Shown piece by piece: positions 1 to 38,577 of a stretch of 38,577 nt of DNA (positions are counted from its first letter, which is position 1; every line of letters starts with the position of its first letter). The notes beneath the pieces were generated by a model. It had not been told where the DNA came from. It saw nothing but the letters and a program-made list of their open reading frames with translations, and ran no database searches. The stretch comes from an uncultured Bacillota bacterium (GTDB lineage: Bacteria; Bacillota_I; Bacilli_A; RF39; UBA660): NCBI GenBank assembly GCA_947650795.1, contig CANSWR010000009.1, positions 1-38,577 on the forward strand, read 5' to 3'. Position numbers and translations under genes: made by a program.

Positions 1-99
1 TTGCGTATTACCTGGAAATAGTTTGTACGAAACAGGCAGTCCATTGTTATCTATATAAAGTCCCATCTGTACTATAGGTTCGTTTCTATTTTCTTTGCT
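1..99 (-). pseudogene. IS1634-like (IS4 superfamily) transposase fragment
   Basis: Read on the minus strand from 99 down to the window edge, one open frame gives 33 residues that begin SKENRNEPIVQMGL and end SYKLFPGNTQ. This resembles the conserved segment around the first catalytic aspartate of IS1634-type DDE transposases (pattern SKExRPNPIVQMGL...D..G.P.SY.LFPGNT). The codon just upstream in this frame, at 100-102, is a stop, so the homology begins abruptly at about 99, where an IS91-type remnant starts on the other strand. The rest of the copy, if present, lies beyond the left edge. The family is assigned from remembered motifs, not a search. Confidence 0.6.
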
Positions 100-693
100 T
101 TAGGTAATAATTATTCTAAAAAATTTGACTTTATTCCTTTTGATATGCTTCGTAAACGTTTTCAAAAAATACTTTTAGACTTACTTCAAAAAGACATTGG
201 TAAAGAAAAATTTAGAAGTATCAAAAATAAAGTTTATTCTAAGTCTTCTAATGGTTTCTATGTAAGAGCTAAAAAGAATGAATTTCCTAATTCTAAAAAA
301 GCTATTTCTTATATTTTAAGATATTGTGGTAGACCTTGCTTTGCTGAATATCGTATAATAGATATAGATAGCGAAGATTATATCTCTTTTTGGTATCAAA
401 GACATGAAGATGATAAATTCGTTATTGAAAAAATTCACATATTTGAATTCATTGCTAGAATTATTAGACATATTCCAGAAAAGGGTTTTAAAACTATTAG
501 ATACTATGGTTTCTACGCTTCTAAATCTCATAAACTTTATAATACTTGTAGATTATTAATAGATACAGCTAAAGTACCATTTTATAAATCTTTACTTAAA
601 TGGAGAAATTTCATTTATACTACTTTTAAACATGATCCTTTGAAATGTCCTAACTGTGGTTCCACTATGACTTTTGAATATGCATTTACTTAA
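100..693 (+). pseudogene. IS91-family (Y2) transposase, C-terminal part only
   Basis: The open frame continues upstream of the ATG at 145 to about 100 (residues GNNYSKKFDFIPF, then MLRKRFQKILLDLL), so 145 is an internal Met and not the true start. The visible protein carries the C-terminal half of the Y2 transposase domain: an AISYILRYCGRPCFAEYR segment, then HIFEFIARIIRHIPEKGFKTIRYYGFYAS-type residues (about 93-127), and a C-terminal Cys pair (CPNCGS, about 170-175). The N-terminal zinc finger and the HUH metal-binding motif of IS91/IS801 transposases are absent. The 5' end is replaced by an oppositely oriented IS1634-like fragment, so this copy should be unable to transpose by itself. Confidence 0.75.
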
Positions 694-711
694 AGGAGTT
701 AAGGTTTATTT

Positions 712-924
712 ATGAAAAATCCAAAAGAAATCGAATTTATTTGTACAAGATGCAAAACTAAAGAAAGGATAACAACTGAAATAGTAGAAATGCTAGATAA
801 AGCAGATCAAATTGGAGTTGATACTTCAGTACCACCTAGATTTGACTGTGAAAAATGTCCAGGAAAAATGGTACCCATCTATTATGTAGGAGTTAATGGA
901 AAAGTATATGAATATAAAGAATGA
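712..924 (+). CDS. small zinc-ribbon protein downstream of IS91-type transposase
   Basis: This 70-residue acidic protein has two CxxC pairs (CTRC near residue 11 and CEKC near residue 46), as expected of a small zinc ribbon. It has no signal peptide or membrane segment. An AAGGAG site at about 693-698 lies 13 bases before the ATG, and the gene starts 18 bases after the transposase stop, so the two are probably co-transcribed. A strong hairpin terminator follows it. I infer that it is an accessory gene of the IS91-type element. Its function is unknown. It is intact although the transposase is truncated. Confidence 0.6.
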   Translation: MKNPKEIEFICTRCKTKERITTEIVEMLDKADQIGVDTSVPPRFDCEKCPGKMVPIYYVGVNGKVYEYKE

Positions 925-937
925 TAAATTCAATCAT

Positions 938-976
938 AAAGATTGGGTATGTTTTCACATACCCAATCTTTATTTT
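938..976 (+). terminator. rho-independent terminator after the Zn-ribbon gene
   Basis: A perfect 14-bp stem (938-951 with 958-971) closes a 6-base loop and is followed by a T-rich stretch (TTTATTTTA). It sits 14 bases after the stop of the small zinc-ribbon gene and ends the IS91-type transcription unit. Confidence 0.8.
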
Positions 977-999
977 ACAAACACATTTTCGTCAGTTCT

Positions 1000-1024
1000 C
1001 TTATAGGTTGAAATTTCCTATAAG
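1000..1024. repeat. 8-bp inverted repeat upstream of AAA ATPase
   Basis: CTTATAGG (1000-1007) and CCTATAAG (1017-1024) form a perfect inverted repeat with a 9-base spacer. It lies 30 bases before the ATPase ATG, at the point where the open frame of the ATPase begins (an in-frame TAG at 1004-1006). It could be an operator or a scar of the element's left end. There is no T-tract, so it is not a terminator. Confidence 0.4.
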
Positions 1025-1054
1025 ACAAAAAAAGACATCATAATCGAAGGATTA

Positions 1055-1951
1055 ATGAGGTCTAAAGGTGTTTATTTACTTGTATCAAAACCTAAAGTGG
1101 GAAAGTCTATGTTGGCACTGCAACTTTCCTACTGTATAACCAATGGATTACCATTTCTAGGACACAAAGTAATTCCATCACCTGTCTTATATATTAGCAC
1201 AGAGTCCGATTTTGGTCAATTACAGGACCGTTATAAAACACTAGGTCTAATTCCAAAAAAGGATTCTTTATTCATTATAGATAGAGATGGGAAACCTAAT
1301 ATAAGCATACTAGATCATGAAGAGAAATTTGATGATTTTTCTGGTGATAAAACAACAAATAAATTAGTAATCATTGATATGCTTAAAGATATGGATTTAG
1401 GTATCTCCTACGATATAAATGATTTTCAAGATGTAGCACAAAAGTTAATGCCTAAGTTAAGAGAATTATGTGAGAAATATAATCTCACAATATTATTTAC
1501 ACATCACCTAAATAAAAGAAATGAAACATTAGGTAGCACAGCTTTTGATGCTTGTATAGATGGAAAAATAACTTTGTTTGAAACTAGAAACGACCATAAT
1601 CATTTAATTATGAAAGTAATTAATAGAGATTTTCCTGGATTAGATATGAACTTAAAAAGAAATGAAAATCAAACTTTTAAAATAAGTAATCCAGTTGAAG
1701 ATGATGAACTTGATGAGAACTTAATTCTTTTTATCAAATATGCATCATTAAAGAAAGATTTTGAATTTACTCCTACCAGTATTATTCATGATGCTAAATT
1801 AAAGACAACAGCATTACGATTTGGAAGAATGTTAAATGCAAATATGGATTTATTACAAAGAGAAGGACTTCATATAACGAAGAACAGAACAAGTGATAAA
1901 AGAATTTATCATTGTATATATGAAGAACCTAACCTCGAAGATGATGAATAA
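1055..1951 (+). CDS. RepA-like AAA ATPase (AAA_25 type) of a mobilizable element
   Basis: This is a RecA-fold P-loop ATPase of the kind encoded beside relaxases in mobilizable elements. Walker A is SKPKVGKS (residues 11-18); a Walker B strand, NKLVIIDM, lies near residues 102-109; and FTHHLNKR (about 150) matches the sensor region. The C-terminal ~70 residues look like a winged-helix segment. The frame stays open upstream to 1007 and encodes KKDIIIEGLMRSKGVYLLV. This continues the usual family N-terminus, yet no ATG, GTG or TTG lies there. Either ATG 1055 is used (weak AAGGA three bases before) or the gene is 5'-truncated. By analogy it would assist replication of the excised circle as a helicase-type ATPase. 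Confidence 0.65.
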   Translation: MRSKGVYLLVSKPKVGKSMLALQLSYCITNGLPFLGHKVIPSPVLYISTESDFGQLQDRYKTLGLIPKKDSLFIIDRDGKPNISILDHEEKFDDFSGDKTTNKLVIIDMLKDMDLGISYDINDFQDVAQKLMPKLRELCEKYNLTILFTHHLNKRNETLGSTAFDACIDGKITLFETRNDHNHLIMKVINRDFPGLDMNLKRNENQTFKISNPVEDDELDENLILFIKYASLKKDFEFTPTSIIHDAKLKTTALRFGRMLNANMDLLQREGLHITKNRTSDKRIYHCIYEEPNLEDDE

Positions 1952-2031
1952 TCATCTTCTAAAAATAAGAACGAGGCACGTTTTGTTGCAAAGCAATGAA
2001 AGTGGCGATAGTGATTATTTTGGGATTTTTA

Positions 2032-2086
2032 AGGGTGAACCCTCACGATTGGGCTATGCCCTAGTGAGATAGGTCATAAATGACCT
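2032..2086 (+). other. oriT-like cluster of inverted repeats before the relaxase gene
   Basis: Three consecutive inverted repeats lie in the 171-base gap before the relaxase. They are AGGGTGAACCCT (2032-2043); CTCAC (2042-2046) pairing with GTGAG (2064-2068) around an inner GGGC-TAT-GCCC hairpin (2051-2061); and AGGTCATAAATGACCT (2071-2086). MobV relaxases usually nick at hairpins just 5' of their own gene, so I infer that this is the transfer origin. The nick site cannot be read from the sequence. Confidence 0.5.
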
Positions 2087-2122
2087 CTACTACTAAAATC
2101 ATAAGTAAAGGAGGATAAAAAA

Positions 2123-3547
2123 TTGTATGATGGCAAACAAGTAGTACGAGTAGTAACCCAATATAAGAAAGCAGACCTTTATAATATCGGTGTTGAAATG
2201 AAAGATAGAAAAGGTACAGGAAATTATGATATTGAACGAAGAGAATTTAATTATGAATATGTATCTCTTACTCAAAATAACCTTTATCAAGAAGTAAAAA
2301 AGAAGTTAAAGGATAGAAAAATAGAATATCTAGATAGACCTAACAATAATCTATTAAATGGTGTAACATTCACAAGTGGTCCTGAATTTTTTCAATCACT
2401 TGGAATGAAATTTAAAGATAGTGGTAGAACTTATCATACTGGCGATAAAAAAGGACAAGCAGTAATGATTCCTGTTATCAAATCAAAGGAAGATATACCT
2501 AATGCTGTAACTTACTTTTTTGATTCTTGTATGGAATTTTTAAAAGACTATGTTGGTGAAGAGAATATACTTCTTTCTCAAATCCATTATGATGAAGATA
2601 CTCCTCACCTACAAGCCTATTTTGTTCCCGTTGTAAACAAAGTTAAAAGAAAATGTTTTGTAAGGGATAAAAATGGTAATGTCGTAAAAGAAAAAACAAC
2701 AAATAAAAAAGGTATGACTACTATTACTCCAAAATTACTTCGTGATGATAAAGGGAAAATCGTTTATGAAGAAGTCGAAGGAACTTTCCTCAATTGTGAT
2801 CAATTTTGGAAAGATAGAGGTGGCAAATTATCTTTTCATAAAATGCAAAATGCCTTTAATGAATTTATTACAGAAAAGGGCTTTAACCTTTATCGTGGTA
2901 ATATTGGAAGTAATAAAGAAAATCAAACTAAATTAGATTATGATATAGCTGAGAAAAAAGCCGAATTAGAAGAATTAAACAAAGAAAAGGAAAATACCTT
3001 AAAGATTATTGAAAATTCTAAAAATGGGCTTAAAAATATTGAAAATAATGATAGTAATTTAAATCCTGTTAAAAGGAAATTTGGTGGTTATAAAAATGAG
3101 GATGTTCTTAGATTCATAAAATACACAAGAGGTTTAGAGCATAAAATAATTATCTTATCTACCGATAACTCCAATAAAGATATAGAAATAAATAAACTGA
3201 CTGAAGAAAATAAGACTTTTAAAAATAATAAGGAACTCCTAAAAAGAAATGAAATTATTAAAGAACAAAAATCTACTATCCAAGATCAAAAAGAAGAAAT
3301 TAGTAAATTAAGTGGTTTAGTAGATGTATTAAATAATAATATTGCTAGTCTTAAAGATAAATTAGAAACTGAAGTTAATAAGTGGAAAAATCTTTTCCAA
3401 AAAATGTGTAAGGCAATAGATAAAGTTTTAAAACGAGATAAGCCTAAAGAAAGACTTGAGGACTATGAAGATATAGCAGATGCTATTAATCATGGTTATT
3501 ACGGCAAAAACAATAAGAATAAAGATGATTTTGAAATCGAAAGATAG
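2123..3547 (+). CDS. MobV-family relaxase (Mob/Pre plasmid recombination type)
   Basis: This nicking relaxase would start single-strand DNA transfer of the element from oriT. The first ~210 residues form the Mob_Pre domain, with the metal-binding motif HYDEDTPHLQAYFVPV starting at His155 (second His at 162). The last ~190 residues are a Lys/Glu-rich coiled coil typical of MobV proteins. The start is TTG at 2123: a perfect AAAGGAGG (2107-2114) lies 8 bases before it, and the family N-terminus (here YDGKQVVRVVTQYKKADL) fits. The length of 474 residues is normal and the frame is intact. An oriT-like hairpin cluster lies directly upstream, and the integrase gene follows 96 bases downstream. Confidence 0.88.
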   Translation: MYDGKQVVRVVTQYKKADLYNIGVEMKDRKGTGNYDIERREFNYEYVSLTQNNLYQEVKKKLKDRKIEYLDRPNNNLLNGVTFTSGPEFFQSLGMKFKDSGRTYHTGDKKGQAVMIPVIKSKEDIPNAVTYFFDSCMEFLKDYVGEENILLSQIHYDEDTPHLQAYFVPVVNKVKRKCFVRDKNGNVVKEKTTNKKGMTTITPKLLRDDKGKIVYEEVEGTFLNCDQFWKDRGGKLSFHKMQNAFNEFITEKGFNLYRGNIGSNKENQTKLDYDIAEKKAELEELNKEKENTLKIIENSKNGLKNIENNDSNLNPVKRKFGGYKNEDVLRFIKYTRGLEHKIIILSTDNSNKDIEINKLTEENKTFKNNKELLKRNEIIKEQKSTIQDQKEEISKLSGLVDVLNNNIASLKDKLETEVNKWKNLFQKMCKAIDKVLKRDKPKERLEDYEDIADAINHGYYGKNNKNKDDFEIER

Positions 3548-3555
3548 AACTATCA

Positions 3556-3607
3556 GCACTTCTATTGGAGAAACCTATCAATTATGGTAAACTACCAATT
3601 GAAGTGC
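3556..3607. repeat. 13-bp near-perfect inverted repeat between relaxase and integrase
   Basis: The arms at 3556-3568 and 3595-3607 match at 12 of 13 positions and are separated by 26 bases. The repeat lies 36 bases before the integrase ATG. There is no T-tract after it, so a terminator is unlikely. A control site for integrase expression or a recombinase arm site is possible (inference). Confidence 0.45.
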
Positions 3608-3643
3608 GTGTATAGTCTAAACTAAGCAAAGGAGGAATAATAA

Positions 3644-4789
3644 ATGGCAGTTAGACTATTAGAAGAAAAGAAATGGACCAAAGATGGTCGAAAATATATA
3701 TGGTATGTTTGGGAAACTGGTTTGGATGGTAAAAAACATAAGAAGTTTTCCAAAGCATATAAAACAGAAGCAGAAGCAAAGCGTGCTGAAAAAGAATATT
3801 TAAAAATGTCTGAAGTATTTGAAGGTGATATGAATATGACCTTCAAAGAATTATACACTAAGTATTACGAGGTTCAAAAAGATATTGTAAGATACTCAAC
3901 CTTAAAAACTTATCGAGATAGAATCAAATATATTGGAATGTTTGATAAAGTTAAACTAAAGGATATGGATGCTATTCATTATCAAAAATGGAGAGCTGAA
4001 ATGATGAAAGTCGATATTTCAAATAGTTATAAAAATGAAATTCAAAAGTTTTTAAAGATAGTCATTAATTGGGCTGTTAAGACTTATGGATTCAATATGA
4101 ATAAGTTTTATGGTCGAATGGAACCTTTTACTTCGGCATCAGATATAAAGAAAGAAATGGACTTTTATACTTTAGAAGAATTTAATCAATTTATATATTC
4201 TGCACCAAATTTACAAATTAAATGTATGTATGAAACTTTATATTATTGTGGACTTCGTAGAGGTGAAGCTAGAGGATTACAATGGAAAGACGTTAATTGG
4301 ATTGATAAAAGATTATCAGTTACAAAACAAGCAGTAACTCATGGTTCTGAAAATTCCACAAATTACGAATTAACAAAACCTAAAACGCAAAAAAGCAACA
4401 GGATATTACCTATTGCAGAAATACTTTTTAGAGATTTAAAACAATTATATGAAGAACAAAAACAATTTGCTGAGTTTAATGATGAATGGTTTATATTTGG
4501 AAATTTCATTCCTATAACCTTCTATCAAATGAGACATAAGAATATAGAAATTGCTAGAGATGCTAATATCAAGAGAATAAGGTTACATGATTTTAGACAC
4601 AGCTGTGCATCTTTACTAATAAACAACAATGCTAATATAGCAGTTGTATCTCAATTCTTAGGTCATGCATCTATTGAAGAAACTCTAGATACTTACACTC
4701 ACATGTTCAAAGATAAACTTAGCGATGCTGTTAATACTATAAATAAACTAACTTGTCCCGAACCTACGATAGTGGATTTTGGTAGTTAG
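3644..4789 (+). CDS. int: tyrosine integrase of the mobilizable element
   Basis: This is a site-specific recombinase of the tyrosine family that would integrate and excise the element. It has an N-terminal AP2-like arm-binding region (about 1-55), a core-binding SAM-like domain (about 60-160) and a catalytic domain (about 175-375). Catalytic residues are visible: Arg205 in GLRRGE, a lysine in the beta-hairpin KPKTQKSNR, His315/Arg318 in HDFRHS, His341 in LGHAS, and Tyr351 in LDTYTHM. The length of 381 residues is standard for Tn916-type integrases. An AAAGGAGG site precedes the ATG. The gene is intact, so the element may still move if its ends survive. Confidence 0.92.
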   Translation: MAVRLLEEKKWTKDGRKYIWYVWETGLDGKKHKKFSKAYKTEAEAKRAEKEYLKMSEVFEGDMNMTFKELYTKYYEVQKDIVRYSTLKTYRDRIKYIGMFDKVKLKDMDAIHYQKWRAEMMKVDISNSYKNEIQKFLKIVINWAVKTYGFNMNKFYGRMEPFTSASDIKKEMDFYTLEEFNQFIYSAPNLQIKCMYETLYYCGLRRGEARGLQWKDVNWIDKRLSVTKQAVTHGSENSTNYELTKPKTQKSNRILPIAEILFRDLKQLYEEQKQFAEFNDEWFIFGNFIPITFYQMRHKNIEIARDANIKRIRLHDFRHSCASLLINNNANIAVVSQFLGHASIEETLDTYTHMFKDKLSDAVNTINKLTCPEPTIVDFGS

Positions 4790-4856
4790 TCGGTAGTTGA
4801 AAGGAAAAATTATTAAATGTTAAAATTTACAAGTCCTTATTTTAAGCCAAAAAAAT

Positions 4857-4882
4857 GAGCAGAACTTTTAATCGTTCTACTC
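4857..4882. repeat. hairpin after integrase, possible part of attachment region
   Basis: GAGCAGAAC (4857-4865) pairs with GTTCTACTC (4874-4882) with one mismatch, and the flanking CCAAAA / TTTTGG can extend the structure. TTTTAATCGT occurs both in its loop region and again at about 4917-4926. A further short hairpin (GCATAG 4937-4942 with CTATGC 4954-4959) follows. None has a T-tract. This 236-base gap should contain the integrase-proximal attachment site, but I could not locate it. Confidence 0.35.
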
Positions 4883-5025
4883 TTCAGGGGGTTTTGGTTG
4901 AATACACTCTCACCTTTTAATCGTAAGAGCGAATTCGCATAGCATTTTCTCTACTATGCTAATTTAATAATATACTGTTTTATTAAAAAAGTCAATTAAT
5001 TTTTTTATAAGCGTTTACTATACGT

Positions 5026-5742
5026 TTATAAATTTACGTTATGATATACGTTACTTACGTCATCTACTTCTTCTAGCATTGTTAAAATTTTATTAAAAGC
5101 AGTTAAATCTTCTCCTTCTAAAGTAACCATATCTTTTGCATATTTACCTATTTCATCAATTTCAAAATTAATTCCTGAAAATGATTCTTCTAATACCTTT
5201 TTCATTTTAGTTAAATTACTTGGTTCTGAATAAATTAATAACATGTCTCCATCATTTTCTATATCATTAACTTCTATTTCTGCATTAAACAATACATCCA
5301 TTATTTCATCTTCAGTGTGGCCTTTTATTCCTAAAACGCATAAATTTTCATACATAAAAGATACAGCACCTTGACCCGCTATTTTAGCTGCAGTTTTGTT
5401 TGCAACTGTTTTAATGCTTGCTACGGTTCTATTTACATTATCTGTAAGACATTTAATTATCATATTACTTCCATTGGGTCCAAAAGCTTCATATTCGCAA
5501 ACAGTATAATTTTCTTCTACACCTTTATTAACTTTGTCTATAGATCTGTTAATTACATCTGCTGGAACTTGCTCTTTTTTTGCTTTTTCTATAATTCTTT
5601 TTAATGCTGGATTTCCCTCTGGATTTGCGCCTCCACTTTTAGCTATTCTATAAATCTCTTTTGCATATATAGAATATAATTTTGACTTAGCTGCTGCTGT
5701 TTTTGCCATTGAAGCAGCTCTTACTTCATGTGCTCTTCCCAT
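5026..5742 (-). CDS. yebC: YebC/PmpR family protein (DUF28)
   Basis: This is a highly conserved three-domain bacterial protein, long annotated as a transcriptional regulator; recent work on the family points to a ribosome-associated role at difficult (proline-rich) sequences. The N-terminus MGRAHEVRAASMAKTAAAKSKLY and the motif GGANPEGNPALKRIIEKAK near residue 40 are diagnostic. The product of 238 residues is full length. An upstream in-frame GTG at 5751 overlaps the Shine-Dalgarno AGGAG, whereas the ATG at 5742 lies 8 bases after AGGAG and gives the canonical N-terminus, so 5742 is chosen. It starts 12 bases after the recG stop and is probably co-transcribed with it. Confidence 0.93.
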   Translation of the reverse strand: MGRAHEVRAASMAKTAAAKSKLYSIYAKEIYRIAKSGGANPEGNPALKRIIEKAKKEQVPADVINRSIDKVNKGVEENYTVCEYEAFGPNGSNMIIKCLTDNVNRTVASIKTVANKTAAKIAGQGAVSFMYENLCVLGIKGHTEDEIMDVLFNAEIEVNDIENDGDMLLIYSEPSNLTKMKKVLEESFSGINFEIDEIGKYAKDMVTLEGEDLTAFNKILTMLEEVDDVSNVYHNVNL

Positions 5743-5753
5743 ATTTATCACTC

Positions 5754-7751
5754 CTAATCTAAACTTTTGATTTCGTTTATTATTTTATAATATTTTTCAT
5801 TATTTTTAAAGTTATTTCTGATGTTTTTTAATAGAAATTCTTCAGAATCTTCTTTTGCTGCAAGTAAAATTTTAAAATCATTATTTATAGATGCTATTTT
5901 AAAAGATTGCTCTCCACTTTGTCTTTGTCCAAAAAGATCTCCTTCCTTTCTCATTTCGAAGTCTTTTTCTGTTATATAAAATCCATCTGTACTTTCTTCT
6001 AAAACTTTTAATCTTTTATTGCTTTTACTTCCCATCAAAATACAAGTACTTTCTAGGCTATTTCTTCCAATTCTACCTCTTAATTGATGAAGTGTCGCAA
6101 GTCCAAATCTTTCAGCATTGAATATTATCATCATTGTAGCATTAGGAACATCCACACCAACTTCTATAACAGTCGTTGATACTAAAATTTTTGTTTTTCC
6201 ATTTTTAAAATCTTTCATTATTTTTTCTTTATCTTCTTTTTCTAGTTTACCATGCAATGAAGCTATTTCTATTTTCTTATTAAATGCTATATCTAATTTA
6301 TTTTTTAAATCGTTTACAGTAGTAAGTTCACTGTTTTCTGTTTCTTCTATAAGAGGAGTAACTACATAAATTTGATGATTTTTTTTGATTTCTTCAAGCA
6401 TCATATATAATACATCTTTTATTTCTTTTTCACTCTTTATAACAGTTTTTATTTCTTTTCTACCACTTGGCTTGGTCTTTATAAGTGAAACATCCATATC
6501 ACCATAAACTGTTAAAGCGTATGTTCTTGGTATAGGAGTTGCTGACATATATAAAATATCAGGAATTAATCCTTTATTTCTTAAAGAGTTTCGTTGATTT
6601 ACTCCAAATCTATGTTGCTCATCAGTTATTACTAAACCTAAATTTTTAAATTTTACTCTATCACTTATAAGAGAATGTGTCCCAATGAGCAAATCTATTT
6701 TTCCATTTTTAAGTTCTTCATAAATTATTTCTTTATCTTTTCTTTTTGTACTTCCTAATAAAAGTGCAACTTTCATATTTGTATGCTCTAACAAGGTGCA
6801 AACATTATTGTAATGTTGTGTCGCTAAGATTTCTGTAGGTGCCATTAATGCTGTTTGATATCCTGCTAAATAGCATTCATAAGAAGCTGTTATTCCTACA
6901 ATAGTTTTTCCACTCCCAACATCTCCACATAGTAATCTATTCATTCTGTTATGACTTGTTAAATCTTTATGAATTTCATTTATTGATTTTTTTTGATCTT
7001 CTGTCAACTCAAAAGGTAACATTCCAAGAAATTCTTGTAATTCTTTTAGTTCTACTTTTTTTGGTTGTTTATTATTATCTTTTTTTTTGACATATTTTAA
7101 ATAATTAATTTTAAACATAAATTCAAATAATTCTTCATATATTAATCTTATTTTTGCTTTTTTTGTATCATTTATATTATATGGATGATGGATTTTTCTT
7201 ATAGCTTCTTCTTTACTTATAAATTTATATTTCTCTTTATATTCTAAAGGAATGTAATCTATAACTTTAGGTGACATTTTTAACGCTGTATCTATCAGTT
7301 TAATCATTTGTTTATTATTTATTCCTTGAGTAAGATGATAAACGCTTTCTGTGCTACCTTCTTGCACTTCACTAAATAAGATATTATTTGCTACTATTAT
7401 ATTTTTCTTTACATTATACTTCCCAGTAATAGTTACTCGCTTTCCTACTACTATATGATTTTTTATAAATGCTCTATTATAAATTGTAATATTTATTAAT
7501 TTTCCATTAGTATTTAGTTTAAAATTTAAGCTATTTAATTTAGCTCTAAAATACCTAGATATAGGTAAACTTTCTATTGTTCCTACCACTACTACTTGTG
7601 AATCGTTTTGTATTTCATTTATATCATTAATTTTATATTCAATATATTTATCTGGATAATATTCGATTAAATCTTCTATACTAAATATATTTAATGAGTT
7701 TAGTAATTGCTCGTTTTTTTCTCCTAAGCCTTTCATGGTTTGTAAGTTCAT
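5754..7751 (-). CDS. recG: ATP-dependent DNA helicase RecG
   Basis: This branch-migration helicase remodels stalled replication forks and Holliday junctions. It has an N-terminal wedge/OB domain (about 1-220), Walker A GDVGSGKT (about residues 275-283), the DEQH box (about 375-378), the SATPIPRT motif just after it, and the arginine-finger motif QLRGRIGR (about 555-562). The length of 665 residues is slightly shorter than E. coli RecG, as in many Firmicutes. The start at 7751 has no clear Shine-Dalgarno site. A second Met five codons on (MKGLGEKNEQLL) is nearly as good, because RecG N-termini often begin near a KGVG motif. Confidence 0.95.
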   Translation of the reverse strand: MNLQTMKGLGEKNEQLLNSLNIFSIEDLIEYYPDKYIEYKINDINEIQNDSQVVVVGTIESLPISRYFRAKLNSLNFKLNTNGKLINITIYNRAFIKNHIVVGKRVTITGKYNVKKNIIVANNILFSEVQEGSTESVYHLTQGINNKQMIKLIDTALKMSPKVIDYIPLEYKEKYKFISKEEAIRKIHHPYNINDTKKAKIRLIYEELFEFMFKINYLKYVKKKDNNKQPKKVELKELQEFLGMLPFELTEDQKKSINEIHKDLTSHNRMNRLLCGDVGSGKTIVGITASYECYLAGYQTALMAPTEILATQHYNNVCTLLEHTNMKVALLLGSTKRKDKEIIYEELKNGKIDLLIGTHSLISDRVKFKNLGLVITDEQHRFGVNQRNSLRNKGLIPDILYMSATPIPRTYALTVYGDMDVSLIKTKPSGRKEIKTVIKSEKEIKDVLYMMLEEIKKNHQIYVVTPLIEETENSELTTVNDLKNKLDIAFNKKIEIASLHGKLEKEDKEKIMKDFKNGKTKILVSTTVIEVGVDVPNATMMIIFNAERFGLATLHQLRGRIGRNSLESTCILMGSKSNKRLKVLEESTDGFYITEKDFEMRKEGDLFGQRQSGEQSFKIASINNDFKILLAAKEDSEEFLLKNIRNNFKNNEKYYKIINEIKSLD

Positions 7752-7959
7752 AAATATTCTCGTATAATCAATCCTATTAGAAAATTAATCTATTTGATTG
7801 ATTCCTTTCTGTTAATATTTGATTTATTATACTTCCTCTTAATATACATTTTACTTCACAAACATATTTTTGTCAATCTTTATATTTATCTTTTTATTTT
7901 GTTTTGTGTACTAATTTAATAACATTTTATTTTTTTATGTAATTTTATTTAAAAAATGG
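7752..7959. other. AT-rich intergenic region upstream of recG
   Basis: No ORF, tRNA or clear hairpin is visible in these 208 bases. The segment is T-rich on the plus strand. It should hold the recG-yebC promoter on the minus strand, but I see no match good enough to place it. A plus-strand promoter for a small RNA begins at 7960. Confidence 0.5.
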
Positions 7960-7988
7960 TTGACTTTTTACCACTTTTCCTTTAGTAT
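7960..7988 (+). promoter_or_regulatory. sigma-A type promoter of the small RNA candidate
   Basis: TTGACT (7960-7965) and TAGTAT (7983-7988) are separated by exactly 17 bases, on the plus strand in a region where all neighbouring genes are on the minus strand. Transcription would start at about 7995, just before the first hairpin. Confidence 0.55.
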
Positions 7989-7994
7989 ATAGAC

Positions 7995-8093
7995 TTACCA
8001 ATTCACTTTAGGCGAATTGGTGCTAGTATCACACTAGCCAACCCCTTTTTATTCTTTTTTCCGGATAGCTCTCAGGGGGAGCTGTCCTTTTTT
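7995..8093 (+). ncRNA. candidate small RNA with switch-like hairpins and terminator
   Basis: A transcript of about 100 bases would begin after the promoter at 7960-7988. Stem 1 is ACCAATTC (7997-8004) with GAATTGGT (8014-8021). Stem 2 is GCTAGT (8022-8027) with ACTAGC (8033-8038) and can extend because TTGG (8017-8020) may pair with the CCAA after it, which would break stem 1. Stem 2 is followed by CCCC and a T-rich run, so it can act as an early terminator. A final terminator hairpin follows at 8063-8087. No ORF with a ribosome site lies inside. The unpaired C-rich patch resembles the seed of Firmicutes base-pairing RNAs. It matches no riboswitch I can recognise, and its only plus-strand neighbour downstream is a convergent gene, so I favour a stand-alone sRNA. 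Confidence 0.5.
8063..8093 (+). terminator. rho-independent terminator of the small RNA candidate
   Basis: GGATAGCTC (8063-8071) pairs with GAGCTGTCC (8079-8087), with one G-U pair and a 7-base loop, and is followed directly by six Ts (8088-8093). Confidence 0.7.
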
Positions 8094-8107
8094 ATGTTTA
8101 AATAATT

Positions 8108-8133
8108 TTAAAAAACCCAAATTTTGGGTTTTA
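8108..8133 (-). terminator. bidirectional terminator after the lipoprotein gene
   Basis: AACCCAAA and TTTGGGTT (about 8114-8132) form an 8-bp stem with T-runs on both strands. On the minus strand it overlaps the TAA stop of the lipoprotein gene. On the plus strand it would also stop read-through from the small RNA. Confidence 0.65.
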
Positions 8134-8721
8134 ATTATCTAGCAATAATTTATATGATAAGCTTTCAGCATAAATAGTTTCATTAGAATCTTTTTCATCT
8201 TTATAAGCTTCATTTAATAAATTATATATTTCTAACAACTCATATATTTCGTAAGCTGGTTTTAAATGGTCTTTTTCTATTATATTTTCTAATCCTCCAT
8301 ACCAACTTTTATCATCCGTAATAGGTACTACTATAGATTTTTCAGTAGAGCTTAAATCTTCTTTTGCGTATACAAATATTGTTCGCTTATCAGTGTATTC
8401 AGTAAATACTCCTACATATTCTTTATTATTAACATCTCTATATATATAAGAAGTTGATTTATTCATTGGTGTGTCTAGTTTTTCATCATGCTCGGTTCCT
8501 ATTTTATATAAGATTAAGTATCTTTCATTGATTCCTTTTTTTGAAACATTAGAATTGTAAGTATCAATTATTACTATGTCTTTTGTATCAATGGATGTTT
8601 CACTTATCTCTATAGATGTTTCATTTTTTTCTTTTGAACTACAAGCAGTTAATGTCGTTGCCATTGTGTTTAAAAGCACGGTTCCTGCTAGTAATAAAGC
8701 TATTTTATTTTGTTTTGCCAT
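8131..8721 (-). CDS. lipoprotein of unknown function
   Basis: This 196-residue protein has a clear type II signal peptide: a basic start (MAKQNK), a hydrophobic core and a lipobox LTAC with the lipidated cysteine at position 27. A Ser/Thr/Glu-rich linker follows (about 28-50). The mature part is a mixed, charged domain containing DKSWYGGLENIIEKDHLKP, which I do not recognise. It should be anchored to the outer face of the membrane. AAAGGAGAG precedes the ATG, and it has its own promoter in the short gap after nifJ, so it is at least partly independent of nifJ. There is no substrate-binding-protein signature and no transporter nearby. Confidence 0.8.
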   Translation of the reverse strand: MAKQNKIALLLAGTVLLNTMATTLTACSSKEKNETSIEISETSIDTKDIVIIDTYNSNVSKKGINERYLILYKIGTEHDEKLDTPMNKSTSYIYRDVNNKEYVGVFTEYTDKRTIFVYAKEDLSSTEKSIVVPITDDKSWYGGLENIIEKDHLKPAYEIYELLEIYNLLNEAYKDEKDSNETIYAESLSYKLLLDN

Positions 8722-8752
8722 TTATTTTTATCTCTCCTTTAAATGCTTGATA

Positions 8753-8781
8753 ATTTTAACTCTTTTTTAGATATATTTCAA
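8753..8781 (-). promoter_or_regulatory. promoter of the lipoprotein gene
   Basis: On the minus strand, TTGAAA (8781-8776) and TAAAAT (8758-8753) have a 17-base spacer, 31 bases before the lipoprotein ATG and just after the nifJ stop. Confidence 0.55.
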
Positions 8782-8796
8782 GTTATTTTCACTATT

Positions 8797-11700
8797 TTAT
8801 TTTGGAAGAATATTCTCTTTACTTAATTTACTATAATATTCATATCTTTTTTTAGCATTAGTCATATTTGTTATGTAAAGCCTTTCATATTCTTCTTCAT
8901 TTAATGATTCTAAGTTTTTATATCTCATTTCTTTTGCAAATACTGTTTCATATAGTTGAAAGTTAGGTTCTTTTGAATCTATATAAAGTTTATTTTCTTC
9001 TGGAACATATCTCATCAATATATTGTATCCACTTTCTACAAGTAATTTTTGTTCTTCTATACTATTTGAAAGACCTCCTTTTATTCCGTGCGCTATACAT
9101 GGACTGTATGCAATTATTAAGCTAGGGCCTTTGTGTTCTGTTGCTTCTTTGAAAGCTTTTATTGTTTGTTCTCTTGAAGAACCAGCACTTATACTTGCAA
9201 CATAAACGTTTGGAATTTGCATTGCAATATTAAATAAATCTTTTTTTGGTTTAAGTTTTCCTGTACTTGAGAATTCTGCAATTGCGCCTATTCTAGTAGA
9301 CTTTGATGTTTGACCACCTGTGTTTGAATATACTTCAGTATCTAAAACTAATACTTTTATATTTTCATTTGTTCTAAGAACATGATCTAAACCGCCAAAT
9401 CCTATATCATATGCCCATCCATCTCCTCCAACTATCCATACATTTCTATATGGAATATATTCTGATAAATCTTTTAAATCAGATCTGATTTTTTTGTTTT
9501 TTAATTCATTTTGAACTTTTAATGTTATTTCAGAATTTTCTTGATTATCTATCCAACTTTTAAATATGTCTTTTGTAGCAATATCAACCTCATCTTTTGT
9601 TTCTATCATTATTTCTTTTATTCGTTTTCTTGCTGCTTTATATGCCGTGTGTAATCCCAAACCAAATTCAGCATTATCTTCAAATAAGGAACTAATCCAA
9701 GGAATCTTATATGGTGTGCATGGCAAACTTGCTCCGTATATTGATGAACAACCTGTAGCATTTGCTATTACGATTTCGTCTTTATATAATTCAGTTAAAG
9801 TTCTTAAATAAACTGTTTCTCCACACCCAGCACATGCTCCTGGAAATTCAAATACTGGTTTTGTAAATCCTAAGCTTTTTACTGAATATTTTGGAAAGTT
9901 TGTTATATTAGTATGTTTTTCGTTAAAATAATCACATATTTTATCTTCTTTATGATCTGGAGTAGTCATTATAAGTGCTGATTCTCCACCGCGGCCAGGA
10001 CAAACTTTAGAACACAGACTACATCCTGTACAATTATCTGTATTTATGCTTAGGTAAAAGCTTTTATTTTCTTCTCCAATACTTGGTATAGTGTCGTTTT
10101 TGTCTATTGGAGATAATTTTATTTCATTTTCAGTTAGAGACACTGGTTTGATAACAGCATGAGGACATATGAAAGCACAAGCATTACATTCTATGCAATT
10201 TTCCTTGCACCATTTTGGAGCAAGATTTGTAATTTTTCTTTTATCTGAAGCACTCCATCCTCCTTCAAATGTACCATCAGCATGATTAATAAAGTCTGAT
10301 ACTTTTAATGAATTGGCACGTTTTTTTAGCATTATATTTAGGAAGTCTCTCTTTTCTTGGATCTCTTCTGTTTCAGTTAGAGTATTTATATTGATTTCTC
10401 TTAAATAATTTATACTTTCTTCTAAAGCTTTTAAATTAGACTCTACTACATCTACTCCTTTATCAACGTAAACAGATTTTATATTTTCTTTAAATTTCTC
10501 TATATCGTTTTTATTTACTCCTAACATTTTTAATATATACATAGATATAATGTTATTAATTTTCCCATGCAATTTATATTTTTCTGCTAAGCCATCAGCA
10601 TTCGTTACAAAAAATTTTATATTATTTTCTTTTATTTTCTGTTTTATATAATTTGGGATATAATCATTAAGTTCATCGTCTGTCATACTTGTATTTAGTA
10701 AGAATATTCCACCTTTTTTTATGCCTTCTAGTATATCATATTTTTCTAAATATGAGTCTTTTGATACAACTATTAAATTAGGTTCTGTTAAATAATATGG
10801 AGCATTAATTGGTTTATCATGTATTCTTAAATGACTTATTGTTACGCCTCCACTTTTCTTAGAATCGTATTCAAAGTAACCTTGTATATAGTTTCCATCT
10901 TTTTCTCCGATTACTTTTAGTATATTTTTACTTGCACTTACCATTCCATCTGAACCAAATCCATATACTTTTATTTCTTTGTATTTCATGTCTATTTTAT
11001 ATTCTTTTTCTTCTAAGTTTGTATTAGTTACATCATCTATTATACCTATTGTAAAATGGTCTTTCATTTTATGTTTTTTCATGTTGTCAAATACACTTTT
11101 TATTTGTGATGGCGTAGTATTTTTACTTGATAATCCATATCTTCCACCTATTATTTCTATATTTTCGCCTTTTAAAGCAGTACATATATCTAAATAAAGT
11201 GGTTCTGCTAATGATCCAGCTTCTTTAGTTCTATCTAAAACTGTTATTTTTTCAGTAGTTTTTGGTAAAACTTTTAGAAAATATTTTATGCTAAATGGCC
11301 TATATAAATGAACATTTATTACTCCAACAGAATCATCTTGCGTGTTTAAATCTTCAACTACGCTTTTTATAGTATCCACTACTGATCCCATAGCAATAAT
11401 AATGTGTTTTGCATGTGACGCGCCATAATATGTAAATGGTTTGTATTCTGAGCCTACTATTTCGTTTATCTTTATCATATATTCATTAACTATATCTGGT
11501 AGACATTCGTAGTATTTATTTCTTACTTCTGTGTTTTGAAAATATACATCTTCTGTTTCGCTAACTCCTCTTGTTATAGCTTTTCCTATGTTTAGGGAGC
11601 GACTTCTAAATTTTGTTACACTTTCAAAATCTATTAATGATTTTATTATATTATCTTCTAAGACATTTATTTTATTTATTTCATGACTTGTTCTAAATCC

Positions 11701-12213
11701 GTCCATAAAATGTAAAAACGGAATACTTCCTTTTATTGCAGACAAATGACTTATTAGTGCCATATAATAAGCGTCTTGAACGTTTGAACTTGAAAGAAGC
11801 GCGAATCCTGTCATACGAGTTGCATAAATATCTTGATGATCTCCAAATATAGATAATGCGTGTGTGGACAAGCTTCTAGCAGAAACATGAATAACACCTG
11901 GCAAAAGTTCTCCTGCGATTTTATACATTTCTGGTATCATTAATAATAATCCTTGACTTGCCGTAAATGTAGTACTTAAACTTCCAGCTTGTAGTGAACC
12001 ATGAATAAATCCAGCTGCTCCTGCTTCTGATTGCATTTCTACAACTGTTATTTTTTCATCAAAAATATTTCTATCACCACGGTTAGCCCATTTGTCTGTT
12101 AGGGTTGCCATTGGACTTGCTGGGGTTATTGGGTATATTCCACAAGTTTCTGTAAATTTAAAGGATGCAGTAGCACACGCTTCATTACCATCTAATACTT
12201 TTAAATTTTTCAT
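8797..12213 (-). CDS. nifJ: pyruvate:ferredoxin (flavodoxin) oxidoreductase
   Basis: This cytoplasmic enzyme oxidizes pyruvate with CoA to acetyl-CoA and CO2, passing electrons to ferredoxin or flavodoxin, and is a central step of anaerobic fermentation. All domains are on one 1138-residue chain: the N-terminal PFOR domain with GNEACATASFKFTETCGIYPITP; the gamma-type domain with KKSGGVTISHLRIHD; two [4Fe-4S] clusters from CIECNACAFICP (about 670-686) and CTGCSLCSKVCPG (about 726-741); and the thiamine-diphosphate domain with CAGCGE (about 791) and GDGWAYDIGFGG (about 926-938). The length is slightly below the usual 1170. An AGGTGA site precedes the ATG. It appears monocistronic. The enzyme indicates an anaerobic lifestyle. 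Confidence 0.97.
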   Translation of the reverse strand: MKNLKVLDGNEACATASFKFTETCGIYPITPASPMATLTDKWANRGDRNIFDEKITVVEMQSEAGAAGFIHGSLQAGSLSTTFTASQGLLLMIPEMYKIAGELLPGVIHVSARSLSTHALSIFGDHQDIYATRMTGFALLSSSNVQDAYYMALISHLSAIKGSIPFLHFMDGFRTSHEINKINVLEDNIIKSLIDFESVTKFRSRSLNIGKAITRGVSETEDVYFQNTEVRNKYYECLPDIVNEYMIKINEIVGSEYKPFTYYGASHAKHIIIAMGSVVDTIKSVVEDLNTQDDSVGVINVHLYRPFSIKYFLKVLPKTTEKITVLDRTKEAGSLAEPLYLDICTALKGENIEIIGGRYGLSSKNTTPSQIKSVFDNMKKHKMKDHFTIGIIDDVTNTNLEEKEYKIDMKYKEIKVYGFGSDGMVSASKNILKVIGEKDGNYIQGYFEYDSKKSGGVTISHLRIHDKPINAPYYLTEPNLIVVSKDSYLEKYDILEGIKKGGIFLLNTSMTDDELNDYIPNYIKQKIKENNIKFFVTNADGLAEKYKLHGKINNIISMYILKMLGVNKNDIEKFKENIKSVYVDKGVDVVESNLKALEESINYLREININTLTETEEIQEKRDFLNIMLKKRANSLKVSDFINHADGTFEGGWSASDKRKITNLAPKWCKENCIECNACAFICPHAVIKPVSLTENEIKLSPIDKNDTIPSIGEENKSFYLSINTDNCTGCSLCSKVCPGRGGESALIMTTPDHKEDKICDYFNEKHTNITNFPKYSVKSLGFTKPVFEFPGACAGCGETVYLRTLTELYKDEIVIANATGCSSIYGASLPCTPYKIPWISSLFEDNAEFGLGLHTAYKAARKRIKEIMIETKDEVDIATKDIFKSWIDNQENSEITLKVQNELKNKKIRSDLKDLSEYIPYRNVWIVGGDGWAYDIGFGGLDHVLRTNENIKVLVLDTEVYSNTGGQTSKSTRIGAIAEFSSTGKLKPKKDLFNIAMQIPNVYVASISAGSSREQTIKAFKEATEHKGPSLIIAYSPCIAHGIKGGLSNSIEEQKLLVESGYNILMRYVPEENKLYIDSKEPNFQLYETVFAKEMRYKNLESLNEEEYERLYITNMTNAKKRYEYYSKLSKENILPK

Positions 12214-12232
12214 ATTATTTCACCTATTTTAA

Positions 12233-12238
12233 ATTATA
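12233..12238 (-). promoter_or_regulatory. probable -10 element of nifJ
   Basis: On the minus strand, TATAAT (12238-12233) lies about 20 bases before the nifJ ATG. The -35 is weak (TTTTTA at a 17-base spacing). The leader is very short and the AGGTGA ribosome site directly follows. The remaining ~170 bases up to the next gene (12408) are AT-rich, with no ORF or strong hairpin. Confidence 0.4.
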
Positions 12239-12407
12239 CACGATTCTCTTTAATTTAAAAAGATAATTAATATGAATTTTTTGTGATTAAAATTATAAAT
12301 GATTTTAAAATTACTTTTATTTTAGCTTCATTTATGTTGTTAGCTTTTATATTACTAGAGAAAGTTTATTTTTTTAATAGCTTTGGTTAAATAGATACTT
12401 GTTAAAA

Positions 12408-13466
12408 TTAAATTATTTTATTTGTAAATAGCTTTTCTAATTCTTCTGTTATTTTTTCATTATATTCTGTTAAAGGATTAAATTCTCCTTTTTTATGCTT
12501 TTTGTATTCTTTTAAATATTTTAATACATTTTCATGTGATTTTATTAATGGACAGTATTTCTCTAAGTGTGAAGGTATTAAAACGTCTAAACCCACGGAA
12601 AGTGCTTCTAGTAGCACCATACCTTGACCTTCATATCTACTAGATAAGTAAAATAAATCCATTTCTTTTAGATACTTAAACGGGTTTTTTGTTCCTCCTG
12701 TAAATGTTACATATTCATCTAATTCCAAACTAGATTTTAGATTTTTTAATTTTTCTTCATCTTCTCCACTTCCCACTATATATAGATGAAAATCTTGTCT
12801 GTAATTTGTTAACTCTTTTATTGTATTTAACATTATATCTATTCCTTTTTGATGACATAATCTGCCTACTGTTATAATATTCATCTTATTTTTGTCTATT
12901 TGTATATCACTAGGTTCATTCATTTTTTCTTTTATTTCGTCTGTATTTATGTAGTTTGGAATGACCATGTACTTTTTATTTGTTCTTGTTTTTAAAGTTT
13001 TAAATGAGCTTAGAGCACCATCTGAAACAGCACAGTATACGTCAAAGTAATCATATTTGCTTTTAAAGAAATAGTGTAATATTCTATATTTGGGTTCTTC
13101 TTTTAATTTTATTTGAATATCATTATGTATCCATATTGCACGCTGTTTTGCTTTTGTTTTAATTGCACAGGCAGATGTGTGAAATTGATAACTATCAAAG
13201 TCTATTGCCAAGTCATACTCTATATTAGGTATATTTGGTTTATAAAGTTTTAGACTTATTTTAAATGGAATAAATCTTAATAAACTCATTGGTTTTTTAA
13301 GTTTTATTATGTTAGCATTTTTTGGCAAATCATAAAAATTATTTTCTCCAAATATAAATAAATCTATTTGATATTTTTTTGTATCAATTCTGTTTAATAA
13401 ATTTATTACAGATTTTTCTATTCCTCCCATTCCTAATTCATTAATAAAAATTGCTATTTTTTTCAT
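12408..13466 (-). CDS. GT4-family glycosyltransferase (GT-B fold)
   Basis: This retaining glycosyltransferase of 352 residues would act on the cytoplasmic side, adding a sugar from a nucleotide-sugar donor to a lipid-linked glycan. The N-terminal acceptor domain starts MKKIAIFINELGMGGIEKSV, a glycine-rich loop typical of capsule GT4 enzymes. The C-terminal donor domain has ITVGRLCHQKGID (about 200), the GSGEDEEKLK segment (about 235) and the E-x7-E region SSRYEGQGMVLLEALSVG (about 275-292). AAAGGAG precedes the ATG, and a TATAAT about 25 bases upstream may give it its own promoter. The sugar cannot be predicted. It ends the left side of the polysaccharide locus, facing nifJ. Confidence 0.88.
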   Translation of the reverse strand: MKKIAIFINELGMGGIEKSVINLLNRIDTKKYQIDLFIFGENNFYDLPKNANIIKLKKPMSLLRFIPFKISLKLYKPNIPNIEYDLAIDFDSYQFHTSACAIKTKAKQRAIWIHNDIQIKLKEEPKYRILHYFFKSKYDYFDVYCAVSDGALSSFKTLKTRTNKKYMVIPNYINTDEIKEKMNEPSDIQIDKNKMNIITVGRLCHQKGIDIMLNTIKELTNYRQDFHLYIVGSGEDEEKLKNLKSSLELDEYVTFTGGTKNPFKYLKEMDLFYLSSRYEGQGMVLLEALSVGLDVLIPSHLEKYCPLIKSHENVLKYLKEYKKHKKGEFNPLTEYNEKITEELEKLFTNKII

Positions 13467-13533
13467 TCTATCTCCTTTACCTTAGTTTTATTATACAATT
13501 TTTTAGGCATTTGAAAAATCCATTTAAGGCCTA

Positions 13534-14013
13534 TTAATTGTTGTCTATAAAATTTTCAATAAGTTTTACCATGTTTTCAGTATTACTTATATATTTTTTG
13601 GGTTTAAATATTTTAGCTGCTTCTAATGCAGATGAAAGCTTATTAGGATCTTTAAGTGGTATTATATATCCTAAATCGCTAAATTTTTTTACTATTTGAA
13701 GTTGATGATCATTAGTATGCTCTTTGTATTTTGCTAAGCGAGGGCATACTATTACAACTTTATTTGCATTTAAAGCATCTATTATTGTTCCTACTCCACC
13801 ATGCGCGATTATAACACTAGCATTTTTTACTGTTCGTTTAAATTCATCCATGTCCATTAATTTTACCATTTTCATTTTATCTGATTTTACTTTTGTACAA
13901 CCGCATTGGACAATTACTTCTTCTTTTATAGTTCCTTTGTTTATTTCTTTTTCTACTGAACGTATTAATCTATCAAATGGAACATCTTGTGTTCCTACTG
14001 TTACAAATATCAA
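13534..14013 (-). CDS. Alg13/PssE-like glycosyltransferase subunit
   Basis: This small (159-residue) cytosolic catalytic half of a split GT28-type transferase corresponds to Alg13, PssE, EpsF or Cps14G, which pairs with an Alg14/PssD-like membrane subunit. It shows the typical IFVTVGTQDVPFDRLIR start and the donor-binding HGGVGTIIDALNANKVVIVCPR segment (about 92-113). A GTG at 14022 is in frame but lies one base after GGAGGG. The TTG at 14013 has an ideal 10-base spacing and gives the family N-terminus M-I-F-V-T-V-G-T, so it is chosen. Its TTG overlaps the TGA of the upstream fusion gene (TTGA), which suggests translational coupling with its partner. Confidence 0.85.
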   Translation of the reverse strand: MIFVTVGTQDVPFDRLIRSVEKEINKGTIKEEVIVQCGCTKVKSDKMKMVKLMDMDEFKRTVKNASVIIAHGGVGTIIDALNANKVVIVCPRLAKYKEHTNDHQLQIVKKFSDLGYIIPLKDPNKLSSALEAAKIFKPKKYISNTENMVKLIENFIDNN

Positions 14014-15614
14014 TATATCCACCCTCCGTAAGTTGCATTTTCGTATAATTCAAGCATAGATTCCCACTGTACTATGAATAAGTCTGCAAATTTATATACA
14101 GCACTTCCTGTAACTGTTTTTGTTTCACTATTAGCAAATGTTTCTATATATATTACTTTCTTTTTAAAGATATGTGCAATACAACACATAGGTCCTGCAG
14201 TGTGTGCTCCTGTTGTAAGCACAAAATCAGGTTTAAATTTTAAAAAGTAATATAAGCTTTTAAAACAATTGATTCCAAGTTTAAATGGATATGAAAATAT
14301 ATGTTTTCTTGTACCATATATTAAATATTTAACTGTTTTTGAGCCGTATTTTTGTTTTAAGCTTTTATTAGATGGTGTATTTTCTGTAATTAACATAAAT
14401 GGATATTTTTTAAACATTGATTTTAGCATTAACATTTCATTTAAGTGTCCACCAGTAGAAGAAATAAACATTACTTTTTTTGTGCTTCTTATTTCAACGT
14501 CTTTTAAAGTTTTTATCCAATCTTTTTTTATTTTATCAGATGTATAATTTGCAACTTTTTCTTTAGACTTTTTACTTAGTTCTTGTAATTCTTTTTTGTT
14601 TTTTAACAGATCTATAATCTTATTAGCAAATTCTTCTTTATTTCTGTCTTTTATTAATATGCCAGTATCTTTTAATAAATCTCTTGCTCCAGAAGATGAG
14701 TCAAAACCTATTATAGGTAATCCTATATTCATTGCTTCTAATAATACTAGTCCAAATGATTCTCTTATGCTAGTCATGACATATATGCTACTTCCTAACA
14801 TTTTTTCTTCTATTTCATATTGATTTAAAAAGCCTGTTAGAATTACATTTTTTTCTAAATTTAGTTCTTTTATTCTTTTTATTATTTTGTGTTTTTCTGT
14901 GCCATCTCCAATTAATGTAAGAGTAATATTAGAATCTTTTTTTACAACTAAAGACATTATTTCTATTAAATCAAGAAATCCTTTTTCTTTTGAAAGACGA
15001 CCTACCGCTATTATGTTTTTTTCTGTAAGTTTGGATTTTTTAGGACTTAAATTATTTATGAAATTTGATATGCTTACTACTTTTTGTCCGATTTCTTTTT
15101 TATATAAGTTTTCTATTTCTTTGTTTACAACTACTACTTTATCATAGTTTGTTGTGTTTTTTATAATTTTTCTTTTATATTTTCTTGTTGGATAGTTATG
15201 TTCTGTAAGAATTTTTACTATGTTCTTTTTTCTTAGTAATCTATTTGCTAATTTAGTCTCATATAATCTTGTAGTAATTAAATAGTCACTTTCTAATTCT
15301 TTTATAGCTTTTTTGGTGCGAGTGCTTTTCAAATAAAGAATTTTTGCTGCTTTTAAAGTTTCTTTAATAAAAGTTAAAGGTTTTTTTCTTTTAATCGCGC
15401 GTTTTATTTCTTCTTTGTTTGATGAGTCATCAATAAGGTATTTTATTTTAATTTTATCATTAAATAAAAACTTTGGAGTATCTTTCATGTTGTATGTAAT
15501 AATTAACTCTATTTCATAATCTTTCTCTAACATTTTTGATAGTGATGATATGTATTTTTCTATTCCACCAACTCCTAAATGTAGAGAGAGTATTGTTATT
15601 TTTTTCATAGGCAC
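14010..15614 (-). CDS. fused GT4 glycosyltransferase and Alg14/PssD-like subunit
   Basis: Two domains sit in one 534-residue chain. Residues 1 to about 370 are a GT4 enzyme: MKKITILSLHLGVGGIEKYI at the start, IAVGRLSKEKGFLDLI (about 200), and an E-x7-E region SIRESFGLVLLEAMNIG (about 285). Residues about 375-534 are an Alg14/PssD domain: VMFISSTGGHLNEML, a central KPDFVLTTGAHTAGP motif and the IYIETFANSETKTVTG segment. Alg14-like proteins normally start with their own membrane anchor and recruit Alg13; here the GT4 part replaces that N-terminus. The Alg13-like partner follows with a 4-base overlap. A fusion would deliver two successive sugars at one site (inference). The frame is clean across the junction. 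Confidence 0.85.
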   Translation of the reverse strand: MPMKKITILSLHLGVGGIEKYISSLSKMLEKDYEIELIITYNMKDTPKFLFNDKIKIKYLIDDSSNKEEIKRAIKRKKPLTFIKETLKAAKILYLKSTRTKKAIKELESDYLITTRLYETKLANRLLRKKNIVKILTEHNYPTRKYKRKIIKNTTNYDKVVVVNKEIENLYKKEIGQKVVSISNFINNLSPKKSKLTEKNIIAVGRLSKEKGFLDLIEIMSLVVKKDSNITLTLIGDGTEKHKIIKRIKELNLEKNVILTGFLNQYEIEEKMLGSSIYVMTSIRESFGLVLLEAMNIGLPIIGFDSSSGARDLLKDTGILIKDRNKEEFANKIIDLLKNKKELQELSKKSKEKVANYTSDKIKKDWIKTLKDVEIRSTKKVMFISSTGGHLNEMLMLKSMFKKYPFMLITENTPSNKSLKQKYGSKTVKYLIYGTRKHIFSYPFKLGINCFKSLYYFLKFKPDFVLTTGAHTAGPMCCIAHIFKKKVIYIETFANSETKTVTGSAVYKFADLFIVQWESMLELYENATYGGWIY

Positions 15615-15629
15615 CTCACTTATATGCTT

Positions 15630-15658
15630 ATTATATCATTTCTTTTGATATATATAAA
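15630..15658 (-). promoter_or_regulatory. extended -10 promoter of the GT4-Alg14 / Alg13 / GT4 unit
   Basis: On the minus strand, TATAAT (15635-15630) is preceded by TGA, making an extended -10, with TTTATA (15658-15653) 17 bases upstream. The start codon at 15614 follows a GTGAGGTG ribosome site. Confidence 0.5.
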
Positions 15659-15721
15659 GAAAATCAAGTTATGTTGTAGGGCAATCGCATAAAAATAAAC
15701 TACTATTTACAGCCACCAGAG

Positions 15722-15760
15722 AGAATAAGTGATCTCTTCACTTATTCTTTGATTATTTTT
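15722..15760 (+). terminator. hairpin with weak T-tract near IS605 remnant
   Basis: An 11-bp perfect stem (15722-15732 with 15738-15748) has a 5-base loop and is followed by TTGATTATTTTT on the plus strand. No plus-strand gene precedes it, so it may be a leftover of the decayed transposon or a stray transcriptional stop. Confidence 0.4.
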
Positions 15761-15829
15761 CATATTTTATTTTAAAAAGACATGAGTTTTTATATAATAT
15801 ACAACAATATTTTTTGATGATGAACTTTC

Positions 15830-15982
15830 TTATAAGAGAACAAAAGTAAACATCACAGTTTATCATTCCTGCTTTCTTGGACTTTCACCTCGCACAGGCC
15901 AGTTTTCCCTAGTCGCTAGGGTACTATTTTTATCTAAACTATTTCTATACTTTTATTATTTTATTTTCTTTTATTAGTAACT
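15830..15982 (-). other. possible right end / omegaRNA scaffold remnant of IS605-type element
   Basis: Downstream of the TnpB remnant stop (minus-strand sense) the AT bias breaks and a structured, more GC-rich stretch appears. It includes CCCTAG-CGA-CTAGGG (15907-15921) and a GCGAGGTGAAAGTCC-like segment (about 15879-15895). IS200/IS605 elements place the omegaRNA at the tnpB 3' end and right end, so this is its expected place. I could not recognise a specific family or the guide boundary. Confidence 0.35.
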
Positions 15983-16171
15983 TCATTCCTCTTCTATTAA
16001 ATTTAAACTTGCATTTATATCTCCTTCTACTACATTTCCACATCTTTTACATTCATATTCTCTTTTACTTATATCTTTCATACTTTGATCTTTTTCACCA
16101 CACTTATTACATATCTGACTACTTGCATAGTATCTACTTACCTTTATAAGTGTTTTATTTTATCTGAACAT
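15983..16171 (-). pseudogene. tnpB: TnpB (IS200/IS605) C-terminal remnant
   Basis: On the minus strand, one frame reads LIKVSRYYASSQICNKCG, then a second CKRCGN pair about 16 residues later, and ends GDINASLNLIEEE-stop at 15983. This is the C-terminal zinc ribbon (CxxC...CxxC) and the final NAAxNL-type motif of TnpB, here with Asp-Ile-Asn-Ala-Ser. The catalytic aspartate equivalent of the last RuvC motif is kept (GDINA). Just upstream is an in-frame stop (16160-16162), preceded by MFR, as in the SMFR motif that normally lies some 15 residues earlier, so a short deletion occurred. No more of TnpB and no TnpA is found. The copy is dead as a nuclease. Confidence 0.75.
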
Positions 16172-16210
16172 TGTTTTCGATTTTAACGAGGACTTTCCTA
16201 TTGTACAAAA

Positions 16211-16253
16211 AGAAGCTAAGTAATATTATTCATTACTCAGCCTCTTTTATTTT
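16211..16253 (-). terminator. bidirectional terminator at the end of the heptose operon
   Basis: A 14-base arm at 16211-16224 pairs with 16232-16245 (one or two mismatches) around a 7-base loop. T-runs follow on both strands (minus CTTTTTGT; plus TTTTATTTTT). It lies about 120 bases after the gmhA stop and would end the minus-strand heptose operon. The bases between it and gmhA (16254-16369) hold no recognisable gene. Confidence 0.65.
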
Positions 16254-16369
16254 TCAGCCATAGATAAACCTCTATTTAACCTCAGAATATATAGGTTTTC
16301 ATTTTAGTCTATAAGAATATGACTGTCAAAAGCATATCTTACTTGCTACCCTGTAGAATGGACTATATA

Positions 16370-16978
16370 TTAATGTTTATCATTTATATTATAACCTGTA
16401 ATTTTGTTAGCTGTTAAATAATTATAAAAAATCTTCATAATCATATGGTCAAATGTCATGTGTAAATCTTCTGATATTTGCATATCCATTTCATCTACGT
16501 GCATTTTATAATCTGCCATTTCTTTTAATTTCCCACCAGAATAGCCTGTTATACCTAAAACTTTTGCACCTACTTCTTTTGCATATTCTGCTGCATTTAA
16601 AACATTTTTTGAATTTCCACTTCCAGATATTCCTATAAATAAATCATTTTTTGTTATTTTATTTATTAATGGAAATCTAAATATTTCTTCATATCCTATA
16701 TCATTAGCAACTGCCATCATCGTTGAAACGTTATCATTCAAACAATAAAAATTAAACTTTTTGTCAGTGTATTCGCTTATACCTTTGTTAAAATCATTTT
16801 GCATATGACTGGCAGTAGATGCCGAACCGCCATTGCCACACACATAAATAGTTCCACCATTTTCATAAGTATTCATTATAGCATTCATAGCTTCATTAAT
16901 TTCATCTAAGTTAAAATTCTTTATACAGTTAATTTCTCTTTCATAATATTCTTTTATAGCTTTTTTAAAATCTATCAT
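16370..16978 (-). CDS. gmhA: sedoheptulose-7-phosphate isomerase (GmhA-like SIS protein)
   Basis: This SIS-domain isomerase converts sedoheptulose 7-phosphate to D-glycero-D-manno-heptose 7-phosphate, the first step of nucleotide-heptose synthesis, in the cytoplasm. It shows the substrate-binding NGGSASTASHMQNDFNKG segment (about 49-66), a second phosphate loop ISGSGNSKNVLNAAEYA (about 115-131) and the C-terminal region ISEDLHMTFDHMI with the conserved E and H. Its 202 residues are normal for GmhA. AAGGAG lies before the ATG. It is the last gene of the heptose operon, 15 bases after the HddC-GmhB fusion. DiaA-like SIS proteins are similar in sequence, but the neighbours make GmhA by far the better call. 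Confidence 0.92.
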   Translation of the reverse strand: MIDFKKAIKEYYEREINCIKNFNLDEINEAMNAIMNTYENGGTIYVCGNGGSASTASHMQNDFNKGISEYTDKKFNFYCLNDNVSTMMAVANDIGYEEIFRFPLINKITKNDLFIGISGSGNSKNVLNAAEYAKEVGAKVLGITGYSGGKLKEMADYKMHVDEMDMQISEDLHMTFDHMIMKIFYNYLTANKITGYNINDKH

Positions 16979-16993
16979 TTTTTCTCCTTATTT

Positions 16994-18304
16994 TTATATA
17001 TTCATTTTTAAACATTTTTGTACTGCTTCATATATATCTTGTGCTACATCAGTAGGTGTTATATTATATTTATTATCATTTCCTTTTTCTCCAGTCATCA
17101 CTAAAACAGATTTCATGTTAGCGTTTTCAGCTAACTTAATATCTAAAGTGCTATCTCCAATCATAACCGATTTTTTGATATCTATATTAAAGTCAGCTGC
17201 TGCTTTCAAAACCATTCCAATTTCAGGTTTTCTACAATCACATTTTTTCTTTAATTCTGGAACTTCTCCTTTAAAACCTTTATCTGGGTGATGAGGACAA
17301 AAATATAATCCATCTATATATGCACCTTCATTTCCTAACAAAGTTTCTAATCTTTTGTTTATTTCTTCCATTTCTTTAAAAGTACATTCTCCTCTTGCTA
17401 TTACTGGTTGATTTGTTATTACTATACAAAGATAGTCACTATTATTAATTAATTTTATTGCCTTAGCAGCGTTCTTTAATAATTTCAATTGTTCTTTTTT
17501 ATTTAAGAATCCAACTAATTCATTTATAGTCCCATCTCTATCTAGAAAAATACATTTTTGTTTGTTTTCTAAATTTCGATTAACACATATTCCTTTTTCA
17601 AAATCTCTATTTACAGATTCATATCGTTCTGGAGTTCCCATATCTTTAACATATTCAGTAGATTTATATGAATAAATTTTGTCTCCAAATTCTAACATCT
17701 TAGCAATTACTCCGTGTTCAAGTCCAACTTTTTTTGGTTCTAAAATATATTCAAATATTTTTGTCGAAAAAATATAAATTCCTGAATTTACTAAATTTTT
17801 GTAATCGTAATCTCTAATATTATTTTTAGAATCAAATTTAATAACTTTATTATTCTTATCAACTAATACTAAGTCACTATCATAAGGATGTGAATTAGGA
17901 TGCGTTAGAAGAGTTGCATCTGATTGATTTTCTTTATGAAAATTAATTATTTTATTAAAATCTACACTTAGAAAAACATCTCCAAATATTAATATAAAAT
18001 CTTCTTTTATTTTTTCTTTTAAATAGAATAAACTTCCTGCTGTTCCTAAAGGATTTTCCGGAGACTCTTCTATATAACTGATTTTAATGCCATGTTTTTC
18101 TCCAGATCCAAAATAACTTTTTATTTTCTCTCCAAGATATCCAATTATAATTATAATTTCATCTATATTTGATTTTTTTAAACACTCTATTTGGTGTTCT
18201 AAAATAGGAGCACCTCCCACCATTAACATTGGTTTTGGGATTTCATCCTGGGTTACCGAAGAAATACGCGTTCCTTTTCCCCCTGCTTGAATTACTGCCT
18301 TCAT
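16994..18304 (-). CDS. hddC-gmhB: HddC-GmhB fusion: heptose-1-P guanylyltransferase plus heptose bisphosphate 7-phosphatase
   Basis: The 436-residue chain carries two steps of the pathway. Residues 1 to about 235 are a sugar-nucleotide transferase (MKAVIQAGGKGTR, IPKPMLMVGG, FGDVFLSVDF), matching HddC, which makes GDP-heptose from heptose 1-phosphate. Residues about 248-436 are a HAD phosphatase of the GmhB type: FLDRDGTIN, VITNQP, the zinc loop CPHHP...CDCRKP, and MIGDST. GmhB removes the 7-phosphate before the HddC step. The two are separate proteins in the classical Aneurinibacillus and Campylobacter pathways. TTG at 18310 is in frame, but ATG at 18304 has the better spacing from AAAGGA and gives the family start. 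Donor choice (GDP) is inferred from the linked HddA kinase. Confidence 0.9.
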   Translation of the reverse strand: MKAVIQAGGKGTRISSVTQDEIPKPMLMVGGAPILEHQIECLKKSNIDEIIIIIGYLGEKIKSYFGSGEKHGIKISYIEESPENPLGTAGSLFYLKEKIKEDFILIFGDVFLSVDFNKIINFHKENQSDATLLTHPNSHPYDSDLVLVDKNNKVIKFDSKNNIRDYDYKNLVNSGIYIFSTKIFEYILEPKKVGLEHGVIAKMLEFGDKIYSYKSTEYVKDMGTPERYESVNRDFEKGICVNRNLENKQKCIFLDRDGTINELVGFLNKKEQLKLLKNAAKAIKLINNSDYLCIVITNQPVIARGECTFKEMEEINKRLETLLGNEGAYIDGLYFCPHHPDKGFKGEVPELKKKCDCRKPEIGMVLKAAADFNIDIKKSVMIGDSTLDIKLAENANMKSVLVMTGEKGNDNKYNITPTDVAQDIYEAVQKCLKMNI

Positions 18305-18318
18305 TTCCAATTTCCTTT

Positions 18319-19260
18319 CTAATTATTTTTAATATATTTTACAGTTTCTCTTACTGCGTCATCAGAACTGTAAGAAGCTTTCCAACCTATATTATGAATT
18401 TTTGTTAAATCAAATTGGAATTTAGGAACATCACCTTTCCAACCTATATTTCCTCCAGTATAATTGTATTTAACATCGGTATATCCTAATTCTTCACATA
18501 CTATATTTGCTATTGTTGTTACATTAGTAGAACTTTCTACTCCTATATTGTACACTTCTATTCCTGATGGAATATCTTTTGTCATCATAAATATTGCATC
18601 TATAAGATCTAGAACATAAACATAAGGTTTTGTTTGTGTTCCATCTCCCAATATTTCTAATTCATTAGGATTATTTTCTAATTTCTTTTTAAAATCAAAT
18701 ATTACTCCATGAGTTAAATTTGGCCCTATTACATTGGGAAATCTAAATATCAAAGTATTAAAATTATTCATATGAGTATACGAAGAAATAAAAGACTCAC
18801 TCGCAAATTTTGCACCACCATAATATGAGATTGGTTTCAATCCTCCCAAATCTTCTGTCATTAAAATTCCTTTTTCATCTCCATAAATTGCTGAAGTTGA
18901 AGAAAAGAATAAATTCTTTATATTTTTTCTTCTCATCAGTTCTAATACACTTAATGTAGTTAAAAAAGTGTCTTCAAAATCCACTTTAGGATTTTTTCCT
19001 CCTTTTTGTATATCAGAATTAGCTGCTAAATGATAAACAATATCTATTTCTTCATCCTTTAACAATTCACAAAATTCTTCTACTTTATCAATATCAGTTT
19101 TATAAAATTTGTATTTAGGATTATTTAGAAATTTATCAACTCTTTCTTGTGTTCCTAAAGTAAAATTGTCTGCTGCTATTACTTCATAGTCTTCTTTTAA
19201 TAATCTTTCTACTAAATGTGACCCTATAAAACCTGCTCCACCTGTTACTAATGCTTTCAA
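18319..19260 (-). CDS. NAD-dependent sugar epimerase/dehydratase (SDR, GalE-like)
   Basis: This extended SDR enzyme would act on a nucleotide sugar in the cytoplasm. It has the Rossmann motif TGGAGFIGS (about 6-14), HLAANS (about 80), the catalytic YYGGAK (Y-x3-K, about 147-152) and a preceding SSTSAIYGD serine segment. At 313 residues it is full length. SDRs of this subgroup occur with heptose genes, and it may modify GDP-heptose, but UDP-hexose epimerization cannot be excluded. ATG at 19266 lies only one base after AGGAGG (19268-19273), whereas TTG at 19260 has a 7-base spacing and gives MKALVTGG, so the TTG is chosen. It sits between hddA and hddC-gmhB. Confidence 0.85.
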   Translation of the reverse strand: MKALVTGGAGFIGSHLVERLLKEDYEVIAADNFTLGTQERVDKFLNNPKYKFYKTDIDKVEEFCELLKDEEIDIVYHLAANSDIQKGGKNPKVDFEDTFLTTLSVLELMRRKNIKNLFFSSTSAIYGDEKGILMTEDLGGLKPISYYGGAKFASESFISSYTHMNNFNTLIFRFPNVIGPNLTHGVIFDFKKKLENNPNELEILGDGTQTKPYVYVLDLIDAIFMMTKDIPSGIEVYNIGVESSTNVTTIANIVCEELGYTDVKYNYTGGNIGWKGDVPKFQFDLTKIHNIGWKASYSSDDAVRETVKYIKNN

Positions 19261-19272
19261 ATTCATTCCTCC

Positions 19273-20250
19273 TTAATTCACAAATATTACTGTAGTTCCT
19301 TGATGATCAAACTTGAATTCCATTTCTGGTAAATCTTTCATTGCATTTCTGAATTTTTCTTGATTTTTCTCTGGAACATAAAATAGAAAAAAACCACTTC
19401 CTCCTGCTCCTAATATTTTTCCTCCAGTTGCTCCATTTTTAATTGCTTTTTCATACCATTCATCAAATTGAGGATTAGATATTCCATTAGCTAAAGTCTT
19501 TTTTATTTTCCAATTTTCATCAAGCGACTTTCCTACAAAGTCTATATTATCATGTTCAAGTTCGTATTTGAGTTCGCGAGTTAAATCTACTATTCTTTTT
19601 TGACCATTTTCTTTATCTATAGCTGAAACCATATTTTTAGTTTGTTCTTTTAATATTTCTGAAGCACTATGTTCTCCTCCAACATAAAGCATAATTAAAT
19701 TTTTTTCTAATTGTTTGTAAGATTCTTTACTCATAAGTATGGGCTCAACAAATACAGAACCATCTTTATTAAATTGATAATAATTAAGACCACCAAACGC
19801 AGCTGCATATTGATCTTGTTTTCCTATAGGATTTCCTAATTTTTTTATTTCCATGTCACAAGCTGCTTCTGCTATTTCTGCATCAGATATATATTCTCTT
19901 TTATAACACTTTAAATTTTTTAAAAGTCCTACAGTAAAGCTACTTGAAGAACCTAGTCCTGTTCCTTGTGGAACATCTGCTATTGAAGTTATCTCTAATC
20001 CTTCTAATCCTTCCTGTTTCAAACATTCTCTAAAAATTGCATGTTCAATATCTTCTAAATTTTTGACAGTTTCTGTTTTTGAATATTTTAAAACAGTTTT
20101 TTGTTTATCAAATGATGGATGGGAAGTTATATACATATATTTTTTAATCGTAGTGCTAATTACACAACCACCATTTTTTTCATAAAAAGCTGGTAAATCA
20201 CTTCCTCCACCACATAAACTTACCCTAAAAGGTGTTTTAGTTATGACCAT
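19273..20250 (-). CDS. hddA: D-glycero-alpha-D-manno-heptose-7-phosphate kinase (GHMP family)
   Basis: This kinase phosphorylates heptose 7-phosphate at C1 to give the alpha-1,7-bisphosphate, the step that commits to the GDP rather than the ADP heptose route. GHMP motifs are visible: an N-terminal TPFRVSLCGGGSDLPAFY (about 4-21), the ATP loop PQGTGLGSSSSFTVG (about 93-107) and the C-terminal GGKILGAGGSGFFLF (about 275-289). The length of 325 residues fits. An in-frame ATG at 20283 exists, but ATG 20250 has AAGGAGG five bases before it and gives the family N-terminus MVITKTPFRVS. It is the first gene of the operon. Confidence 0.92.
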   Translation of the reverse strand: MVITKTPFRVSLCGGGSDLPAFYEKNGGCVISTTIKKYMYITSHPSFDKQKTVLKYSKTETVKNLEDIEHAIFRECLKQEGLEGLEITSIADVPQGTGLGSSSSFTVGLLKNLKCYKREYISDAEIAEAACDMEIKKLGNPIGKQDQYAAAFGGLNYYQFNKDGSVFVEPILMSKESYKQLEKNLIMLYVGGEHSASEILKEQTKNMVSAIDKENGQKRIVDLTRELKYELEHDNIDFVGKSLDENWKIKKTLANGISNPQFDEWYEKAIKNGATGGKILGAGGSGFFLFYVPEKNQEKFRNAMKDLPEMEFKFDHQGTTVIFVN

Positions 20251-20313
20251 ATTATCCTCCTTATCATAAACTAATAACAACATATTTCATAAATACGCTT
20301 TGTTATTAATTTT

Positions 20314-20342
20314 ATTATACCTAATAAATTTATATTTTTCAA
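20314..20342 (-). promoter_or_regulatory. promoter of the heptose operon (hddA-SDR-hddC/gmhB-gmhA)
   Basis: On the minus strand, TTGAAA (20342-20337) and a consensus TATAAT (20319-20314) have exactly 17 bases between them, 64 bases before the hddA ATG. This is one of the best promoter matches in the window. Confidence 0.75.
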
Positions 20343-20516
20343 TTTAAAAAATTAAGTTTATTTTTCTCGAGTAGTCGTATCGCTGCTATTTATAGCCGTT
20401 TTAATATTATTTTTCTTTTATTTTAGGGGGTTCATAAAAATATATTATAATTATTATTACTAAAAATTAAGAAAAAGTGAACAATTTCACAATGTCATTA
20501 ATTTAAGAAATTCAAT

Positions 20517-20545
20517 CTGAAAAAGGTTGTATTTTTTGATATACT
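20517..20545 (+). promoter_or_regulatory. plus-strand promoter of a gene broken by ISL3
   Basis: CTGAAA (20517-20522) and an extended TGA-TATACT (-10 at 20540-20545) have a 17-base spacing and precede the short ORF at 20569 on the plus strand. Confidence 0.4.
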
Positions 20546-20568
20546 AAAATTAGAAGAAAGAGATAAAA

Positions 20569-20661
20569 ATGAAATATAAGATTTATAATATAGATAAAAA
20601 ATATAAAGAAATTAATGATGAAAGTATATATAATAAAATGGTTCTTCCCCAAGTTAGTTGA
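20569..20661 (+). pseudogene. 5' fragment of a gene truncated by the ISL3 remnant
   Basis: An ATG at 20569 opens MKYKIYNIDKKYKEINDESI and runs straight into the left inverted repeat of the ISL3 remnant (from 20642), where it stops after five codons. A plausible plus-strand promoter lies just upstream. The ribosome site is weak. The rest of the gene is not visible beyond the right end of the remnant, so a deletion accompanied or followed the insertion. The product cannot be named from about 24 residues. Confidence 0.35.
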
Positions 20662-21594
20662 ATGTATAAAAGAAGAATGATATACTTGTAAAGATAATAA
20701 GAGGTTTTAATGAATTTTGAAGAATTATTAAAAGAGTTAGATAAGGATTTACTAGTAATAGACATACAAAAAAAGAAAATACAATATATATAAAATGTGA
20801 AGTGAAAACAAGTCAAATGATTTGCAATACAAAATAATAAAGTAAAGTTATTAATTGTTGTAAGAAAATTCTTTTGCTTAAATTCAAACTGTGACCATAA
20901 AACATTTGGTGAAAAGTTGAATTTTGTATAAACAAAATCAGTTAAAACAAATAGATTAATAGAATATATAAAACATATAGGATTAATAGATAGTTCTAAG
21001 GATGCAGTAAGAACATTAGGAGAATCGGGAGTAAAAATTTCTAGTAGTACAGTATTAAGAATCACAAGATAAAGTTGACACTGCAAATCGAAAATGGAAA
21101 GTAATTCAAGAAGCAAAAGAATTATATAAAGAAGGAAATACAAAAAGTGATGTTGCAAATACTTATGGATATGGAATAATAAGAGAAACATTAAATACAT
21201 ATTTGTCTTTAAACAAACCATCAATAAGTGATGATGATATCAAGAATGAAAATCTCAAAAACAATATTACTTTTCTATTTAAATTAAGCAAACTTATTGA
21301 ACTAGAAAAATAGTTTAAAACTGTCATATTTTCTAAAAAGACAGGACAAATATATTATATTTATGGATAGAAAAAGCAAAATTATTGAATATCATAGAAT
21401 TAAATAGTTTTATTAATTTTATTGAAAGTGATATATGTGCAATTAAAAACGCCATTATATATGATTATAGTAATGGGATAACAGAAGGTTTTAACAACAA
21501 AACAAAAGTTTTAAAAAGACAGATGTATGGTCGCTTCAGTTTTGACCTACTCCGTCTTAAAATATTAGCATAATTCAACTAACTTGGGGAAGAA
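20642..21594 (+). mobile_element. degenerate ISL3-family insertion sequence
   Basis: Identical 22-bp inverted repeats (20642-20663 and 21573-21594; outer part TTCTTCCCCAAGTTAG) bound a 953-bp element. The plus strand carries pieces of an ISL3 transposase in different frames. Normal ISL3 elements are about 1.3-1.5 kb, so roughly a third is missing. No 8-bp target duplication is visible in the flanks. Confidence 0.8.
20710..21573 (+). pseudogene. ISL3-family transposase, frameshifted and internally deleted
   Basis: Piecing frames together gives the family's order. It starts MNFEELLKELDKDLLVID; then a degraded zinc-finger region; then residues readable as NRLIEYIKHIGLIDSS and AVRTLGESGVKISSSTVLRI (20950-21065), the HTH that follows the zinc finger in ISL3 transposases. 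A gap follows where most of the DDE domain should be. The C-terminus is IYDYSNGITEGFNNKTKVLK, then RQMYGRFSFDLLRLKILA-stop (21455-21573), which is diagnostic of ISL3. At least three frame changes and a large deletion make it inactive. The right piece could be read as an ORF from 21385 but is only a fragment. Confidence 0.8.
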
Positions 21595-21695
21595 TCACTT
21601 TCTCGATATATCCGGTTATTAAACATTTTCATTATAACCTCTAAAACCTTGATTATTATAGCTGAATTTTCACAAAATTTTTGTACTTTTTTGTT

Positions 21696-23573
21696 TTACT
21701 TTTCTGAAGAAATATTTTTTATTTTATCATCCAAAGTTTTATAGTTAAAGTCTATTTTTTCATTTAGAATATAGTCTCTATATTCTAGATCAGCATCTAT
21801 TCTTGCTCTTAGTCTAGAATAGAAAGGCCTTAAGAAAAATTTTATAATCTTTTTTAGAAATGAAGATTTCTTATTATTTATAATATTATTAGAAAAAGCT
21901 TCATTAAAGTATGATATGTTATAAAATTTTATTTCATTATTTAATTTTATTAATTTTTCTATAAACCTTGATTTTTCCGCTAACAATTCCTCTTTATTAT
22001 GACAGTATTTAATAATATCTTTTCTACCTTGAATATATTCTAATTCGTCTCTTGTAGGTTCATAATTTAAATAGTTCCTTACTTGATTATTCATAACCTT
22101 TATATGAGACGCATGAATCTTTTCTTCGTTATTTCCACTTGATGTAAGAGATATGTTACTTGATCTATACATTAGTAAAATTTCGTCTAAATTTGAAATA
22201 GGAAAATAATTAATACATCTACTCCAAAGCTCATAATCCTCGGTAAAATAATTGTGATCATATTTTAAATTATATTTATCCATAAATTCTTTACGCATCA
22301 TTACTGTTGGATGTATAAATGGCGTTCTAGTTAAAGTAATAATTTTTAGTTTTTCAGGATTTGTTTCTGCTTCTATAATACCAGTATTTTTTCCAAAAAC
22401 TTGAGCTGCCGTTCCACATATGCCCACTTCTTTATGACTTTCTAAAAATTCTACTTGTTTCTTAAACCTTTTTGGTAGAGAAATGTCATCATCATCCATT
22501 CGAGCCAGATATTTTCCTTTTGCATTCTCCATTGCAATATTTAACGATTTTGCTAAACCTAATTTAGAAGCATTTTTTATTATTTTTATTCTTTCATCTT
22601 TAAAATTTAATAACTGACTTTCTATTTCACTTTGGTCTTCAGAATATTCAATAACAAATATTATTTCAAAATTCTTATATGTTTGGTCTAGTATACTATT
22701 AATTGATTCTTTTAAAAATTGATTTTTTTTATAAGCTGTCATTATACAAGAAACTAGAGGTAATTTTGTATTTTTAGCTTCTTTTTGGCAAATTTCTTCC
22801 CAATTAGAGTCGTTTTCTAACCATTCAGGATATATTTCTTGATATTCTATATCATTCCAAAATTTTCTATCACCATAAGCGTGAATTATCTTTGCACACT
22901 CTTTTTCTTTGATCAGTGTTGGATGGCAGCAATATTTTACTATATCTATATTTTCAACATCTATTTTATATTCCTGCAACAGTAAATTTATTATTCCTTG
23001 ATCCATCCATCTCAGCTTTTCTGCATATTTAGTTGTTGCATTAAAACACCACTTAGTCATTTCTTCATAGTTTTCTAATTTATCCGATAAGACTAAAATA
23101 CCTGCATTATAACAAGTTCTTAACATATCATATTTAGGAATTAGTCCATTAAAATTTGTTTCTACAAAGGCATTTGCTGTTGACAAAGTTGCTGCAAAAC
23201 CAGATTTATTTCCATATTCTAGCAATTCTGATATATCTCCTTGTATCAATATATCTACATCATTCCAAATAACATATTGGTATTCTTTTAATAAGTTAAA
23301 ACACTCAAACCTATAAAAAGTTGCCACTGAATATTTTTTTAGAAAAATCGGGGAAATATTAGCTATTGCTTTTATTTCATCAAACTTTTGAAATTTAATA
23401 CTTGTTATTTTATTTAATTTATTTTGATCATCTATTTGCATATTATCATAATAGACTATAATGTCATCCCAAAATTTATTATTATGTCTTACTAATCCTA
23501 TCAATGTATTTGCTAAAGCAAAAACATAATTACCAGTTATTCCAAACACTAATGCTACTTTTTTCTTTTTCAT
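21696..23573 (-). CDS. bifunctional glycosyltransferase: GT8 plus GT2
   Basis: This 625-residue fusion has a GT8 domain at about 1-265 (MKKKKVALVFGITGNYVFAL; metal-binding DxD in IWNDVDILIQGD; CCHP and HAYGDRKFW towards its end). A GT2 domain follows at about 270-500 (VSCIMTAYKKNQFLKESINS; SILDQTYKNFE; DxD-type ARMDDDDISLPKRF; ED-Y region FTEDYELWSR). A basic ~110-residue tail follows. GT8 enzymes retain and GT2 enzymes invert, so the protein could add two different linkages. It has a close paralogue at 27282-29081 with the same architecture. A near-consensus promoter lies directly upstream, between this gene and the IS30 element, so it is transcribed independently. Confidence 0.9.
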   Translation of the reverse strand: MKKKKVALVFGITGNYVFALANTLIGLVRHNNKFWDDIIVYYDNMQIDDQNKLNKITSIKFQKFDEIKAIANISPIFLKKYSVATFYRFECFNLLKEYQYVIWNDVDILIQGDISELLEYGNKSGFAATLSTANAFVETNFNGLIPKYDMLRTCYNAGILVLSDKLENYEEMTKWCFNATTKYAEKLRWMDQGIINLLLQEYKIDVENIDIVKYCCHPTLIKEKECAKIIHAYGDRKFWNDIEYQEIYPEWLENDSNWEEICQKEAKNTKLPLVSCIMTAYKKNQFLKESINSILDQTYKNFEIIFVIEYSEDQSEIESQLLNFKDERIKIIKNASKLGLAKSLNIAMENAKGKYLARMDDDDISLPKRFKKQVEFLESHKEVGICGTAAQVFGKNTGIIEAETNPEKLKIITLTRTPFIHPTVMMRKEFMDKYNLKYDHNYFTEDYELWSRCINYFPISNLDEILLMYRSSNISLTSSGNNEEKIHASHIKVMNNQVRNYLNYEPTRDELEYIQGRKDIIKYCHNKEELLAEKSRFIEKLIKLNNEIKFYNISYFNEAFSNNIINNKKSSFLKKIIKFFLRPFYSRLRARIDADLEYRDYILNEKIDFNYKTLDDKIKNISSEK

Positions 23574-23611
23574 GTTACCTCCCGAATTTCTAGCTTTTGC
23601 ACTATATTTGG

Positions 23612-23640
23612 ATTATAGCATATAACCCCTCCCTGGTCAA
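23612..23640 (-). promoter_or_regulatory. strong promoter of the first GT8-GT2 gene
   Basis: On the minus strand, TTGACC (23640-23635), a 17-base spacer ending in TGC, and consensus TATAAT (23617-23612) form a promoter with an extended -10. It lies downstream of the IS30 copy, so the insertion does not silence the gene. A GGGAGG ribosome site precedes the ATG at 23573. Confidence 0.75.
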
Positions 23641-23686
23641 TATTACAATTATTTGAACGTAGACTTGATATTTCTTCCTGAAGTGT

Positions 23687-25352
23687 AAAAGTAAATTCCA
23701 CCCTTAAACTACAAAAACTGGAACTTACTTCTACAAACATCAAGTATGGAATTTAACTCTTCAAACATTTATAATTATATTGTGATGATGTTTATTATTT
23801 GAAAGGAGTTGTTATTTAATGAAAAATAAACATATGTCATTTGATAATAGATTAGAAATTGAAAAAGGTTTGAAAGAAAAAATTATCTTTTAAACAAATT
23901 GGTAAAAATATTTGTAAAGATTGTACTACTATATCAAAAGAAATTAGAAATCATTTTATAGTTAAAAATATTGGTACTCAAGGTAGACCTTTTAATGATT
24001 GTATTCATAGAAAAAATTGTGAATTTAAAGAAAAAGGCAAGTTATGTAATAGATTGGAATGTTCTCATTACGAAAAAGAAGAATGTCAAAAACTTAATAA
24101 ACCACCTTATGTTTGTAATGGTTGTTCTTGCAAACATACTTGTACTCTTACTAAAAAAAATCTATGATGCTACTTACTCTTTTAAAGAATATAATGAAAC
24201 ACTTGTATCTTCAAGGCAAGGTATTACTTTTAATCAAAAAGAACTTAATCATCTTAATGATATTCTTATCCCTTTAATTAAAGAACAAGGGCAATCAATT
24301 CATAATGCTTATATAAACAATTTAGATACTATCATGTGTTGTGAAAAAGAAATATATAATCTTATTGATTTAGGACTTTTAGATATTAAAAACCAAGACT
24401 TACCTAGAAAAATTAGATATAGGAAAAGTCCTAGAAATAACAATTATTATAAGATTGATAAAAAATGTTTAGAAGGAAGAAAATATGATGACTTCAAACA
24501 ATTCATAAATAATAATCCTGATGTTAATATTGTAAAAATGGATACAGTAGAAGGCATTAAAGGTGGTAAAGTATTGCTTACTATTCATTTTGTTAATTGC
24601 TCATTCATGTTAGCATTTATAAGAGAACATAATGATTCAAAGTCAGTAATAGATATATTTAATAAGTTAGAAGATAAATTAGGATTAGAAGTATTCAGAA
24701 AATTATTTATAGTAATTCTTACAGATAATGGAAGCGAGTTTACTAATCCAACTAAAATAGAAACAAACAATAAAGGTAAAGATAGAACAAAAATATTCTA
24801 TTGTGAACCTGGAAGATCAGATCAAAAAGGAAGTTGTGAAGTTAATCATGAACAAATAAGAAGAGTATTACCAAAAGGAACTTCTTTTGATAATTTAACA
24901 CAGGAAGATATAAACTTACTTATGTCTCATATAAATTCTTACAAAAGAAAAAAGTTAAATGATTGTAGTCCAATACAATTATTTAACATAATGTATGGAA
25001 GTGATATCACTTCCAAGTTAGGAATTAACGAAATCAATCCTAACAAAGTAAATCTAACAAAGGATTTACTTAAAAAATAGTCTTATCATTTCTTCTATAA
25101 GAAATGAAATAAAATAAACATCGTCACGCTTTAATTACAATATAATCTATGGTGGAATTTCCAAATCCAAAAAAATTTAAGAAATTGTATCAAGTTTTAG
25201 TATGTATCAAAGTGTGAAATATTAAGTATAAAACAATACTGGACAACTATATTTTAATACCAAATCACAAAAAAAGATACCTTAAATTTAATAAAGTTTC
25301 AATTTTTATACTATTTGATGGAATTTAATTCTTCAAACTGGAATTTACTTTT
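23687..25352 (+). mobile_element. IS30-family insertion sequence
   Basis: The element is bounded by 14-bp inverted repeats AAAAGTAAATTCCA (23687-23700) and its complement (25339-25352), with an IS30 transposase between. Related copies of the terminal motif occur just inside each end (ATGGAATTTAACTCTTCAAA at about 23748 and ATGGAATTTAATTCTTCAAA at about 25318), as subterminal transposase sites. The size of about 1.67 kb is larger than IS30 itself. The right repeat supplies the stop codon of the neighbouring GT2 gene. Confidence 0.75.
23819..25080 (+). pseudogene. IS30-family transposase interrupted by two +1 frameshifts
   Basis: AAAGGAG (23802-23808) precedes the ATG at 23819. Frame one reads MKNKHMSFDNRLEIEKGLKE and stops after 24 codons. 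Removing one A from the run at about 23879-23884 continues into SFKQIGKNICKDCTTISKEI, the N-terminal HTH, and a Cys-rich region. That frame stops at about 24163, in an A8 run, and removing one A there continues to the C-terminal part: DDE motif pieces MDTVEGIKGGKVLLTIHF, ILTDNGSEF and EPGRSDQKGSCEVNHEQIRR, then the stop at 25080. All catalytic segments are present. The copy is either inactive, dependent on A-tract slippage, or affected by sequencing errors. Confidence 0.8.
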
Positions 25353-26343
25353 GCAATTGAGCATTGATATTTCTTTTATTTTTAGATTTAACTTTATTTA
25401 TTTTTTTATTATAATATCTACAATAAAGTTTCATTAGTTTTTTATTAGTCTTAACTATTCTTATAAGTATGGAATATTTTTTTATATATTCACATTTTTT
25501 CCAATTTTTGTCTAATTTATTTAATTTTTTAAAAGAAAGATCTATAAATTTATTTCGGTCTTCTGAATTACTTATGTATTTTTGCTGTAATATATAATAA
25601 GATAAAATCATAACTACAAAATTCACTTTTGAGTCATGTGATATTTTATATTTATTCAATTCTTTAATTGAAATATCTAAAATTTTGAAAATGTCAAATA
25701 TTCTTTTATCCACTGTAGTTGTCTCACTATTTTGATGAATACAATAAACAAATAATGGTTCTTTTATCATACCAATTTTCTGCGATAATAATAGATATTT
25801 AGTGACAAAAGGAATGTCTTCATACTTAAGATTTTCTTCAAATTTTACATTATTTTTTAATATATTTTCTCGTTTATATATTTTATTACATGGGCCAAGA
25901 TTAATATTGTATAATATTTCAGGATTTTCTAATAAATTCGTATTATCAAAGAAATCATATTCTTTAATAATTTTGGTGTTTTCTGTTTCTTCATAATAAT
26001 TTCCTATTACTAAATCAAGTTCTTCTTTTTTTATTTTATTATATAGTTTACTAACACATTCTGGCAAAATGTAATCATCTGAATCTATAAACATTATATA
26101 TTCTCCTTTGGAATGATTAATTCCAAAATTTCTGGATATACCTATTCCATAATTTTTTCTTTTAAAATATTTAATCCTTGTGTCTTTGTATCTTTCAACA
26201 ATGTCATCTATTAGCTCTATTGAACCATCATTAATTAAAATTATTTCTATATCTTTTTCTGTCTGATTAATTAAAGATTCAATGCACTTACTTAAATATT
26301 TTCTAGTATTATAAATAGGCACAATTATACTTACTTTAGTCAT
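25345..26343 (-). CDS. GT2-family glycosyltransferase, C-terminus formed by IS30 end
   Basis: This inverting GT-A glycosyltransferase has 332 residues. The N-terminal nucleotide-binding strand is MTKVSIIVPIYNTRKYLSKC; SLINQTEKDIEIILINDGS follows; and the DxD motif is FIDSDDYILPEC (about 90-101), with NLGPCNKIYKR after it. The C-terminal third is basic and helical. An in-frame ATG at 26376 lies inside the previous gene; ATG 26343 has GAGGT at proper spacing and gives the GT2 start. It begins two bases after the stop of the upstream GT2. Its last codons (NAQLQK-stop) run into the IS30 inverted repeat, so the native end has been replaced. It resembles the GT2 at 30709-31647. Confidence 0.88.
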   Translation of the reverse strand: MTKVSIIVPIYNTRKYLSKCIESLINQTEKDIEIILINDGSIELIDDIVERYKDTRIKYFKRKNYGIGISRNFGINHSKGEYIMFIDSDDYILPECVSKLYNKIKKEELDLVIGNYYEETENTKIIKEYDFFDNTNLLENPEILYNINLGPCNKIYKRENILKNNVKFEENLKYEDIPFVTKYLLLSQKIGMIKEPLFVYCIHQNSETTTVDKRIFDIFKILDISIKELNKYKISHDSKVNFVVMILSYYILQQKYISNSEDRNKFIDLSFKKLNKLDKNWKKCEYIKKYSILIRIVKTNKKLMKLYCRYYNKKINKVKSKNKRNINAQLQK

Positions 26344-26345
26344 AT

Positions 26346-27275
26346 TTACCTCACTAAATAATGATAAAAAAACCATGAATTGTTCTTTAAAATAAATTTC
26401 TTAATTTTTTGTTTTAATGTTTTACTTTGAATATAATCAAAGCAGCCAGTTTTCTTCAATATTTTATTATAATGTTTATAATCTTTTTTATTTAAAGTAG
26501 TAGAAAAATATATGAGACTATCATTTAAAAAACTTATTATTTCATTATTATTTTCCTTATATTTTATTTTTTCTTTTTGCTTATTTGCTTGTAATATTAA
26601 GTCATTCATTTTTTTTATCTTCTTTTCATAATTTTTATCATTCATTAGACTATTATCTCTTTGTAAATAATTGTAGCCAATATAATTTATAGATTTGACT
26701 GATGACGCAGAGAATATAATATAAGGAGTAAGTCCAAAATCTTCTGCTATACATCCATTTTCAAATGTAAAATTGTTTTTTTTCCAAAAAGAAGCCTTGT
26801 AACAATAACACCAAGAGTTTTCAACATAGTGATATTTCACTATGTTACTAAATGCTTTAATTCCATTTTCAGTGTCAAATGGAATTTCATTATATTTTAT
26901 TACTTTTTCATTTTTTATTTCTTGTATTTGAAATCTTAATAAATCTATAGAATCATCTAAATTTTTTTCTATTTCTTCTAATAGTTTTTCTTCATAAAAA
27001 TCATCACTATCTAGAAAAAGATAATATTCTCCAGTTGCTACAGATATTCCTATGTTTCTAGCTTTAGCAAGTCCTGTGTTTTTATAGAATAATTTTTTGA
27101 AATTTTTATATTTTTTTATATATTCATCAACAATCTTTTCGCTATTATCCTCAGATTTATCACAGACAATTATTACTTCATAATCTTTATATGTTTGATT
27201 TATTACAGAGTTTAAACATTTTCTTAAATATTTTTCTACGTTATATACAGGTATTATTATACTAAATTTATTCAT
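26346..27275 (-). CDS. GT2-family glycosyltransferase
   Basis: This inverting glycosyltransferase has 309 residues. It shows MNKFSIIIPVYNVEKYLRKC, SVINQTYKDYEVIIV, KNTGLAKARNIGISVATGEY (about 65-84) and the metal-binding FLDSDDFYEEKL (about 87-98), then ENGCIAEDFGLTPYI with the ED catalytic-base region (about 173-187). There is no membrane segment; a basic C-terminus could contact the membrane surface. It lies six bases after the GT8-GT2 gene and two bases before the next GT2, so it is mid-operon. Donor and linkage are not predictable. Confidence 0.9.
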   Translation of the reverse strand: MNKFSIIIPVYNVEKYLRKCLNSVINQTYKDYEVIIVCDKSEDNSEKIVDEYIKKYKNFKKLFYKNTGLAKARNIGISVATGEYYLFLDSDDFYEEKLLEEIEKNLDDSIDLLRFQIQEIKNEKVIKYNEIPFDTENGIKAFSNIVKYHYVENSWCYCYKASFWKKNNFTFENGCIAEDFGLTPYIIFSASSVKSINYIGYNYLQRDNSLMNDKNYEKKIKKMNDLILQANKQKEKIKYKENNNEIISFLNDSLIYFSTTLNKKDYKHYNKILKKTGCFDYIQSKTLKQKIKKFILKNNSWFFYHYLVR

Positions 27276-27281
27276 ATATCA

Positions 27282-29081
27282 TCACCTTATATTATTGATT
27301 TTAAAATCTATAATTTTTTCTATTCTATAAATTAGTTTTAAATATATTGGACTTATTATTGGTTTAAGAATCTTTTTAATAAATTCATGTTTTCTATATT
27401 CTAATAGATTCTTTATTTCTTTCTGATCATAAAATTTTATTTTTTTATTTTGCTTTAATATTTTTTTCAATAATTTTTGTTTGCTTTTTATTATTTCTTT
27501 TTTATTATTTAAAGGTGTAGATCTATTTATTCGATTACTTAAAAGCATTGCTTCTTCAATTGTAACATCTAAATTTAAATTTTCTTTTAATTGTTTTTTA
27601 ATTACTTTTGAGTCTGAAATTATTACATCTATTTTAAATTGTTGTGTTTCATTTTCGCTATTTATTCTATAATATAAAAGTACATCTTTTATATTAGTTA
27701 TTTTAACTTTTTTTATAGCCCTAGACCAAAGTTCGGCATCCTCTGTTTTATAATTGCCATCATAAAATAAACTATATTTGATTATCTCAGACTTTCTCAT
27801 CATAACAGTTGGATGGAACATTTGATTATTAAATAATGTACACGTTTTAATTTTTTCTGGATCTGTTTGAGGATATATCACTTGCTTTATTACCATTCCT
27901 GTTTCTACAGCTGTACCTAATATAGAAATTTCTTTATGATTATCAAGATATTCAACTTGTTTTTGGAATCTCAATGGGTAAGAAATATCATCATCATCCA
28001 TTCTAGCAATATATTCGCCTTTTGCTTCTCGTATACCAACATTTAACGATTCAGCAAATCCTAGTTTTTTAACATTTTTTATAATTTTTATTCTAGGATC
28101 ATTAAATTTCTTTATTTCTTTTTCAATTTCTTCTTGTTTTGGGGTGTATTCTAAAACTATTAATAATTCAAAATTTCCATATGTTTGATTTAATATGCTT
28201 TCTATAGCTTCCTTCATATGCGTTATTCTCTCATAAATAGACATTACCACAGATATTTTGGGATTATTACAAGTCATATTTTTGTAATCTTCTTTTAAAA
28301 TATTAGACCATTCTTTTTCATTGTCGACCCATTCTGGAAATTTTCTTTTTAAATCTGATGATGTCCAAAATTTATCGTATCCATAAGAATGTACTATAAC
28401 AGCTTTTTCTACATTTTTTCTTTCAGGGTGACAGCAATATTTATTTATGTCTATAGCTTCTACAGATATGTTAAATTCTTGGACTAATAAGTTTAATATT
28501 CCTTGGTCTAAATACCTTAATTTTGTATTATATTTTTCTATGGCAGAATAACACCAATTTGACATTTTATCATAATTTTCTAGTTTATCTGAAAAAACAA
28601 TTATTCCAGAATTTAAAAGCGGTAAATACATATTATAGCCTTCGATAAGCGTATTGAAATTTGCTTCAACTAAAAAATTTATATCAGTATAAGTCATCGC
28701 CATTCCAGTTTTATTTCCATAATTTATTAAGTCTTTAAAGTCTTTTTGTATAAGGATATCTACATCATGCCAAATAATTTTTTTATATTGTTTTAATAAA
28801 TCAAAGCACTCAAACCTTGATAAACACATGTTGGAATATATTTTTAAATATTCTTCATCTAGATTATTATCATTAAATTTATTTTTATAATATATGAACT
28901 GGCATTTTGAAATTTTATTTATATTTTCTTGAGTTTTTGTTTCTAAACCATTATGATATACAATTATATCATATTTTTTCAAAGAACAATGTTTTTTCAT
29001 TCCAATCAAAACATTTGCTAAAGCAAAATCTAAATTTTTTGTAATTCCAAAAACAATTGCTAATTCTTTTTTATTTTTCAT
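27282..29081 (-). CDS. bifunctional glycosyltransferase: GT8 plus GT2 (paralogue)
   Basis: The architecture matches the gene at 21696-23573. A GT8 domain (about 1-265) has VFGITKNLDFALANVLIGMK, DxD in IWHDVDILIQKD, and CCHP and VHSYGYDKFW. A GT2 domain (from about 273) has ISVVMSIYERITHMKEAIES, ILNQTYGNFELLIV, ARMDDDDISYPLRF and KTEDAELWSRA. Its 599 residues end in a basic tail. The two paralogues share most motifs but differ along the chain, so the duplication is not recent. The gene is in the operon downstream of the Wzm/Wzt exporter, which suggests that both enzymes extend the same exported glycan. Confidence 0.9.
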   Translation of the reverse strand: MKNKKELAIVFGITKNLDFALANVLIGMKKHCSLKKYDIIVYHNGLETKTQENINKISKCQFIYYKNKFNDNNLDEEYLKIYSNMCLSRFECFDLLKQYKKIIWHDVDILIQKDFKDLINYGNKTGMAMTYTDINFLVEANFNTLIEGYNMYLPLLNSGIIVFSDKLENYDKMSNWCYSAIEKYNTKLRYLDQGILNLLVQEFNISVEAIDINKYCCHPERKNVEKAVIVHSYGYDKFWTSSDLKRKFPEWVDNEKEWSNILKEDYKNMTCNNPKISVVMSIYERITHMKEAIESILNQTYGNFELLIVLEYTPKQEEIEKEIKKFNDPRIKIIKNVKKLGFAESLNVGIREAKGEYIARMDDDDISYPLRFQKQVEYLDNHKEISILGTAVETGMVIKQVIYPQTDPEKIKTCTLFNNQMFHPTVMMRKSEIIKYSLFYDGNYKTEDAELWSRAIKKVKITNIKDVLLYYRINSENETQQFKIDVIISDSKVIKKQLKENLNLDVTIEEAMLLSNRINRSTPLNNKKEIIKSKQKLLKKILKQNKKIKFYDQKEIKNLLEYRKHEFIKKILKPIISPIYLKLIYRIEKIIDFKINNIR

Positions 29082-29098
29082 TTTTACCTCTTATTCTG

Positions 29099-29839
29099 TT
29101 AATTATTTTTTAATTGATATTCATAGTAATTTTTACAAATATCTTTTGCTTTTCCTATCTTAACAAGTTCACCTTTTTCTATCCATATTACTTTATCACA
29201 TAATTCTTCAATTGAGCTTAAAGAATGAGAAACATACAAAACTGTAGTTCCGCCTTTTATCATAGACATCATTTTATTTTTACTTTTCTCTTGAAATTTA
29301 ATATCTCCAACTGATAATATCTCATCAACAATAAGTATTTCAGGATTTACTACAGTTGCAATACTAAAAGCTAATTTTGCTGTCATACCTGAAGAAAAAT
29401 TTTTAACTGGAGCATCTAGAAAATCCTTTAATTCTGAAAATTCAACTATATCATCAAATTTTTCTTCTAAAAATTTTTTTGAATAACCTAGAATCGCTCC
29501 ATTTAAATAAATATTCTCTCTTGCTGTAAGTTCTGGGTCAAATCCAGCACCTAATTCTATCATAGGAGAAATTACTCCATTTACTTCGACACTTCCTTTT
29601 GTTGGTTTCATTACTCCGCTTACTACTTTTAATAAAGTGGATTTCCCTGCTCCATTGCTTCCTATTATTCCTACAACTTCTCCCTTTTCTATATTAAAAG
29701 TTATATTCTTTAAGGCCCAGAAATCTTCTGATTTCTTCTTGTTTTTTAGAGAAATTATATTAATTATTGTTGATTTTAAAGAGTTATTTTTTTCTATTCC
29801 TAAATTAAATTTCATTGAAACATCTTTTATCTTTATCAT
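29099..29839 (-). CDS. polysaccharide ABC transporter ATP-binding protein (Wzt/TagH type)
   Basis: This ATPase subunit exports lipid-linked polysaccharide across the membrane together with the permease encoded just upstream. It has the long N-terminal extension typical of the family before the aromatic loop (FWALKNITFNI), Walker A GSNGAGKST (about 62-70), the signature SSGMTAKLAF (about 150), Walker B ILIVDEILSVGD (about 170-181) and the switch histidine in YVSHS. With 246 residues it lacks the C-terminal carbohydrate-binding domain of O9a-type Wzt, like the shorter TagH/RfbE-type proteins. GTG at 29848 directly abuts the permease stop; ATG 29839 after AGGTGAT is the likelier start. Confidence 0.92.
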   Translation of the reverse strand: MIKIKDVSMKFNLGIEKNNSLKSTIINIISLKNKKKSEDFWALKNITFNIEKGEVVGIIGSNGAGKSTLLKVVSGVMKPTKGSVEVNGVISPMIELGAGFDPELTARENIYLNGAILGYSKKFLEEKFDDIVEFSELKDFLDAPVKNFSSGMTAKLAFSIATVVNPEILIVDEILSVGDIKFQEKSKNKMMSMIKGGTTVLYVSHSLSSIEELCDKVIWIEKGELVKIGKAKDICKNYYEYQLKNN

Positions 29840-29848
29840 TATTATCAC

Positions 29849-30655
29849 CTACACATAATTTATAAATTTATTTTGATTTTTCTTAAATACTATTATTCCA
29901 AATAATAATGTTACAAATCCAGAAATAAAGCACGCTATTAACATTAATGGAGATGGCATTCGGGAAAAAATTATAATTTCTCGTATAGAATTTATATATA
30001 TATAAAGTGGATTAAATTTTAAAATTGTAGAAAGCCATTTAGGCAATATTTCTATAGAGTAGAATAATGGAGTGAAGTAGTTCCAGATTGTTAACAGTAT
30101 GCCATATATATAAATTGTATCTCTTAAAAATACAGCAAGTGTAGACAAAATATAACTTAATCCTAAAGTAAACATTAAAACGCAGAGAAAAACAAATGGA
30201 AGTATTAAATAATATATATTAATATAGCATTTTGTCCCTTCTGATATATTTCCAGAAAATATTACTATTAACATTAAAGGAATCAGTGATAATAGAAAAT
30301 TTATTCCCACAAATAAACATTTCGCTAATGGAAAAATATATTTAGGAATATATACTTTATTTATTAATGAAAAATTTGAAAGAATAGAACTCATTCCTAT
30401 CTGTGTAGCTTCATTAAAATAATTCCATATTACAAGTCCAGTCATTAAATAAACAAGATAATTTACTCCTTCCATGTCAAATCTGAATACGTTTGTAAAT
30501 ATAAGTGCCATAACGCACATCATTAATAAGGGGTAAAGTAAACTCCATAATACACCTAGTACACTTCTTTTATATTTTATTTTAAAATCTCTTGATATTA
30601 GCTGAGTCATTAAGAAAGTATATTTTTTTAAGTTTAAGAAAATATTTTTTATCAT
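29849..30655 (-). CDS. polysaccharide ABC transporter permease (Wzm/TagG type)
   Basis: This ABC-2 type membrane subunit has 268 residues. It shows the amphipathic N-terminal helix and SRDFKIKYKRSVLGVLWSLL (about 20-39), the signature of glycan exporters, then about six membrane segments. The YTPLFYSIEILP-like stretch NYFTPLFYSIEILPKW (about 187-202) matches the conserved periplasmic loop. It lies directly before its ATPase with no spacer. The pair points to ABC-dependent export of a finished chain, as for teichoic acids and O9a-type O-antigens, rather than a Wzx flippase route. AAAGGAGAG precedes the ATG. Confidence 0.92.
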   Translation of the reverse strand: MIKNIFLNLKKYTFLMTQLISRDFKIKYKRSVLGVLWSLLYPLLMMCVMALIFTNVFRFDMEGVNYLVYLMTGLVIWNYFNEATQIGMSSILSNFSLINKVYIPKYIFPLAKCLFVGINFLLSLIPLMLIVIFSGNISEGTKCYINIYYLILPFVFLCVLMFTLGLSYILSTLAVFLRDTIYIYGILLTIWNYFTPLFYSIEILPKWLSTILKFNPLYIYINSIREIIIFSRMPSPLMLIACFISGFVTLLFGIIVFKKNQNKFINYV

Positions 30656-30708
30656 TTGGCTCTCCTTTATATAAAGATTATATCTTCTTTTAATTCATAT
30701 TTCAACAT

Positions 30709-31647
30709 TTAGTGTGTTTTAGCGTAAACGGATGTATAAAATTTAACTAGACTTTTATGTCTTTGAATTATTCTTTTAAGTATAGGTCTATTTAATAAAT
30801 ATTCGCAATTACGCCAATTGTCATAATTCTTATCAAGTACGCTATATGCGTTATTTATGAATTTGTTTCTTGTATTTTTATCTTTTATGTTTCTTGTTTT
30901 TAGTGAGTATATTGTTAATATTTTTGTATATAATCCTTCTAATTGTATTATGTTCACATGATGTTTTAGTAATTCAAGTATTTCAAAAATATCAAATATT
31001 CTTTCATCTATTGTAGTTTGTTCACTTTCTAAATGTATATGATAATTATATAGTGAATCCATTACTCTGCTTATAGTTTTACATGATGATATATACCCTA
31101 AAACAAATGGAACATCTTCATATTTTAAGGTAGTTGGAAATAATAATTTATTTTTTAGTATTATTTCTCTTTTATATAATTTATTGCAAGGTCCATAATC
31201 AAATTTTTCTAAATTATTCATTATTTCATCTCTTGCTATTGTTTTTAGTGGGTAATCTTTTCTTATATTTTCTATTTTATTTTCTTCATGTAATTCTTTA
31301 ACTCCGCATACTGTTAAATCACTTTTTTCATGTTCTATGTTTTGGACTAATTTTTCAATAAATTCTTCTTCAATTGTATCATCACTATCTATAAATGCTA
31401 AGTATGTTCCTGTAGACATTTCTATACCTTTGTTTCTTGCCGCTCCAATACTAGGTTTATCCAATTTATTTATTTTTATTTTTGTTTTATAAGAGTTTAA
31501 TATTTCTAAGCTATTATCCTTGCTTCCATTTTCTACTGCTATTATTTCAATATTTTTATATGTTTGATTAATAATACTATCTAAACATCTTTTTAAATAT
31601 TTACTACTGTTATGAACGGGTACTACTATGCTTACTAATTTTGACAT
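30709..31647 (-). CDS. GT2-family glycosyltransferase
   Basis: This inverting glycosyltransferase has 312 residues. It shows SKLVSIVVPVHNSSKYLKRC, SIINQTYKNIEIIAVENGS, KPSIGAARNKGIEMSTGTY (about 79-97) and the DxD motif FIDSDDTIEEEF (about 100-111). The downstream DYGPCNKLYKR segment and the FDIFEILELLKHH region closely parallel the GT2 at 25345-26343, so the two are probably paralogues. An extended -10 promoter lies just upstream, so this gene and the exporter genes below it can be transcribed separately from the RloAB pair. Confidence 0.9.
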   Translation of the reverse strand: MSKLVSIVVPVHNSSKYLKRCLDSIINQTYKNIEIIAVENGSKDNSLEILNSYKTKIKINKLDKPSIGAARNKGIEMSTGTYLAFIDSDDTIEEEFIEKLVQNIEHEKSDLTVCGVKELHEENKIENIRKDYPLKTIARDEIMNNLEKFDYGPCNKLYKREIILKNKLLFPTTLKYEDVPFVLGYISSCKTISRVMDSLYNYHIHLESEQTTIDERIFDIFEILELLKHHVNIIQLEGLYTKILTIYSLKTRNIKDKNTRNKFINNAYSVLDKNYDNWRNCEYLLNRPILKRIIQRHKSLVKFYTSVYAKTH

Positions 31648-31668
31648 TTTTTACACTCTCCTAGAATC

Positions 31669-31674
31669 ATTATA
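31669..31674 (-). promoter_or_regulatory. extended -10 promoter of the GT2-Wzm-Wzt-GT operon
   Basis: On the minus strand, TGA-TATAAT (-10 at 31674-31669) lies in the 61-base gap after rloB, 21 bases before the GT2 ATG. No good -35 is seen, but the extended -10 compensates. Confidence 0.45.
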
Positions 31675-31677
31675 TCA

Positions 31678-31714
31678 TAAAAATAGAATAAAACTTGAAA
31701 ATTCTATTCTATTT
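31678..31714 (-). terminator. terminator of the RloA-RloB unit
   Basis: On the minus strand, AAATAGAAT (31714-31706) pairs with ATTCTATTT (31689-31681) and T's follow. The left arm contains the rloB TAG stop. The loop is 16 bases, so the hairpin is only moderately stable. Confidence 0.5.
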
Positions 31715-32317
31715 CTTGAATTCTTCTATTATTTCATATATTTGAGTATGTGGGTTTGCTTCTATTGTTTGCAATTCTTTTCCGTTTTCTATTTGATATT
31801 TTTCTAACTTTTTTGCATTTTTTATAGCTAAATCAGTTTTTGGATAAATATCTGAGTAAATATTATAGTTTTTAGAATAATTTATACAATAAGTTTTTAA
31901 GATTTCCAATAATTTCTCATTTGTTAAAGATTGTGAAGAAAATTTATAGTGTAATAAAAACCATAATTCTATACTTGGATTTGACGTTATTATTTTTATT
32001 TTATGTCTTTCTGCCAACTTTTTTGCATTTTCTATTTGCCTATTTTTAATTGGATCTGTGTCAGTATCAAATACACAAAATGCTACGTCATCAGTTTTTA
32101 GATTTAATCCGTAACTCTTAATATCTGTAATTGTATTTTTCACTAAATTTACTGGATCTGTTTCGCTTCCATGTACATATTTTATTATATAATCTTTGTT
32201 TCTACCTGAAAAATTATTAAAATAATATTTTTCTGTCTTATTTTCTCCTTCACAAGCAATTAATATTACTCTTTTGGGATTAATTATTTTGCGATTTCGT
32301 CTTCTATCTGTACTCAT
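31709..32317 (-). CDS. rloB: RloB family protein (AbiLii-like), putative defence effector
   Basis: This 202-residue protein of the RloB family begins with a basic segment (STDRRRNRK) followed by ILIACEGENKTEKYYF (about 18-33), where the glutamates match the conserved EGxxTExxYF motif. FCVFDTDTDP (about 81-90) supplies a DxD, and NPSIELWFLLHY (about 115-126) is the family signature. This arrangement of E and DxD looks TOPRIM-like, suggesting a metal-dependent nuclease. RloB proteins occur with RloA-type ATPases in restriction loci and as the AbiL pair. It starts two bases after the rloA stop. Toxicity and phage targets are not known for this copy. Confidence 0.82.
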   Translation of the reverse strand: MSTDRRRNRKIINPKRVILIACEGENKTEKYYFNNFSGRNKDYIIKYVHGSETDPVNLVKNTITDIKSYGLNLKTDDVAFCVFDTDTDPIKNRQIENAKKLAERHKIKIITSNPSIELWFLLHYKFSSQSLTNEKLLEILKTYCINYSKNYNIYSDIYPKTDLAIKNAKKLEKYQIENGKELQTIEANPHTQIYEIIEEFKK

Positions 32318-32319
32318 CT

Positions 32320-33564
32320 TTAATCATCAAATTTAGAAAAATCGTTAGTTAAAAATGGAATTCCGCCATATCTACCTAATAAATATCCTTTTTCTATATT
32401 TTCATCCTTTCTTACCTTGAAGTCATCTAACGGATAAAGATTGCTTTCGCCTGTTTCTTGATTTTTTTCTGTAAACCAAATTTGATCTCGTCTAAATAAA
32501 TTAATATCTAATAAATTAGTGTCATGTGTATTAAAAATTAGTTGTGAATTATTTTTATTTATTTCTTTATCATTAAATATTTCAACAAGATATTTAACAA
32601 TAAATGGATGTAAGCTTTTATCAAATTCATCTATTAATATTATTTTACCATTATCTAAAACATCCTTTATTACTGGTATGAAAGAAAATATTGCTTTTGT
32701 TCCTAAAGATTCTTCTTCTATATCTAAAAAATATTCTTTATCATTTACTATATGCTTAGTGCTTGTTATAAAAATTACTGCATTTTCTGGAATAAATGTT
32801 TTTACCATAGAATGTAATCTGTTTAAATCTTGATTTGATATTTTTTCTTCTTTTATTTGATATCCTTCAATATTAAAATCTGCTTTTTTTAAAAATTTTA
32901 ATGCAAATCTCTCTAATGATTTATCAGTATCATTAAAGTACATATTATATGAATAATTATTTAATTGTTCTACACTCAATACTACGCCCATTTTAGTTAC
33001 TAAGAATTCATAAACTGGTTCTGTCTTATCATAATTCCATGTTGTAGCAGTTGAAAGGAAAAATTTATTATTGGTATTTTTCTTTTTTATATCATTTAAT
33101 ATTTTATTATCATTTACATTAAAAATATATTCATTTACATTTGTTCTCGTAAAAATTTTTACAGGTCTATTATTTGGATAATAAATTAAGTATTCTTCAT
33201 ATATATTAACTTTATCTGCTTTAAATCCATATACATATTTTATATCTTTTATTAAAAACTTTACTTCAAATGAACTTGGTTTTTTTATACTTTCATCGTC
33301 TAACTTAAATGGAATTATTGGCAATTTTGTATTTGGTACATGTATGTTTGAATTTCTTATCATTGAACTTATTTGACTTAATATTTTAAATAAATTTGTT
33401 TTTCCAGATGCATTTGCTCCATAGATTGCTGTTGTTTTTAAAATTCTTTCGTTATTTATTTTTATGAAATTATTTTGTAATTCTTTATCAGATGATGCAA
33501 TCATTGAAAAAGTTGTTTTGTCTTTAAATGATAGGAAATTTTCTATACTAAATTCTATAAGCAT
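32320..33564 (-). CDS. rloA: RloA-like AAA ATPase (AbiLi / OLD-type)
   Basis: This 414-residue ABC-type/SMC-like ATPase of the AAA_15/AAA_21 group has the N-terminal MLIEFSIENFLSFKDKTTFS; Walker A YGANASGKTNLFK (about 46-58); an ABC-like region with EESLGTKAIFSF (about 285-296); Walker B IILIDEFDKSLHP (about 307-319); and the switch LIFNTHDTNLL. A mid-protein insert (about 130-270) is typical of this family. ATG 33564 has AAGGAGG at 5 bases and gives the family N-terminus, so the upstream ATG at 33624 is not used. With RloB it forms a two-gene unit with its own promoter and terminator. I infer sensor/ATPase plus effector, as in AbiL and PARIS-like systems. Confidence 0.85.
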   Translation of the reverse strand: MLIEFSIENFLSFKDKTTFSMIASSDKELQNNFIKINNERILKTTAIYGANASGKTNLFKILSQISSMIRNSNIHVPNTKLPIIPFKLDDESIKKPSSFEVKFLIKDIKYVYGFKADKVNIYEEYLIYYPNNRPVKIFTRTNVNEYIFNVNDNKILNDIKKKNTNNKFFLSTATTWNYDKTEPVYEFLVTKMGVVLSVEQLNNYSYNMYFNDTDKSLERFALKFLKKADFNIEGYQIKEEKISNQDLNRLHSMVKTFIPENAVIFITSTKHIVNDKEYFLDIEEESLGTKAIFSFIPVIKDVLDNGKIILIDEFDKSLHPFIVKYLVEIFNDKEINKNNSQLIFNTHDTNLLDINLFRRDQIWFTEKNQETGESNLYPLDDFKVRKDENIEKGYLLGRYGGIPFLTNDFSKFDD

Positions 33565-33583
33565 AAGTGCCTCCTTAATAAAT

Positions 33584-33612
33584 ATTATATGCTTTTTTAC
33601 GAAAAAAATCAA
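33584..33612 (-). promoter_or_regulatory. promoter of the RloA-RloB unit
   Basis: On the minus strand, TTGATT (33612-33607) and consensus TATAAT (33589-33584) are 17 bases apart, 19 bases before the rloA ATG. A short A/T hairpin (GCCGAAAAAG...TTTTTTCG) overlaps the -35 and may end transcription from the gene upstream. Confidence 0.7.
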
Positions 33613-33672
33613 CTTTTTCGGCAATTATAAGCTGATTTTTGTAATTTTTCCGCATTTTTTGGACTTTAATTT

Positions 33673-35202
33673 TTATTTTTTTAATTTATTTAGAATATCA
33701 TCATTTAATATATTATTAATGTAATAGTCTGATTTTTTCATTAATTCATAATTAAATTTGGTTTTTCCTAAATTTTCTATAAGTGTCTCTTTTCCTGAAA
33801 ATAGATTTATTCCAAATCCTAATTGATCTCCTTCTATGGTTGCGCCTAAGCTTGCTAAGATTGTTGGATACATGTCTAAAGATGAAAATTCTCTATTTTT
33901 ATTAAATTCTGTTTTTATAGGTGTGTTTATAAATGCGTTATAAATGGTTCTTGTGTATCCTTTATGGTCTACATAATATCCACTTTGCATGGTTAAGTGA
34001 TCTCCAATTAATACTATAGTTGTATTTTCATAGAAATCTTGATTTTTTATCCATTCTATAAAATTATTTACCATTTTAGATGAACATGCATATACATTAG
34101 ACATTTGATCTTTAAATGGTTCTTCACAAGATTTATCTAAATATCCATCTTTAAAGTGAGTATCCATTGTGTAGATGCTTAATGCAAAAGGTTTATCTTT
34201 TTGTGATATTTCTTTGATTTCTTCTTTAGCATATTCAAATAGTTTAGAATCTTCTAGTCCCCACCATACAAAATAATTTTCAGGCACATAATTTTTATTT
34301 TTAGCTGTGCTTATGTCAAACATTTTATAGTCACCATGTTGTTTATAATATTTTTTTGTTCCTCCAAATCTAATGTTTGATCCTTGTATAACTTCCAAAT
34401 TATATCCTTCATTTTTTAAAACATCTCCAAGTGTTCTAACATTAGGCATGAAATTATCTACTTTGTTATATTTATTTTTTATTTGCGCTAGTAAAGGTGT
34501 TCCTGATGTTGAGGCAACTGTTCCAGCTATTGTCCAGGATGTTAGAGTTAAGTTATATCCTCCTCCAATTTTTTCAGTATTTGAAAAGTTTAAATTATCC
34601 AAAGCGAGTTTTTCTAATTCTGGTATTCTTGATTCTTTAAATGTTCCACCATTCTTTTGTGATACTAAAGAGCTTTCCATACTTTCTAAGTATATCAATA
34701 TTAAATTTCTTTTTTCTGCGGGAAATTCTATTTTTATTTCATTAGTATCTTTATAATGTGTTTCATATATTTGACTTATTTGTGTGTTAGCTTTAATGTA
34801 TTCATCTATTTTAACAGTTTTACAAAGTAATAGTATGCTTATTAATAAAATTATAACTGAGTATATTATTTTATGTTTCCTAAAATATGTAGGATAAGCT
34901 TTAATTTTTTTACTTTTAATTTTTATATAAATATCTTTTTGTTTTAAATGTGTTATTGGTATTAATAATATTATTAGTACTAGCATAAATGCTAGTAAAC
35001 AAGTTTTTATTCCATCTATTATTATATCTAAGCTAGAACCTGTGACATCACTGGTAAAATAATATATTAATTCATAGAAATTAACTTCTTTTATTACTTT
35101 TAATATATAATAGATTAAGCATAAGATGATATCTGATAATATTAGCAATATATATGGAATACTTTTTTTGAGTTTATTTGTTTCTTTATTTTCTTTTTTC
35201 AT
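33673..35202 (-). CDS. LtaS/OpgB-type phosphoglycerol transferase (membrane sulfatase fold)
   Basis: This 509-residue membrane enzyme of the alkaline-phosphatase superfamily would transfer phosphoglycerol, or a related group, from a lipid to a glycan outside the membrane. Three or four N-terminal membrane segments (within residues 1-130) precede the extracellular domain. Visible active-site parts are the metal-binding glutamate in IYLESMESS (about 170), the nucleophile threonine in SWTIAGTVASTSGTPL (about 222-237), TMDTHF (about 345) and the metal ligands in VLIGDHLTM (about 405). SWTIAG is closer to OpgB/MdoB-type transferases than to LtaS. A good promoter lies upstream. Genes for glycerol 3-phosphate (gpsA) and phospholipid (pssA) synthesis are neighbours. 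Confidence 0.85.
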   Translation of the reverse strand: MKKENKETNKLKKSIPYILLILSDIILCLIYYILKVIKEVNFYELIYYFTSDVTGSSLDIIIDGIKTCLLAFMLVLIILLIPITHLKQKDIYIKIKSKKIKAYPTYFRKHKIIYSVIILLISILLLCKTVKIDEYIKANTQISQIYETHYKDTNEIKIEFPAEKRNLILIYLESMESSLVSQKNGGTFKESRIPELEKLALDNLNFSNTEKIGGGYNLTLTSWTIAGTVASTSGTPLLAQIKNKYNKVDNFMPNVRTLGDVLKNEGYNLEVIQGSNIRFGGTKKYYKQHGDYKMFDISTAKNKNYVPENYFVWWGLEDSKLFEYAKEEIKEISQKDKPFALSIYTMDTHFKDGYLDKSCEEPFKDQMSNVYACSSKMVNNFIEWIKNQDFYENTTIVLIGDHLTMQSGYYVDHKGYTRTIYNAFINTPIKTEFNKNREFSSLDMYPTILASLGATIEGDQLGFGINLFSGKETLIENLGKTKFNYELMKKSDYYINNILNDDILNKLKK

Positions 35203-35246
35203 AATTATTACAACTAAATAGTCTACTAATCACTTCCTTTATAATA

Positions 35247-35275
35247 ATTATACTTATTAAATTAATTTAATTCAA
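35247..35275 (-). promoter_or_regulatory. promoter of the phosphoglycerol transferase gene
   Basis: On the minus strand, TTGAAT (35275-35270) and consensus TATAAT (35252-35247) have 17 bases between them, in the 111-base gap after pssA. Confidence 0.65.
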
Positions 35276-35313
35276 TCAACTTTAGGTTACAATTTTGTTA
35301 TTTTAAGGTGCAG

Positions 35314-35937
35314 TTAGAATACATAAAGTTTTAGTAAGCAAATTATTATAGCTAATACTCCTAATACTGAAAGAATTAGTTTTTCTCTAGCTGTAGGTTT
35401 TTTTAGTTTTATTGGTGTTATATAAAGTATTCCCATTATTAATAATACAGTTGGAAAAATTATATGATTGTACTTTTTTGATACTATAAATGTTATAAAA
35501 TATACTAAAGGTATTATAATAGCACTAGCTGTTATTGGGATTCCTATAAATTCATCTTTTAATTTTTTCTTAGTAGTTGTAAGCATATTAAAATAAGCTA
35601 ATCTTATTACTCCACAAACGCAGAAAAATACACAGATAATGTATGTTAAGATATTATCATATGCAATGTTAAGTGTAATCATCATTGGAAGTACTCCAAA
35701 ACTTATAGCGTCACTTAATGAGTCTAACTCAATTCCATATATTTCATGTTCTTTAAGACTTCTAAATCTTCTAGCTACTACTCCATCGAAAGCATCACAT
35801 ATTGCAGCTAATATTAGGCAAAATATAGCATATGTTGTTCTTGCATTGAATGCACTTATTATTCCTAATATTGCGAAACTGGTTCCGCTCATTGTAACCC
35901 AATCGCATTTTCTATATACTCCTATAAATTTTTTCAT
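35314..35937 (-). CDS. pssA: CDP-diacylglycerol-serine O-phosphatidyltransferase
   Basis: This integral membrane enzyme makes phosphatidylserine from CDP-diacylglycerol and serine. It has the CDP-alcohol phosphatidyltransferase signature D-G-x2-A-R-x(11)-G-x3-D-x3-D, here from CDAFDGVVARRF (about 47-58) to IELDSLSDAISFG (about 69-81). About six to seven hydrophobic segments follow over 207 residues. The DSLSD context is of the PssA type rather than the PgsA type. An extended -10 (TGC-TATAAT at 35967-35962) suggests its own promoter, and a terminator for gpsA lies upstream, so it is probably transcribed alone. Confidence 0.88.
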   Translation of the reverse strand: MKKFIGVYRKCDWVTMSGTSFAILGIISAFNARTTYAIFCLILAAICDAFDGVVARRFRSLKEHEIYGIELDSLSDAISFGVLPMMITLNIAYDNILTYIICVFFCVCGVIRLAYFNMLTTTKKKLKDEFIGIPITASAIIIPLVYFITFIVSKKYNHIIFPTVLLIMGILYITPIKLKKPTAREKLILSVLGVLAIIICLLKLYVF

Positions 35938-35961
35938 ATTTTCACCGCTTTCTTTTTATAT

Positions 35962-35967
35962 ATTATA
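35962..35967 (-). promoter_or_regulatory. extended -10 promoter element of pssA
   Basis: On the minus strand, TGTGC-TATAAT (-10 at 35967-35962) lies 25 bases before the pssA ATG. No strong -35 hexamer is visible. Confidence 0.45.
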
Positions 35968-36029
35968 GCACATTTATAAGTATTTGTGTTTTTATATGTA
36001 ATTTTTCATTTTGTTAATCTTTAAAAAAG

Positions 36030-36058
36030 TTAAAATAAAAAGCACTATTTTAGCACTT
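36030..36058 (-). terminator. terminator after gpsA
   Basis: As minus-strand RNA, AAGUGCUA (36058-36051) pairs with UAGUGCUU (36047-36040) through six Watson-Crick and two G-U pairs with a 3-base loop, then UUUAUUUU. In DNA it looks like a direct repeat of AGCACT; the stem appears only when wobble pairs are allowed. Confidence 0.5.
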
Positions 36059-36062
36059 AATA

Positions 36063-37031
36063 TTATTTTGTTATTAAAAATTTTAATATTTCTTCTTTTT
36101 CTTTTTTATTCATTATAATATCACTTATTAAATCAACTACTTCCATTTTTACATGTTCACGTTTAATAAGTTCTTTAATTGATTTTAGTGTGTATAATCC
36201 TTCTACTGTTGTATTTTTTGCATATTCTTCTGCTTTTGCCAGTTTTCCTTCGCCTATTAGTTTTCCAAAATTAAAATTTCTGCTATTTGTGCTAGTACAA
36301 GTCATTAGAATATCTCCAAATCCTGCGAATGAAAGAATAGTTTTTTTATTTCCTCCTAAAGCATCAATTAATTCTTTTATATCATTTAAAGCTTCAGTTA
36401 AAAATAGCGCTTTTGTTGAATCAGTGACTTTCATTCCTTCTAACATTCCAGAGGCAATCGCCATTACATTTTTTATAGCACCGCATACTTCTACTCCTAA
36501 TATGTCTGGAGTTTCTCTTAATTTTATATTCTCATTTTCCATTAAATTTTTAATTAAATTTTTTGTTCTTACGTTTGTTACACCTAGTGAAAATCCTATG
36601 GGAACTTCTTTTATGATGTCGACTGCAAATGAAGGTCCAGATATTACAGCTAGTTTATTCGTATTTATGTTTCTTTCTACTACTTCTGTTAAAAATGCAC
36701 ATGTGTCTTGCTCGATTCCTTTTGTCGCAATTAGTAAGTGTGATGTATTATTTAAGTGCTTTGATAGTTTTATAGTTACATCATTTAACGCATGAGCTGG
36801 TACAGCAATTACAACTAAGTTACTTTTTTTGACTGCTGTACTCAAATTTGCTGTTATTTTAATTTTCTTAGGAATTATATAATCTTTTAATTTTTCACTT
36901 TTTCTTGTTGTTTTTAATTTACTTGCTTCTTTTTTAGTATGAGACCAAACAGTTACATAATTTTTATTACTACTAAAAATACTAGCTAGTGCTAATCCAA
37001 ATGCACCTGCACCTAAAATACAAACTTTCAT
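36063..37031 (-). CDS. gpsA: glycerol-3-phosphate dehydrogenase [NAD(P)+]
   Basis: This cytoplasmic enzyme reduces dihydroxyacetone phosphate to sn-glycerol 3-phosphate for phospholipids and for phosphoglycerol polymers. Its 322 residues show the Rossmann motif ILGAGAFGLALA (about 5-16), VIAVPAHAL, the TKGIE segment, SGPSFA (about 131), the catalytic lysine in CGAIKNVMAIASG (about 180-192) and the C-terminal SFAGFGDILMTCTS motif containing the substrate-binding GxGD and TC. It overlaps the tagO stop by four bases (ATGA), so the two are translationally coupled; this ties glycerol phosphate supply to the glycan locus. Confidence 0.95.
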   Translation of the reverse strand: MKVCILGAGAFGLALASIFSSNKNYVTVWSHTKKEASKLKTTRKSEKLKDYIIPKKIKITANLSTAVKKSNLVVIAVPAHALNDVTIKLSKHLNNTSHLLIATKGIEQDTCAFLTEVVERNINTNKLAVISGPSFAVDIIKEVPIGFSLGVTNVRTKNLIKNLMENENIKLRETPDILGVEVCGAIKNVMAIASGMLEGMKVTDSTKALFLTEALNDIKELIDALGGNKKTILSFAGFGDILMTCTSTNSRNFNFGKLIGEGKLAKAEEYAKNTTVEGLYTLKSIKELIKREHVKMEVVDLISDIIMNKKEKEEILKFLITK

Positions 37032-38074
37032 TTTTTCTCCTTTTTATCATGATTAAATAATACATTTGTCTTAAATATTAAGAATAAAAATATAAACATT
37101 AATAGTATGTAAAATATTATCATTTCTTTTTTATGACCTAGTGCATAGAATACTGTTATTATGCTAAAAATTATGTTTATTGCATATATAACTAATATTG
37201 TATTTCGTTTACTTAACCTTTTTAATAGTTGATGGTGTATATGTTCTTTATCTGCTTCTCCAATAGGTTTTTTGTTTATTACTCTTCTTATTATTGCAAA
37301 TAGTGTATCTGCTATAGGTAATAATAATAAAATTAGAGGTATTAATAATGATGTAAATGTTACTGTTTTAAATCCAAGAAGCATTATTACACTTATCATT
37401 AAACCTAGGAATGTGCTACCTGTGTCTCCCATAAATATTTTAGCTGGTGGAAAGTTATGTATTAAGAAGCCTAGAGTAGAGCCTAACATTATGAAAGATA
37501 AAATAATATCTAATCCACCTAGATTATTTAGTATAAGTGCGATTATTCCTATAGTTAGAAAATATATTGAACTAATTCCAGCACATAATCCATCTAAGCC
37601 ATCTATTAAATTTATTGCATTTATGGTTGCGATTATTATTAGCATTGTTATATAAGGACTTAGCCATCCAAAATACAGTTCATATTGAAACATATCTATT
37701 TTGTTTAAACTTAATCCACCATAGAATACAACTATTGCAGCGACTATTATGTGAACTAAAAATTTATATTTTGCTCTTATTGGTTTTATATCATCAAAAA
37801 CTCCAAGTAATAGAATTAGAAAAGATGACATAAGTATTGATATCATTAGAGTATTTTCTTCTCCAAACAACATATATCCTAGTAAGAATGCTAGAAATAT
37901 TCCAATACCACCTAATAAAGGAGTTGGATTTTTGTGGGCACTTCTTTCATTAGGAATATCTATTGCACCTATAAAAGTTGCGATTTTTCTAGCTAAGTAT
38001 ACAAATATAAAGGATGAAAGAAATGTTACTATTACTATCAAAAATACATTATGACCATTAATATTAAAATTCAT
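37028..38074 (-). CDS. tagO: undecaprenyl-phosphate GlcNAc-1-phosphate transferase (TagO/WecA)
   Basis: This polytopic membrane enzyme of 348 residues starts the lipid-linked glycan by moving GlcNAc-1-phosphate (or a similar HexNAc phosphate) from UDP-sugar to undecaprenyl phosphate. It shows ERSAHKNPTPLLGGIGIFL (about 39-57), the DD motif GVFDDIKPI (about 88-96), NAINLIDGLDGLCAG (about 150-164), the catalytic-loop IFMGDTGSTFLGL (about 211-223) and the HIHHQLLKR cytoplasmic motif (about 280) of WecA/TagO. About ten or eleven membrane helices are predicted by eye. It is placed just after a Wzy-like gene and overlaps gpsA by four bases. Confidence 0.92.
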   Translation of the reverse strand: MNFNINGHNVFLIVIVTFLSSFIFVYLARKIATFIGAIDIPNERSAHKNPTPLLGGIGIFLAFLLGYMLFGEENTLMISILMSSFLILLLGVFDDIKPIRAKYKFLVHIIVAAIVVFYGGLSLNKIDMFQYELYFGWLSPYITMLIIIATINAINLIDGLDGLCAGISSIYFLTIGIIALILNNLGGLDIILSFIMLGSTLGFLIHNFPPAKIFMGDTGSTFLGLMISVIMLLGFKTVTFTSLLIPLILLLLPIADTLFAIIRRVINKKPIGEADKEHIHHQLLKRLSKRNTILVIYAINIIFSIITVFYALGHKKEMIIFYILLMFIFLFLIFKTNVLFNHDKKEKK

Positions 38075-38095
38075 TAATACACCTTCTTTTTTTTA

Positions 38096-38577
38096 TTATA
38101 CTACATGCTCTTCTGTTTTCATACTATTTGTTAAAATAAGTGCAACATATATACTAATCGCAGGAGTTATAAATATGTGTCCTTGAAAAAATCCTAATGC
38201 AAATATAATTATTACAACACTTATCCAATTTATTGTTTTTTCATTAAGTTTTATTCTTTTTATTATGCTAAATGTTATATATAGAGTAGGCATAAAATAT
38301 AAAATAAATCCGATTAGTCCTTCTCTATAAAGTATGTCAAAGTAATCCATTTCTATTATTTTTTCTCTTTGATTTTCTTTATGATAGTTTTCTATATATC
38401 CTATGCCAAATAGTTTTTCTATATTAGAAGAGTTTAGATATATTTTTCTTGCATCTTTTTCCATTGATAATCTTTCACTAAATATTATATTATCTAAAAA
38501 TTCTACACTTGTAATTTCATATCCTTGTTTTTCAATAAAATCTAAATGTATTTTTATGTTTTTATAAAAGCTTGTTT
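38096..38577 (-). CDS. Wzy-like O-antigen polymerase/ligase, C-terminal part (cut by window edge)
   Basis: The open frame runs from the window edge (first full codon at 38575) to a stop at 38096, giving the last 159 residues of a larger protein. An internal ATG at 38464 is unlikely to be the start. The visible part has a soluble loop, then IEKLFGIGYIENYH, MDYFDILYREGLIGFILYF and at least two more hydrophobic stretches (TINWISVVIIIFALGFF; ISIYVALILTNS). The GxGY ... D-x-L-x-x-G-x-x-G pattern is typical of the Wzy/WaaL (O-antigen_lig) family. It would polymerize repeat units or ligate glycans on the outer face. The N-terminal two thirds are not in the window. Confidence 0.7.
   Translation of the reverse strand, partial: TSFYKNIKIHLDFIEKQGYEITSVEFLDNIIFSERLSMEKDARKIYLNSSNIEKLFGIGYIENYHKENQREKIIEMDYFDILYREGLIGFILYFMPTLYITFSIIKRIKLNEKTINWISVVIIIFALGFFQGHIFITPAISIYVALILTNSMKTEEHVV

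Follow-up and report, generated by a model that had tools for sequence, protein, structure and literature searches.

The window, by which we mean the whole 38,577-nt stretch of DNA analysed here, carries a compact plus-strand feature at 7960-8093, in a gap between genes of the minus strand. Upstream and divergent from it lies recG (5754-7751), and directly downstream lies a convergent 196-aa ORF of unassigned function (8131-8721), followed by nifJ encoding pyruvate:ferredoxin oxidoreductase (8797-12213), which is also convergent. The preliminary description had placed the feature between recG and a convergent gene, with no gene downstream that it could control. Both points are borne out, as the convergent gene is the 196-aa ORF and the nearest downstream ORF is on the opposite strand at 73 of the 98 loci possessing such an ORF. 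A comparison of the recG-nifJ gap among relatives had been proposed; of 107 loci homologous to the small RNA (sRNA) described below, recG was found at 68 and nifJ at 47. Mobile-element genes occupy positions 145-4789 of the window and comprise a Y2 transposase, AAA_25, a Mob/Pre relaxase and a tyrosine integrase adjoining yebC.

The feature begins with a sigma-70-type promoter (7960-7988), in which the -35 box TTGACT (7960-7965) is separated by a 17-nt spacer from the -10 box TAGTAT (7983-7988). From this -10 box we infer the 5' end of a predicted sRNA of about 99 nt (7995-8093). In the RNA fold it consists of hairpin 1 (ACCAATTC...GAATTGGT, 7997-8021), hairpin 2 (GCTAGTATCACACTAGC, 8022-8038), a C/U-rich single-stranded linker, CAACCCCTTTTTATTCTTTTTTCC (8039-8062), and an intrinsic terminator (8063-8093) with its stem-loop at 8063-8087 and its T-run at 8088-8093. 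The linker includes a module common to phages (8040-8056), which contains the predicted seed (8042-8055) that pairs computationally with the leader of a putative noc gene. Folding of 7990-8093 (104 nt) yielded -34 kcal/mol (z = -4.5), a value equalled by none of 200 shuffles, and no ORF of at least 80 aa covers this region, which is intergenic with a promoter and an intrinsic terminator of its own. The terminator is the sole terminator-like site in 1 kb, where 0.2 would be expected. Taken alone the promoter is weak evidence, because the surrounding kilobase holds nine such sites against 7.0 expected. Among the homologues, 125 of 131 have a -10 box, and 90 of these 125 also have a TTGACA-like -35 box (at least four of six positions), which is perfect in 73. 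The good promoter, two hairpins, C-rich single-stranded patch and strong final terminator first recognized by eye are all present.

The sRNA is widespread within one order of bacteria. A 29-nt pattern spanning hairpin 2 and the linker, searched with a tolerance of three mismatches, was found in 246 of the 288 genomes searched from the order, representing 95 of 102 genera; the order appears to be the GTDB order RF39. Nearly all of the matches listed show zero mismatches, and the reversed pattern gave no match in the same 288 genomes. In a scan at class level, all genomes bearing the pattern belonged to one and the same family, and a shorter linker pattern was found in 15 of 19 genomes of that family versus none of 373 others. 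All nine genomes of the window's own genus have a match, and eight matches, the window's own copy included, cover the full or nearly full RNA at 94-100% identity (94-98% for the full-length copies set against it). Unlike the sRNA, the flanking DNA fails to align between these copies. The 118 homologous loci appear to derive mostly from uncultured gut Bacilli/Tenericutes, and at one locus (L080, positions 5097 and 5252) the sRNA occurs in two tandem copies 155 bp apart. Across 131 distinct copies, conservation reaches 98-100% at nearly every position of hairpin 2 and the linker, a figure that is partly owed to the choice of search pattern, and the near-invariant run is about 36 nt long.

The two outer stems have instead diverged with their pairing kept. 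Compensatory changes among relatives, on which the preliminary description had made its reading depend, are present in hairpin 1, where four of seven pairs are altered on both sides among 77 homologues and every measure of compensatory change beats all 500 shuffles. The terminator has 58 different arm pairs in the same 77 homologues, and its stem is formed in all of them. Despite this variation, 102 of 131 homologues retain AGGGG in their terminator. This sequence is complementary to CCCCU in the linker (-9.6 kcal/mol for the isolated duplex), and the AGGGG of the terminator loop may mask the CCCCU seed. In the window copy, this contact would be weaker, because part of the AGGGG loop sits within the predicted terminator stem.

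The conservation, the compensatory changes in hairpin 1, the terminator stem kept despite variation and the recG/nifJ flanks together identify 7960-8093 as a real feature, which on sequence evidence is a conserved sRNA gene, independent of its neighbours and equipped with a promoter and a terminator of its own. These lines of evidence, with the promoter, also lend strong support to the earlier suggestion of an orphan trans-acting RNA on the plus strand. That the region might simply separate convergent transcripts, as a bidirectional terminator or as intergenic filler, is scarcely credible: its terminator does adjoin a convergent gene, but most homologues have their own promoter, hairpin 2 and the linker are nearly invariant over about 95 genera, and compensatory changes are present. 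Almost as improbable is an attenuator or ligand-responsive switch built on mutually exclusive hairpins, which was suggested by the sight of two adjacent hairpins and a T-run. The hairpins had been thought to compete for the same TTGG segment, but the competing TTGG:CCAA pairs have a probability of 4e-6 to 7e-6 (about 6e-6), and the best fold in which they are forced reaches -7.7 versus -16.3 kcal/mol, a cost of 8.6 kcal/mol. No covariation was found for the TTGG:CCAA helix among the homologues, and in three loci (L015, L016 and L020) the hairpin 1 arm is altered and CCAA is not. Nor does hairpin 2 with its T-run look like a premature-termination signal, because CAACCCC separates the stem from the T-run, and the nearest downstream ORF mostly faces the opposite way. 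With neither mutually exclusive structures nor a downstream gene on the same strand, the RNA was not classed as a riboswitch or attenuator, and that part of the preliminary description is not upheld.

Candidate targets of the linker were sought among mRNA leaders. The CCCC of the linker is no general anti-Shine-Dalgarno sequence, because these genomes mostly use AAGGAGG as their Shine-Dalgarno sequence, and pairing of the linker over the ribosome-binding sites of all genes was no better than that of shuffled linkers. A general role in blocking Shine-Dalgarno sequences was therefore rejected, and without such a global enrichment the case for particular targets depends on two genes picked by a screen. 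Among 377 orthologues screened in two genomes (G000, the window's genome, and G034), the best joint duplex (-18.2 and -18.3) was formed with a ParB-family gene. The family model that fits it best, TIGR04285 (1.4e-81), describes the nucleoid occlusion protein, although the match falls below the curated cut-off (273.7 versus 315). Like its B. subtilis counterpart, this putative noc adjoins rsmG, mnmG and mnmE. In 30 genomes, the noc leaders, which are related by descent and form a follow-up of the two-genome screen and not a fully independent test, gave a mean of -15.66 versus -10.72 (sd 1.07) kcal/mol for shuffled linkers, none of 200 of which equalled it; the reversed linker gave -9.77. The pairing linker bases are CCCCUUUUUAUUCU, each used in a fraction of 0.8-1.0 of the leaders, and the predicted duplex covers the noc Shine-Dalgarno region in 30 of 30. 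The third gene in the two-genome list encodes a GH31 glycosidase, whose leaders, chosen and related in the same manner, gave z = -3.7 and were equalled by none of 100 shuffles (1 of 200 in another run). By computation, then, a conserved single-stranded linker is complementary to the leaders of the unlinked noc and GH31 genes.

Other genes gave no comparable signal. The leaders of the parB paralogue showed no favourable pairing (-7.77, z = +1.6), and nothing emerged from ten automatically clustered ortholog groups at the same loci (z = -1.5 to +2.5), one of which (z = -1.2) combines noc with parB genes. Weak pairing was seen for the mraZ leaders in both screened genomes; we attribute it to known MraZ boxes, and mraZ was set aside as a target. 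At five loci (L127, L139, L434, L432 and L435), the rsmH coding sequence is exactly complementary to the linker over 17-19 nt, in a stretch encoding the peptide LKRIKRGF; this complement is likelier a codon coincidence, because it is absent from rsmH of the window's genome, and rsmH was rejected. No perfect full-length complement is conserved in mRNAs across the genus. rRNA was considered as a partner as well, but the genomes searched for it contain no LSU sequence. Near-perfect complements were observed in the window's genome at a prophage-like gene, over its ribosome-binding site (contig 26, L250:1480-1530), and in the ssb leader of another genome (G002, L246:1500-1520). Hfq was found in 0 of 30 genomes of the order, and the RNA was thus not counted among Hfq-dependent sRNAs; the same search detected Hfq in 5 of 14 control genomes.

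The linker also occurs in phages. The motif AACCCCTTNTTATTCTT had 55 matches in viral contigs versus 20 for the reversed pattern. A hairpin directly adjoins the motif in 16 of the 43 unique viral contexts, 11 of which also have a -10 box in position, whereas none of 15 contexts of the reversed motif has a hairpin or a -10 box. The phage -10 box lies 11-12 nt before the hairpin and is TATAAT in 7 of the 11 contexts. In antisense orientation, the motif matches include six with a hairpin, three of them with a -10 box as well, partly because in some phages the hairpin comes after the motif. Hairpin sequences vary from phage to phage, and in two contigs (L046 and L050) a tRNA-like sequence is followed by the entire hairpin 2. 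Genes for terminase, portal or head proteins lie on L053, L054, L058 and L206, and a prophage copy of the motif in the window's genome lies upstream of terminase and portal genes. A common hairpin follows the motif in L045, L052 and L056. Just past the motif in L181, L206 and L212, terminator loops contain CAT, a short spacer and ACCTCC, which is complementary to a Shine-Dalgarno sequence plus start codon, and the other strand could hold the start of a short ORF. The distribution of the motif suggests that the phages bearing it infect hosts of the same order, and the eleven viral contexts that combine a -10 box, their own hairpin and the host linker suggest that phages exploit a host regulon.

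We regard it as probable, judging from sequence comparison and computed pairing, that the locus encodes a stand-alone, Hfq-independent, trans-acting antisense sRNA found in a single order of gut Bacilli with small genomes, with noc as its best-supported target and GH31 as the second. The linker bases CCCCUUUUUAUUCU would pair with the 5' leader of the target mRNA across the Shine-Dalgarno sequence, and the duplex would block ribosome binding and repress translation of noc, the nucleoid occlusion gene adjoining rsmG, and perhaps of the GH31 glycosidase gene. The AGGGG of the terminator loop may keep the seed covered until displaced by the target. Phage small RNAs with the same linker and other hairpins would probably act on the same mRNAs. 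A broader proposal, which we put forward tentatively, is that one seed module, common to a host core-genome sRNA and many unrelated phages of those hosts, controls the amount of the nucleoid occlusion protein, and that phages tap the division/nucleoid regulon via their own hairpins.

It is less likely, but deserves consideration, that the RNA is structural or protein-binding, with a linker to which a host protein binds (much as with 6S RNA or an RNA that sequesters a protein) and phage copies that serve as decoys. The conserved run of about 36 nt exceeds what an mRNA seed usually needs and may reflect binding to a protein or to a highly conserved RNA, phages retain the linker yet swap hairpins, and there is no full-length mRNA complement conserved within the genus. 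However, the linker bases that phages keep are those predicted to pair with the noc and GH31 leaders, and the pairing with noc is better than in all shuffles. We find it distinctly unlikely that pairing with noc is incidental to an sRNA that acts mainly on other mRNAs, or on those of phages and mobile elements as an anti-invader RNA. The complements in the prophage-like gene and the ssb leader would agree with such a role, but each is present in only one genome of the genus, and phages bear the motif in sense orientation, which would give them no protection by pairing with the sRNA.

To our knowledge, no sRNA has been described from these uncultured gut Bacilli. The covariance search against Rfam suggested at the outset matched the window RNA to no family of Rfam 15 at the gathering threshold; the best scores below it were for ncr1241 (RF02451, 21 of 60 bits) and sbrA (RF01489, 17 of 45 bits), to which the RNA was not assigned and which it resembles mainly in the terminator part. 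Within the literature collection searched, no paper has the linker motif and none joins RF39, Bacilli and small RNA. The window RNA is a new sRNA family, of a kind, the trans-acting base-pairing sRNAs, that is already known. Streptococcal csRNAs consist of a hairpin, an unpaired anti-Shine-Dalgarno stretch and a terminator, and the layout here may be similar; the linker, however, is CCCCUUUUUAUUCU, while the usual Shine-Dalgarno sequence is AAGGAGG. In RsaE/RoxS, IsrR and LhrC of Firmicutes, C-rich unpaired stretches between hairpins pair with Shine-Dalgarno regions. The window RNA has a similar C-rich stretch between hairpins; it matched no model of Rfam 15, differs in linker and structure, and has its linker in common with phages. 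A 574-nt structured RNA, ROOL (RF03087), is encoded on one phage contig (L056:7168-7759, 170 bits), where the linker motif at L056:6780 precedes it by about 390 nt; the window itself has no ROOL match. DicF is an sRNA of the Qin prophage of E. coli that regulates ftsZ (PMC5069750), a phage-borne sRNA that base-pairs on a cell-division gene, similar to the phage copies and predicted noc target here. DicF, however, belongs to a defective prophage and targets ftsZ, whereas the window sRNA belongs to the core chromosomal genes of an entire order, the linker is the main part that its phage versions have in common with it, and Hfq was not found in the 30 genomes. DicF and the C-rich Firmicutes sRNAs are the nearest known relatives in function.

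About 93% of the genera sampled carry the sRNA, in an order where Hfq was not found, and the concrete predicted target of the RNA, noc, would tie it to cell division. Phages seem to reuse the seed of this host sRNA, and the linker could serve as a marker linking phage contigs to these hosts.
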